This document shows, piece after piece, positions 1-64,000 of a DNA stretch of 64,000 nucleotides. Source of the stretch: Paracyclopina nana (Eukaryota > Arthropoda > Copepoda > Cyclopoida > Cyclopettidae); NCBI GenBank assembly GCA_019096065.1, contig JAGUCH010000004.1, positions 4,464,001 through 4,528,000 of the forward strand. Reading direction: 5' to 3'. Within the stretch, counting starts at the first letter, position 1, and each line of letters opens with the position of its first letter. The position numbers were made by a program, and so were the translations under genes. The notes beneath the pieces were generated by a model. That model was not told the DNA's origin. It ran no database searches and saw only the letters and a program-made list of their open reading frames with translations.

Positions 1-1
1 T

Positions 2-2214
2 CGTCGCTACACCATTTTGGCCGCCGAGGCTGTCTGGGAGTTGTTACCTGACTACCGTGAGCACGAAGCTCCTGCCAAGGATGCCCTAGATGTGTACATC
101 AATCATCGATCCCTTATGGAGGCTCGCACCAGGAATCCTGGCGACCAGCGTGCTTCCAATAATGCATTCCCGCCTGAACTGATGAGGCGATTCGAGGTCA
201 CCTTTAAATTGGGGTCTGATTTTAAGCCTCTTCCCATTCGCGATGTGAAGGCCGATTGCATTGGAAAGTTGGTCAACATTAGGGGCATTGTCACCCGAGC
301 CACCGAAGTCAAGCCAATGCTTCAGGTAGCCACCTACACTTGCGATCAATGTGGCGCTGAGACGTACCAAACTGTCAACTCTACTTCATTTATGCCTTTG
401 CTCATGTGCCCTAGTGATGATTGCCGTATCAACAAATCTGGCGGCCGTTTGCACCTGCAAACCAGGGGCTCCAAATTTATCAAGTTCCAAGAAGTCAAGG
501 TGCAGGAGCACTCCGATTCCGTCCCTGTTGGACATATTCCACGGTCCATCACGGTCTATTCCAGGGGCGAGACTACGCGTCAGTGCATCCCTGGCAATCA
601 CGTGTCTATTGATGGCGTCTACTTGCCAATTGTTCGCACTGGCTTTCAGGCTATGGCGTCTGGACTTTTGTCCGACACTTTCTTGGAAGCTCACAGAATT
701 GTGCTGATCAACAAAACGGAAGACGAAGAACTCGACGGAGAGGAAATCTCGAAGGAGGAATTGAGGCAGTTGCAAGAGGAGAACTTCTATGAAAAATTGG
801 CTTCAAGCATTGCCCCTGAAATTTACGGTCATGAGGATATCAAAAAGGCTCTTTTGCTGCTGCTCGTTGGAGGCGTTGACCGCAACCCATCTGGCATGAA
901 AATTCGTGGCAACATCAACATTTGCCTCATGGGAGATCCTGGTGTGGCCAAGTCTCAACTTCTCTCCTATATGGATAGGTTGGCACCCAGGTCTCAGTTG
1001 ACAACTGGTCGAGGATCAAGCGGCGTGGGTTTGACCGCAGCTGTAATGAAGGATACCTTAACTGGAGAAATGATGCTTGAAGGAGGAGCGCTTGTGCTTG
1101 CTGACCAAGGCATCTGCTGCATTGATGAGTTCGACAAAATGGCAGACCAGGACAGGACTGCAATCCATGAAGTTATGGAGCAGCAAACCGTGTCCATTGC
1201 CAAGGCCGGTATCATGACCACCCTTAATGCTCGCGTTTCTATTTTGGCTGCTGCTAACCCTGCCTACGGTCGATACAACCCCAAAAAGTCGGTGTCTGAG
1301 AACATCCAGTTGCCGGCGGCTCTCCTGTCCCGTTTCGACCTTTTGTGGTTGATTGCTGACAGGCCCGACCGTGACAACGACCTCCGACTGGCTCAGCACA
1401 TCACATATGTGCACAAGAATAATTGCCAGCCTCCAAGCGAATACACCCCAATTGATATGAGGCTGATGAGGCGCTATATTGCTTTATGCAAGAAGCAAAC
1501 TCCCATTGTTCCTGAAGAGCTCACCGATTACATTGTTGGTGCCTATTGTGAGATGAGAAAGGCTGCCAGAAACAATAAGGACATGACCTTTACATCTGCT
1601 CGTACTCTTTTGGCCATTCTCAGGTAATTTCCTATATGTCGAAAACCTCTTGAAAGTTTTTTTTTACATAATCAGTTCTTGCTGCGTCATCGCATTGTCA
1701 TTTCATGGCAATTTAGAGAGAGAAAACGGAAGGTTGTTTTTTATTTGCAGATGAATGATGCACTCAAGTGACCTTTCAAGATATTCCTTAGCATTTTCTT
1801 TTTTCAATGATCTTCGCTCTTTTCAACTAGTTTAAATTAAAGAAAAATATTTTGTTACTTTTTTCTAGATTGGCAACTGCTTTAGCTCGATTGAGAATTG
1901 TGGACACGGTTGAAAAGGAGGACGTTAATGAGGCTATGAGATTGATGGAAATGTCCAAGGATTCTTTGAACCTCGGTATCGAAGACAGACCTGGCAAAGT
2001 CAAGTCTGTCATTGACAGAATCTACGATGTCATTCGAGAAATGCTTCCTATCGGCAGTCAAGGCACCCTGAAAATCTCGGAAATTAAAGAAAGATGCACA
2101 AGCAAGGGTTTTAAGCCTGATCAAATTGACGAGACCATCGATGAGTACGAGAGGCTCAACATTTTTAGCGTGAACCAGGCTCGCACCAAGGTGACTTTTG
2201 TCGACGCCTTGTGA
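2..2214 (+). CDS. MCM7: DNA replication licensing factor MCM7 (5'-truncated by window edge)
   Basis: Subunit of the MCM2-7 hexameric replicative helicase, acting on chromatin in the nucleus. The frame is open from base 2, so the N-terminus (roughly 65 residues by comparison with the usual ~720) lies outside the window. Two exons are visible, about 2-1623 and 1869-2214. The 245-bp intron joins ...LLAILR to [11 protein letters not shown], which is the family sequence. A C4 zinc-binding motif (CDQC ... CPSDDC) is at about 341-435. The AAA+ core has Walker [10 protein letters not shown] (~932-958), Walker [10 protein letters not shown] (~1112-1140) and an arginine finger SRFD (~1327). The C-terminus holds a winged-helix-like region ending FVDAL. 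Identification is secure; only the start is missing. Confidence 0.97.
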
Positions 2215-2241
2215 GCGCTTGTGTACTTAATATTACATGAA

Positions 2242-2247
2242 AATAAA
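2242..2247 (+). terminator. poly(A) signal of MCM7
   Basis: AATAAA 28 bp after the MCM7 stop codon. It is the first canonical hexamer downstream and fits a very short 3' UTR. Confidence 0.6.
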
Positions 2248-2720
2248 TGTCTATACGTTTGGTAGTTGGTAACAACCTTGCCCGACGAGAATTGTTTTTA
2301 AGGTTAGAAGCCCTTAGTTTGTGGTCTGTGTGCTGCGCAAAAGATCCCTATCAATTTTCCAAATCTTGACAAACTTGTTAGGTTGGAAAAAAGTTTCCTC
2401 GAGCCTCCAAGCTTGACCAATCCGGTTGGACTGAGCCCGTCAAGCCCCCACATATTTGACCAATGAAAAGAGAATGTTGATACGAAATTAACAAAAAATG
2501 AATAATGAAAATGCGAGCTTTTTTCCTGATGACCTATGAAAATGTTGCATTTTCAAGGAGAAAGTAGCATGAATCTTATTCACTGACAATTGAAAAATAT
2601 GTGTGTAATCAAGAAAGGTACTAGAACAATTCCCGGGGACCGGTTTGTTCGCGCAGTCCATAAAAGCCCTTGCACTTTGGGAGCGCACGTCATTTGGAAG
2701 TCGCCATCTTAACCACAATC
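2248..2720. other. MCM7-HPD intergenic region
   Basis: About 470 bp with no convincing coding frame. It must contain the HPD promoter and 5' UTR, because the HPD start codon follows directly. I see no obvious TATA box or repeat. Confidence 0.5.
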
Positions 2721-4149
<1,429 letters not shown>

Positions 4150-4201
4150 AAATCAACATAAATTACGTTTAAATTCCACATGATGACATCAGTTGTGCAC
4201 T

Positions 4202-4207
4202 AATAAA
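4202..4207 (+). terminator. poly(A) signal of HPD
   Basis: AATAAA 53 bp after the HPD stop codon, overlapping a second near-hexamer (AATAAG). Confidence 0.6.
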
Positions 4208-4255
4208 ATAAGTATGATAATTTGTATTTGTGCTGCGTAGCATGAATAGAATATG

Positions 4256-6601
4256 TCATCTCCTTGCTGAAAGTCTTGGCAAAATCACCTCGAATTGCGT
4301 ATCCAAGTCCCAGTTATTCGATTTGATCTCTTTGTCAAGCGACTCCAAGTCTTCTTTTAGGCTTTGGTACCCGCATCGAACATAAAGGATCAATGCCGAT
4401 AACGATTGGCAGGAATGTATGATGCCACGCAGAATATCGCTTAATCTCAGGGTTTCATCATCATTTATGGTTGGGGGATCACATTTCGAAAAGTAGAAAC
4501 CGGCTCTCCTCAAAAATGGCCGAGGATAGTCAATCATCAATTTGAGAATGCCTAAAAAAAATTATCACGCTGTAGAAAATAGAAATTATGATGGATGGGC
4601 GACCTTTTCATCCTTTATCTCATATTCTAGTAGAGAAATGCAACCCAAAATGGAAATGTCAGGGAAAATGCAAAAGATTCGCGGCGGGTGCTCAATCAAA
4701 ATCAATCCTTATCAAAAATAGTTGCACCCACTGGCCAATTTTTGCAGCCATTTTAGAAAAAGCAATTAGCAGTACTCATTTCAGCTAATTAATATTATCT
4801 ATTTATGTCCCGTTCATCTGCGCACTAGCATAAAAATGGCCAAAAACAAAAGCCGTATTTTTTCAAGGCTCGCATATTTCTAAAAATTCTATGAATCATC
4901 AGCGATAATTTGAAAAGTATTAAAAGGAGCTATTATAAGCACTCGGGTAGTGTTAATTGGGCTAATTAGATAATTAAGGTTCGTGAGGCTTACCTTGAAA
5001 TTGTTCCAATTTCAGCACCTCGAGAATTAGACTTATTTCTTGCAACATCACGCACCGACCCAAAAGGAATTTGGCCACATGCATGGGTAATTTCTCCCCC
5101 TCGAATGTTAATTTGCGCAGGTTTTCAAAAGGCTGCTCGGCTAAATCTGGCACACGACCCACAAACAGCTCATCTGATATGGTGGAGGGATTGACTATGA
5201 CAAGCTCTTCCAAGTTGGCGCACTGCAACGCGAACGGATTGAGCGTTTGTGGGTGCAAAAATTCGGGCTCTGTCAAGTTGAGCCTTTTCAAGGAGGGACC
5301 CCAAAGCTGAAGGTTCCTCATTTGGATGACAAACAGCATGTTGAGGCAATTGATGTCCAAATAAAGGCGTAGGTTTCCTTTGACAAATTCGGGAAAAAGG
5401 TCCAAATGCACGAGGCATTTGTCCACGCTCGCGTCGTAGTTGAACTCGAAGACGTTGTAAATCACTCTGACTTCGCAGATGCTCGGGCAAACGGGAGCCA
5501 CCTTTGATATGCCGTGCGCATCTCGAAAAGTCATAAAAGTCAAATTGTCCAATTTCAATAATGGACCGGGAATGGCATTGTTGTTGTTCTCCTTATTTTC
5601 AGCCAGCCAAATGTCCAGTGCATTTTGCACGTTGCTCGATTTCCCCCTTAAAGCGTCGATTCTGCTGAGCTTCTTCAGCCTTTTCAGCAAGTGGAGGACG
5701 CCAGCACTCTCCAATTTTGTGCAGTGGTTCAAATTGAGCCAGGCCAGGCTCCCAGACATTTGTGCAATGACATTACAGCACTCATTATCCACGCTGGACT
5801 CGCTCAAGTCGAGGGTGTGAAGGTGCAGACAGTTGATTTGCAGCAGTTGCAAAACTTGGGCCATAATGTCTGTCTCGATGTCGATATGCTTCAACCCGGG
5901 CAATTTGAGCGTGTGCAGGTTCGCAAATGAAGCCATTTTCATCAGGGTTGGCTCGAAGTCAAAGTCGATTAGGTCAATGACGGGCTTTGTCAGTGCTATC
6001 AGCCTGCAGTCCCGATCAGCTTTCTCAATATGCTTGAGAAATGATTCAATCGCCATAGAGCTGTCTTGAAACATGCTTGCCTTGTCCAGAACCAATTTTC
6101 TGAAAGGTGCAATTAACCCTTCAATGAGCATAAGTAAGCAAAAAAATTTGGGAAAAATCATAATTGCTGGCCATGTCAATATGGAAGCAAAAAACAGGAT
6201 TTTTGCCCACGACCTACGTACGTACGACTTACCTGGTAAACCTGTTGAGTAAACACCCGATGGCATCGTAGTAAATCTCATCGAGCAGCGACTTTTCGCT
6301 CAGAATGAGCGACTGCAATTTGGCCATAAAATCATCATACAAATTGGCCGGTATGCAATTGCTCACTTCCACAAAGTATTTCCGACAATTTTCGCTGCTT
6401 CCCTCGCATTTCGCCTTTAAGCTCTTGGATAGTCTCCATTTGCCGCACGCCTAATAAAAAGTGCGTTAAAGCTAGTAGTAGAAAGCAACAATAACAAACA
6501 TTTACCTTAGAAGTTGATTTGGCACTTTGGTGTAGTAAAGAAGCAATGTATTTAACGACAATTTCAGAGAGGCAAACCACTTGTCTTTGCTTCGGCCCCA
6601 T
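4256..6601 (-). CDS. leucine-rich-repeat protein, FBXL-like, lineage-specific
   Basis: Four exons reconstructed on the minus strand (6506-6601, 6233-6450, 4994-6099, 4256-4551), 571 aa with continuous phase and GT/AG ends. The start MGPKQRQVV is the first ATG and lies right at the 5' end of the first exon. The protein begins with ~120 residues of helical, Cys-containing sequence. It continues with irregular leucine-rich repeats, such as LHTLDLSESSVDN, LAWLNLNHCTKLES and LRKLTFEGEKLP, spaced about 25-30 residues apart. This resembles F-box/LRR substrate adaptors, but I cannot identify an F-box in the N-terminal part. Expected role: protein-protein interaction, possibly ubiquitin ligase recruitment (inference). 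No paralogue lies in the window. Gene existence is well supported; function is not. Confidence 0.8.
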
Positions 6602-8206
6602 CCTACCATAGGGCCGTCGACCGACTAAAATGGGCTCAGATTTTCCATTTTTTTGCGTGGGTCGAAGAAACTCTCACTCGTTTTGCGTAGGCCACTAGCT
6701 CCATTTTGGAGCCTTGGCTGCATGCGCAACCGCGGCCTGCAAAATGATAAACTACTTCAATTATATCAGCTGCAAGCATCTCGGGTCATATCAACGCGCC
6801 GAATTATCATCGATGAAGAAAACAACGTCAGGTGTTCGTTTTCGTGTAGTAAAATTGCCAAGTCTTCTTTTGCCCCCGGGGAGTCATTTGAGGCAATGAA
6901 AGGTGCGGAAAACATGATGGAGAGGATAATTGGGACTTGGTACTATACGTGCCGAATTCTCAATCATGACAAGAGAGAAATGGCCAAAACTTTGCTACAT
7001 TACATGCAGCATGTTGCAAAGAATGCTGGCTGCCCGCGGTCAAGATCAGCTCCTCAAGTTTTAAGCTCATTGGAGCTGAGCAGGGCGCGCAAACAAAAAA
7101 CAAGATAACAATCATGTGCTACAGTCAATAGCCATTCTAATTGAAATCCTAGAAGTTATACGTGACGTATCTGATCTTGCTGCAAAGATTTAATTCCACT
7201 ACTAAATAGGAAAATAGTGGTAGTATTTTCTGGGAAAAGTCAGAAGCCAGATTTTGTCAAAGGGACTGCTTTAGCTACTCTAAAGGCAACTTTTATTGTC
7301 CATATGCATAGTATACAGCCAAGAAGACCACTCACGCATGTTACAGGAGGAGCAGCAAAAAGCTCCTTCATCTTGAATTGAACATCAAAGGTTCAACGCT
7401 GCATGGGCTATTCAAATACAAAGACTTTTTTCCCGTCCAGATCAGCAGCACACAAGTTTTTCTTGGTACTTTACATAGCGTGACTATCGCATTAGGAAGA
7501 AACAAATGATTTGGGAAAGATGCATGTTCCACCTTCAAGAATTATGTGTCAAAATTAGGGTCTGGTTCGCCTGAAATATGGCTGCATTTACCGAAATCCC
7601 TTAATAGATCGCTACGACACGGTGGGCGTGGCTCATGCACGACCAACAAGCCATTTGGATATATGGGGCTACGTTAATGGTTTTCTCCTCGAGGAAAGAA
7701 GCGTGCGCCACTCATTAAAATAAACTAGACAAAATGCTGCTGCTGTGCAAGTTTGTAGCACGTATGCTATATAATTTTCCGCAAAAATATGTACAATAAG
7801 CCTGTAGCATATACTCATAAAATGCTCCATCATGCGGATGCTAATGTGATGCAAAAGGAAGCCTCGAGACCCGAAATCGGATTAAAAACGGATTTTCAGC
7901 CGTGCACACAAGAAAAGTGGAGGTCTCGTCATCTGCTCGCCGTGGAGCTGCCGTGAATGTATAAACGCGAAAACGTCCGTTGAGATTCCGAGATTTCCCG
8001 TTGGACTTTGACCTGTTGGATTTTGAGCGCCTTAGCCAAGAATTACGTTCGTACGGGCTCTCAGGTTGCGCACCATCATCATCTTCTCAGTCTCCTCCAG
8101 ACGCTCGACCTGCCCAGAGCTGCACAAGTATACACACATTCCCTGGCAATTTTGACTCGCCAGGCTAGATTGTTAAAAAAGTGGTGGTGATTTCAACGCG
8201 CGCATC
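6602..8206. other. intergenic region
   Basis: 1.6 kb between the LRR gene and the HLH gene. A 151-codon plus-strand frame at 6653-7108 has no recognisable domain, and its composition gives no reason to call it a gene. The last ~250 bp should include the HLH gene promoter and 5' UTR. No repeats stand out. Confidence 0.4.
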
Positions 8207-10138
8207 ATGAACGGCCGCCGTCCTCCTCATAGTAACAGGTTACTGCAGCAGCGAAGAGCTGCCCAAATTGCCTCGAATGCAGAGAAATACAGGCGATATT
8301 GCAGCAGCAGTGCCTTTGAAAAGGCGAATTTTGCACATTTTAGCAAAAGTCCGGTACAAATGAAGGCTCGTGCTGTCATCCGCAAATATCGAATGCACAT
8401 CAGACAAATGGAGTTCAAACGACTACAAATGCTCGTGCCCAGCGTACAAAACATGCAACAAGAACCTAGTGAAGTAAGTGATTCTGTTTTTTTTTCTTCT
8501 GTTCGAAATGGTTGATTAATGACGGCCCCTCGAGATGTGGCTACAGTGGTTTTAAACCCGACCAGATGTTGACCATATATTCGTTGATCTGGCCAACCAG
8601 ATTGACCCAATGTGTTGATGATGGTCATGATCACCATCGCGCGCACTTAACCTCAAAATTAATCTCTGGTAGACATCTCTCGCGCGAAATCATAACAATG
8701 AGTCCCTAGGTGGTCTCCAATAGCGTTTATTGCATGGTACTCCTTTTCGTGGTGATTGGAATGCTGTTCAGCCAATTTTCCCAACACTTTGCTGCTCCCA
8801 ATCTAATGAGAATTTAAGAAAATGCACCTGCTCCACCAGCACAGCGCAGTGACAAAGTGTGATTAACCCAGGGGTTAAAACAGGACCATAAAAATTCCGT
8901 TGTCTTGAGCATGAGCGCCGTGGCCATAAAAAATCCACGACTGTCGATGACCGTGACATGTTTAAAGTTTTTGGATATACATGCGCTCTTCACTCTCTAT
9001 GAAGTACCCTCATATTATGGGGTTCGTTAAGCACTGACAATGCTAATTTATGGGGCAGCAATTGTGGCAAGAATTTTTTAATTTTCGAAATGAGCATGCG
9101 AAAAATCAGCAGGTGCGCGCGTCTTCTGTCTGAAAAAATGTTAATCCTTTTTGCCACATTGGTGCAAGATCCGCGTCCACTATTTATGTGTTCTATTGCT
9201 GCTGGCAAGATGAAACAGATGATGCGAGTCTCACTTTTTGGAATTTCGTCCAGCTGCTGCTATTTCAACAGGTCGGGTCATTGATAAGCTTTTCTGGAAT
9301 TCCATCTCGAATTTGTTGGAACTGGGGTCGCCATAAAGAAACTTGGTCAGAAATGTAATATGGCTATTTTTGGCACTTTGATTAATGGACTGAAAAATGA
9401 TACATTTTTGTCACCACCGCCGCGTACAACGTTAAAAAAAGATGGATATTCCTTTATATATATACACAATTTCATGGTCCTTTTTTTCCTTGTTATAGGT
9501 ACAAATCTTGAACGAGGCAGTGGCCTATATTGACCAGCTCCATCACAAACTTCTCGACCAAATTCATTCAGTCGGACTACCACCTCAATTAATCAAAGGT
9601 AAAAAGAGGGACACTTTTTTTCTCGTACTTTTTTTGCAACGAAAGAATTTTTCCGTTGGCAATGGCAGCGCACATTGATTCTTTTCACCCGAAATTATTT
9701 GAGGATGTTCTTTTTTTCGCCTTGACGCACACAAAAGTAGAAATGGGTCGTCGCCCATTCATTATATGTAAGAAGTAACCTGAGACGCTCACACAGGACA
9801 ACTCGCATTGAGTGGACTATGAGCATCCCTTAGAAGGAAAAACGGTTAGGATCCTTTTGTGAGCTCCCTCCAGGGGGAAGTTTACTCTAAGGATGCCGAT
9901 TTTTGAAGTCTACTGCTCCGCACAGTTGGAGGTCATGAAAAGCGCTAATTTGGTCCCCTCTCGCTTTTTCGTTGCAGCAGGACTCAAGAAGAACAACAGC
10001 AGCACAAGTAGTTGTTGCAGCAGTAACAGCTTCTCCATCAGCCAAAGAAAAAGTCACCCAGCTGAAAACATGGGCATGAATGAGCTCAAGAGTCTACTGG
10101 CACAAGTGATGTCGCAAAGGTTGCTAATAAAGAAATAA
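8207..10138 (+). CDS. small helix-loop-helix protein with weak or absent basic region
   Basis: Three exons, 8207-8473, 9499-9598 and 9981-10138, give 174 aa in continuous frame (introns 1025 and 382 bp). The HLH motif is split by intron 1. Helix 1 is around MEFKRLQMLVPSV, the loop is QNMQQEPSE, and helix 2 is VQILNEAVAYIDQLHHKLL (residues ~65-115). This matches the hydrophobic pattern of Id/bHLH dimerisation domains (LVP...V.IL..A..YI..L). The segment before helix 1 (ARAVIRKYRMHIRQ) is positively charged but lacks the usual E-R-x-R DNA-contact pattern, so an Id-like dimerising regulator is plausible. The C-terminus is Ser/Asn/Cys-rich. The start is the ATG at 8207; in-frame upstream sequence offers no better one. 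I cannot name an orthologue. Confidence 0.72.
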
Positions 10139-10606
10139 GATATGCTGATCTCATATTTAATAGATGGGTGGTTGTTCACAATAGTAGTAACTCTTATTGC
10201 ATACGTAACGCATTGTCGTTTCACAACAAGTATCATCATAATAATTACAGGATTACATAGCTGTAGTAGAGTCTCATAAAGTGTGGAATAGTGAAGGGAC
10301 TATAAATGAAGAGTAATTGAAATTTCACGCAAAAAAATCATTATATGGAGGAATGTCTTGAGAAAATTATTTTGAAAAAATAGACGGACGCCATGATGGA
10401 AGCGTCACACCAATTCACAACTTGTAATTTTCAGTAATTCACAGTGAACGAAAATGAGGTAAACAAAAAGAGGCGAAATTAACATCACATGTAGTATAGT
10501 ACGCATTTAGCAGCATTGATCGTCTAAAAGTTTCTTCTTGGTTCTCCAGCATCAGCTCGTTAGAAGGAGTAATAATAGTAGTTTTTTCACAAGGAGCAAG
10601 AGGAGG
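10139..10606. other. convergent 3' region between HLH gene and MKK4
   Basis: About 470 bp, AT-rich, presumably the 3' UTRs of two convergent genes. No coding frame or repeat is recognisable. Confidence 0.4.
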
Positions 10607-12064
10607 TCATTTTAGAGTTGAAGACGCGTCAGAGGGAAAATCTACATCCATACTCTCCACGGCGTTATTGTACCGCTCTAGGACATCGCTGACGTAGCCG
10701 GCCATGTTGACAGCGGTCGCTTCGGCCTCGGCCCTTTTAATGAAGGGGTCCTTTAACAAACCAACATATTTGGGCCTTTGGAGCTCGTCTTTGATCAGGC
10801 AAGTGTTGACAAAGTTAACAAACTCGAGCGAAAATGTGCGCCCCGTGGTGGGATCCTTGGGCTCGAGGCGAGGAGGATCCCCGTGAACAACCTGCTGCAG
10901 CTGGTCGAATACCGAATTCCATTTCCGGTATGGGAAACGGCCAGTTGACAGCTCGATCAGAGTGATCCCCAGGGACCAGACATCTGACCTGACATCATAG
11001 CCCTTGGCCCTTTGAGGGTCAATTCTCTCGGGGGCCATGTAGGGCCTGCAGCCCGCATCTCTCGTCTTTGCAATTGAGTCGACCAGCTTGCCAGAAATGC
11101 CGAAATCGCACAGCTTTATGTTGCCCTTGCGATCGAGTAGGATGTTAGAGGGCTTCACATCCCGGTGGATGATCTTGAGCTCGTCCTTTAAATAGTTAAG
11201 GGCACGGACCACAGCCGATGTGATCTGGCATATAACAGCTTCAGGGATGAAGTCCACCTCGACGTGGTAGATGAATTTGTAAAACTTGTCCAGGCTGATG
11301 TCCATTTGCTCCATGCAAATCCAGCAGTCGCCCTCTTTGAAGATGGCCCCGTAAAAGGTGACGATGAAGGGACATCCCTTCGACTTCATGACAACTTCGA
11401 GGTCCATGAGGAGGCTTTTCTGCTCACGCTCATCGACAGTGGAACGGATCCGCTTGACTGCCATCACGGACTGAGTTTTTTTGAACACCATCCGGTTGAC
11501 AGCGCCAAAGGCTCCGCGGCCAATCTCGCCGTCATCCATAAGGTCCTCGGCTTTGAACTCATGCTCCTCCCCGTCAATCTTAAGAGTGCCCGTTGATTGT
11601 GAGTTTTGGTAGAAGGGAAACTTGATGTCGATGGCTGCCGACTTGGAGGCTGTAGCTGCCTTCTGGAAATCCGAGAATCCCAGGCCAGTAGGCTTCCTCA
11701 TGTTTGGCTGGGAAAGGCTCATCTTGAGGCCGGACCGCTTTTCCTGCTGAACCGGAGACAGAAGAGTCGGTATGCGACCCCCACCAGGGACAATGGGCAG
11801 ACTTGACGGAGGGATGTTGCGAATCCTGTGCTCTGGAACAAGGCCTCCGGATGAGGACGGCGAGGTTGGGGACATAGAAGGCGTGGACGAGTTGGAGCTC
11901 ATGGACGATGCACAGCCGTGGTTTGCTCCGCCGCGTCCAGATCCTGGTCGATTCGATCTGTCCCAAGCGTTGTACTGTTCGTTACCACGACCAGATCCCG
12001 GACGAGAGAGCCTAGAAAAGGCCGGGCTGGACTCTTGGGCCGCCATTGCTAACAACAGGGACAA
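10607..12064 (-). CDS. MAP2K4: dual-specificity MAP kinase kinase 4 (JNK kinase)
   Basis: Cytosolic kinase that phosphorylates Thr and Tyr in JNK/p38. One uninterrupted 485-codon frame. Residues 1-105 are Ser/Pro/Gly-rich and low complexity. A MAPK docking-like site (EKRSGLKMSL) is at 108-117. The kinase domain has the Gly loop GRGAFGAV (182-189), catalytic Lys204 in MAVKRI, HRDVKPSN (300-307), DFG (320-322) and the MKK4-type activation loop SIAKT with phospho-acceptors Ser330 and Thr334, followed by GCRPYMAPERIDP. A C-terminal DVD-like segment (AGYVSDVLERY) for MAP3K docking is present. Two possible starts exist, Met1 (12064) and Met7 (MAAQESS, 12046); the latter looks more like family N-termini. 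The coding region has no intron. Confidence 0.95.
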   Translation of the reverse strand: MSLLLAMAAQESSPAFSRLSRPGSGRGNEQYNAWDRSNRPGSGRGGANHGCASSMSSNSSTPSMSPTSPSSSGGLVPEHRIRNIPPSSLPIVPGGGRIPTLLSPVQQEKRSGLKMSLSQPNMRKPTGLGFSDFQKAATASKSAAIDIKFPFYQNSQSTGTLKIDGEEHEFKAEDLMDDGEIGRGAFGAVNRMVFKKTQSVMAVKRIRSTVDEREQKSLLMDLEVVMKSKGCPFIVTFYGAIFKEGDCWICMEQMDISLDKFYKFIYHVEVDFIPEAVICQITSAVVRALNYLKDELKIIHRDVKPSNILLDRKGNIKLCDFGISGKLVDSIAKTRDAGCRPYMAPERIDPQRAKGYDVRSDVWSLGITLIELSTGRFPYRKWNSVFDQLQQVVHGDPPRLEPKDPTTGRTFSLEFVNFVNTCLIKDELQRPKYVGLLKDPFIKRAEAEATAVNMAGYVSDVLERYNNAVESMDVDFPSDASSTLK

Positions 12065-12740
12065 CTTGGTCCGTGCATGTTCACAACGGCCTCTCTCTCT
12101 TCAGAGCTGCCGAAAACTGCCTCCACTGCTACTGCGACGTCGTCAAAAAGGGATCCGAGCGGCCTCGAGTGGAGCTTTACGGCCCTAAAGTCTTCTTATT
12201 GCACTCGATAAGGACGAAACGGAAACAACACAAAGAATACAAGGTGAAAACTGGAGGCAATAAATGATTTTTAAAACTAATGAAATGTCGTAATTTATCG
12301 ACTTTTCCAAAATTTGACTTGGATTTGTTTACGACTCTCAGCTTTTTTTCTTCCCTTTCATAGCTACCAGACTAATCTTATTCGTTGTGGGCTATTCTAT
12401 ATTTTGGCCATTTTTGAAAATATATGCGCACATTCATAGTTACTGAACCTAGACCTGTTCCGTTCGCGAAAAAGATTCAGGAAAATTGATTTGTTGTCAA
12501 ATTGCCGAGAGTTGTCAAGCTAGCAAAGGAAAATGTGGGAGTATTGAGTCGAATTCCCTTTTGGCAACGCTCTCGATCGCCCTCAGTCTGCATTTCAACC
12601 ATGTGATTCTGCCTATCAGCCTGCAAAAATACTACTCAAGATGCAATCTTCTTAGTAAGCCGCTTTTTATTAAATTCACACCTGTCACAACTTTAAAACT
12701 GCCTGCTTTCAGCCACGGAGTTTTTTCCCATGTTGTCAAA
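12065..12740. other. divergent promoter region of MKK4 and the KIAA2013 orthologue
   Basis: About 680 bp between two divergently transcribed starts. An open frame at 12486-12917 overlaps the true start of the next gene in the same frame and simply extends it upstream. Nothing before the Met at 12741 resembles the family. Confidence 0.4.
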
Positions 12741-15550
12741 ATGGACTTCCCCGAGCGGCTTCGTCGGCTAAAACGAACGCTGGAAGGGAACCTGTCGTTT
12801 CGGAAAACTGTTGTCCTCATAATCATCGGCTTGGGCTTCCTACTCTACTTTGGTCCTGCTTTCTTTGGTTGGCTCTTCGGCTTTCACCCCCGAATTCACA
12901 GTAAATTCGCGTTCTAAATTAGTTCATCGCTAGTCTTAACTGATTTTTTCAGTTACATCTCCATCGTGCATTAACGACAAGCTGATTCAGCATTCGTCTG
13001 ACTTGGCTGCTCTCAATGCTCATGTTAAGCACAAGCCTTTACGACCAGGTGACTCTGTGTACTTGCCGTACATAGGCAATGGCCATTTCGGCCTATCCGA
13101 CTCTGACTCTGAACAAGAGCTCTTTATATCTGGCCAAACTCGAACACTCACAGTGCCTGTCAACTTCAAGCCAGTGGTGCACATTTCAAATAGTGAGTTT
13201 GAAGACAACCACCTGTCTGCCAAAGTTGTCAATTATGTCAAGGGATTGGTGCACGACGTCATTTGCTACGATGACGGAGATGAGACGAGCAGTAAGGGTG
13301 ACATCAGCATCAGTCGACAAATTTTTGCTCATCGAGGGTTCCCCGAGGTGCTCGTGCAGGAGATCAAAATCAGCAATCCCACTGGAAGGGACCATTTTTT
13401 TCGGATGGAAAGGCTAGGCATTTCCAACTGGAGATCGGCCTCTTCCTCTGAGCGAACGTAATTTGTCATTGATCTTTTCTTATTATAACAAATGCATATT
13501 GTGCTTCGCAGGATCGAGCATGGTGATGGGAATAAGAGATATGTAGTTATCTCAGGCACTATTTCCATTCCTGCCGACCCAGTGGCTTCATCTCCCTCTG
13601 ATCAGGTTCTGATGGTGTCCATTGTTGCCCCTAAATTGGAGGAAAATGTCCGTGTCAAGGCTCGCATGACGCACACACTGACTCTATTAACAGCTATTGC
13701 CTACTCAAAACCTTTGCCGGAGCAACTGGCTAATGATCAGAGGGAAAGTACTGAGAAAGAGGCGGTTAATGTGAGGGCGAACCATTTATCTTGAGTTGTA
13801 TGATTGCGTGATCACTTTCTTTCCCAGGCCATTCTTCAAGCGGCCGGAATGTCCAGCCAAAGTCTCAAGGAGGAACATATGAAAATATGGAAAGCTCTCT
13901 GGACCACCGGCTTTGGCATCAGTCACTCTATGGCTGAAGAGGCTGTGAATGGTGGGCAAGTAAATGCGACCATTTATTATGTCCTATCTCAAGTGCCTAC
14001 GCCTTTGCATTCCATTCGGAATGTGGACCAAGTGCGGCAAAAAGAACTCCAAGGATACCTGGCGTATCTTGAAGGCTGTTATGGTGGCCTACCAACTATG
14101 TAAGAAGCACGATTTTAAAAGTCATCACGTTTGCTGTCATTTTATTTTTTCAACCAACCTCAGGCAAGCTGCCAATTTGTGGAAGTCCCTGGGGACCACA
14201 GCAGATGTTAACAAGCTCGTCTCTCTTTGGATTTTAACCTTGTACAATAATGTAAGACATTATCAGCTCAAAAGGAATTTGGGATCTCAACTGGAACTGG
14301 CTTTCCTTTACAGGGCTGCCACCAACTTGTCAAGGCCGGTGCAGATGGAGTTGTTCAAGCCATGGTATTGAGCATGGCCGGTCTTGCTTTCAAGCAGCAA
14401 CATCTGGAGCTGAACTCACACCCCAAGGACTTGCACAGAGACTACATGATGCGTCGTGTCAGCTATGGCAACTCGACTCATTTGAACATTAGCGTAATAG
14501 TGGGCGCCGACAACAAAGCTGTCATCAAGGTGGCTCTTGACCGAAGGGACAAAGACTATTTTGCCTGTGATGCCGGTTGCCTTGACCATCCAGTGCAGTT
14601 GAGCACTGACTCGGCTCAGTTTCCAGTCAAGCTGACCGACCCCGTCACCGCAGTGCTCTACATAACCTCAGACTACCAGCATATGCAGGAGCTCAAGCAT
14701 ACCATTCATGTCAAGGAAGTTGTTGACGGTACTCTTTTGCTGCTGACTTCTTATAATTTACTAAACTGTCTTTCTTTTCAGCACCTGCTCACGAGCACCA
14801 TGTGATAGCTCTGCACAAGCATGGCAATAAGTTGGGAGGGTTGCCAGCCATTTTTTGGTTCTCCATAGGATTCCTCATTTTCGTGTTTCACGTTTTCCTA
14901 TTCAAGCTCATTTGGCAAGAGTATTGCGGAGGCCAAGACAGATTCCGATCCAGGTAAAACTCACTCCAATTGTCCACTTAGCATTGCTGTTGTAATTTTT
15001 CAAATGTGATATACCTTTTGATGTCTTATTCGCTTCACGTACTGAAACTGCTGCTGTACTTTTGTTCATGACAAAACTCTAAATAGAAATGTTTCCACTA
15101 CTGATGACCAATTGGTTGGCTGCTATCTTCAGGATTGAGTAGCCCATCAAAGAAACACGCTTGCTTGTAAGAAACGCATTTTTCACTCCCAAATTATCCT
15201 TTGTGCTTTCACAGCGTTGTCCCTTCGTTTTTTCTCACACATTCGTACATGCACACTTTGTAGCACTATACAGTACTTGTGTGGCCAACTTTGATAACTT
15301 TCTTGCAACCTGTCTTTCAGCAAACTTATATGAAAACCAGCAGGGCCTCTCTTGTGTGTGTGCGTGTGCTGGAGTTGTGGCGAGAGGGATTTAGAAAGAG
15401 AGCACTGTTCTAATACTGTATTTGTGACTTGGCTGTGACTTAAAAGAGGATAATAAAAGCTGAAGACATGATAGAAGTCATGCAGGCTGCCATTACTGGT
15501 ATGTTCCTTACTTTTCAGGAAATTCTCCGACTATGAGTGAAAGCCATCAG
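12741..15550 (+). CDS. KIAA2013: KIAA2013 orthologue, two-pass membrane protein of unknown function
   Basis: Eight exons rejoin in frame: 12741-12900, 12953-13457, 13512-13770, 13828-14099, 14164-14251, 14314-14728, 14782-14953 and 15529-15550, giving 630 aa against about 634 in vertebrates. Introns are mostly 50-65 bp. A short cytosolic N-terminus ([16 protein letters not shown]) precedes a hydrophobic segment (residues ~25-45, [21 protein letters not shown]). A large, probably luminal domain follows, and a second membrane segment ([17 protein letters not shown]) lies near the C-terminus. The core [10 protein letters not shown] / [17 protein letters not shown] and the [11 protein letters not shown] tail led me to this family (from memory). 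The last exon is uncertain: acceptors at 15131-15132 and 15527-15528 give alternative ends RIE or RKFSDYE. Molecular function is unknown. Confidence 0.85.
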
Positions 15551-15679
15551 AAGACGGACCAACTTCATGCAGACCAGAAACCCAATTAAGTGTGCTCCAA
15601 CTATTTCTCATATCGATGAGTTTTTTGAAGGTTTTTCCCAAGAAAAAAAAGATGCCTCTGTATTCACGCCACGTGTATT

Positions 15680-16168
15680 TTAGAATAGAGATAATCGGCC
15701 CAACAGGGCGTCACGGAACATGACCCAATCACTGGCAAATGAGTATATGGGGTATTGGAAAGTTGCTGGCTTGTTCATCTCTACGTTAAAGTGGGAAAAC
15801 CAGGCCAGTGTGTAGGCTTGGACAATAGCAAATACAAATATGCATAGTTTGGTTGATGCAGCCTTCGCATTGAGTAGCATGAGCAGAAAAACGCAGACAT
15901 TGAAGGTGGCCATGAAGTGGAACAATTTGGTGGTGGGCTTGGAATGCTCGCATAAATAAAATGAGTAGAATTGTGCATAGGAGTCAAAGCTTTCAGGCTT
16001 TGTAGCACTGCTGCAGTCAGGGTCCAATTTTGCTCTTGAGGGGAACTGCGTGCTCACACAATGGACTAAAAATGCGAGCAGCAGAGCTCCAAAAGTGGAT
16101 TGAACAAATGTCACAAGAAGGCCTTTGTTGCTTGGAGGCAAAGGCATTTTTTCACTTTTTATGTTCAC
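15680..16168 (-). CDS. Mpo1-like / DUF962 membrane protein
   Basis: 162 aa, single exon. The family pattern is clear: QFYSFYLCEHS, then a transmembrane hairpin, then AWFSHFNVEMNKPATFQYP and SDWVMFRDALLGRL. These correspond to the conserved His-rich motifs of DUF962 (yeast Mpo1, an ER Fe(II)-dependent dioxygenase in alpha-oxidation of 2-hydroxy fatty acids from phytosphingosine breakdown). About four hydrophobic segments suggest an ER multipass protein. An N-terminal hydrophobic stretch follows MNIKSEKMPLPPSNKG; Met8 is an alternative start. The gene is convergent with the KIAA2013 orthologue, 129 bp apart. The enzymatic role is inferred from the yeast protein only. Confidence 0.85.
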   Translation of the reverse strand: MNIKSEKMPLPPSNKGLLVTFVQSTFGALLLAFLVHCVSTQFPSRAKLDPDCSSATKPESFDSYAQFYSFYLCEHSKPTTKLFHFMATFNVCVFLLMLLNAKAASTKLCIFVFAIVQAYTLAWFSHFNVEMNKPATFQYPIYSFASDWVMFRDALLGRLSLF

Positions 16169-17130
16169 TTTTTACTGTACTGCATGCACCTCAACAGAGA
16201 TAAGGCTATGTTGAAGCGTAATTGCTGTATGGGAATGCTGCACTATTTGACAACAGAATTGGCCACTCCACTGCAAGATCACCAAACCTGTTTGGCACGC
16301 ACTGTTGGTGCAGTCCAACTAATGAAGATACTTCACAGAGCCTGACAATGCTCTCAGAGGCTCATTTGCATGTAGTGTCATAGCATATTCCAGCTAAGTT
16401 AGCAATTGAGGCATCATTTAAAATCGGATCTAGCTCAAATGTGATACTGTTATTAGAGGTATTTTTGTGCTTTTCCTCATGCCAAAAACCAAAAGGAACA
16501 TTTTGATCAAACTTTGTTGGCCATTTCACGCAACCAGGATACAGACATATTTTCTGAAAAGTTGGAACTTTCTATGGCAAAATGGAAATGTATCCAAAGA
16601 GGAGAAAATCCATGCATAATGGTACCCCGATATAATTGAGCCAATAGCAAGCGTTGCGAAACCGAGCTGATCGAGGGCTAATAGGCATTTGTAGTCTAAA
16701 TAAATCCAAAGAAAATTGTTGGGATACATATTTCAATTATTTTGAAGATTTTAAAGTTTTTTCTTCTCAAGCTTTGCAAAGATCTACCAACGCACCCCCA
16801 TAGGTCTAGTCTCGCATAAGTCTCTTGTTGGGCTAACTTCTCAATAATGAGTTATGTAATTTAATTTATACAGGGCTTTTTCTGACTCAAAGTTACCAAA
16901 ACTCGAGACGACCATCAGTGCTAAATTTCCCAATTAAGTTACCGAAATTTGTCACATAACAGCAAAGCACAACACAAGACAAGTTAGATGTAGTGACCAG
17001 ACAGACAAAACTCGACTTAGTAACCCAAACTTGGCTCGGACTACATAAGAGTCAAACTCGAACACGCTCTTAGATTCGGCCGAACATTAAAAAATTGCTT
17101 GTTTGAACTACTATGGTAAAATCGGGAAGT
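16169..17130. other. intergenic region
   Basis: Contains the promoter side of the Mpo1-like gene. AT-rich; no coding frame, RNA gene or clear repeat recognised. Confidence 0.35.
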
Positions 17131-18473
17131 TTACTAGCTAGGTGTCCAAGGTGGGGGAGCAATGCTTTCGCCGCCTTGGATTATTTGAGCGGAGTATTGT
17201 TCAAACCCAAAGCAATACAGATACTGCTGAGTCCTTTATGGAGCCTACTCAGTACAAACAGATGATTTCTAAACTGCTGAGTCACTTTCTCAGCACTTAG
17301 TATCTCGGAAAGGATGGGAGATATCAAAAAATGTATGTAGCAAAAGTTGCTCAGCACCCCTAAATAGTTTTAAATTCTAAGTCTCAGCAACTCAGTAAAG
17401 TTGCTCAGCAAAATAAAATGACTAGATTCAGCAAAAAAAAAAAAAAAATAAGAAGATTCAGAAAAGTCATTGAAGCAAAACTTGTTGCAAATAAATCAAA
17501 CATCACTTTGACAAAGCCTCAGTGCATCATAAACAAACTTAGCATTTTATATGATGGAAAGCAATTTTCGCATGTATAATTCAGTTTACCAATTCGTCTC
17601 AGTTCATATTACTGCACATATATAAAAGCTCTGACGTTTAACTTTATCAAGTGACACACATTATAAAGTATTTTATAAGGTGAGTTGCTCCTCTCTTACC
17701 ATGATATTGTCCAAGAAGTAAATCCGATTGCAGAAAAAAGGAGAAAAAATGCCATGTATGGGGATTGAACCCAGTACGCCAGGATTAGGAGTCCAGCGCT
17801 CTACTGACTGAGCTTACAGTTATTAGCTTGATATAAATTGTTTAAATATATAAATAGATATAAACAATGAGATAGAGACAATGATAAACAACTAGCCCTT
17901 ACAGTCATCTTCAGTTCTTATTTTATGATATTTTCTTATAAACCACATCTTCTGGGGCCCATTTTTTAAACTTAGACCACATATGTCTCAGCAACTAAGT
18001 GTCAAAATGACAATAATCACCAAATTGCTTTTATCCTTTTAAGCCTAAATTCAATAAACTTAAAAATGATCTTTATGTTACTGACCATTGAAATCATAGC
18101 TTGATAAAGGAGTTATGTAGGGGTGAATTTTTATTTTTGGATCATGATGGCTATTCATCTATGCTCTGCCTTAAAGCAGAAGTGTCATTGGAGACTGATT
18201 TTGCTTAACTTTTTTTAAAATTTATTTTTCTATATTGGCAATCCTGCTTATAACCAATGAGGCAAAGCATCAGTTCTCCTGAGCTGTCCATGGACAAGTT
18301 TTTTGAGTAAGAATTTATAGACAAAAATTTTAATTTTTCTATCTTAAAATTGATGACTGACACTATATCAGCATTGCTAAGCTGGAGCTTTCTTTGGGTT
18401 TGAACAAAGCTCCGCTTAAATATTCCTAGGCAGCAAAAGCACTGCTCCCCCATCTTGGACACCTAGCTTGTAA
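17131..18473. mobile_element. 1.34-kb inverted-repeat element (non-autonomous, probable MITE or foldback)
   Basis: About 100 bp at 17131-17236 reappears in inverted orientation at 18368-18473. The ends are TTACTAGCTAGGTGTCCAAG and the complement of TTACAAGCTAGGTGTCCAAG, followed by shared GGGGGAGCARTGCTTT and TTGTTCAAACCCAAAG blocks with about 80% identity. The interior has no coding frame and contains a tRNA-like sequence plus short GCTGAGT/ACTCAGC motifs. I could not find a target-site duplication, so the transposon class is open. Confidence 0.65.
17750..17822 (-). pseudogene. tRNA-like sequence with CCT anticodon loop, probably a tRNA pseudogene
   Basis: On the minus strand an A-box-like TAAGCTCAGTCAGTAG, an anticodon arm with loop CTCCTAA, a B-box-like GGGTTCAATCC and a T-run of six immediately 3' are all in the right order and spacing. 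The 3' acceptor strand CATGGCA has no complementary 5' strand, and both the anticodon and T stems carry a mismatch. It may be a tRNA relic or a tRNA-derived internal promoter inside the surrounding element. Confidence 0.5.
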
Positions 18474-18542
18474 TAAATGCTTAATAATTGAGTAACTTTC
18501 TCTCTCAGTAACTTCAGAAAATACTTTTTTATTTAGTTTGAT

Positions 18543-21500
18543 TCACATGAATGACTGAAGTAAAAGCTGGTTATACCCAACAACATTAGCAGTAGAGTCA
18601 AAAACAGCCCCACCTCCAATGATCCATAAGTTGTCAATCCCCTGATTATCATAAAGATCCCAATGGTATCCTTTAGCAACATCTTCAACACTCCATCTGG
18701 GAAAATAGTCATAGGCAAATGTGCTCAAAATTTCTAAGTTGTCTCCATCAAAGCCGCCTTCATAATGTTCTATCAGTTTCTGCTGTGTTTCATAAATAGT
18801 TGGGTAGCAAAAGCAGTATTGTAACACAGTGAATGTAAGCTGACTGGCAGCTGAGCTGGAATCATTATAAACAAAGTTTCTGGTTGAGTAGTTAGCTGGT
18901 GTGACCCGAATGCTTGCTGCCCATGTGTCCCAATCAAGGGTAACTGAGTTGTCAAAAGTTGGTGAGTTGATTTGCTTGGCAAATCCTTGAGACTTGGCTC
19001 GTTTCACCATACTTTTGACTTCCACAACTGACACAGATGCAGTGTGATGTTTTGATGAATCAAGTACTCTTTGCAGATGTTCTTGTGTGATGGACTTTGG
19101 GCCTGTTAACCTGCCCAAAGTTGATGGTAGTCCAGCCCAAATGAGGAAGTCAAATTGCTCTTTTTGTCCAAATTGGTTTGACAACTCATACTTCAATCCA
19201 TCAAGGTTTATCCTATCAATCCCCTAAAACACATCGACTTAAGGGTACAAATCTAACCAATAAAAAGACACTCACAAAAAACATATAGTAACCTGTAACC
19301 TGTTTTATCCCCAAATAAATTAACTTTGCCGATTGTCTCAGCTTTTTTGCAACCCTGTGAAGTCACAACATATAATTATTATTGCCTCTGGTTTGTAAAA
19401 TGCAAGCAAGCAGAATCTTGATCAGAGCAAAATAGAAGTGTAAAGTGAGTCTCAGTCCAGAAAAGCAGCAAATAAAATACTAATTCATTACTTACTGTGA
19501 CCTCAAAGTTGTACTTGAAAGTGAGATTTTGTTCTTTTGCCATTAGCTCAAATAGTTCTGTGAAGGTCCTTTCCTTGAAATGGTAAAGTCTGTCACCCCT
19601 TAAAAGTGCTAGCAGTGTGTCAGGTCTGATCCAGATCAGAGCTGAAATTGTTGGTATTGTTTCCAATGTCCTGCAAGTAAAACATGGGTTGATTGAATCT
19701 TACATTTATGCCACATTGCATAGATAACATCTGTAGCACTTTTTAAAAAATAGATTATGTACCCATATCCAGGAATTGACAAAATTGTCCTTGCTGTGTC
19801 AGCTAAACTTGCAAGGTCATTTTTGTTGAGAAAATCTAAAAATGTGCCTGACAGTTGTTGCAAAATTGAATCATCTGGTCGTCTCATCAACTAGGAAAAA
19901 TATGATCACCTTTAATGAGCCAACAATAACTGATTTGTCGAGAGTTTTTCACCGTAAATTCATATTTTCCAAACAACTTCCAATGAAGATTAATGTACTT
20001 GGCAATATCCTTAATAAATAGTTGCGTCACTTCTTGTACATTTGATGACTTGAAATAGCTCAGTAGCCATCTCAATGAGCTTTCAGCCCTTGTATAACTC
20101 TCTCCCTTAAAATGAACAGATTAAAAAAGCTGCTTCAGACTTAATATTAATTCATTAACTCTTTTATCATTAGTTGTCCACACAATAGACTCAAAGGTAG
20201 ATGAAAATGTGTATGAGTTAGGTGTAAGGAAGCCAAACTTTCTGAATAAAGGAGTCATTGTATTACTATAACCAAATCCATCAGAGAAAAAGACTGTGGT
20301 CAAGCTTTGAGGAGTGCTTCTCACTCTCATGGTTTGAGACTTCCCACCAAGTCTATTGTTTTTTTCTAAAATTGTGACATCATTATAGCCCAACAGCTTG
20401 AGAGAGTAAGCCATATGTATTCCAGCTGGACCTGCACCAACAATCCCAATTTTACTAAACATGGATTGTGGCCCATTGATTTTTTTAAAAGGATTCCCCT
20501 TTGGCTTTCCTGGTGCTTCAACCTAGGCATTTTTTAATGAACTTCAGAACTAGAATTTTAAGCAACTAAATTGTGCTCACCTTCATGGCCATTCTATTTG
20601 CAATCTCTGACAGAGTTTGCCCTTGAAGATCTTCGGGTGTAATTAAGTCAGGTCCAGATAAACATTCTAACAAATTGCCACTATCTTGAAAATATATTTT
20701 TGTTTTGTGTAAGCTGTAAATTTAACAATTTGAGATACCTTTTATGGGCTTGAGTTCAACAGTTATCATATTCGCTCCTTCAGCAGCTATGAATTTGATT
20801 GACTCTGTGAAGCAAAATTCTTTAGGTACTTCAACTTTGATTTCAATTGAGTCAGACACACATTTTTGTGTGCTGACTTCACCAATAATGTTGGTTTGCA
20901 AAATCTCCCCATTAATTGATAAGACTAATCCGTTTATAGGAGTTAAGGTCACCCCATTCAAGATGGTCAGCATGATGTCAGCTGTTTTCTTCAATTGAAT
21001 TGTGGTTTCTGAGCCTTCTTGGGTAAAGTTGCCAACAAATGATGTTTTACAATATCCTAGAATTTGTACAAATCCAGAGTCAATGGAATTATTCATCAAT
21101 TGTGGACTGCATCCATCTATTTTTAGTTTCCCTTGGAGATCAGAGACTAAATTGAGCTCCGTGGACTCCAAAAACACTTGTACCAATTTGTTTGCAAGTT
21201 TCACTCCTCCAAGCTTTTCTTCCATGGCCAAAGTGAGACCTATGAAACCACATAAAATAATATGGCAAAAATAAAAAGATAGCTTTTATACTTTGGTCTC
21301 TGCAGCAGCAACTGTTTGTGATTGACCATCCAGCATAACAAGAACATTGTCCAAGGCTGCAATCTCCATTTTGACAGCAGCAGACTTCATTTTGTGGAGG
21401 TGGATTATGCGGGAAATAATTGCTAAAAATCCAAATCCTGTATCCAGATCCTACTTCACTATTTCTGTCTGGTGAAAATTTCAAGAAAAGTATCTTCTTT

Positions 21501-22030
21501 TTGTTGGTGGCCTCAAAACGCAATATCTTCTTCTCTAGGTTTGGACCAGCTATTTTAAACTTTTCTCTGCCCAAAATGATCTTCAGATTGTCATCATCTG
21601 AGCCATATGTTTGATTACCAAGATCGATTTTCTCAAAAAACAGGAACACATCCTTTTTCCTTGGTACCATGAGTTTGATGTCACAACTAATGTGAATAAT
21701 GGATTAAGTGTTGGCCAAAAAAATATTTATCTATTGTCTTTTATTGTTATTTACTTGGATCCTTTCAAATAAGGAACTCCCCAAGGTCCAGGAGTTGCCA
21801 AAATCAATGGGTTGCTTGGCCTTAGGAGTCCAAAATGATGTCTTTTTATAAGTTTTGGATTCTTTTCACACACAAATGTTGTTGCAGCAGGCATTGGAAA
21901 GTCATTTTCAACTTCAATCAAGTTGAAAGCTGCTACTAAGCTCACCTGAAATGAGGTTTAGGTAAATCAAATTTGACTAAGTTTATAGAAGTACTTGTAG
22001 TTGAAAAGCAGCAAGAAATATTGACTTCAT
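18543..22030 (-). CDS. secreted CUB / EGF-like / flavin amine-oxidase-type protein
   Basis: Eleven exons reconstructed: 21995-22030, 21755-21945, 21292-21686, 20739-21239, 20581-20684, 20160-20522, 19910-20105, 19763-19874, 19496-19670, 19325-19354 and 18543-19223, 927 aa. A signal peptide (MKSIFLAAFQLQ, continuing VSLVAAF) is split by the first intron. A CUB-like module follows (residues ~50-170, with CDIKLMVPRKKDVFLFFEKIDL and VGSGYRIWIFSN), then an EGF-like Cys cluster (CQNGDCSLGQCSCYAGW). A ~200-residue beta-rich linker comes next. A dinucleotide-binding fold starts at IGIVGAGPAGIHMAYSLKLLG with E33-equivalent ILEKNNRLGGKSQT. The C-terminus WIIGGGAVFDSTANVVGYN fits FAD binding in flavin amine oxidases. 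Substrate unknown. Uncertain junctions: two introns use donor GTTAAT, and the acceptor at 19875-19876 was chosen to keep frame. Confidence 0.7.
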
Positions 22031-22527
22031 AGTTGCTCTAATTGTACCAATGAACTGAAAAGGTTCAAATATATGCATAATTTATATGCTTTTTTAAGGA
22101 AAACCTGCTATACAGTACATAGTAAGATGGTAACCATCCTAACACAGATGAATTCTATTTTGAAAATAGCATGGACTGTCAGTATCAATGCAAAAAATCC
22201 AGACATTTCAAGCACAGCATTTATAAATAACTTTTTCTGCATTTCTTGATCATAAATCGATTTGCCCATTTGTTTCTGAAATTTTATTTTAGAGTTAGCC
22301 AATTCATCTAGCTTAGGTTTTCAACCACCATACTATGTGTTGAAACTATAGCCAGGCAGTTGTGCACATATGTTGCATGGTCAAATTTAATGTAGCAGCA
22401 AATATTCATTGAAAAACATCTTTAATTTTTGCTTCCTTCTCCTCACAGTAGATTTTGAATCACTTCATTGTATTATGCTCTTTGCAACATTTTTGCACAC
22501 ACAGGGCAAAAGATCTGTGTAAATAGG
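22031..22527. other. upstream region of the CUB/EGF/oxidase gene
   Basis: About 500 bp, AT-rich, expected to hold that gene's promoter. A 64-codon minus-strand frame (22108-22302) has no recognisable feature. Confidence 0.35.
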
Positions 22528-23022
22528 GCAATTATGGGGCACTATAATTGATTTTTTTGAAAAAGTTGGTAAAATAACATTTGTAGCGCTCAGGCTGGGA
22601 TTTCCAAAACTGTCTTTGGCTTTGCTTAAAGCCAAAGGACAGCAGGGATACAAGTAACTCTCAGATATGTTTCATTTTGATTTTTTGGACTCAAATTAAA
22701 AACTATGTTGAGGCGGTTGCAATGACATAGATGTTACATTTAAATTTTATTGAACTTCCTACAATGAGCTATGGACATTTCAACAATTTGACCTTAATTA
22801 ATGGGGCTGCTCCCGAATAAACACAAAAATGGCCATTTTGAGGCACTAGAATGGAATTTTTTGAAAAAGTTCATAAAATAACATTTATAGAGCTTGGGCT
22901 GGGATTTCCAAAACTGACTTAAAAGCCAAAGGACAACTGAGATACAAGCATTGTTCTCATACGCTGCATTTTGACGACTTTTTTGGGCTCAAATTAAATG
23001 GCATGGTGAGGCGGTTGCAACG
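22528..23022. repeat. two-copy direct repeat, ~200 bp each, ~295-bp period
   Basis: Segments 22528-22738 and 22827-23022 share ordered blocks: TTTTTTTGAAAAAGTT, AAAATAACATTT, GGCTGGGATTTCCAAAACTG, AAAGCCAAAGGACA, GGGCTCAAATTAAA-type and GAGGCGGTTGCAA. They differ by small deletions, e.g. loss of a CTTTGGCTTTGC segment in the second copy. No coding potential. Confidence 0.7.
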
Positions 23023-23090
23023 GCTCCATCCATATATAGATCACCAAGATCATAAAGATAGCAGAGATCACTGATCTTTGTGATCTATAA
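23023..23090 (+). repeat. small palindromic repeat, copy 1 (inverted copy at 31078-31150)
   Basis: Begins CGGCTCCATCCATATATAG and continues with an imperfect hairpin of ATCACAAAGAT / ATCTTTGTGAT. The same sequence in opposite orientation occurs at 31078-31150. Confidence 0.65.
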
Positions 23091-23949
23091 ACGGAAAAAT
23101 TACATACTGTAAATGATGGTCCTAATTTAGTGTAGCTATGTTATGCTCAAATGAGCATTAAAACTACCAGCTTGATCAATCAGCAAAGCCACTTTCTAGT
23201 TCCCTGTTGCATCCTACGCTTAGTACAATGGGCTTTCTTAAAAAACCAAAAACCTGTTTTGATAAATTTGGAAAAATAGATAACTAGAACTCATAGCATA
23301 TGAAGCTGCATCCTGTGGAGGTTAACTAGAAAAGCAATGTTCCTACAGATTGTATGAAACATTATCTGGTAAATGTGCACTCACTTTACAATAGCTGAGT
23401 TGAATGACCAGCAGTTCCAAATAAACCACGAAGCCATTCACATCACATTTCATCATCGTTTGTATTTCACGTGTTTCATAAATATTTCATATCTTTCATT
23501 CCGGCTAAAATCATCCTGAACACAGATGGCTTTCGATTGAAGCTAAGGGGTACCTAGATCTGGCTGGCTTAACATCTGCTTTTTCTCTTTTTGCAATTCT
23601 GTAGCAAAAAATATCCGTTATGTGTTAGTTTTGCCTAAAATAGCAGATGTTTTTAGTACGCAGTCATTAACCTTTCACCTCTCTCAATGCTTGGATGTTG
23701 TAAAGGTGATGCAGTCAGTTAAGTTAAGTAGTTTGTTGGGTTTACCATTTTAGTAGTAACTTGGGTTAAATAGTCCGCCAAATTTAGGGCTACACGCATG
23801 TGTCCAGCTCCTCAAAAAAGCCAAAACTTATGATCATTGCAGTTGCCTTAATTGTCACATATCATAATGTCCCATTATAAGTAGCACTCAGCCCTAAAGT
23901 AACATTCTTTACAAGCATCCAGTAATATACCCTGCTGGATTGACCTATG
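23091..23949. other. non-coding region
   Basis: No gene. Contains a GGCTACACGCATGTGTCCAGCTC motif (near 23789) that also appears near 34530, so it is probably a fragment of an interspersed repeat. Confidence 0.35.
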
Positions 23950-24320
23950 CTCAATGGCACATGGCACAATGTCTCATAGCAAATTGTCACTTAGCATATT
24001 GGCCCATAGTAAGCAGTCTCATAGCAATTTGTCCCATATGATTTGGTCTCATATCAAATTGTCACATTGGGATTTGTCACATAGCATATTGTCACATAGC
24101 ACAATGGCCCATAGCAAATTGTCACATAGCAAATTGTCTCATAGCATATTGTCATATAGCTTATTGTCACATAGCATATTGTCTCATAGCATCTTGTCTC
24201 ATAGCATCTTGTCTCATAGCAAATTGTCTCATAGCGAATATCTCAAAGCACAATGGCCCAAAGCATATTGTCACATAGCTTATTGTCACATAGCATATTG
24301 TCTTATAGAATATTGTCTTA
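23950..24320 (+). repeat. 15-bp minisatellite
   Basis: About 24 imperfect copies of a 15-bp unit, consensus CATAGCATATTGTCA (variants CTCATAGCAAATTGT). The period divisible by three creates an open frame of Ser-His-Ser-x-Leu repeats, which is a by-product and not a gene. Confidence 0.85.
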
Positions 24321-25257
24321 TGGATCTTATTGCACCAGTTCATGTTGGTGAGTGAAAGTTCAAAGTAAAAGACGGATTCTTCATGGAGGGCCAGTATGTC
24401 ATTATTGGGGTGAATGTCTGTCGACTGTCAGTCCGGGAGTCCGGGAGTCCGGGAGATAGGAAATTTGAATCCATCATTGTCAAAAGCGATCGAGGTTTCT
24501 AGTTTTTGCCTGGATGGGGCTGTTGCTGTGTAGGTTGTGTAGAATTTGTAGACATCCTGGTACTTGGTTTTCTTTCAGTGAAAGCATTCATTCACCAGTG
24601 TATCCAGACTATTTATCACTGTTTTGGTGGGGTTGCCTTGAGCTGCATCTGCAATGAGTAGCTTGACTGGTTGGGCTATCTCAAAATAGTCTCTGAGTGA
24701 GACTCAGTCAATGAGACATGGATAAAGATGTAACCATAGTGGACTGACACCAAAGCTTGACCAGAGCATTGGAAACCATAATGGGACCAATCGGTGGTTG
24801 AGGTGCGGGTCAAATAGTTGTGGTGGGGTACATTTTCATCAGCCAATCCCTTCCCTGCTCGCAAAAAGTTGACAACCAGCTGAAGGGTGACAAGAAAAGT
24901 ATGCACATTCATTTCTTCTTGGTACATGCCTTGTATTCAGCAGCTCTGGAAGGCAAACGAAGATCTTAAATATTAACATTTGAAGATGCTGTGTGTTGTC
25001 TAATCATAGCCCTGGGTGCAGCAGGGGCAGCTTTCTTCTGTCTCACAGGGGGTTCAGGTATGGGGTCAGGGTTTGCCTGTGTGGGTGAGGGTACCAAAAA
25101 GCCACTGAGTTTGGAGCCATAAGATTTTAACCTTAATTATTCGCTGTAGAAGTGTTGGAGTTATCGCAGGTTGTCTGGGTACAAGTCCTTGTTTAACAAG
25201 GGAAAGTAACGCCGCAACAACTAAGTCGGTACATAGTAGCTTCCTCATGGCTGCCCT
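24321..25257. other. non-coding or decayed transposon sequence
   Basis: Contains a triplicated GAGTCCGG motif near 24440 and minus-strand open stretches (24676-24927, 25066-25257) that run into the 78-bp array. They may be remnants of the Ty3-like element downstream of its RT, but I cannot align them to a named domain. Confidence 0.3.
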
Positions 25258-25860
25258 GTCTTCTATGGCATCCACAACTATACTTAGGGTTTCAATACAT
25301 TCCTGAAGTTTCTTCATAACTGCCAGGCTCTCCATGGCCTCGACAGAAGTACTGTGGGTTTCACCACTTTCTTGTAGTTTCTTCATTACTGCCATGTCCT
25401 CCATGGCCTCAACAGTGATATTGTGGGTTTCACCACCTCGCAGAAGCTCTTGTAGCTTCTTCAGAACTGCCATGTCCTCCATGGCCTCAACAGTGATATT
25501 GTGGGTTTCACCACCTTGCAGAAGCTTTCATAGCTTCTTCTTCAGAACTGCCATGTCCTCCATGGCCTCAACAGTAATATTGTGAGGTTCACCACCTCGC
25601 AGAAGCTCTCGTGGCTTCTTCAGAACTGCCATGTCCTCCATGGCCTCAACAGTGATCTTGTGGGTGTCACCACCTCGCAGAAGCTCTTGTAGCTTCTTCA
25701 GAACTGCCATGTCCTCCATGGCCTCAACAGTGATATTGTGAGGTTCACCACCTTGCAGAAGCTCTTGTAGCTTCTTCAGAAATGCCATGTCCTCCATGGC
25801 CTCAACAGTAATATTGTGAGGTTCACCACCTCGCAGAAGCTCTTGTGGCTTCTTCAGAAA
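25258..25860 (-). repeat. ~78-bp tandem array encoding a 26-residue repeat, abutting the RT fragment
   Basis: Eight units (starts of CCATGGCCTC near 25332, 25401, 25479, 25560, 25638, 25716, 25794, plus a variant near 25262). Spacing is 69-81 bp. On the minus strand the unit reads EDMAVLKKLQELLRGGETHN + ITVEAM, predicted helical and amphipathic. One unit has a 3-bp insertion, and in-frame stops sit between the array and the RT fragment. Probably a satellite born inside the retroelement and not a functional protein. Confidence 0.75.
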
Positions 25861-25875
25861 TACCTCGCAGAAGTA

Positions 25876-27070
25876 CTAGAACATTCCTTCTGAGATAAGG
25901 GGAAGTTGGTAGCTAGAAGGCTCTGTTTTTGCATTCCGACTTCTATAGTCAACCATTGGTCTCCAACCAGTAGCTCCATCTGTCAGTTTCTTTGGCACAA
26001 AGAAAATACTTGAGTTCCAGGGAGAATTGCAGGGTTCAAAATTGTTCATCTCCAGCCAATCTTCAATGCTTTTGTTGATTTCATCAAGATGTGACATGGG
26101 AATCTGGAATCTTCTAGCATGAACTGGTCGGTGGTCATGTATATCTGGGTGCAGTCACCCAAGTCAAATTCTGAAGTGGAAATAACGTCAGAATTACGAA
26201 GTAAACACTTCAAATAACTCTGACATAGATTAGGAGAAAGGTGATCAAGATTTGCATGCTTTAGAATGTGGTCCTCCACCTGTCTAGAAGGCCTCCCCAA
26301 AACATTTTTATCATTTAAGAACACATCATGTACAGGGACAATCTTATCAACACTGAAAATTTGCCCTACAAAAGAACCCTTGCCTAACTCAAAAGGCAAT
26401 AATCCTGCATTTGTAACCTTAATATTAGCGATTCCTTGTTGATTAGAACGGATGAGGCAATCTTCCTTGCAAAACTGGGCGGCATCGCTTATTTGGAGAC
26501 ATCCTTCAAAGTGGGCTATGGGCGGATTGTCCTGGTTCTTCAGCTGCACAGAGATTGTAGCAATACTTCTGACCAGTATGTACGTCTTCTTCTGAGTTCT
26601 CGCCTCAAGTCGGAACTTATTTGCAGAGCGGATTTCCATCGATATGGGATCATAAAACAAGCCGGTAGCATGGATCAGATCAATACCCATGATCCCATCA
26701 AGTGCAAGTCCCTCGCACACATAAAATGGCCACTTCAACTGTCGGCCTTCTATTATACAGTCTATTTCATAAAGTCCATTGATCCTTAAAGGGTTTCCGG
26801 AAGTACACGTTGCACGTATCATCGGAGCATTTATAATTTTCTGAGGTCTTAGTTGGGGGGCAATTCTCCTGAATGCCATACGCGATAACAGGGAAATATT
26901 GGAGCCAGTGTCAAACAACATTTCAAAGGTGACTCCAAGGCTGTGGATTGATACAAAAGGTCGTTTGGTATTTTCACTAGAGGATAACAGGCTGAAACTT
27001 GTGATGGCGTGAAAATGCTCAACGACCTTGTGACGACCAGTGGTGCAGAGCCCACCCTGGTCGTTTACCA
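25876..27070 (-). pseudogene. Ty3-like retroelement pro-pol fragment (protease plus start of RT), broken
   Basis: Minus-strand frame following gag in the -1 frame. It contains a retropepsin-like active site (MLFDTGSNISLL, near 26915) and a long linker. The beginning of reverse transcriptase follows (SIEDWLEMNNFEPCNSPWN, then PMVDYRSRNAKTEPSSYQLP). A single-base frameshift near 26090-26100 separates the protease frame from the RT frame. The RT stops at about 25876, where the 78-bp array begins, so the catalytic YxDD region, RNase H and integrase are absent. Non-functional. Confidence 0.8.
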
Positions 27071-27077
27071 GTTTAAA
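27033..27077 (-). promoter_or_regulatory. -1 ribosomal frameshift signal at gag/pro junction
   Basis: On the minus strand the gag frame reads T TTA AAC (27077-27071), a canonical slippery heptamer. The sense codon TGG and the gag stop TAA follow at once. After a 6-nt spacer there is a stem: ACGACCAGGGTG (27064-27053) pairs with CACC + CTGGTCGT (27045-27042 and 27040-27033). This gives 12 bp with one bulged A and a 7-nt loop. The protease frame is open in -1 from this point. Confidence 0.8.
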
Positions 27078-28210
27078 GCGTTGGAATGGTAGGAGGCACT
27101 AACTTCATTGACCTTCTTTGCCTCCTGCTCAGTTGCTCTTTTACTGCCAGGCCTTGGGTTGTACACGCCCTTAGCAGCATCTGCTTGCCTGGAAAAGCAC
27201 TCAGTCTCACGGTGATTCTTCTTGGTGCAGTACCAGCAAACCATGTTGGCTCGTAGCTGTCCACTTGCAGGTCCCCGCGCTTGTCCTTGAGCTTGTTCTT
27301 GAGCTTGTTCTCGAGCTCCATTTCCATTAATGAGATTCACAAGTGCTCCTAGTGTCAGAGGCTGGTTTTGAGGATTGCTCTCCGACTGAGCACTGTCGGC
27401 TTGCTCAGCAGAATGGACCTCAGGAACTGGTACAGTGGCCTTCCTTTCACTTGACAATGAGGCCTCTACACGCTTAGGAACCTTGAAGATTTCTTTAAGG
27501 TCCGTGATGTCATGCACGATCACCTGCTTCTTGATGGCAGGTAACAGTCCTTGAATGAACTTTCGCTGGCATGCGAACACATATGCACTCCTCTTGCACA
27601 TTTCAACGGCAGCGTCATTTGTAGCGTACTCGCCCTCACCAAGGACGATGAAAGTTTCCATCAGGGTCATGACTCCAGTTTTGACACGGTCATAGAAATC
27701 CCGCACGGATTCTGATGCCTCCTGCACCAGGCTGTCTTCAATTGTGGACTGTTCCGCCAAAGTGGCCTCATGGTGCCAATGATCGAGGAACTCCTTCTTT
27801 AACCCCAATACTCCGCTCCATTTCTTAGGCGCAAACTCCTCTTCCTTTAGGGTGTTGTGCCATTGGGCTGCCTTGGCTTTGAGTGCCATGGCAGCATACA
27901 TGGCCGTCATTTCATTCGTCCTCCGTTGAGGCTGGTCAGCTGGGATGTTGTCATTGGCAAGAGCTCTTAAATCGTCGATCCTCCTAGCCCATGCTCTTGC
28001 TTGCAGCATGTCAACTGCAGGGTCCCCACTAAATTCAGGTACGTTAATTGCCTTGATATTACGCTGAGCCATGGTGAACAGATATCGTTGAGGAACTGGG
28101 GAGGTTTCTGTGTAATCTCCTAGTGGTGGAGCAGTAGGTTGAATTGTTGCTTCTGATGAAGCCTCTTCGTAATATTCTTCCTCAAAATATTCGTCCTCAC
28201 TATCAGCCAT
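27065..28210 (-). CDS. Ty3-like retroelement Gag
   Basis: 381-aa open frame, complete from Met to a stop just after the slippery site. The acidic N-terminus (MADSEDEYFEEEYYEE) is followed by a capsid-like helical region (VPEFSGD ... ARAWARRID ... AAQWHNTL). A Gln/Ala-rich stretch and one CCHC zinc knuckle come next (CWYCTKKNHRETEC, residues ~335-348). The tail is SYHSNALNW. It lies upstream of the pro-pol fragment in the same orientation. Gag itself is undamaged although pol is broken, which suggests fairly recent decay. Related but more damaged gag lies at 29000-30048. Confidence 0.85.
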   Translation of the reverse strand: MADSEDEYFEEEYYEEASSEATIQPTAPPLGDYTETSPVPQRYLFTMAQRNIKAINVPEFSGDPAVDMLQARAWARRIDDLRALANDNIPADQPQRRTNEMTAMYAAMALKAKAAQWHNTLKEEEFAPKKWSGVLGLKKEFLDHWHHEATLAEQSTIEDSLVQEASESVRDFYDRVKTGVMTLMETFIVLGEGEYATNDAAVEMCKRSAYVFACQRKFIQGLLPAIKKQVIVHDITDLKEIFKVPKRVEASLSSERKATVPVPEVHSAEQADSAQSESNPQNQPLTLGALVNLINGNGAREQAQEQAQGQARGPASGQLRANMVCWYCTKKNHRETECFSRQADAAKGVYNPRPGSKRATEQEAKKVNEVSASYHSNALNW

Positions 28211-28814
28211 TTAAAAATGATACAGCATCACTCACTTCTCATTTCCTCCAGGGCGGCAGGTAAGTGAGCTGCCACCAGTTGTTGTGAATTTGGTGTCTAC
28301 ATGATGGGACTTGACTTTTCTCATACAAAGCCACAACTGAGTTTATTTCTCAACCAAGCACTGTATATACAATGTACTGTCAAGGTGAATAGCATTGCAC
28401 ATCCTGCTAGGTGAAAGTGTGGTTAGGCAGCGCGGCTCGTACGATGCTACTATACTACTATATTACTGAAGAACGACGCGCTAGCGCCATGCATGATGAA
28501 GGTTATAAAAACATAACAGCTTAATGGTTCCTGTTTTATGTCTGCTGGCTCTTCTTGATCAGCTTGTTGATCCACCTTTAGGGGTATTGGCAAAGGCAAA
28601 GGGCACAAAGGATTGAGCACAACTATATCGTCGTCTTCTATTCTTTTATAGCCCGACTTGTCTTGTAATGGCGCTTTCTTTTCAGGGTCATTGTCTGCTT
28701 TCTGCATTATTTAGGCCTGTTTGCTCATCGCTTGCTGGAGCGGTATGTATGTAACCACACAAGAATACCTTGCTTTAAGTCTACTTGTTTTACTTTGGTT
28801 TTACTTTTTAAGAA
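28211..28814. other. probable leader/LTR remnant of the Ty3-like element
   Basis: On the minus strand TGGTGGCAGCTCAC (~28267-28280) resembles a primer-binding site, with a possible LTR upstream of it ending in CACAACA. The related element has TGGTGGCGC at the matching position near 30135. I could not define LTR ends. An 85-codon minus-strand frame (28450-28707) is unidentified. Confidence 0.35.
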
Positions 28815-28930
28815 AGTGTTGATGAATGGCTGAAAATGGGAATCATTGAACCATCAGACTCTGAATAGAATTCCTCAATTTTCTGCATTTCAAGAAACCT
28901 TACAGATGGCAGTCATAGTTGTGAAGTATG
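28815..28930 (+). pseudogene. reverse-transcriptase relic in opposite orientation
   Basis: Plus-strand translation gives VDEWLKMGIIEPSDS, a stop, NSSIF, then RNLTDGS. This aligns with the minus-strand RT fragment (SIEDWLEMNNFEP, NSSIFFV, KKLTDGA). It is a short, stop-containing piece of a related element inserted or inverted next to the second gag copy. Confidence 0.6.
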
Positions 28931-28999
28931 AGAGAAGCATCGAGAATATTGAAGCCGCCCAACCAGGGGGGCATGTCGGCTGGAGCAGGCAACGGCCGC

Positions 29000-30048
29000 C
29001 TACCAGTTTAAATCACCTTGAACTTCATGGGCTTGCTTCCCCTTGCAAGCCCTCTTGCTTCCAGGCTTGGTCTTATATACATTGTTCTTCTGATCCCTCT
29101 TCTTGCTGAAGCATTCGGTCTCACGGAGGCCTGGAATGTTACAATACCAGCATTTAGGGTGATTGGTGCCTCCGTTCCTAGGAGTCCGTCGATCATTAAA
29201 TTGCCCTTTTACCAATTCAATTAGGGCTTCCTCATAGTTCTTCATGTCATCAGCTATTGAAATTGTTTTCTGGGGTGCCTGATCTTCCTGCAACAGCATT
29301 TACCTCTGATGGGGGTACAGTGGCTTTCTTGTCATTGGAAAACAAGGCTTCTACCCTGGATGCTAAGCCAACTATATCTCCAAGGTTAGTGTATTCCTGA
29401 ACCACAACCTGTGACTTGATGGCCTAAATAAGCCCGTGTACGAAACGGCGCTTCACTATAAATTAGTAGGCCTAATTCTAGGCCAGTTCCTGGACCTGCG
29501 GCAGTTTTATTGTGACAACCAGAGGGGCAGGGGTAGTTTCCAAAGGCATAAAGTTATCCATCAAGGTTAGGGTCCGAGTTTTGACCCTATCAAAGTAATC
29601 CTTCACCATCTCACAAGGCGCCTGTACCAAGGAATCCTCAATTGCAGATTCTTCGGCCAAAGTACATACATGGTGGAATTGAGCAAGAAAAATCTTCTTT
29701 AATCCATTGGGCCCTTCCCAGGCACTGTGCAGGTGGAGGGTGTTTGCTTCTCCTCAGCCAAAATATTGTACCACTGACCTGTCTTGTTTTTTAAGGCCAA
29801 TGCTGCATAACATGCAGTGGCCTCATCACTCCAGCGGGGTTGTTAAGAGCAGCCCCCTGATTGACGATGGTATGCAGGTGATCTATATGTGTCACCCAGG
29901 CTGGAGGTCCAAGCTTGTCTGTAGCTTGGTCTCCAGAAAACTCAGGCAAATCAATCGTCTTGATAGCCCTGTTAGCCATGGCAGTAGTCCCGTGACTGTC
30001 TAAATTATCCAAATTGCCCGCAGGCTCCTCTTGATTGCCAGGCTCCAC
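29000..30048 (-). pseudogene. degenerate second copy of Ty3-like gag
   Basis: Fragments in several frames match the intact gag in order: IKTIDLPEFSGD, SAIEDSLVQAPCEMVKDYFDRVKT, then CWYCNIPGLRETEC and a C-terminus ending GDLNW. The zinc knuckle has lost its histidine (Leu in its place), and multiple frameshifts are present. The slippery T TTA AAC followed by TGG TAG is still present at 29012-29006. Dead as a protein but useful as evidence that the frameshift site is conserved. Confidence 0.75.
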
Positions 30049-30828
30049 TGTTACATATTTTTCACCTGCAACTTGTCCTGAGCCAGTCCCTCCCCCAGGT
30101 TAAAACAAGGACATGAGGACAAAATCAAGCGCCACCAATAATGGATCCTGGACTTGCCAGATCCTAGCTACTATGGCGAGCCAGAATGAGCACAACTTGC
30201 TATCTCAAAGTCAGTTTACAATCTGTCGTTTATGTCTGTACTCATGCTTATATACCTGTTGTGCAGGGTTATGGCAATATCATAAGAGTGAGTGTTGTTA
30301 GGTGGAAGATGGAAAGGGTTAGCGTAGTTATGCGGAAGAGTTGAAGCTCAAAGATTAATGGCAAAGAAGTCTAAAGTACAATTATGAGCATTAAGACTTG
30401 ATTATAGATTAACACCAAATTTTTGGTGTTCACTTATTTACCTTTTAAATGGCTGAGTGTTAATAGATGACTTTTTTGATAAATGAATGACTCATTTATC
30501 AAACTGCCACCAATTTTTCCGTCAAATTGCATAATTGAATAGAGTTCTCCCTTCTCAGTTGATATTCAACCCTTTAAAAAGCCAGACTTGCTTATTATTA
30601 AATTGTTTTTATTCAAATGATTGATTTTTTTGGCATCTGCTGGCAAAGCTCCACTGAATATAAAACTTCTTATTGATTTGTCTCCACTTGTATAACATTT
30701 ATCTTACAAATAAAATGTGAAAACCAAAGCTATTTTAGTTTTGCCAGAGTAGTTATCTCAATCATACCAGCCTTATCAATAAATCATATCCACTTCTAGA
30801 TTATTTTCACTGACTGTGATCTAAATGG
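30049..30828. other. non-coding region, probable retroelement leader/LTR remnant
   Basis: Upstream (minus orientation) of the decayed gag. Possible primer-binding-like TGGTGGCGC near 30135. No gene. Confidence 0.3.
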
Positions 30829-31020
30829 GCGGCCGTACTTGGATTGACTAGAACATACTGTCTCTGGATAGACTGCAACAGATCATCCCTGGATTGACTA
30901 TGAGAACACACTGTCCATGGATCAACAAGATGGGACTGTACTTGGATCGACAGTCATGACTTCTGCAACTGTGATCTATATATCAACAAAAACTGTCCAT
31001 ATACAGACTGATACAGAGAA
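30829..31020 (+). repeat. TTGGATCGAC minisatellite, array a
   Basis: Starts GGCGGCCGTACTTGGATTGA. About five degenerate units of roughly 38 bp, core CTTGGATYGACTANNACANAC followed by TGTCC. The same family forms arrays at 33.6-35.2 kb. Confidence 0.7.
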
Positions 31021-31077
31021 TTGTGATCAATTAAAAAAAATTGACACTACAAAAGTGTTCACAATTCTTTGACTCAG

Positions 31078-31150
31078 GCTGTATAGGTCACAAAGATCAG
31101 TGATCTATATTATCTTTGTGATCTAAATATGGATGGAGCCGTTCCCATTG
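31078..31150 (-). repeat. small palindromic repeat, copy 2
   Basis: Reverse complement reads ACGGCTCCATCCATATTTAG, then the ATCACAAAGAT/ATCTTTGTGAT hairpin. It matches 23023-23090 at about 85-90%. With copy 1 it brackets the Ty3-like remnants. Confidence 0.65.
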
Positions 31151-32059
31151 GTTTTTCTCTACCAGTAGCCTAAAAATCCTGGTTAGGTTTCAATTTCTGT
31201 ATAGTTCTCATTTTATTTCTCCATAACCAGCATATAATAAGGAAAAATAAAAATTAAAGGAATGGAAATTGCAGGCTGTCTCTTTATTTCCCTAAGCCCC
31301 AATGAATGGGAAAAAAAGGGGGTGTCACTAATCTACCTACCTTGAAAATCTACAAATATACAAAATTGACCTCAATTGACCCTTAGGTGCAATTACAAAC
31401 ATTTGTGAATGTTTGTATTTTACAATTACTTAAGTACAAGCTCAGTTATTGGTGTCAGCCAATGGATAGAATTCAAACTTGAACTCAGTTGACTCCCAAG
31501 TGTGAATTCACACCTGTAAATGAATTTGGAATGTTATCAAACTGAGATGGTAAAAAGTACAGCAATGGAAAATTTGTATATTCTAATTTAGTTTTTAGTT
31601 CAAGAGATACCAGTGTAAACAGAAAGTCATATGCATCAAAGTTGGTCTCTTTTTGATAATAAAAGTAGAAAAATGAATCAGGTCCTCTGGTTAAGTTTGT
31701 TTTGGTTGAGAGTGACATGGTCATCTGCTAGTCATTTAAGCTACCTTTTTCATGACTCTTCAAATAGTCAATATAGGGACCATATAAAATGCCCAAACTT
31801 GCCCAAACTTTTAAATCTTAATTTCAATGTAAGAAGCTCCATTGCCATAAGAAGAGCGCAAATATGTCATATTTATTGCCCATATCCAATGGGAAGTACC
31901 TTAAAAATCATTTAAATAATGAATGAATACTTTATAAAAGTCTGTTTGCCCAAACCCGCCCAAACCTTTGTTTGTGCCCAAACACCTTTTATAGCAGCAA
32001 TTTCGATGCATAAGTTAATAATTAACCCACTTGCCATTGGACATGGAAGCTGAAAAATT
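31151..32059. other. non-coding region
   Basis: About 0.9 kb, AT-rich, without a recognisable gene, RNA or repeat. Confidence 0.3.
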
Positions 32060-32346
32060 ATATTTGGGCTCTCCTCATCATAAGGGAGCTTTTGGCATTG
32101 GAATTTTGAAAATCTAAACTTTGATTATGTACTGCAATCCCTTTACTTTTTATTAATTTTAATATCAGCCCTTTTTTTAAATTGAAATGGAAAAGGTGAT
32201 GAAATTTTTTGGTGTCAAGCTTTGCATTTTTTTGGGCTTCAAGCTTTTCAAAATAGGTTCGAGCGATCCCAAGCTTTTTGCTTATGAAGCTCAAGCTGGG
32301 TTTTAGTTTCAAGCTTTCAAGCCAAGCTGAAACTCGTTTCATCACT
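32060..32346. mobile_element. truncated hAT-like element end
   Basis: Ends CTCGTTTCATCACT (32333-32346) and matches the right end of the large neighbouring element (48010-48092) over about 85 bp: GCGATCCCAAGCTTTTTGCT and following. It also shares the TTTTGGTGTCAAGCTTT block with 32630-32750. The left end is missing. Confidence 0.55.
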
Positions 32347-32752
32347 ACTTTTTATTGCGTAGTGATGGAACGAGCCGGAAATTTTCAGCTTGATCAAGCT
32401 TCAAGCTTTTTGAAAAGTGTTTGAGCGATCCCAAACTTTTGAAAATTATTATCAAGCTTTTTCAAGCTCAAAATTTCACATTTCAAGCTTTTTTCAAGCT
32501 TTTCAGTTTTTTAGTATTTTAACGTAAAAAATGGCAATTAGTCACCGGATTTGACAAAATTTCCCAAAAAAGAGCAAATAATGAGAGAAGTACCTTTAAC
32601 TTGGATTTTTAAAAGTACTTCACTCCCTCAAGTATTTGTTAATTTTAAAATCAGCCCTTTTTTGTTTTGATTTAAAAATGGATAAAGATTTTTTTTGGTG
32701 TCAAGCTTTTTCAAGCTTTGTATTTTTTGGGTTTCAAGCTTTTCAAAAGGAG

Positions 32753-33167
32753 CTGTCCACATTGGAACTAGTACGATTATTTGGGAGCCCTGTGCATATA
32801 CTTTGAGCAGGCAACCTGAAATTTGACACATGCATTCCTCTCCCCATAGCGCATGATCTTTATTAGCGGCAATTTTTGATTTTCCGCCAAATGACAGACT
32901 TCCATTTTTCTCCGCTCCCAATTAACGAAATGAGCTGAATTTGTGTGTGTGGCTCCCATTTTACCAGGGCTACAACTTTTATTTATGACTTTTTTCTCGA
33001 TTTGGACTCTCAAGGGTACATGTTTATGAGCGTTTTTGGTTAATTTGCAATATCTTCAGCAGGCCTTAGCCAAATGAAGTGAATTTTTGTGTGGAGCCCT
33101 AATTTTGCATTCTCCACATCTTTTATAAGTGTCATTTTTGCCCTTAATCACTTTTTTGGATGGCTGC
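32753..33167 (+). repeat. foldback element, left arm (~415 bp)
   Basis: Runs from GGAGCTGTCCACATTGG to about GGATGGCTG. Its reverse complement is present at 36269-37185 plus 47990-48000 with an estimated identity above 95%, interrupted there by the MITE and the BEL element. This arm is uninterrupted and preserves both empty insertion sites: GCCGCTAATAAAGATC for the MITE, and TGTGGACAGCTCC for the BEL element. Confidence 0.85.
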
Positions 33168-34526
33168 TTCTGAGAGTTATCTGAATGATCAAAGTGTTCA
33201 GTATAATCTGAGTGTTCATTATGATCAGAGTGGTCATGGGGATCAATGAATTCAATGTGATCAGCATGATAAGCTGTTCCCTGTTATCAGAATGATCAGT
33301 GAACACATGAAGACTTGATGCAATGTCTCGTTTGTTCTAGATGGCCATGGAAGGCCATCTGGCCCAACCAACTGTGCGCCAGTGAAGGCTTTATATGAGC
33401 TAAAATAGATAATTCATTCAAGCCTACTTATCATTTCTAAATATTTTTTAGTGATCACTCTTGCTGATCATTGTGACAAAATGGACTTTGTTAGTCTTTC
33501 TGATCATACTGTACACATTAAACATACTGAGCAGCTGATCTGGATGAACACTTTGAAACTGATTGGCACTAATCATGCTTATCACACTGAACATACTGAT
33601 CACACTGATGACCCTAATGGGTGGCCATACTTGGATCGACTAGAGCATACAAAACTGTCACTGGATGTCACAGATAGTACAAATATTGACCATAAAAACT
33701 TACAGTTCTTGCATCAACAAAACAGAACTATACTTGGATCAACTGCTCTGATGATGAAGGAGTCCTTGGATTGACTGCTAAAACATACAGTCTATGGATG
33801 GACTAGAAGGATAAACATATTTTGCCACCCCCAAAGATACAATCTTGTTGTAGTCTATCCAAAGCTGATTTGTTGTGTCGATCCAAGGACTATAGAGAAC
33901 AGTATCATAAAAAAAACATGCCATCTACCTACAATTTTGAATAATTACTTGGGAGTCAAGCTCAAAATCTAGTTTCATTTTGATGAGTCTAGTCTCTTTT
34001 TTAGGGCAATTAATTTTTATAAGCAGCTACTTTTATTTTACTCATGCTGAGCATCAGGATTCTAACATTGATGTCAAGTATGGTATGATTCATTTTGTCA
34101 ATCCAAGTCTGATTCATCATGGTCTATCCAAGGACCTTCTGTTGTTGATCCAAGGGTAAGAGTTCACCCTGATCACTAGTTATTAGGCATATCTTTGACT
34201 TGATCACTACAAGTTGTCAAGGCTTTTTAATTAAATTATTTTGGTTGTATTTGTTGGCTGGCTATGCAGACTTTGCTGTCCTGTCAAAAGGGAAGTAAAT
34301 AGTGCTCTAAATGTTGGGCAGAGCTCCAAGTCAAGCTGAGTCAGCTAATTATAAAAATATTTTACATTCTAAATGTAAACTAAAGGACACTTAAGTTAGA
34401 ACTCGCCCCTAGCTGTCCAAACAGTGCACACTGACACAAGTTTGGTTCTTCAATTGGTTGTTTACAGTTTAATTTTTCACTTTTTTGTACTTTACTTAGC
34501 TCTTGCTCTTTTCAAAACTATTTTGG
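33168..34526. repeat. foldback loop, first part: GATCA-rich and TTGGATCGAC arrays in both orientations (array b)
   Basis: 33178-33300 and 33520-33610 hold short imperfect repeats around TGATCAGAGTG and its complement. 33615-33800 carries TTGGATCGAC units in plus orientation, starting GGTGGCCATACTTGGATCGA. 33845-34170 carries the reverse complement (GTCGATCCAAGGAC). No gene. Confidence 0.65.
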
Positions 34527-36015
34527 CCACACGCATGAGTCCAGCTCACGGAAATTGGAGAGTGAAAAATTAGCAAGGTGTTTCGGACTCTTACCCTTGG
34601 ATCGAAAACAGATCGTCCATGAATAGACTATGACAAATTAGCCTAGTGTTGACTAAACATTTCATCCCTGGATTGACTACTACTACGGACAGTCCCCAGA
34701 TGGATGAGACAGATCACCCTTGGATCAACTGTCAGAGCACACAGTCCTTGGATAGACCAGGACTGACAATTATTTGGTTATTCAAGAAAAATGAGCTGTA
34801 CTTGGATTGACAAGACAAATCGTCCTTGGATCGTCTATGAGAATATACAGTCCTTGGATAGAACAACAGTTTTTGTTGAATTCTAACATTGTACAGCTAG
34901 CTTTCAATCCAAGTACGATCTGTTTTTCGATGCAGGGACAGTCAGTTATGTCAGTATATCCAAGCACAGTTCATTCTAGTCGACCCAAATCCTGTTAAGT
35001 CATAGTAGTCAATCCAAGGACTATTCATTTCTTTGATCCACAAACTGTTTGTCTTCATAGTACATTCAAGGACAATCTGTCTTGTCGATCCAGGGACTAT
35101 GAGTTCTGTTAGTCTATCCAAGGGCAATCTGTTGCAGACTATCCAAGGACAGTATGTCCTAGTTGATCCAAGTATGGCCGCCTGGTGTTTCACACTAGGC
35201 AAGGCAAGGGCTCACTAGCATTACATGAGATGATTCCCATGTGTCGAGACAGCTGATCCAATTTTCATAACACCACACATACACTCGACAATGTCACAGT
35301 GTCACACTGGTCACAGAGTCCAACTTGCCATGGGGTCCCACTTGTCAGTGTTTCACAAAATGTGCTATCATCTCATGCTATGTCCCACAGGTCCTGGGTT
35401 CCAGCATCCCACTGCTCCTAGTGTTCCACTAGTCCCTGGGTCCCACAGGTCCCAGCATCTCGCTGGTCTAAGCGTCCCACTGGACCCATCATCCCACTGG
35501 TCCCAGCATCCCATTGGTCCCAGATCCCGGCCGTCCCACTGGTACTGGAATTTTTTACTATGAGCTATGAAGTGACTTTTTTGAAACTGTGTTAACAGAA
35601 AGTTAGCTAACATTGTTAAGTTAAAGAAAATAACAGAAAGTTAGGTAAGACCAGTGGGATGCCAGGACAAGTGGGACCCAGGGACCAGTGGGACCCTGGA
35701 CCCCTGAACCAAAAGGACCCCTGGACTAGTGAGACTCCTGGACCGGTAGGACCCCAGACCCCTGAACCAAAGGGAACCCGGGACTAGTGAGACCCCTGGA
35801 CCAGTGGGTTGCTCGGGACCAGTGAGACCCTGGGACCAATGGGACGCTGGGATTAGTGAGACCCTGGGACCAGTGAGATCCTGAGACCAGTAGGATGCTG
35901 TGAAGCATAAGACTCATCTTGCTGTAGCCCTCAGTGAGCCGCTGCCTTGTGCTAGAGTAACACACCTTGCCAATTTTTCACATTTTCCGTGAGCTCAACA
36001 CATGCATGTGGCCAC
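34527..36015. repeat. inner inverted-repeat unit containing two self-complementary minisatellites (array c and CCCACTGGTCCC array)
   Basis: The ends GGCCACACGCATGAGTCCAG / AGCTCACGGAAA (34527-34575) recur inverted at 35968-36015. Inside, 34590-34870 carries TTGGATCGAC units and 34900-35185 their reverse complement. Then 35290-35545 has CCCACTGGTCCCAG units, and 35655-35900 has GGGACCAGTGGGAC, again inverted. The open frames found here are products of the repeats. Confidence 0.65.
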
Positions 36016-36268
36016 TGTTTTTTCCCAAGAATTAAGGACTTGTAGTGATAAATTCATACATCTAAAGGCCTTGATTTTCCATGGATATTTTCACTTTTTT
36101 GGAAAGTTATGAAGAAAAAATGTTGCCAACAAGATGATAAGCTGTATGCTTCCCAAAATTGAAGTGGCAGAAATGATGAAGTAATCAGGATCTCCTTTTA
36201 TCTTGGGTCTCTTATGGGGCTCTCAAAATTAAGATTACTTTGCTGACCTACAAAAAAGTTCTCGTATA

Positions 36269-37185
36269 CAGCCACCCAAAGAAGTGATTAAGGGGCAAAA
36301 ATGACACTTATAAAAGATGTGGAGAATGCAAAATTAGGGCTCCACACAAAAATTCACTTCATTTGGCTAAGGCCTGCTGAAGATATTGCAAATTAACCAA
36401 AAACGCTCATAAACATGTACCCTTGAGAATCCAAATCGAGAAAAAAGTCATAAATAAAAGTTGTAGCCCTGGCAAAATGAGAGCCACACACACAAATTCA
36501 GCTCATTTCGTTAATTGGGAGCGGAGAAAAATGGAAGTCTGTCATTTGGCGGAAAATCAAAAATTGCCGCTAATACTTGATTGCTTGGAGTAAGCTTTAT
36601 TTTAAGCCCAGTTGCGGCGCTAGGGGGCGCTGCTAAAATTCGAACACCAAATTTTGGCGTATGAAGCGGGTTCATAGAAGTTTCCGCTTTTCTTGATTCT
36701 TTCATAAATAGTCAGAGTAATAAATGGTTACATTACAATCTTTCTAGCACCATTGAAGTAGATCAGACCCGAAAAAAGCAAAAAATCCAAAATATGGGAT
36801 CAAATTACCATAAAAAAGATTGCCATTCCCACTCACACAAATGCAGACAGACAATTATTCAGCCACTGCAGATAACTATAAGGAGTTATTTCTTTCCCTC
36901 TTGGCAAATTTCTTGCTGTGATATAATATTTTCAGGAATTCACTACAGAAAAAGTTCAAAATTGCAATTTAGGTTTAGTTTAGTACGTAACCTAATGGCT
37001 TTAAGAGCGCCAAGCATCTAACGCCATCTGTGGCAGTTTCGACAACTAAATCGGCGCAGTGCAAGCAATCAAGTATAAAGATCATGCGCTATGGGGAGAG
37101 GAATGCATGTGTCAAATTTCAGGTTGCCTGCTCAAAGTATATGCACAGGGCTCCCAAATAATCGTACTAGTTCCAATGTGGACAG
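36269..37185 (-). repeat. foldback element, right arm (interrupted by MITE; continues at 47990-48000)
   Basis: Complement of the left arm, beginning CAGCCACCCAAAGAAGTGAT. Without the 502-bp MITE and the BEL element it is about 425 bp, matching the left arm's length. Its end GGACAGCTCC is completed after the BEL element. Confidence 0.8.
36574..37075. mobile_element. 502-bp MITE with perfect 14-bp terminal inverted repeats
   Basis: Ends TACTTGATTGCTTG and CAAGCAATCAAGTA. No coding frame of note. Contains GCGCTAGGGGGCGCTGC and CGCCATCTGTGGCAG. The undisturbed left arm has GCCGCTAATAAAGATC at the matching place, so the insertion boundaries are defined to within a couple of bases. If the terminal TA is target sequence, the duplication would be TA (Tc1/mariner-like), but an extra TA makes this ambiguous. 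Confidence 0.75.
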
Positions 37186-37509
37186 TGTGAAGATACGGTA
37201 CTGGAGTTGCGACGCGCCGACAACAACAAGCTGAGACTGTCCGCGGAAAATAGCTGTCAAACCGTCACGATTTTCCCGCTTATTTCTTATCAGTTACATT
37301 CTAGATTTCATACGATCGACAATAAAAAGTCTTTTACTTGTGATCTCTAGAGTTTGACCATTTTTATTCAGTGCGATTACACCTAGCTTCAGCGATATTC
37401 AAGGACACTTTCATCACTGCCTTCCACTGGTTTTGGATCGCACGATTTTCGATTGATTCACCGAGGCCGCGGGCTTCAGGATTCTGATTTCTTCGTGACT
37501 ACTCGAACA
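37186..37509 (+). repeat. 5' LTR of BEL/Pao element
   Basis: TGTGAAGATACGG ... CTCGAACA. Contains AATAAA at 37321-37326, a likely poly(A) signal. Identical base for base to the 3' LTR by eye. Confidence 0.95.
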
Positions 37510-37521
37510 TGGCGCCCAACG
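37510..37521 (+). other. primer-binding site
   Basis: TGGCGCCCAACG directly after the 5' LTR. The TGG start and sequence resemble the complement of a tRNA-Lys 3' end; the exact tRNA was not tested. Confidence 0.7.
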
Positions 37522-37672
37522 GGTAAATTCACGCAGAGGAGAGACAAAGAGAGCACCAACAAGCAAGTCGGGGAGACTCGCCCCGATTGGGGGACCTGGA
37601 AAAGAACTTGAAATACACATTAAAACAAAAGTTGCTTACATTAGTCAGAGGGCCGCGGTAGCCTGAGGCTAG

Positions 37673-40600
37673 ATGTCTGGCAGGAAAGAGGAGCGGCCTA
37701 AAAGAGTAAGAAAACCACCAGGTTGGCTGCAAGGGTACTCCGTCGGTAGCAAAAGAACATTGGGACGGGGGACGACCTACAGACAGAAGTCACCAAAGAG
37801 GCCGGACAAAAGGTGGGGCTTCAACGACACCACTATCAATAGCTCTAGAGTAGAGATTAGGGAGGATCTCAACAGGTTCAGGGAGGACTCAGAAGAGTCC
37901 ACAGGGAGCATCAGAATTCTCGGAGACATGGCAGCAAATAACACGATCGACATGGAGGCAGCCATAAAAGAACTAGTCAAGGTCTCGCCGGCGACACTGG
38001 TGGAGAGATGGAAGATTGATGCGGCAGAGCATTACTCGAACCTGGAAGCAATAAAGAAAGAGATCAGTACAGACAAACCCGCAAGGAAACTGAAAATGAT
38101 AGCGAGACGAGCACAGACATTGAAAATGGACATTGCAACTGAAGCAGCAAGGCTGCTGGAGGGAATAAAAGGGGAAGACGCGCAAATGATCGCAAAATTC
38201 AAAGCGGAAAGCGTCGAACCTCTAATGAAAGAGGCAAATGCAGTGGAATACCTCGCGGAAAAGAACCAGAAGAAGAAGGAACAAAAGGAATTTGAGGAAA
38301 TGCTGAAAGAAGAAGAACAAGCCAACCAGGCTGGTGACGTCACTATGGCAGACGCGGAAAATAAGGAGGAAGGCCAAACTGATAACGAGGACGAAGAGGA
38401 CTTCCTGGTTGATTGGGTCACAGAGCATTACGAAATGACGGAAAAGATAAATGAAGCCGCGATGAAAGTCAGAACAGCCGGAAAACAAGAGTACGAGGCC
38501 TTGGTAGCCTCGGCTCAAGGCTGGGAGGAAAGAAGAAAGGAGGCAGAAAAACAACTACGAGAGCTGAAAAGTCAGGGCGAAGAGGTTGATCTACAAGCAG
38601 TTGTCATGGAAAAAAGACAGGCTGCAAACAACCTAGACTTCATAAAAAACCCTGGCGCAAGGGCGGTAGGGCGAGGACGAGGAAAAGGACCTCAAACAAA
38701 ATTCAAGTTCCCAGGGAATCCGGGATTTTCTACGCCCAACCCAATAAGTGGTGATTTGGAAACTCCAAGGTTCAACGATACATCAAGGCTACCAGGAACG
38801 ACGACGTGGCAATTGTCAGGAAATATGTCAAGGACGGACTACAACGAAAAACTCACGTTAGAGGAGACGTACCTTGCAAAAGACACGGTGCTAGACGACT
38901 GGGGAGACTATGTCTCTGGGGAGGTCGATTGGAGTGACCTCTATAATGGCACAAATCTGAAACAGTACTACAACGTCGCTGCAGCACCTGACACAGTCAG
39001 AGACAACATAAAAGGATACTTTGACGGAGAGGATCCAGCGAAATACAGAGCCTTCAAAGAGCTAATCCACGCAAAAATTATCAAGAAGAAAAACTTGGAC
39101 TGGTTCGACAAGATGGCTACCCTGAAAGCTTGGACAGGGGGACAAGCTTACAGAAAGATTGGACGCTACGACTGCAGCAGGCTAGGCTTAGTGAAAGCAT
39201 TGAAGGCCCTGGACGCGCAGTACGGTAGCAACCACGGCGAAGCAGCAGAGCAACTCTCTAAACAAATGCTATACATGGCAAAAATGGCACCAGTGGATGT
39301 GAGAGCGCCAAACACAATCGGAGACATGGTCAACATCCTAGAAGAAATGGTGGACCTAAATGTGCGGTCCGGAAAGGATCCAAAAGATGGCGAGGACCAT
39401 TTGTTGGGGATGATCAAAATGACTCCGGAAACCAAAATGGATTACCAATCTTTCAAAGTCGCAAAATTCCAGTCGAAGAACTCATTGAGGCTCTTCTTCA
39501 CGTGGGCCAGAGAAAGAACCCAGGAGGGAATTAGCGAACTCAAAGCAAAAAACACAAGAGATGCTTTAAGGAGCAAACTACTCTCGGAAAGCAGCTATGA
39601 CAACTACAAAAGAAACAGAGGAAACCAAAAGTTCAAGTTTTACACAAGAAAGGGCAGAGAGGTAGTCATGGCCCTTGAGGACGACAGCTACTCGGAAGAG
39701 ACTGAGTCTGAGGACGACGACGACGGGGTGTTCTTGGGGGCACACAAGCAAAAAGACCCATGTGTGGTATGTGGAACAAATGACCACAAAGCACTCAAAT
39801 GCGAAAACTGGGAAAAGTACACAATTCCTGAAATAAAAAAGAAACTGGAGTCGGCTGGAATTTGCTTCAAATGCCTCAGGGGAAAACACCCAACAGAAAG
39901 ATGCAAGGCTAGAGAAAACTGCATCAAGTGCGGAGCTGAAGATCACCACTCTAAGCTACACATAAACTTGAACAGACGAGCATCAGAAGGAGACGCGGTA
40001 ACAGCAGCATTGTTGGCCAGCATCGAACAAAGACTCGCTAGGTTACCAGCGCTTGAGAAAAAACTGGACCAATTGTCAAAGGAGGCTGTGGCATTTACGG
40101 GAGGGGACCATGGAAGTCCCCACCACAAAGCACAGGTAGTTGACCACGGAAGTCAACACCAAGAAGAAAGCCCAGACGTCATAGCACTCACAGCTAGTGA
40201 CGCAAAATCGTGGAGAACACTGCCAATAGAGATAGCAGCAACGAGCGACTTCGAAGAGTTCATTCCAATCAACATGGTACTAGATGAAGGATCAAGCCTC
40301 ACAATAATAGACCCAAAACTTAAGGATGATTTGGCATTGGGAGGAAGAGAAGAGATCCTGAAAGTACATGTGGTGGGAGACGGCGAAGTCATCAAAAGAA
40401 AATCGCATCTCACTGAGGTGTTCGTTCGAGCTAAAGGGGGAAAAAGGTGGTTCAAACTGAAAGCAAAGACCTTTGGCTTACCTGCAGCAATCGAGCCAGT
40501 TGACCCAAATGAAATTGGCGCTCACTATCCAGAAGTCAAAAAGATCAAGTTCCCGGTGCCGGTAGAAGGACCAGTGAGAATGCTGCTCGGATTTGACAAT

Positions 40601-43600
40601 TTGCATCTCATGAGAAGTCTCCAAGACATATACGTCCAAAATGGACCACTGGTGCGTAAGACACCACTGGGTTGGACAATGTTATACCACCCAAGGACCG
40701 GAGGACACGAGGTTGCGATGATGGTCAGCGATTGGAGCCAATACAATGCGGGATGCGCCCTGAAAGACAGTGAATTGCAGTTCATGCTGGATAGAAGCAA
40801 TGGAATCGAAGCATTGGGAATAGATCGGGACGAACAGAGATCAAAAAGACTAACTCTAGCTGACGAAACAGCGCTGAAAAAGATGCAAGAATCGATTCAC
40901 CAGGATGAAGACGGCCACTATGTGGTGGACATCATGTGGATTGAAGACCCGCCTAAACTACCAGAAAATTGGGAAAAGGCGAAACGCATACAAGCCGGCA
41001 TAGATATGACGCATAAGGCAGATAAGGAGGTCTGCCAAGCTGTCAAAAATACAATGGATGATTACGAGAAGAAAGGAATCATAGAGAAGGTGCCAATCGA
41101 AGAAATGAAAAAAGGCTTTTGGCTAACTTTCTTCTGCGTGGCGAAAAGAGCGAGCCTAACAACAAAGTTTAGATTCGTCTACAATGCAGCTCAGAAGTTT
41201 GATGGAGTAAGCATTAATGACTGCCAGTACACTGGACCTAATTTCCTTGAAGACATCTTCGATGTCCTCGTCAAGTTCAGGTTCGGGGACGTGGCAGTTG
41301 CAGCGGACATCGAAAAAATGTACTTGATGATTGGAGTGCCACCAAAGGATAGAAAGTACTTGAGAATCTGGGTGTTCGGAGAAGCATATCAGTTCAAAAG
41401 ATGGCCATTCGGACTGCGAGCAGCGCCAAGTGTTGCGAACTTCGTGGTGAAGCACCACTTGAACAAATATGGCTCGAAAGAGCTAAAAGAGCACATCCAA
41501 ATATATATGGACGACATGATTATTGCCATGCCAGACGTGGAGACCGCAAGAAGAGTAACAAATGAAGCAGCAGAACTATTGAGTAGGTGCGGTATGAACC
41601 TGCGAAAGTTCGTGGCAAACAACATGGAAGCATTAAAGGACATACCTGCAGAATATCATGCGAGTACATTGACACTCGAAGGAAGTGACGGAGGACAAGT
41701 GTTACATTCCACCCTTGGCATAAGCTGGAATACGAACACAGACGAACTGGGATACAAGTTCGTCAAGCCAGACTTGCAAAAGATAACGAAAAGGACAATA
41801 CTAGCAGAACTCCACAAGGTCTTCGATCCGCTGGGGATACTGGCACCATTCATGATACACGGACGTGAAAGCTTCCAGTGGGTGTGCATGGCTGAAAAAG
41901 AGATTAAAATCAAATGGGACACAGATCTCACGAAACTCGACAACGACTTGGTCAAGAAAGCGTTAAAGAGATTCGAAAAATGGGTGGGACAGTTAGAAGA
42001 GGCGTCCAAGGTTAGCTACCCACGGAAGGTAGCAACCACAGCCAAGAACTGTGAAATCCACATGTGCAGCGACGGCTCAGACATAGCTTTTGGGTGCACA
42101 GTGAGCGTACAAAATGAACAGGGGGACATTAACCTGTTGACCACCAAAGCAAAGCTCCAGAAGCCAAAAAAGCACACAATACCAAAGGTCGAACTTGCTG
42201 GAGCACTAATGTCAGCAAGACTCTCTAATCGACTACGAGAGATGTTCCAGATCAAGAGAGAACAGATACATTACTGGGTGGATAACAAACCGGTGATCTG
42301 TTGGATTAGAAAGCCTGGAGTTGAAAGAGAGGTCTTCATCAGGAATCGAACGATCGAAATAAGTGACACCACGGAGCTCAGTCAATGGAACTACATCAAT
42401 ACCTTGGACAATCCAAGTGATCTGCCAAGTAGAGGATGCACAATCCAGGACTTGATACAAGACACGAAGTACTGGAAAGGACCTGAATTTTGGAAGGAAG
42501 ACAAGGCAGACTGGCCGAAATACGAGCTAGAAGTTACAGAAAATGAGCTCGCAGGCACAATCGACAAAATATTCTTAACGGGCCTCGGACGCGACGTAAG
42601 AATTAAGTGTGACCAGGTGGCAGAAATCAAAGATCACCAGGTCAAACTAGACAATGACACTGGCCTGGCCATATCCAGACAAACATTCAGGAGAATGCAA
42701 AAACTGAAGCTCAAGGAGAACACATACAGGTGGTCAATCCTGGTAAGGGGACTAACAAGAGTAAAAAACTTACCTGAAGTAGAGGACGTCCTTCCACTGG
42801 AGCTGATGGCGGAGACAATCACGGAGCTGATCATCCTTGGCCAATGGACGACGCTACAATCTGAAATTACATATTTTGAGAAGAATGGCGTGTGGCAGTC
42901 AAAGGAAATTAGAAAATACAGCCCCGTATTCGATGACGATGGAGTAATGAGAGTGTTCTCGAGGAACATAAAACAAAAAGATATACCTCAAAGCAGAGTC
43001 TTCCCAATCTGGATGACGACGTCGTGGGTGTTCACTCTGATTGTCTGGCAAATACATGTCAATGAGGGCCACTTGGCGATCGACCCATTGTGGCTAAAGT
43101 TAACAGAAAAGTTTGGGGGACCAAACGTGAGGAAGATGGCAAGAAGAATATCGACGCAGTGCCCGAGGTGCACTAGATGGAGATCAAAACTGCTGACTCA
43201 ACTGATGGGACCAGCACCAGACTTAGAGTTGGAGAACATCAAGCCGTGCAACAAAATTGCGATGGACTTCACCGGACACTACATGGTAGAACTGAAAGAA
43301 CAAAAGTTCAAGGCCTACATATTGGTAACGGTGTGTGTGCAAACCAAGGTGGTGACGTTGGAGGCAACTTTGGGTCGAAGCACAGAGTCGTTGATCATGG
43401 CAATACAACGAATGACAGCAAGGAGAGGACAGATCTCAGTCATGTACAGTGACAACGAAGGATCATTCGAAAAACTCGGAGTGACAGTCAACAGGCTACC
43501 TGAAAAGAAAAAACACGAGGACAGCCACATAGACTGGGCAAAGTTGAAACTCACAGTGGGTAGTAAGGTGAGAGAGTGGTACTTCAATCCGCCAAGAGAT

Positions 43601-44176
43601 CACGAGGCAAATGGACTTGTGGAGAGCCATGTCAAGCTTGTTAAACGGGCCATGGAAGCCTGTGAACATGGGACATACGACTTTGAGACATTCAGAACAA
43701 TGGTGTCGATGGCGGAAGACAGGTTGAACAACAAACCACTGGCAATCCTGAAAGACAAGGAAGGTTATAAAGTGATCACGCCAAATCACCTCGTCACAGG
43801 AAGGACGGGCGAGGCAGCCTTCGTGGAACTAGGCACAAAGTTCTCTGAAAAAATAAAAAAATTGGCTGAACACATAACGAAAATGAACAAGACATGGATG
43901 GATTATTACCTCCAAACATTGAATGTTAGGGAGAAGTGGACACAATCAAAGGTGAACTTGAGAGTCGGAGACAGAGTTGTAGTAGCTACAGAAGAGCTTA
44001 AACAACATAGACCACGATGGTCAGTCGGAACTGTGGAAAAAGTGCTATTAGGTGAAGACGGTAAAGTAAGATCTGCTATGGTGAGATGTCATAAAGGAGG
44101 ACTCTTAGAGCGAGGCATACGGCAACTAGCCATGTGCCAAAACATGCCACTGATCAACGATGATGACCAAGAATAA
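37673..44176 (+). CDS. BEL/Pao Gag-Pol polyprotein
   Basis: 2167 residues in one open frame, no stop or frameshift. The N-terminus is basic (RPKRVRKPPGWL), then a long charged coiled-coil Gag region (~100-330). Three zinc knuckles follow at ~697-775: CVVCGTNDHKALKC, CFKCLRGKHPTERC and CIKCGAEDHHSKLH (last position His). The protease active site is LDEGSS at 870-875, with Glu where Thr or Ser is usual. Reverse transcriptase has YMDD at 1278-1281. RNase H begins around CSDGSD (Asp1467), with KVELAGA and WVDNKP. Integrase has an HHCC zinc site (HVNEGH at 1795, CPRC) and D1865, D1927, E1984. It ends in a C-terminal BEL-type region. All catalytic positions appear intact, so the element may be autonomous. 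Confidence 0.93.
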   Translation: MSGRKEERPKRVRKPPGWLQGYSVGSKRTLGRGTTYRQKSPKRPDKRWGFNDTTINSSRVEIREDLNRFREDSEESTGSIRILGDMAANNTIDMEAAIKELVKVSPATLVERWKIDAAEHYSNLEAIKKEISTDKPARKLKMIARRAQTLKMDIATEAARLLEGIKGEDAQMIAKFKAESVEPLMKEANAVEYLAEKNQKKKEQKEFEEMLKEEEQANQAGDVTMADAENKEEGQTDNEDEEDFLVDWVTEHYEMTEKINEAAMKVRTAGKQEYEALVASAQGWEERRKEAEKQLRELKSQGEEVDLQAVVMEKRQAANNLDFIKNPGARAVGRGRGKGPQTKFKFPGNPGFSTPNPISGDLETPRFNDTSRLPGTTTWQLSGNMSRTDYNEKLTLEETYLAKDTVLDDWGDYVSGEVDWSDLYNGTNLKQYYNVAAAPDTVRDNIKGYFDGEDPAKYRAFKELIHAKIIKKKNLDWFDKMATLKAWTGGQAYRKIGRYDCSRLGLVKALKALDAQYGSNHGEAAEQLSKQMLYMAKMAPVDVRAPNTIGDMVNILEEMVDLNVRSGKDPKDGEDHLLGMIKMTPETKMDYQSFKVAKFQSKNSLRLFFTWARERTQEGISELKAKNTRDALRSKLLSESSYDNYKRNRGNQKFKFYTRKGREVVMALEDDSYSEETESEDDDDGVFLGAHKQKDPCVVCGTNDHKALKCENWEKYTIPEIKKKLESAGICFKCLRGKHPTERCKARENCIKCGAEDHHSKLHINLNRRASEGDAVTAALLASIEQRLARLPALEKKLDQLSKEAVAFTGGDHGSPHHKAQVVDHGSQHQEESPDVIALTASDAKSWRTLPIEIAATSDFEEFIPINMVLDEGSSLTIIDPKLKDDLALGGREEILKVHVVGDGEVIKRKSHLTEVFVRAKGGKRWFKLKAKTFGLPAAIEPVDPNEIGAHYPEVKKIKFPVPVEGPVRMLLGFDNLHLMRSLQDIYVQNGPLVRKTPLGWTMLYHPRTGGHEVAMMVSDWSQYNAGCALKDSELQFMLDRSNGIEALGIDRDEQRSKRLTLADETALKKMQESIHQDEDGHYVVDIMWIEDPPKLPENWEKAKRIQAGIDMTHKADKEVCQAVKNTMDDYEKKGIIEKVPIEEMKKGFWLTFFCVAKRASLTTKFRFVYNAAQKFDGVSINDCQYTGPNFLEDIFDVLVKFRFGDVAVAADIEKMYLMIGVPPKDRKYLRIWVFGEAYQFKRWPFGLRAAPSVANFVVKHHLNKYGSKELKEHIQIYMDDMIIAMPDVETARRVTNEAAELLSRCGMNLRKFVANNMEALKDIPAEYHASTLTLEGSDGGQVLHSTLGISWNTNTDELGYKFVKPDLQKITKRTILAELHKVFDPLGILAPFMIHGRESFQWVCMAEKEIKIKWDTDLTKLDNDLVKKALKRFEKWVGQLEEASKVSYPRKVATTAKNCEIHMCSDGSDIAFGCTVSVQNEQGDINLLTTKAKLQKPKKHTIPKVELAGALMSARLSNRLREMFQIKREQIHYWVDNKPVICWIRKPGVEREVFIRNRTIEISDTTELSQWNYINTLDNPSDLPSRGCTIQDLIQDTKYWKGPEFWKEDKADWPKYELEVTENELAGTIDKIFLTGLGRDVRIKCDQVAEIKDHQVKLDNDTGLAISRQTFRRMQKLKLKENTYRWSILVRGLTRVKNLPEVEDVLPLELMAETITELIILGQWTTLQSEITYFEKNGVWQSKEIRKYSPVFDDDGVMRVFSRNIKQKDIPQSRVFPIWMTTSWVFTLIVWQIHVNEGHLAIDPLWLKLTEKFGGPNVRKMARRISTQCPRCTRWRSKLLTQLMGPAPDLELENIKPCNKIAMDFTGHYMVELKEQKFKAYILVTVCVQTKVVTLEATLGRSTESLIMAIQRMTARRGQISVMYSDNEGSFEKLGVTVNRLPEKKKHEDSHIDWAKLKLTVGSKVREWYFNPPRDHEANGLVESHVKLVKRAMEACEHGTYDFETFRTMVSMAEDRLNNKPLAILKDKEGYKVITPNHLVTGRTGEAAFVELGTKFSEKIKKLAEHITKMNKTWMDYYLQTLNVREKWTQSKVNLRVGDRVVVATEELKQHRPRWSVGTVEKVLLGEDGKVRSAMVRCHKGGLLERGIRQLAMCQNMPLINDDDQE

Positions 44177-47100
44177 CGCACAAAAATCACCAAGCAGACA
44201 CCGTAGCAATTCACCGAAAAACATGAGCACAAAAACAAAAACAAACACGACTCACGCAACCTACAAAACTAAACCGGAAACACAACAGCTGAACGCTGCG
44301 AATAAAAAACTCGTCAAAATACAACACGTCAAAGATAAACCGCCAAAATTGAGCGAAAGGAATTCGACCTCGCAGAGGCTGTCTTCAAACGAGGAGAACC
44401 GCCAAGAAAAGTCAATTACTACTATAGTGAGTAAACTAATATCGCAAACCAAACATTTCCTCATAAAAATCGTAAAAATACTAGAAAACGCGACGAGCCA
44501 AATCACCGAACTACTGCTAGTCGAAAAGCCGAAAATGCCGAGCGAAAGAGACAGGCGGGGCAGGAGCCGGAGCAGGAGTAGATCGCGTGAGAGGGACTCG
44601 AAGAGGAAACTGGATAGATCAAGGTCAAACGATGTCCAACGCGAGGAAGAAAGACGTCGCGAAGCCGAACGAAGAGAAAAAGAGCGAAAAAGGATTGAAA
44701 ATGCCAACAAGCGAAGCAGAGAAAAAAGCGCATCGACGTCAAAAGAAGCGATCACGCCAAAGCTGGAGCGATCAGGCCCCGGTAGCCTGACGCCGAAGCT
44801 GAAAGCGAGGCTTGGACCAAGAGTGGGCTCCTCAAGCAGTCAAGAGGATGAAAGCCCAAGAAACCCGAATCAGCCCCCAGACCCCCCACTGGAGGAGGTC
44901 ATTAGAAGATGGGAAGAAAGGACCGGAGCAAGAATCGTAATCTATGACGAGTTCAACCTGGAAGAGATGCGAGAGATCTTTGAAAGATACTACCATGACC
45001 CAGGGACAATAATCCTGGGAAGCACGCTGAATTTTGGTCCACGCAACGAAAAGTTGTACATGCCAAACAAACAACGCAAGAAGGCTCAACAAATTGATCT
45101 GTTGAAGGCATTGATCAGGGCCATACAGTTGTACCACGGAGTCCCACCAAACGAAGCGATGCTCATATCACATGGCCCCCAATATGTACACATCGTCGAC
45201 AGATTTGACCAAATGCCACACCAACCAATCTTGGAGGATGAAGAGAGGCTGCAGTTCTTGGCGGCCAGACAAATATTGGAACAAGAAGCCATGGGATCGA
45301 TGGATTCAGGAATGGAGGTCAGAGACTTATTCAAGGCAATAGAGAGTGGAAAAGGCCTAGCTCCAATGCCAGAGATCGCTAAAGCCCTCAACAATGGGAA
45401 AAATTCAAACACTCTGTACCTCAGAAGAACCGCAAATGTACTCACAAACGAAGAAGTCAAGGAATTGGCCGCTGTGAGGAAAGGCTTCAGAATTTGGACG
45501 AGGGAGAGCTTGCAGGAGGCACTCGATTGGCTAAAGAAAGCCTGCGAACTCGAAGGCAAGAAGACGAGCATGATATTCATCGAAGACAAGGCCGAACAAA
45601 CTCCGGAAGAAATGCTACCTGTAAGAGAAAAAGTAGTAATAAAAACTGTCGAGAAGATCGTGGAAGTACAAGCATCGCACCTCGGAAGTTCGAGCTTGGA
45701 ACCCATGGACGTCGAGCCAAGCACATCGAGGAGAACATCAGCAACGTCAGCAAAGTCAGTTCAAATGATTCCAGCGGGGGCCGAAGACGAATACTACGAA
45801 AGAGTCCCAGGGGAGGACATGATATATGTCCCAAAAAGACGGTCAAGGTCAAGCTCAGGGACAAGAGTGGACTTTAAGCCACCAATGGAGGACGAGAAAA
45901 AGCCGAAACAAAATTTTAAGATTTGCCCAGATGTCGAGTTCGGCACGATCATCAACGCTGCGGGAGCAGAAAATTATGGAGCTAAAAAGTGCAAGGTACA
46001 TCTATGCCAATCCACTAATCCATTTCAGCTCGATGAGTGCGTAAACCGCAGAGAAGAAATATTCCCACCATTAACCGTCAAGGATGCGTTGAGGAACGCC
46101 ACGATGGCAAGAGGGACGAAATATGACCTGTTTGACCAGAAAAAGAGGGTCACCTACATCCTCGGCCGAACCAACGACACCAACAATGAATACTGCTCGG
46201 AAAGTTGGGAGGAAATAGAAGCAAAGCTGGAAGAAAATGGATACTTCAAAGAAATACTCGACACCAGAGTCATGACAATCGACACGGAGGGAATGTCAGA
46301 AAAATACAAGAGCGCCTACATTGAAGGTAAAGAAATCACGGTGGGCGAGCACAGGGACATTTTTGCATACGCACACTTCGGCGCAACAAATGGAATCGCT
46401 TTCGGGGTGAGAGTCATGTTCGTGGGCTACAAAATCATGGGCAAAGAAATACCCTCCCGAATCAAAGGACTCCTGGGTGACAAACGAGTCTGCAAAATCC
46501 AGTTTGGGATAGATATGGACTTGAGAAAATTCGCCAGGGTGGGAGCAAAAGTAATAAACTGGGTTGAAGCACAACACCTAGTGATGTTACTCGACCCCCA
46601 AATGAGCTCAATTAATCCGAAGTCAGGCAAGGATGGAGCGTTGATGGTGATGGGAGTTGAGAACAGGATTGGCAAAGTCGACTACAGAGTGGAGCACCGA
46701 GCGATTGATGTCGACAAATACGAAGAGAAAATACTCTACTATGATAGGCAGGATCTCTTCACACCGTTGGCATGTCTGGAGATGGTTGCAGCAACCTCTG
46801 TATTGCGAGTCGGTGGAGATGAAAAATCAGACTGTAGAGGTTACATGATGTTCTGGCTGGCACTGCTACGTGAAAGGCCATTTAAGTTCGGAGGACAACC
46901 CATCAGGGTCTACGAAGGTCTCCTAGAGGGCCACGGACGCCCTCGGGAAACCAGAGTGGACGATGGACTGCAAGGCCTAAAATACACAAACATCAAGTAC
47001 AACAGCGAGAAGACGGTGGTGGAAAACTTCAAAGACTTCGACAAGGAGTTCATGCTCCAAAAATGGTATTTGAAAAGCGAGGAGCAGAGAGAGGTATCGG

Positions 47101-47555
47101 ATTATGAAACAGACATGGTCAGCTACATAGAAAATTGGCACTCAGCAGGAGTCGTGGCGGAAGCAATCCAAAGAGCAACCGCCCCACCAGAAACCGCTGA
47201 CGAGTCAGACCAACAAATGAAGCTGGAAACTCCACATCCTTGCCGAAAATGTGGGAGAAATGACCACAGGGAAAAAGACTGCGATGAGAAGATGGGATGC
47301 ATGAACTGCTTCTCCTCCGCACACAAAACAGACGCGTGCACATTCTACACCGCGCGCTGCCAGTTGTGTGGAGACTACGGACATTCCCAGCAGATGCATA
47401 TGTCGAGAGACCTGGTGCAGCTGCATGTCAAGAAAAGAATCGTGGCTTACAGACACGCGATGGGAGCAATGACCCTGGATAGAAACGCCGCCTTCAAAGC
47501 CATCAAACGCAAGGACGGCATGGCCCTAAGAAGAATCGACAAGCACAGAAAATAA
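44160..47555 (+). CDS. BEL/Pao second ORF: SR-rich, DEDDy exonuclease-like, zinc-knuckle protein
   Basis: 1131 residues, overlapping the end of gag-pol by 17 bp in another frame (ATGATGA arrangement). Residues ~126-190 are Arg/Ser-rich (RSRSRSRSRERDS) and then highly charged helical. Residues ~240-500 have no recognised fold. Residues ~700-880 look like a DnaQ/WRN-type 3'-5' exonuclease. Exo I is TIDTEG (D708, E710). Exo II is KIQFGIDMDLRKF (D787), preceded by LLGDKRVC. Exo III is YDRQD (Y861, D865). Three zinc knuckles end the protein (from residue 1028: CRKCGRNDHREKDC, CMNCFSSAHKTDAC, CQLCGDYGHSQQMH). These parallel the Gag knuckles, including the final His. No signal peptide or membrane segment, so it is not an envelope. 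Expression may be by reinitiation or splicing. Domain assignment is by eye. Confidence 0.85.
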   Translation: MMTKNNAQKSPSRHRSNSPKNMSTKTKTNTTHATYKTKPETQQLNAANKKLVKIQHVKDKPPKLSERNSTSQRLSSNEENRQEKSITTIVSKLISQTKHFLIKIVKILENATSQITELLLVEKPKMPSERDRRGRSRSRSRSRERDSKRKLDRSRSNDVQREEERRREAERREKERKRIENANKRSREKSASTSKEAITPKLERSGPGSLTPKLKARLGPRVGSSSSQEDESPRNPNQPPDPPLEEVIRRWEERTGARIVIYDEFNLEEMREIFERYYHDPGTIILGSTLNFGPRNEKLYMPNKQRKKAQQIDLLKALIRAIQLYHGVPPNEAMLISHGPQYVHIVDRFDQMPHQPILEDEERLQFLAARQILEQEAMGSMDSGMEVRDLFKAIESGKGLAPMPEIAKALNNGKNSNTLYLRRTANVLTNEEVKELAAVRKGFRIWTRESLQEALDWLKKACELEGKKTSMIFIEDKAEQTPEEMLPVREKVVIKTVEKIVEVQASHLGSSSLEPMDVEPSTSRRTSATSAKSVQMIPAGAEDEYYERVPGEDMIYVPKRRSRSSSGTRVDFKPPMEDEKKPKQNFKICPDVEFGTIINAAGAENYGAKKCKVHLCQSTNPFQLDECVNRREEIFPPLTVKDALRNATMARGTKYDLFDQKKRVTYILGRTNDTNNEYCSESWEEIEAKLEENGYFKEILDTRVMTIDTEGMSEKYKSAYIEGKEITVGEHRDIFAYAHFGATNGIAFGVRVMFVGYKIMGKEIPSRIKGLLGDKRVCKIQFGIDMDLRKFARVGAKVINWVEAQHLVMLLDPQMSSINPKSGKDGALMVMGVENRIGKVDYRVEHRAIDVDKYEEKILYYDRQDLFTPLACLEMVAATSVLRVGGDEKSDCRGYMMFWLALLRERPFKFGGQPIRVYEGLLEGHGRPRETRVDDGLQGLKYTNIKYNSEKTVVENFKDFDKEFMLQKWYLKSEEQREVSDYETDMVSYIENWHSAGVVAEAIQRATAPPETADESDQQMKLETPHPCRKCGRNDHREKDCDEKMGCMNCFSSAHKTDACTFYTARCQLCGDYGHSQQMHMSRDLVQLHVKKRIVAYRHAMGAMTLDRNAAFKAIKRKDGMALRRIDKHRK

Positions 47556-47656
47556 TCAGTTATGGAAAAGGCAGAGGGATATACTCCTCTTTTTATAATC
47601 TTTTATCAAAATTCTTATATGTCAAATGTCTCAGCTAGCAAAGTTGCGACGATCGC

Positions 47657-47664
47657 AAGGGGGA
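47657..47664 (+). other. polypurine tract
   Basis: AAGGGGGA one base before the 3' LTR, the usual position for plus-strand priming. Confidence 0.75.
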
Positions 47665-47665
47665 C

Positions 47666-47989
47666 TGTGAAGATACGGTACTGGAGTTGCGACGCGCCGA
47701 CAACAACAAGCTGAGACTGTCCGCGGAAAATAGCTGTCAAACCGTCACGATTTTCCCGCTTATTTCTTATCAGTTACATTCTAGATTTCATACGATCGAC
47801 AATAAAAAGTCTTTTACTTGTGATCTCTAGAGTTTGACCATTTTTATTCAGTGCGATTACACCTAGCTTCAGCGATATTCAAGGACACTTTCATCACTGC
47901 CTTCCACTGGTTTTGGATCGCACGATTTTCGATTGATTCACCGAGGCCGCGGGCTTCAGGATTCTGATTTCTTCGTGACTACTCGAACA
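47666..47989 (+). repeat. 3' LTR of BEL/Pao element
   Basis: Same 324 bp as the 5' LTR. Followed by GACAG, then the remaining ~11 bp of the foldback arm and the ~90-bp end of the hAT-like element. Confidence 0.95.
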
Positions 47990-48322
47990 GACAGCTCCTT
48001 TGGTTGGAGCGATCCCAAGCTTTTTGCTTATGTAGCTCAAGCTGGGTTTCAGCTTCAAGCTTTCAAGCCAAGCTGAAACTCGTTCCATCACTCTTATTGC
48101 GCCGAATAAAACCGCCGATGCCGGTTGTTCTTGAGAAAAGTGTGGTGTATTTTCATTAAAAAAATCTGGCAGCACTAGGTAGAAGGTTTAGCGGATGCGG
48201 ATGTTGGAGAATCCCGCCAAAAAGTAAACAAAAAACTGACTGTGACTTAGCCGTCACTTGTCAGCGCCTCATCTTTATTCTTTCGACTTTCGAGAACTCT
48301 CTAACACAACTGGCGCGAAAGA

Positions 48323-49438
48323 ATGTTTTCATACTTGAGACGAGCGTTCAATCGCTTATTTCCATCGAGCAATGATAATCGAGAAGACAGGACAGGACAA
48401 ACTGACATTTTAAAATCAACGACTGATGTCTGTCAGCAACGCCTCACACGCATAGAGGCTTCTAGTCAGCCGAGTTGCTTCGCAGATTTTGAATTTTCAT
48501 CCCAAGAAGGCTCCTCTGATGAAGAGGACTGCAATGAGAGCGTGACATGTCCACAAGTTCCGATTGAAAGCCTCGACACCGAAGTTGTGGAGCGCCGGAA
48601 TAACATTGTGGATGCTCTCTGCTCTTTTTCCATTGTCACTCCCGAAGTAGGCGATTTTATCAAGAGCCAGCCCTTTGCTGTGCCCAACTTGGACTCCACA
48701 CCTGTCAACAACCACCTCTGGTTTCCTCCTGGCCATAAAGTCCTCACGGCTTGCTGCTACGACTACCTCAACTATCGATGTGAAACGAGCTCGGTCGGCC
48801 TCAGGAATTTGCTTTCTCACGTCGAGTCCCTTCATTCTGGCAAAGATGATCCCAAACTGTGGTTCGACCATGGTGGCCTCTACTATTCTTTTTGCCTGGG
48901 CAAAGTGGTCTCTCTTGACGAAGTTGAGCACTGCACCACCTGTCAGACCTGCTTTGAGTTCAGAGTTGCGAAATGCCTCGAATGCGGATCGTCATTTGCA
49001 GTCTTGTGCCGCAATTGCAACCCACGTAGCCCAAGGGGCAAATGCGAAATGTGCGAGCCAGACAGGAAGAGTAACGACAATGGAGATTATTCCTTCACTG
49101 ATGCATGCTCTAACGAAAGTTTGAAAAGTGCCTCTCAACTCGAATTTGAGGTGAATTGTGACTTTTTCGTCCTCCTCTTCGTCCGCGCCTAAATTATTCA
49201 GGTTCTTCTTTTTTCAAGGATGGGGAAATTGTAGAAGGAAGCAGCCGGAGCAGCAAGGCCAGCTACAATGGAGATGTCTTTTTCCACTTTGACTTGTTCG
49301 CCAACAGCCATGTACGTAAAAATAGCTCTTTTTCTTTGTACCCGCAACGGAATCATAACTCTTAATCTCTAGGGCGATGACGGCAAAAGCAGAGAGGCTA
49401 TTAATGAAGATGATGTCCCACCTAGCGAGTGTCCGTGA
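48323..49438 (+). CDS. cysteine-rich protein of unknown function
   Basis: Three exons, 48323-49150, 49219-49311 and 49373-49438, join in frame to 328 aa (introns 68 and 61 bp). I do not recognise it. The N-terminus MFSYLRRAFNRLFPSS is amphipathic and basic. The middle is acidic and Ser-rich. Residues ~150-205 contain FPPGHKVLTACCYDYLNYRC. A Cys cluster at ~205-250 (HCTTCQTCFEF, KCLECGSSFAVLCRNC, KCEMC) has CxxC pairs consistent with two zinc sites. The C-terminus contains DGEIVEGSS and VFFHFDLFANS. The start is the first ATG, soon after a likely promoter region; the gene begins ~220 bp beyond the transposon stack. The acceptor at 49217-49218 was chosen over 49199-49200 because the latter leads to a stop. 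Confidence 0.65.
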
Positions 49439-50341
49439 TTTCTTCTGTGCATTCCAGCTTTCGGACCAATTCAGACTATTATAGCACCTACTCGACAACT
49501 AATGATTGACACAGTGATAATATGCTAATCCACCTATTATACCTTTCAAAATTACAAATGGTAATTGTATTTTCGAAATGAAATCACTTCAGTGCAGTCA
49601 TATTTCTTTTCACTTCCGTGCACCTTGCCAAGTTTCTCTCTCTCTCTCTCTCTTTTTCCCTGTGCCTCCATATTCTTAATTGAATTCTCCGTCTGAGCTT
49701 CTTTGATTAGCCAGCTCCTCTTCCTTTTGATACGAGTGCAATATCCAAGTTAACTTGAGTGAATGGAAGCTGCAGCTAGCCGCTAGCCTTTTGTTTGGCC
49801 TGTCTGTGGCTAAGATAGTTTTACTTTGTATGCCTGCTAGCTGCCTCGAAGCAATCACCAATGCACTTAGTAGGAGTAGCCCAATGAGGATGAATGCGCT
49901 TAGTAGTCCTCCTCGTAGTAAGTAATATGCCAGTCTGTGGCAATTTGTTTGGCTCACCGAGCAATGCAGCAACTATAGCTATGCGAGTGCACCTTCTCAT
50001 GAATAAGGAATTGCAGGAAATGTATGGCATTGCTCTTTTGCCATGATCCCTGTCAAAGCAAGGCTGACAGCAGTGCCACTTCCATCACCATGTTGGTTGT
50101 GTGTGTGTATCCCATTTACTCTCCTATATTATTTGCTCCTACCACTCCAGATCCTTATTCAAGCAAAAAGCAAGCTAGCCACTATTTAGGTAAACAGAAT
50201 CAATCAGACCGAAGAGGCAGCAGCGCCTTGACCATCATGGCCGGGCCTTGATGACGTCAATCCCTTATCTCCCTATATTTGCTCTGATACTAGCAAAGAA
50301 GTGATCAAAGAAGGCTCTTCTCTCTTCTAGATTTTTTAAGA
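49439..50341. other. intergenic region with (TC)n microsatellite
   Basis: TCTCTCTC run near 49635-49653. No gene recognised. The last ~150 bp should include the promoter of the saposin-type gene. Confidence 0.45.
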
Positions 50342-50805
50342 ATGAAGACTCTGCTACTATTTCAAGTGCGTGGACCAATTGCAGGCCTCCTTTTGCTCTT
50401 GGCTGCTTTCTCCTCAGCCACCGAGGACTCCTTGGAACCTGTCCTGAGTGCACAAGGTCATTTTGAAATAAAAGGCCAACTATATTGAGCTACGTTTTAA
50501 GGCATATACTGTAGCAGCTCAATTCACTTTCAGCGGCCGGGAGTGACGTGAGAAACGAGCTGACTTGCACGACTTGCAAGATTCTTACAGATGCTCTGAG
50601 GAACTTCATCACAGACCCTGCCAACGAAGAGGCCGTCAGCAATGGCCTGAGGAAAATCTGTGACGTCTTGTTCGCTAACGACGCCATCACTCACGCCCAA
50701 TGCGATGCCATGCTCGGCGACTACACAGATGACATCCTCGAGCTCATTGTGAACGAGTATCTGGAGCCCGAGAAGTTCTGCACGTGGCTCCAAATTTGCC
50801 CTTGA
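50342..50805 (+). CDS. secreted saposin B-type protein
   Basis: Two exons, 50342-50456 and 50534-50805, 128 aa. A hydrophobic signal peptide (IAGLLLLLAAFSSA, residues ~13-26) is followed by one saposin-B domain (~46-128). Its six cysteines have the family spacing: LTCTTC, KIC, AQC, KFC, QIC. They should form three disulfides around a four- to five-helix bundle. A single-domain, secreted form of this kind is typically a lipid- or membrane-interacting protein; the role here is not inferable. The protein ends LQICP, right after the last cysteine. The 3' UTR runs straight into the TTAA-flanked foldback element 33 bp after the stop. Confidence 0.85.
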
Positions 50806-50841
50806 AACAATAATATGCACCAATTGCTTTTCGGCAATTAA

Positions 50842-51870
50842 GGAAAACCTTCGCAGAATTTTCAATAACCACTCTAGCGGCACCGAGAGCTTTTTGAAAA
50901 TCTTATGGACCATCTTGAGGGGCTACCCCTAGATAGTCACCATGCCAAAGGGTTTTGCCCTTGGGCCCCTGGGAGGGGAGATATTGGCCCTTAAAATTTT
51001 GGGAAATTCTTATGAAGTAAAACTTTGGGCCCCTCTCACGGCCCTATGAAGCAACTTTTATCTACCCATTTTTTGGTCATTGTTGGGCCCCCTAAGGGTG
51101 TCTTTGGAAATGGGATAAAAGTTGTCGTCTTGCATGCCCACTATCCTCCAAGGGGCAAGATGTGAATTTTAGGGGTTAACTTTGGAGCAAAATTGAGGAA
51201 ACTCCCCCCGGATGGATTTTGTTCATTTTTTGCACAGAGTCAGCCAAAGATGAGTACTTTCAAATAAAAAAAATAAAAAAATGGTCCATTTTTGTTTGGA
51301 GCCAGATATTGTCTGTCAAAGTTTTGCTAATTTTAGCCATAATAACTTTGTTTAACAGACTTCAGATTCATGACCTAAAAATGAAATTTTATTATAATAA
51401 TAATATGCTGTTAACATTTTTTAATGGACCATTTTTTTATTTTTTTATTTGAAAGTACTCATCTTTGACTGACTCTGTGCAAAAAATGAACAAAATTCAA
51501 CCGGGGGGAGTTCCCTCAATTTTGCTCCATAGTTAACCCCTAAAATTCGCATTTTGCCACTTGGAGCACAGTGGGCATGCAGGGCAACAACTTTTATCCC
51601 ATTTCCAAAGACACCCTTAGGGGGCCCAACAATGACCAAAAAATGGGTAGATAAAAGTTGCTTCACAGGGCCGTGAGGGGGGCCCAAAGTTTTACTTCAT
51701 AAGAATTTCCCAAAACTTTGAGGGCCAATATCTCCCCTCCCAGGGGCCCAAGGGCAAAACCCTTTGGCATGGTGACTATCTAGGGGTAGCCCCTCAAGAT
51801 GGTTCATAAGATTTTCAAAAAGCTCTCGGTGCCGCTAGAGTGGTTATTGAAAATTCTGCGAAGGTTTTCC
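50842..51870. mobile_element. 1.03-kb foldback MITE flanked by TTAA (piggyBac-like target)
   Basis: Starts GGAAAACCTTCGCAGAATTT and ends with the complement, flanked by TTAA at 50838-50841 and 51871-51874. The arms, ~446 bp each (50842-51287 and 51425-51870), are nearly fully complementary (estimated well over 90%). The loop is ~137 bp and AT-rich. TTAA duplication is the piggyBac signature, but no transposase is present. Small open frames inside (51219-51452 and others) are incidental. Confidence 0.85.
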
Positions 51871-51874
51871 TTAA

Positions 51875-53425
51875 GTATCTTGTGTATCCATTTTTCACTT
51901 CACAAATTACAGAATGTCATCATTTCCTTACATAAATCTTTGTATATAGTCACAATCCGTGTGTGTGTGTGTGGTTGTTTTTGTGTGTAAATGTGTAGCA
52001 ATAGTAGATGTGAGGGTCGGGAATGTCTGCTAAGAACAACAACACTAAATCGATAAACTTTTTATAATAATGGCTTCTATAAGGAATCGAGAGGCTGGTG
52101 GTGGACTCCCCAAATAACACGGGTCCATTTCGAAATCATCTGCTTGACAACAATCGTTTTTTATATGAATGCATTTCTTTTTTCTTAAGGTGTATTACTT
52201 GGATTTTCGATAAAGGGTTTTCGCGCTCTGGCTGCTTGATCAAGGAGGGTTGTCGTTTGGATCTTCAAATAAAGCTTCTTAATTTGTCATCGTTTCGTGA
52301 TGGCGGCATTCATGCAAGATAGTATATTGCGCAAGAGTATAAAGGGTTGCCCGCGCGTGTCCTACGGTCATCGTGAATCGGGTTCTCTAAGAAAACTCAG
52401 GATCTCTAATACAAGATAAAATATCACATTTGTCGTAATACGTAAGTAGCGGCGGCGGCGGTGGCGATGACCGAGAGGAAATCAAATTATGTATGGTCTT
52501 AGGTGGTGGTGTTTGTAGAAAGGCCTTCTTCTTCTTCTTCTTTCTTCTCCTTCTTCTTTCATCATCGATGGCAACTCAAGAATGGAATTCAGTGTGTGTG
52601 TGGTCACCTGTATTGGTTTCCAATGAGAGAGATGTTCAAGGTGAGAGAACAACGCACGCGGTTGGTTACACATTTTAAGTACACTCATGGGCCTATCCAA
52701 GGCGAAAGCCGCTTGATTATGCAAATCCACGGAAAATGTTGTAAGTAAGTAGTGGGTGATTGGAAGTAGGAAGTCTCGTTTTTCTATCCATAATATTTCA
52801 ATAATCTGTGGATTATATTGTGTCGTGACCTCCTCCACTCTCATCTCTAATTAGTGTAGTCATGGGCTGTCAATTACGCAGCTCCTCTCGCAGTTCTTGC
52901 CATCATCAAACAAGGTCGTCGACGGTACAGCTAGTCGTCGATCCAGTCGAGGACACTGATCATTTTGCGAGTAGTACATTATTTCACCCTATCAGGACAG
53001 AAGAAAGTGCATCAAATTAATGCATACGCAGTATTAATGCTTTCCACGAAAAGTAAGCCCGAGGCCAGCCTGGGAAACTTGAGAGGCGTACTGTTATAAA
53101 AAGCCCATTAGCTTGCATGGTACGTGGCATGTGTGAAAAAGCTGGCATCGCTGTACATGCGTTACGATTGCGCGAGCCATGCATTCTTCCTATTCTTTGG
53201 ATATAGAATTGAGGGTGAAAGCTTCGAGCTCTGTTGCCTTTTTAAAGGCTACTCTAATTGTTGGGCTATTTATAAATCCAGCAGAAGCAATCTCTTGTTC
53301 ATATAATGAGCACAGGCATGAAAGGACTTAGATCTAATCAAGGCTTATATTGATCGCGTTGGGCGATGTTGCTCTCCACTTTTAGTAAGTTAGAAAAAAA
53401 ACCACCCAGCTTACCTAAGAATAAG
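51875..53425. other. intergenic / 3' UTR of tomosyn
   Basis: No gene recognised. Contains GT microsatellite (near 51957-51973), a (CTT)n tract (52525-52560) and GGC-rich repeats (52449-52466). Part is presumably the tomosyn 3' UTR on the minus strand. Confidence 0.4.
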
Positions 53426-56400
53426 CTAAAATTGGTACCACTTCCTATTTTTGTAATGGTTCTTGAGTTCATTAGCTCGGTGCGCGTAAATCTTGGCCTC
53501 GTTGGACATGTTCTCCATTTGGTCCTCGATCTCATTCAACTTCTGTCCTCGCTCAACCATAGCGCGATGTGCTTTGGAGACCTCAGAGGAGCCGCCAGCG
53601 GCATTGGACTGAAGGGGTACCATGCTGGAACCGGTGATATGCTTGGCCACCCCAGATCCCGGTTTGCCAGCACTTTCTCCGAACAGCTCCTCCCGGTCGA
53701 GAGGCTTGGGACCGCCGCCAAAGAGAAGCGACGAGGCGCCCTTGAGGAAGCCTTGCTTCGGGGGCTCGGGCATGGGGATGTCGTCTGTGAACACGCGGCC
53801 CTTCATCTCCGGCAATTGCCTCATGAATTCCGAGCTCACCGAGAACTTCTGGACCTCAGTCGGGTTGGCCATGAAGAGGCCATGGCCATAGTTTGAAAAG
53901 CACATAGTGAGGCCAACCCTGGGACTAGCGTTGGCGAAAAAGTACATGTCTAGCATGGGTCTCAGCGACGGGAGGCTGAAGGCTTTCACGAACCCATCAC
54001 TGGTGTAGGCAACCAAGCAAGGGGTGTACTTGACTCCTCCAAAGTTGATGATTGCGGCCGCTAGCACAGTGGCCGACTCGTTGATGGTTTGAGTGTACAT
54101 TTGTCGTTGAGAGGGTAGGGAGTAGACAGCCGCGGACTTTTCCGTGCAGAACACGACCACTTGCTGATCCCCGGTTGCAGAGGCTGCATTATTGGCCGAG
54201 TCACAACCCACTGTGGTGGAGGAGGCCCCACTCGACGCCACCGAATTGGTGCTGTGCAAATCCGGGTGACGTGACAGGCGAGACGCAGTGGCTTTCACGT
54301 TCTCCAGGGGCTCGTCGTCACGCACTGAGAGGCCATGATTGCTGCAGTCAAAGAGAGCCATGCTCAGAACGGGGCCGCGGATGCGGAAGAGGCTGCCACT
54401 CGGGCTCACCACCACGGGCTCGGTGGTCCTCGGGTCGCCGCGTTCCGGCAAATTGATGACAATGATAACAACTGACCCGAGGCTAGTGCCGACCAACGCA
54501 CACGCTGTCAACGTGTAGTCGTTTTTGGTGGCAAACGTGTCGGCAAACTCCACTGCTGTCACGCCCTCGCTGGAAATGATCTGGTCAAGGCTGTTCATGG
54601 ATGAGCTGAGACTTTTCGAGAAGGACGAGTCGTCCGCAGAGGAGCCCGTTTTTTGCAGCCTTCGGCAGTCGGGGCTCTTGACGCGCGAAAGGCCTCCGTC
54701 CTTTTGCGGCCCCAATAGCTTTTCCCTCTCGGGCTCGCCCGAATTCGGAGCCGGAGTCGCGACGACTTGGCTGTAATTACTGAGGTCAACCCTTTGAATG
54801 AAGTCGGATGGGGAGCCATCTGGCTTGGGAGACTTGGGCATCCGCTGGAACGGGTCTATCGAGCCGTAGAGGTCAGCAGTGCCCATATTGATGAGACACA
54901 CATTTTGCACTACGTCCACAATGACGAGACCAGAGCCATTGCCGTAAGCCATAAGGCTGTAGTTCGCATTCAGAGTCAGGCACTTGACCGGGCTGGGTGC
55001 TTCGCCATTGACCCAAGGGGTGAAGCAGACCAGCTCCGCATGGTAGCCGGGGCTTTTCTTTTGGGCCCCAGGCCGCAGCCTGAGGGGTGTGAAATATTCG
55101 TATGTGGGCTTGTCAAAGTTGAACGCATCCATTGGATCTGTGTAGGCGGAGGTTTGCGAGGCCACCTGCAACAGTGGCCTCGGCGGGAACTCGAAATGCT
55201 GAGGCTTGGAGTTGGGTGACCCTTCGTTGTTCTTTCGCTCCAGACCTTGGCCGAGGTTGGACACCTCGTACACTATTGGAATCTCCATGAACTTTGTTTC
55301 CGTCGCCTTCTCCTTCTTCTGAAACTTGAAGTACATCACATAGGAAGAGGCCCCAGCGATCGCCAAGAGGCGCGACTCGGTGCACAACGTGATGTTGGTG
55401 ACGGCAAACGGGTCCTCATCAAGGACGATGTCAACGCCACTGTTGCCGTCCTTCTTCACTTTCTCGAAGAACTTTGCGGTCTTGATTCGGTAGAGGGATT
55501 GCATGCAAGTGGAGGACGAGTCCCAAAAGCGTATCGACCCATCCGCATGCCCAGTGATGACTAGCTCTGAATAAGCGCAGGTCTCGGACCCGTCGCAGCC
55601 CCCGTCCACCGGCCACTGGCCGGCGGAGAAGCCCTTCCTCTCTTTCGAGGAGCTCATGCAGGTGCCCACGTTGTAGAGAGCACAAATGAGGTCAGCGGGG
55701 CAGTCCACTATGTACTCGCAATACGTCACGGGGGAGTCATTGAAATCCATAGCATAGGGATTCTTGAAGCACGGATAGCCAGGACTTTTGCAGTCGATGG
55801 CCACTACGTCGTTGCTAAGCATAGCTAGAATGGCTTTGGGCTCTTGGTAGTCGTTGGAGAAGGGTGAGTCGGTGACCAGTAGAAAGTCAAGCACGCAGTG
55901 CTCCAGCTCTAAGACAGTCGTGGATTTGCCACGCATGAACGTTATGGCCGGGATCACTCCAGTCACGTCAACGGGAAGGCCACCGGAGAAGACAAAGTAG
56001 TCAGTGTAATTGGTACGGTCCACCTTCCAGATGACCTTTTCAATGGGCTCGCACGGGTCAAACTTGCCCGTTTCTCTGCTCTTCTTGCCGTGGGGGAAGA
56101 TCACCGAGGCTGGCTTCCTGGTGGCCAAGCCTTCGCCCACCTGGGCCACAGGCTTCACATTCCAAGTGACGAGGCTGCCATCGCCATAGGAGCAGACGAA
56201 CTGCTTGCCCTCCATATGCCAACTGATGGACTTGAGGGCCTGATTGTAGATGAACCTCTGCTCGCCTTTTTTCGCGGCCAAGTCCCACAAGCAGATTAGG
56301 CCAGTGTCAAAGCTCACCAGGAGCTTGCTGTTATCCGCCGGGCTTACGCTTATTGTCTTGACAGCCCCTGGAATTGAACGTGCATTCATAAGAAGATTTT

Positions 56401-57261
56401 AACAAGGAGAGCACTACTTGCCTACCAGCTGATATAGTGCGCTCAAAATAACAATACAGCGATAAATTGAAAGAGCAGCAGCGGCAGCGAGGATAATTAA
56501 TTGGAAATACGAGAGTCGTCAAGATGCATTCTGCTTTGCTGCTGAGGTAGGCAAGCCAGCTATGCTGTGAGCCAATACTACGTCCATGATTCTTTCGGAG
56601 TCGGAGATCACTTACCCGGGTGATTTTTTTGGGTGGGATCCATCATCTTGTTCCAATCAATCTTGTAGCCTGACAAGGTCCAATTCTCCATGTTGAGGAT
56701 GTAAACGTTCCCCTTGTCGGTGCCTATGTACAGCCACTTGTCCTGGAACTCGAGGCAAATTTCCATCACCTTTTCCTTGGTCAGCTGCAACGACTGAACG
56801 ATTTCTGGGCTCTTCTTCTTGTAGTCCCACAAGTTGATGGAGTTGTCTGTGCACGCTGTGAGAAGGGTACTCGTGTTGATCACGAAAATGATTTGGAACA
56901 CTGCAGTCTCCTTTTCGTGCCTGAACTCCACGTCAACACCAGGCCGACCGTAGAGCCTGACAGTGCCTGACCTGTTGCCCATGGCCATAATCTTCTGGAT
57001 GGGGTCAAAGGCCAAAGCGGTGGGCTTGTGAGGGAAGCCATGTCTAAAGGTGAACTCTGCAGTGAACTGGTCAGCCACCAACGATTCGATGATGTCTTGC
57101 TCTAGCCTGACTGGCCCTCCGGAACCTGCCGCACCTGCACCCTGGCCGGCAGCGCCTGCCGCTCCGCCGCCCCCGGGTGGGGAGGGAGAGTTGACACTCT
57201 GGCGGAGGTTGTCAATCACACCCTTGATGGAGACAAACCGTTTCATTTTGTTGGTTGACAT
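53426..57261 (-). CDS. STXBP5: tomosyn (syntaxin-binding protein 5 family)
   Basis: Inhibitory regulator of SNARE assembly that binds syntaxin/SNAP-25. Two coding exons, 56616-57261 and 53426-56367, give 1195 aa (the family is about 1100-1190). The splice joins NHPG to AVKTISVSPADN, a WD40 strand. The N-terminus RFVSIKGVIDNLRQSV is typical. A Gly/Ala-rich insert follows (GGGGAAGAAGQGAGAAG), then a long WD40 double-propeller region. The linker is Ser-rich and hypervariable (~620-690). The C-terminal R-SNARE coiled coil is complete: AHRAMVERGQKLNEIEDQ through NHYKNRKWYQF. The second exon is a single 2.9-kb block, fewer introns than vertebrate genes. Cytosolic/synaptic role inferred from the family. 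Confidence 0.95.
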
Positions 57262-58757
57262 GTTGTTAGCAGATCCGTGATGTTGTCCGTGGCTGGAATT
57301 GCAGCAGCCTCATTCTGGTTCAATCTCTGAGTGGTGTTGCAGTTGCAGACCAATCGTCTCACAAGTCGAAGATGATCATGCTGGCTATGTGATAAGCTCT
57401 TTAGTCCAGAGGGGAAGGACAAGGACTGGCTCTGCTGCAGTAGTAGCAGTCGTGACCTCGAAGAGCCGTCGTAGTCAACATGAAAGAAGAGGGAGGGGAG
57501 ACCTGCAGTAGCAGCCAGCAACCTCAACCATTACCATTCGAGGCTGTCGCGGCCTGCTTGCAGCTAACACATGTGTTAATTCCTGCTGCTGCCGCCGCCG
57601 AGAGGAAAAAGAAAGGCACGTCACGAGATGAGCAGGCCCCTCACAAGGACGGAGGAGGCCTTTCGAAGGGAAAGCACTGGCCTTTCACAACTGCAAGCCA
57701 GGCCGAGGCTGGCCTGGGCGAACCGACCGAGGTCGCGCTGGCTTCGGCAGTAACACCGCCACCACACTTAATAACGTGGCCTCAGTGGAAAGAAGCGAAT
57801 GCGGAGGCTCATCTTCACCACTGCCACCGCAAAGCTGTTGCTGCAGCCTGCAAGACTCTTGCTGTTGCTATATACTTCTCCTGAAAAACATAACGTAGCG
57901 GGGGATCAAATGACGAGCACCACTGCTGGAAAAGGGCGATAAAAAGCTTGCACTATATGTCACTCTTGCTGCTCCTATATGATGAGCCTCATTTTTCCTG
58001 CTGCTTTACTTTTTCGGACACCTGATTAAAGTTGCTCACAAAGTGGGAGTACCTGATGTTTTTGCTTGAGGCTGCGAGCCAAGATTCTCGGACGCAACTG
58101 AGGTTGACGCAGCTGATTTCACAAGTTCTTTTCGGTGACCTGAGCGGCTGGAACGTGTCACGACGCAAAAGGCTGAAAAAGAGTTGAGTTTCTCATGTGC
58201 GTGAATTTCTCACCAGATTTTAGTTTTTGAAGGTAACCGAGCACTGTTTTCATGGGCAAAACAAAAACTTTTGTTGGTCACATTACTTCATTGTTATTTG
58301 ACTTTTTTTACTTTAAAGAGTCTGGTGCTCGGCGATTTTAGACAATTTCACAGTACGTTTGGCGATTTAACGAAAATCATTTGTTTAGTTGTGATATTTT
58401 TAAGATGTTTAGTTAAATCGAGGTATTTTTTTCCCGAGTTACTTACTGATCTTTTTAAAAATTGGTCTTGGAAGAGAGTGGCCTTTTTTGAAAGTAAATG
58501 GCCGAATTTGAAAAGACTTATGGTTGCCAAACACTCGCCATCCTAGTTGACGTGGAATATTTAACGTTACTCAACAAGGAGGAGAAGAGTCTGCTCTCAC
58601 TCATTTCATTCTTTGCCGTTTGTTTCACCTTTCACTCGGTAAGTACAAAATTCGCCACAGTTTAGCCCCTTAATGATGTGACAGTTTTTCTTGGCTTGTG
58701 CTGATAGCAATTCAATGTCATATCGTTACTCCATCTGTTGCATTTGCCTTCGCAGAA
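57262..58757. other. divergent promoter region of tomosyn and signal peptide peptidase
   Basis: 1.5 kb between divergent starts. A likely non-coding first exon of the SPP gene ends at CACTCG|GTAAGT (58638/58639), spliced to the acceptor at 58754-58755. The open frame 57480-57884 is GC-rich and low complexity, with no domain. It probably lies in the tomosyn 5' region. Confidence 0.5.
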
Positions 58758-59957
58758 ATGGCTGATGTTATCAAGGAGAAGCTGGAAGAAGTTGTTGAGA
58801 CTGTGGTTCAAAATGCATCTGAGGCCGTAGCAAATGCCACAGCTAGAACGCCCTCAACGCCTGAAGGCATGGCTACGGCCTATGGCAGTCTTGTCATCAT
58901 GGCCTTGGTGCCAATTTACTTTGGAGCTTTTCGGTCTATCGAATCCTATGAGGAAATGAAACGTCAGGGTGAAAAGACTGGTGAGAAGCCCGAGACTATG
59001 ACTCAAAGGGATGCTGCCATGTTCCCCATCATCGCCTCGTGTGCCCTCTTCGGCCTCTACCTATTTTTCCAGTTCTTTTCCAAAGAGCACATCAACCTAC
59101 TGCTCTCCGTGTACTTTTTTGTGCTCGGCAGTTTTGCCTTGGCCCACATCCTTGGCCCATGGGCTAGCAAACACCTCTTGAGGCATTTCCTACCGTCGGA
59201 GCATTTTTGCTTCCTCTTTTCCCGAGGAGCCGGAGTCGAGCACGAAGAACTTATCAAATACGAGTTCACCACCCATGATCTTGCCACCCTTGTCATCTGC
59301 ACCTTGGTCGGTGTTTGGTACTTCCTCAAGAAGCACTGGATTGCCAACAATCTCTTTGGACTGGCTTTTGCCATCAATGGTGTGGAGCTGCTCCACCTGA
59401 ACAATGTCATGACAGGCTGCATTCTCCTCGGAGGACTCTTCCTCTATGACATCTTTTGGGTGTTTGGAACTGACGTGGTAAGTGTTCAACTTGATGCATA
59501 TTCTGTTGACAATTGATTAATAATTTGAAATATGTAGATGGTGACCGTTGCTAAATCCTTCGAAGCTCCCATCAAGCTCGTCTTCCCTCAAGACCTTCTC
59601 GAGAATGGGCTGAATGCCACGAATATGGCCATGCTTGGCCTCGGAGACATTGTGATCCCTGGCATCTTTGTGGCCCTTCTTCTCAGATATGACCGGTCTC
59701 TCAAACGCAACTCCAACTTTTACTTCAACGTCACATTCATCGCATACCTCGCTGGCCTCCTCACTACCATTGCTGTTATGCATTTTTTCAAGCATGCACA
59801 ACCAGCTCTCTTGTACCTGGTGCCGGCTTGCATCGGAACCCCGCTCTTCTTTGCCCTGTGTCGCGGTGACCTCAAGTCCATGTTCAGCTATGCTGACCAC
59901 CCCGATGTAGAGGCCAAGGCAAGCGATGACATTGATAAGAAGAAGAAGGCGAAATAA
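58758..59957 (+). CDS. HM13: signal peptide peptidase (intramembrane aspartyl protease)
   Basis: ER GXGD-type protease that clears cleaved signal peptides. Coding exons 58758-59477 and 59538-59957, 379 aa (family ~377). Glycosylatable Asn-rich N-terminus (NASEAVANAT). Nine hydrophobic segments. Catalytic motifs YDIFWVF (first Asp) and GLGD (second Asp) lie on adjacent membrane helices, and QPALLYLVP supplies the PAL motif. The C-terminus ends KKKKAK, a KKxx-type ER retrieval signal. The start follows an acceptor by 2 bp (CGCAG AA ATG). An in-frame ATG at 58698 lies inside the 5' intron and is not used. The gene is first in a tight tandem with BET1 and HIBCH. Confidence 0.96.
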
Positions 59958-60167
59958 AGCGCACAACCTTAGTACTTTGTGGTATTACAAATCTCGTTGT
60001 TTTACACGGCATCAAAACAGAAGAAATCCGTAACCCATATGTGCTTATATGTATTGATACTGATGTGCTTCACAAACTAAGTTGAGAAAAAACATTAAAT
60101 TATCGCATTTGTGGAACCCATATGGACGACCCGTTGTTAAATTTTCGTCTTTTTTTCCGTTTCAGAC

Positions 60168-60491
60168 ATGAGAAACAATAGAGCTTCTGAGGACATTTTG
60201 GAGGCCCAAAATCGTGAATATCACGTGAGACTGGCCAGCAAGTCCTCCGTGCTCAAATCCTTGGCATACGACATTGAAATGGAAGCCAAAGATCACAACC
60301 GTTTGCTTGATCACATGGACGATGATTTTGATAGCACGGGAAACTTCCTAAGCGGGACACTGAACAGAGTGAATAAAATGATTGGCTCCTCAAGAAACAA
60401 TCGCAAGCTTATGTGCTACGTAGTGGCTGGAGTGGTCTTTTTCCTTTTTGTACTCTACTTTCTCTCCACAAGGCTGACATCATCCACTTGA
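60168..60491 (+). CDS. BET1: BET1 Golgi/ER vesicle Qc-SNARE
   Basis: 107 aa, single coding exon. A SNARE motif at ~25-80 (LASKSSVLKSLAYDIEMEAK, with the zero-layer Asp/Gln region DHMDDDFDSTGNFL) is followed by a C-terminal tail anchor (YVVAGVVFFLFVLYFLSTRL). Length and order match BET1 of the ER-Golgi SNARE complex. The ATG lies 2 bp after a strong acceptor (TTTCCGTTTCAG AC ATG). The SPP stop is only 210 bp upstream. Confidence 0.93.
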   Translation: MRNNRASEDILEAQNREYHVRLASKSSVLKSLAYDIEMEAKDHNRLLDHMDDDFDSTGNFLSGTLNRVNKMIGSSRNNRKLMCYVVAGVVFFLFVLYFLSTRLTSST

Positions 60492-60625
60492 GTGAAGAAG
60501 ATTTGTAATTAGCAACAGCCTCCTCGTCTGTGATAACATTTGCTATTAATGAATAAGAAATTTGGACATCTTGGTTTGCTTGCTTGCAGTGTGCTGTGTA
60601 ACCAATGTACTTTCTTTAAGGTATC

Positions 60626-61756
60626 ATGAGCCGCCTGGTGAGCAGAGCAAGTAACCTGGCCAGGTCGTGTGGTCCGCCTCAGCAGATACTCAGAATGATG
60701 TGCAGCTCCACAAATGCTCAGGAAGACGTTTTCTTTCAAGTCAAGAACAATGTGGGCATTGTGACTTTGAACAGACCCAAAGCTCTGAATGCCCTTAATC
60801 TGCAAATGGCCAACCAAATCTACCCTAAGCTCAAGGAGTGGGAAAGCTCCTTGAAATTTGTCATCATAGAAGGCAGCGGAGGAAAGGCCTTTTGTGCAGG
60901 CGGTGACATCCGCTCAATTACTAGCCAACCAAAAGGATCTGCTAGTCAAGCCGAGTTCTTTTACAACGAGTACAAGGTCAATCATTTGATTGGAACTCTG
61001 AAAATTCCCTACGTTGCACTGATTGATGGCATCACCATGGGAGGTGGAGTGGGCCTCTCAGTGCATGCTCCTTACAGGGTGGCCACGCCAAAAACTCTGT
61101 TTGCCATGCCTGAGACTGCCATTGGACTAGTGCCTGATGTTGGAGGCTCCCATTTCTTGCCAAGGCTGGAAGGAGAGCTTGGTACTTACCTCGCACTGAC
61201 CGGTCACAGGCTTAAAGGATCGGATTGTCTGCATGCTGGAATTGCTACTCACGCATGCAACAATGTCGAGGCTGTGAAAGAGGAGCTTCTGAGCGGAGCT
61301 AACACCAAAGAGGATATCGAAGCAATACTCGATCATCATTTGGAGGATTTCGAAGAGCAGGGCTTCTCCCTTGAAGAAAAGCTGCCTTTGATTGATGACT
61401 GCTTCAAGGAAAACTCTGTTGAGGCCATTCTAGCAAATTTGAAGCAAGTCGATGATGAGTGGAGCCACAAGACTGCTCAAACCATGGAGAAAATGTCACC
61501 CACTTCCATGAAAGTCACGCTCAAAATGTTGCGTGAAGGTGGCCAATTAAACCTCCACGACTGCCTTCGGATGGAGTACAGATTGGTCAGACGATGCTGT
61601 GAAGACTCGGACTTTTACGAAGGTGTTCGTGCGCTGCTAGTGGATAAGGACAATTCTCCCAAATGGGAGCCTAGCAAACTTGAACAGGTTGATCAAGTCA
61701 GGGTTGATCACTACTTTAGTCCCTTGCCGGAAGGCCAAGAATTGGAGTTTGATTAG
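60626..61756 (+). CDS. HIBCH: 3-hydroxyisobutyryl-CoA hydrolase, mitochondrial
   Basis: Valine catabolism; hydrolyses 3-hydroxyisobutyryl-CoA. 376 aa, single exon. The N-terminus MSRLVSRASNLARSCG is Arg/Ser-rich without acidic residues, consistent with a mitochondrial presequence. The crotonase fold shows LNRPKALNALNLQMA, oxyanion-hole segment KAFCAGGDIRS, ITMGGGVGLSVH, and the HIBCH-type MPETAIGLVPDVGGSHFLPRL with the catalytic Glu. The C-terminal extension (DCLRMEYRLVRRC ... FYEGVRALLVDKD) separates it from enoyl-CoA hydratase. The ATG follows TTTCTTTAAG by 5 bp. The BET1 stop is 135 bp upstream. Confidence 0.95.
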   Translation: MSRLVSRASNLARSCGPPQQILRMMCSSTNAQEDVFFQVKNNVGIVTLNRPKALNALNLQMANQIYPKLKEWESSLKFVIIEGSGGKAFCAGGDIRSITSQPKGSASQAEFFYNEYKVNHLIGTLKIPYVALIDGITMGGGVGLSVHAPYRVATPKTLFAMPETAIGLVPDVGGSHFLPRLEGELGTYLALTGHRLKGSDCLHAGIATHACNNVEAVKEELLSGANTKEDIEAILDHHLEDFEEQGFSLEEKLPLIDDCFKENSVEAILANLKQVDDEWSHKTAQTMEKMSPTSMKVTLKMLREGGQLNLHDCLRMEYRLVRRCCEDSDFYEGVRALLVDKDNSPKWEPSKLEQVDQVRVDHYFSPLPEGQELEFD

Positions 61757-61909
61757 CAATATCTCGTAATTATATTTATCATTAGCAAAAAATAGCTATA
61801 TAGAATATCGTACAAAAAAACGTATTTCCATACTTATCGTTCGTGTGAGAAACGAGAGCACCATTGCACTACTCTGACATGTTTCACAACTGTTAATCAT
61901 TATGGCACG

Positions 61910-62818
61910 TTACTTGGTGGCAGCCTCAGTGGGGCGATCAGGTAAGGGAAATGGCCTCCTTAGCTCCATTTTTCTGGCAGGAGGCCGTTGCGTATCGACA
62001 GGTCGCACGAGTGGTGATGTTTGACTAGTAAGGCTGTAGTTATTGTTATTGGCAGGAGACTGATTGGCCTTTGCAGCCAAGTATTTCGCTTCGAGAAGTT
62101 TCCCCTCTAGTAAAGCCATTTGTGCATCAAATTGACTTAGGGGACTGCTGTCATTATAGTCATTATTATCATGCTCCGCATCGCTGCCTCCGGCCTTTTT
62201 GCGGCGTTCAACCTCCATTGCGACTGCATCAGCGAGGGCTGCAGTCGCAGTCTTTATGTATTGCTCGGACTTGGCAAGGTTTTCATCGAGAGCTTTAACG
62301 CGCTGGCTCAAAGCTGCAACTTCTCCGTCGACCCTTTTCAATTGAGACCTCATTATGTTGTGCAGTTCATTCTTGATGATACTGAACCTAGAAGAACAAT
62401 GGACAATTTTAGACGAGCAGTTAGTCGACAGGTGGCGCTAGTAGTTTGTCTGCCTTGCCCGTTCAGCCCACGGCCGTGCAGCCCAGCAGGGAAACACTAG
62501 CGCCCACTTGCGCTAAAATAAAACAGCATACTTCATCATGGTCTCGCTGCCAAATCCAGTCGATCCAAAGGCCAATCCTGGATAGTCAGCGCATCTATTC
62601 TGTCTTCGCTCCTTCTTCTGTTTTTCTTTTTCAGCAATTTCCTCAGTACGCAGTGATGTACATCTGAGTCTAGACAGTTCTGCTGTCTCCTCGTCGTCCT
62701 CGGAGGCCAATTGCTGTTGGTTGGATGACAGGTCGTTTTCGAGGAGTTCTTCTTCATTTTCTCTTGGAGACATGTTGGCCTCATCAAGAGTGGTTGTTAT
62801 AGGTGGTGAGTCGAGCAT
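61910..62818 (-). CDS. coiled-coil protein, unidentified
   Basis: Two exons, 62532-62818 and 61910-62387, 254 aa, joined through MMK / FSIIKNELHN (intron 144 bp). The acidic N-terminal half has a conserved-looking block RRQNRCADYPGLAFGSTGFG. The coiled coil FSIIKNELHNIMRSQLKRVD and VAALSQRVKALDENLAKSEQ spans ~96-150. The C-terminus is low complexity (NNNN, PP), ending RPTEAATK. The motif block suggests an orthologue exists elsewhere in animals, but I cannot name it. Met1 is chosen as the first ATG; Met16 is an alternative. Convergent with HIBCH, 153 bp apart. Confidence 0.72.
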
Positions 62819-63407
62819 CCAGTTAGTAGTATATCTTCGACGAGCTCCTGCAACGACAAGAGAAAACGGAATGAAGGAAGGTCAGCCGAGATAATTAGAA
62901 TGTGACCATACCTTGTGTTTTCGCTCATGTTCACGAGCATCGACTGACTCAAAATTAGGCAGTAGCTCGGGGCAGAACAGAGAGCGTCAGCAAGGCCAAG
63001 TGCTGATGATGTCGATGTTATACATGTGTGCACATGACGTCGGCCGGGTTGGGTAGCACCACTCCACATGCAAGCTGCTTGCTCCAGCAACGAAAAGAAA
63101 TTCGGCTAGAAATCATAGGCTGTGCGCACTTGGGCTATCAGAGCAGAGCAGGCGCGGTTGCGCTAGCTAACGTCCTGCTACTGATTGACATTGGCTAAAA
63201 GTTCCGACGCAACAATGTCAGCGAAATAATCATGCAACCTTTCTTCAAATTATGATGCCATCGGAACAAATGGTTGTTGATTTTAATTTATTTTTTATTC
63301 CAGGTAAGGATCAACTGAATTTTTGATTTTCTCGCCAAATTAATTCAAGTTAGGGAATATTAGCATTTTAATTTCTATACTATTATTCCACAATTTCTCG
63401 ACATCTC
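62819..63407. other. intergenic region
   Basis: Promoter side of the coiled-coil gene. No coding frame or repeat recognised. Confidence 0.4.
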
Positions 63408-63480
63408 GCCCTCGTGGCCTAATGGATAAGGCATCGGTCTCCTAAACCGGGGATTGGGGGTTCGAGTCCCCCCGAGGGTA
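63408..63480 (+). tRNA. tRNA-Arg (CCU anticodon)
   Basis: 73 nt with a complete cloverleaf. Acceptor GCCCTCG pairs with CGAGGGT (terminal G-U), discriminator A. D-arm GGCCTAATGGATAAGGC, anticodon stem CGGT/ACCG with loop CTCCTAA (anticodon CCT), T-arm GGGGGTTCGAGTCCCCC. A-box and B-box consensus are intact. No intron and no encoded CCA. A T-run follows within 10 bp. Confidence 0.97.
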
Positions 63481-63544
63481 AACTTTTTGGGAGTTTTTAT
63501 AAAACGTCCAATTACTAAGAGTTGCATTAGGGTCAACATCATGG

Positions 63545-63960
63545 GTGACATTACCTGGGATTATTACGGATCATGCCTGGTACCACCAGAACAATCCGTC
63601 GTACTTGGTACTACAAAACGCATCTTCCCTGGTGCAACAAAACACATTGTGCCTGGAACTACTGCTAGACCAAACAAAAGGGAGCAGTCTTGTATTTGAC
63701 TACCAAGTCCAGTTTTACTTGGATAGCTAAGTCTTGCATTGTCAGGCAGGTCTTGCTTGAACTGCCAAGCCTTGTTTGATCAGCCAAGTCCTGTTTGGTA
63801 GGTTTTCTTTGTGACCCAAGCTTGGTATATTATTGTTTGCAAAATCATGCATAGTAAGTGTTGCTTGAAAAGTTTTGCTTTGTAAATCTTGCTTGGTAAG
63901 TTTTACTTGGCAAGTCTTCCTTTGTAAGCCTTGCTTGGTCAATCACCCAAGTGTTGTGCA
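63545..63960 (+). repeat. CTTGGTA-type minisatellites
   Basis: 63560-63665 has ~28-bp units around CTTGGTACTACAAAACGCAT. 63720-63945 has ~20-bp units around CTTGCTTGGTAAGTCTTG. Open frames here are products of the repeats. Confidence 0.65.
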
Positions 63961-64000
63961 AGGAATTCTCACTTTATTATATTTTGCACAAGAAAAAAAT

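Follow-up and report, generated by a model that had tools for sequence, protein, structure and literature searches.

Organization of the BEL/Pao element and its surroundings

The window, a 64,000-nt stretch of the genome of the copepod Paracyclopina nana (assembly GCA_019096065.1, contig JAGUCH010000004.1, positions 4,464,001 to 4,528,000 of the forward strand; positions below count from its first letter), contains an LTR retrotransposon whose two LTRs are identical over 324 of 324 nt, with TG...CA ends, and which is flanked on either side by the 5-bp duplication GACAG; it is a recent insertion with intact open reading frames. The features of the element are the following:

37181..37185, strand not applicable: target-site duplication GACAG, left copy
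37186..47989, + strand: BEL/Pao LTR retrotransposon, delimited by LTRs and target duplication, with gag-pol
37186..37509, + strand: 5' LTR, TGTG...AACA, 324 nt, no difference from the 3' LTR
37510..37523, + strand: likely primer-binding site, assigned from its position, its first base directly after the 5' LTR
37673..44176, + strand: ORF1, gag-pol, 2167 aa, stop codon at 44174-44176
44160..47555, + strand: ORF2, starting at its first ATG, 14 nt upstream of the ORF1 stop codon and in a different frame
44538..44627, + strand: basic Arg/Ser-rich stretch of ORF2, from sequence
44886..45563, + strand: ORF2 aa 245-470, its second conserved region, without known family
46257..46901, + strand: DEDDy 3'-5' exonuclease-like domain, the stretch that aligns with the EXD2-like family
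46281..46289, + strand: Exo I, D-x-E, D708 and E710 (numbered from the ATG)
46518..46520, + strand: Exo II, D787 (from the ATG)
46740..46754, + strand: Exo III, Y-x-x-x-D, Y861 and D865 (from the ATG)
47241..47399, + strand: C-terminal zinc-knuckle array, CCHC (47241-47282), CCHC (47298-47339) and CCHH (47358-47399)
47657..47665, + strand: likely polypurine tract preceding the 3' LTR, judged from sequence
47666..47989, + strand: 3' LTR, 324 nt
47990..47994, strand not applicable: target-site duplication GACAG, right copy

In Pfam searches, ORF1 matches, in this order, a weak Asp protease, a reverse transcriptase (RT), Peptidase_A17 (the Pao peptidase/RNase H region, 6.4e-29), an integrase (zinc-binding and core parts) and DUF5641, and it bears three zinc knuckles (aa 697, 731 and 750); no dUTPase family was matched at E ≤ 1. 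The element is thus a BEL/Pao, with RT, Peptidase_A17, integrase and DUF5641 present in the expected order. Elements of this superfamily are plentiful in the genome searched (92 Mb, 10 contigs), where at least 150 Peptidase_A17 matches were obtained, these being the best 150 of 243 candidates and the window's own match not being among them, and where many open frames exceed 2000 aa.

Directly past the 3' LTR lies a 295-aa open frame (48305-49192) in which several Cys pairs occur and for which Pfam gave no match, and about 3 kb behind the element an inverted repeat (50838-51874) has arms of 443 nt, 95% complementary, with a spacing of 151 nt. The - strand carries a 990-aa open frame (53426-56398) that matches LLGL, Lgl_C and, weakly, synaptobrevin and corresponds to an Lgl/tomosyn-like host gene, a gene of animal type; at 34699-34865 there is a 61-nt direct repeat in two copies, 77% alike and 106 nt apart. 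Searches of the genome for the spliced leader SL1 of nematodes returned no exact match and two matches with 2-3 mismatches, and the telomere repeat of nematode type had no match.

ORF2 occupies the position behind pol, where some BEL elements carry env. Its N-terminal part is strongly basic and rich in Arg and Ser (pI 11.1 for segment 130-250), and the second conserved region, at aa 245-470, contains 11 invariant columns among 11 copies; nothing significant was found for this region in Pfam when five members were scanned, and the PDB gave a single match, at chance level (E 0.83). The position behind pol might suggest an env-like protein in which the exonuclease motifs are incidental, and the hydropathy maximum is indeed above 1.6 in four of seven other ORF2 copies (L031, L033, L041 and L042; 1.65-1.98 over 19 residues). 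Nevertheless, the window copy reaches its maximum (1.51) within the exonuclease domain, and in L033, L041 and L042 the peak likewise belongs to this domain or to the part corresponding to it, in which one would expect buried strands; together with the basic Arg/Ser-rich N-terminus, the zinc knuckles and the profile homology to exonucleases presented below, this argues against an env-like identity, which appears very improbable.

Homology of the ORF2 domain to DEDDy exonucleases

The first-pass annotation of this DNA had proposed that ORF2 encodes a DEDDy 3'-5' exonuclease from residues that it recognized in the sequence, and D708, E710, D787, Y861 and D865 are all confirmed in the + strand frame with numbering from the ATG (710, 712, 789, 863 and 867 in stop-to-stop numbering), so that the five diagnostic residues are present in the order Exo I D-x-E, Exo II D and Exo III Y-x-x-x-D. 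The comparison with profiles of DEDD exonucleases, which had been set beforehand as one of the tests that could refute this identity, gave a match, and Pfam, PDB-profile and profile-profile searches all point to a PF01612-type domain with the site in register.

In Pfam, PF01612 (DNA_pol_A_exo1) is the sole family matched at E ≤ 0.1 by a 396-aa piece of the window copy (3.7e-4), and it is also matched by the full ORF2 (2.1e-3) and by a 220-aa piece (1e-4; 22.6 bits), the scores across query pieces being 18.3-22.6 bits and thus slightly below the curated cut-off of 23.6 at best. The same family is matched by 20 of the 29 members of alignment A1 (29 of the 37 rows of lineage A, described below, after omission of incomplete and near-identical rows), with a best value of 2.4e-5 and no other Pfam family at E ≤ 0.1, and NCBIfam gave no consistent family for the 29 members (DNA polymerase I for one, 0.075; an RNA-polymerase subunit for three, at 0.016 or above). 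A search of the genome with PF01612 returned 17 places at E ≤ 0.01, ten of them copies of ORF2, and four of these ten exceed the curated cut-off, one only when taken together with its neighbours in the frame and one being frame-broken.

A single-sequence search of the PDB with the window copy (phmmer) found nothing relevant. At E ≤ 1, the A1 profile matched five different PDB sequences, all weakly (E 0.025-0.29) and none passing 0.001, which by name are WRN in three cases (one of them a WRN homologue), EXD2 and a diDNase ancestor. Homology was then examined by profile-profile comparison of A1 with A2, an EXD2-like alignment. A2 combines the domain of the host EXD2-like gene with nine of the 12 proteins that a search with this gene had retrieved. 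In this comparison, hhalign joined the two families (97.3%, E 2.7e-11) over 180 columns at 18% identity with the five residues in register; a longer stretch separates Exo I from the next conserved strand in the ORF2 domain than in the EXD2-like family. On restricted columns, the real score was 90.4 over 148 columns, against 15.9 for the reversed profile and at most 20.7 for 30 column shuffles. When the A1 profile was compared with the 171 open frames of seven host PF01612 loci (L061-L065, L067 and L069), among which are those that we take to be RRP6-like and EXD2-like genes, only the EXD2-like L062 fell below E 1 (17.7 bits, E 1.2e-5, the latter relative to this small set of 171 frames).

The weakness of the single-sequence scores could be taken as a sign that the motifs match by chance in an unrelated protein. 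This explanation is refuted at the profile level by the shuffled and reversed controls, which lie far below the real score, and it is hardly compatible with the distribution of acidic residues, since only six of the 46 in the window domain are invariant in the 32 complete rows of lineage A and four of these six are the predicted D, E, D and D.

Beyond this genome, no homologue was found at E 0.01 in a collection of 5.8 billion proteins (candidates 1511 and 4783), in viral contigs (28 pattern matches, none confirmed) or in prokaryote genomes (four pattern matches, none confirmed). The evidence for the family consequently stands on one genome, and the absence of homologues elsewhere says little because these collections consist mainly of microbes, viruses and metagenomes.

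Two lineages of ORF2, with and without the catalytic site

The 220-aa domain piece matches 83 places of the same genome at E ≤ 0.001, of which 60 were read as loci (L007 and L017 being one place) and 56 were aligned, L005, L016, L039 and L057 being omitted because the start of the domain is missing. The 56 rows split into two lineages, A (37 rows, including the window copy) and B (19 rows, from loci L041-L060). In lineage A, every row with a letter at the position in question has the first Asp (35/35), the Glu (35/35), the central Asp (37/37), the Tyr (34/34) and the last Asp (34/34), and all five are invariant in the 32 complete rows, with identities to the window copy as low as 29%; since the rows contain near-copies, these counts do not represent independent events. 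Neighbouring sites vary, as illustrated by the Asp two positions before D787, where other copies have D, E, V, Y, S, G or Q. In the closest 28 of the 351 pairs of lineage A, pN is 0.035-0.119 and pS 0.65-0.90, and this low pN with saturated pS points to strong purifying selection.

The first-pass annotation had also suggested looking for the same ORF in other BEL/Pao elements, and it does recur there: Pfam identifies BEL/Pao pol in the pieces upstream of L041 (lineage B) and L008, and at least 34 of 53 ORF2 places are co-located with Peptidase_A17 places in hand-picked lists (53 of the 83 ORF2 places and 39 Peptidase_A17 places from the best 150 of 243), which makes this figure a minimum and not a rate. 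In several other B copies, the upstream frames resemble integrase ends by eye.

Lineage B is homologous to A over 370 columns in profile-profile comparison (99.8%, E 1.4e-30) and retains both the ORF and the C-terminal Cys/His motifs, but its site has been dismantled: the first Asp and the Glu are found in none of the 19 rows, the central Asp in five of 19 and the last Asp in one of 18, while the Tyr is kept in 15 of 18. None of the 18 members of the lineage B alignment (A3; 18 of the 20 loci L041-L060, with L048 and L051 omitted) matches PF01612, and its profile gives a weak relationship with the EXD2-like family (51%, E 1.5e-4) and one PDB match, no better than chance (E 0.98). B forms a single group (100/100) in a tree of 57 rows and, seen from the EXD2-like rows, is nested in A with a fork support of 85/99, long branches being flagged; in the simple reading of this topology, the catalytic site of lineage B was perhaps lost in one event. 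More distant matches to the domain exist in the genome beyond the A and B rows aligned, and there may be intermediate or independently changed lineages among them.

The conservation of the ORF in lineage B, in one case behind a BEL/Pao pol, in the face of the loss of its acids could indicate that the domain is a true DEDDy relative that serves only as a nucleic-acid-binding module, its residues being kept in lineage A for metal or RNA binding. There are precedents among cellular proteins, as both Maelstrom and EXD1 are described as DEDD derivatives in which catalysis has been lost and RNA binding retained (PMC5408684). A binding role, however, does not require five positions, including the Tyr, to be invariant in 32 of 32 complete rows of lineage A, and such a module is therefore an unlikely account of this lineage.

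Exonuclease-family homology, the five diagnostic residues, their invariance among relatives, the position behind pol and the zinc knuckles are established at the level of sequence. Conserved metal ligands alone do not prove hydrolysis by the ORF2 domain; taken together, these features argue with good confidence for a true DEDDy exonuclease that is probably catalytically competent in lineage A.

Zinc knuckles and expression of ORF2

Two or three zinc knuckles follow the exonuclease domain in 31 of the 32 complete rows of lineage A, the last being CCHH, and the sole exception is L035, in which the frame stops 45 residues past the domain. The same CCHC, CCHC, CCHH array is found in ORF1 of the window (aa 697-763). 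Local alignment of the two arrays scored 85, compared with 57 on average and 90 at most for 1000 shuffles in which only the letters other than Cys and His were permuted, and the real score was reached by five of the 1000; the ORF1 and ORF2 proteins match each other in blastp at 1.2e-4. This likeness is modest; it suggests, though it does not prove, that the ORF2 array is a copy of the nucleocapsid module of Gag, possibly acquired by duplication.

Among the lineage A copies with the end of pol in view, the frame of ORF2 relative to ORF1 has one offset in the window, L023, L028, L030 and L037 and the other in L025 and L029. The position of the first ATG of ORF2 relative to the ORF1 stop varies as well, between 14 nt upstream and approximately 250 nt downstream. 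Since the relative frame is not the same in all these copies, a fixed frameshift leading from ORF1 into ORF2 is unlikely. In four B copies (L041, L050, L058 and L060), an in-frame ATG overlaps the upstream stop as ATGA, an arrangement that resembles coupled termination-reinitiation, with the qualifications that this ATG is not the first one in L041 and L050 and that the upstream frame of L060 is just 109 aa long. The expression of ORF2 through re-initiation or from a separate message is possible.

Putative function of the ORF2 protein

The explanation that best fits these data is that ORF2 encodes an accessory protein owned by the element, the C-terminal half of which would be a 3'-5' exonuclease of the DEDDy type (RNase D / WRN / EXD2), followed by Gag-like zinc knuckles. 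In such an enzyme, D708, E710, D787 and D865 would hold two metal ions, nucleotides would be hydrolysed from the 3' end with the assistance of Y861, and the knuckles would tether the protein to the RNA or cDNA of the element itself, which, given their similarity to those of Gag, is the likeliest substrate. The role most readily envisaged, although put forward tentatively and with less than even confidence, is the trimming of 3' ends of the element RNA or of reverse-transcription intermediates. In the textbook scheme, an LTR that ends directly at the primer site leaves no extra bases to remove at the U5 end. As the LTR of this element does end directly at the primer site, simple trimming of LTR ends is not obviously needed, and the processing of RNA ends or of mis-extended cDNA fits better.

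The main alternative role would be that of a counter-silencing factor, an exonuclease that shortens host small RNAs and thereby shields the element. The kinship with DEDDy exonucleases is in agreement with this possibility, since cellular DEDD nucleases work in small-RNA pathways and the MUT-7 family is active in germline small-RNA production (PMC11347159), and the knuckles are of a nucleic-acid-binding type. Nevertheless, among the seven host PF01612 loci it is the EXD2-like one alone that the lineage A profile matches below E 1, and the resemblance of the knuckles to the Gag array suggests that the target is the nucleic acid of the element; counter-silencing is accordingly regarded as somewhat less likely than the trimming of the element's own 3' ends, about one chance in a few.

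A broader and speculative reading, which we hold to be possible but rather doubtful, is that the ORF behind pol represents one old lineage of the exonuclease fold with two descendants, one an active enzyme and the other catalytically dead but still binding nucleic acid. This would parallel the host, in which active small-RNA exonucleases stand beside Maelstrom/EXD1. With a copy of the Gag knuckles attached, the protein would act in the env position as a resident factor for replication or counter-silencing, long kept rather than occasionally captured.

Comparison with known systems

The first-pass annotation had considered an exonuclease to be an undescribed feature of BEL/Pao. This holds in the open-access literature searched, mostly screened by title and the start of the abstract, in which no DEDDy exonuclease was found in BEL/Pao; the case is less isolated than the claim implied, since an exonuclease ORF behind pol has been published for Juno and Vesta (PMC5408684). 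These LTR retrotransposons of bdelloid rotifers, as well as the Terminons, carry DEDDy ORFs (ORF3 in Juno and Vesta), for which 3'-end processing is one suggestion in that report, which presents the activity as undemonstrated (PMC5408684), and the rotifer ORF3s are described as derived from a DEDDy exonuclease (PMC5718144). According to the same authors, the Juno and Vesta copies are closer to other retroelement DEDDy ORFs than to cellular homologues (PMC5408684).

The window element resembles Juno and Vesta in having an RNase D-like DEDDy ORF behind the gag and pol of an LTR retrotransposon, and the Cys-His-Cys motif noted in Vesta2 and Vesta5 may be compared with the knuckles of ORF2 (PMC5408684). 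It differs from them in several respects: Juno, Vesta and TelKA are described as retrovirus-like, with a dUTPase in pol, whereas the pol of the window element is BEL/Pao; the Juno/Vesta motif is given as DEED, in contrast to the canonical D-E-D-D plus Tyr found here; and the extra ORFs of bdelloids show, according to the authors (PMC5408684), no significant departure from neutrality, whereas the constraint in the copepod is strong. A sister lineage without the site is likewise a feature of the present system that sets it apart from Juno and Vesta as they are described (PMC5408684).

Terminons, the giant Penelope-like elements of bdelloids, also have a DEDDy 3'-exonuclease as a retroelement accessory function, but they are built around a Penelope-like RT and reach up to 40 kb (PMC6431247). 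Dada elements of Laccaria and Ectocarpus similarly contain a DEDDy domain with all four catalytic residues in a mobile element, and the processing of cleaved 3' ends is its suggested role; these are, however, DNA transposons with the domain inside the transposase (PMC3706591). With respect to the cellular EXD2/WRN exonucleases (PF01612), the five residues are in register and L062 is the best host match of the lineage A profile, whereas the identity is 18%, more residues separate Exo I from the next strand in the ORF2 domain, and the cellular enzymes have no element context.

These comparisons place a DEDDy exonuclease in a main superfamily of LTR retrotransposons, with many copies in one genome and under strong constraint. 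The sister group without an active site, in turn, makes the question raised by the bdelloid elements, namely, what purpose an exonuclease ORF serves in a retroelement, testable by comparison between lineages.
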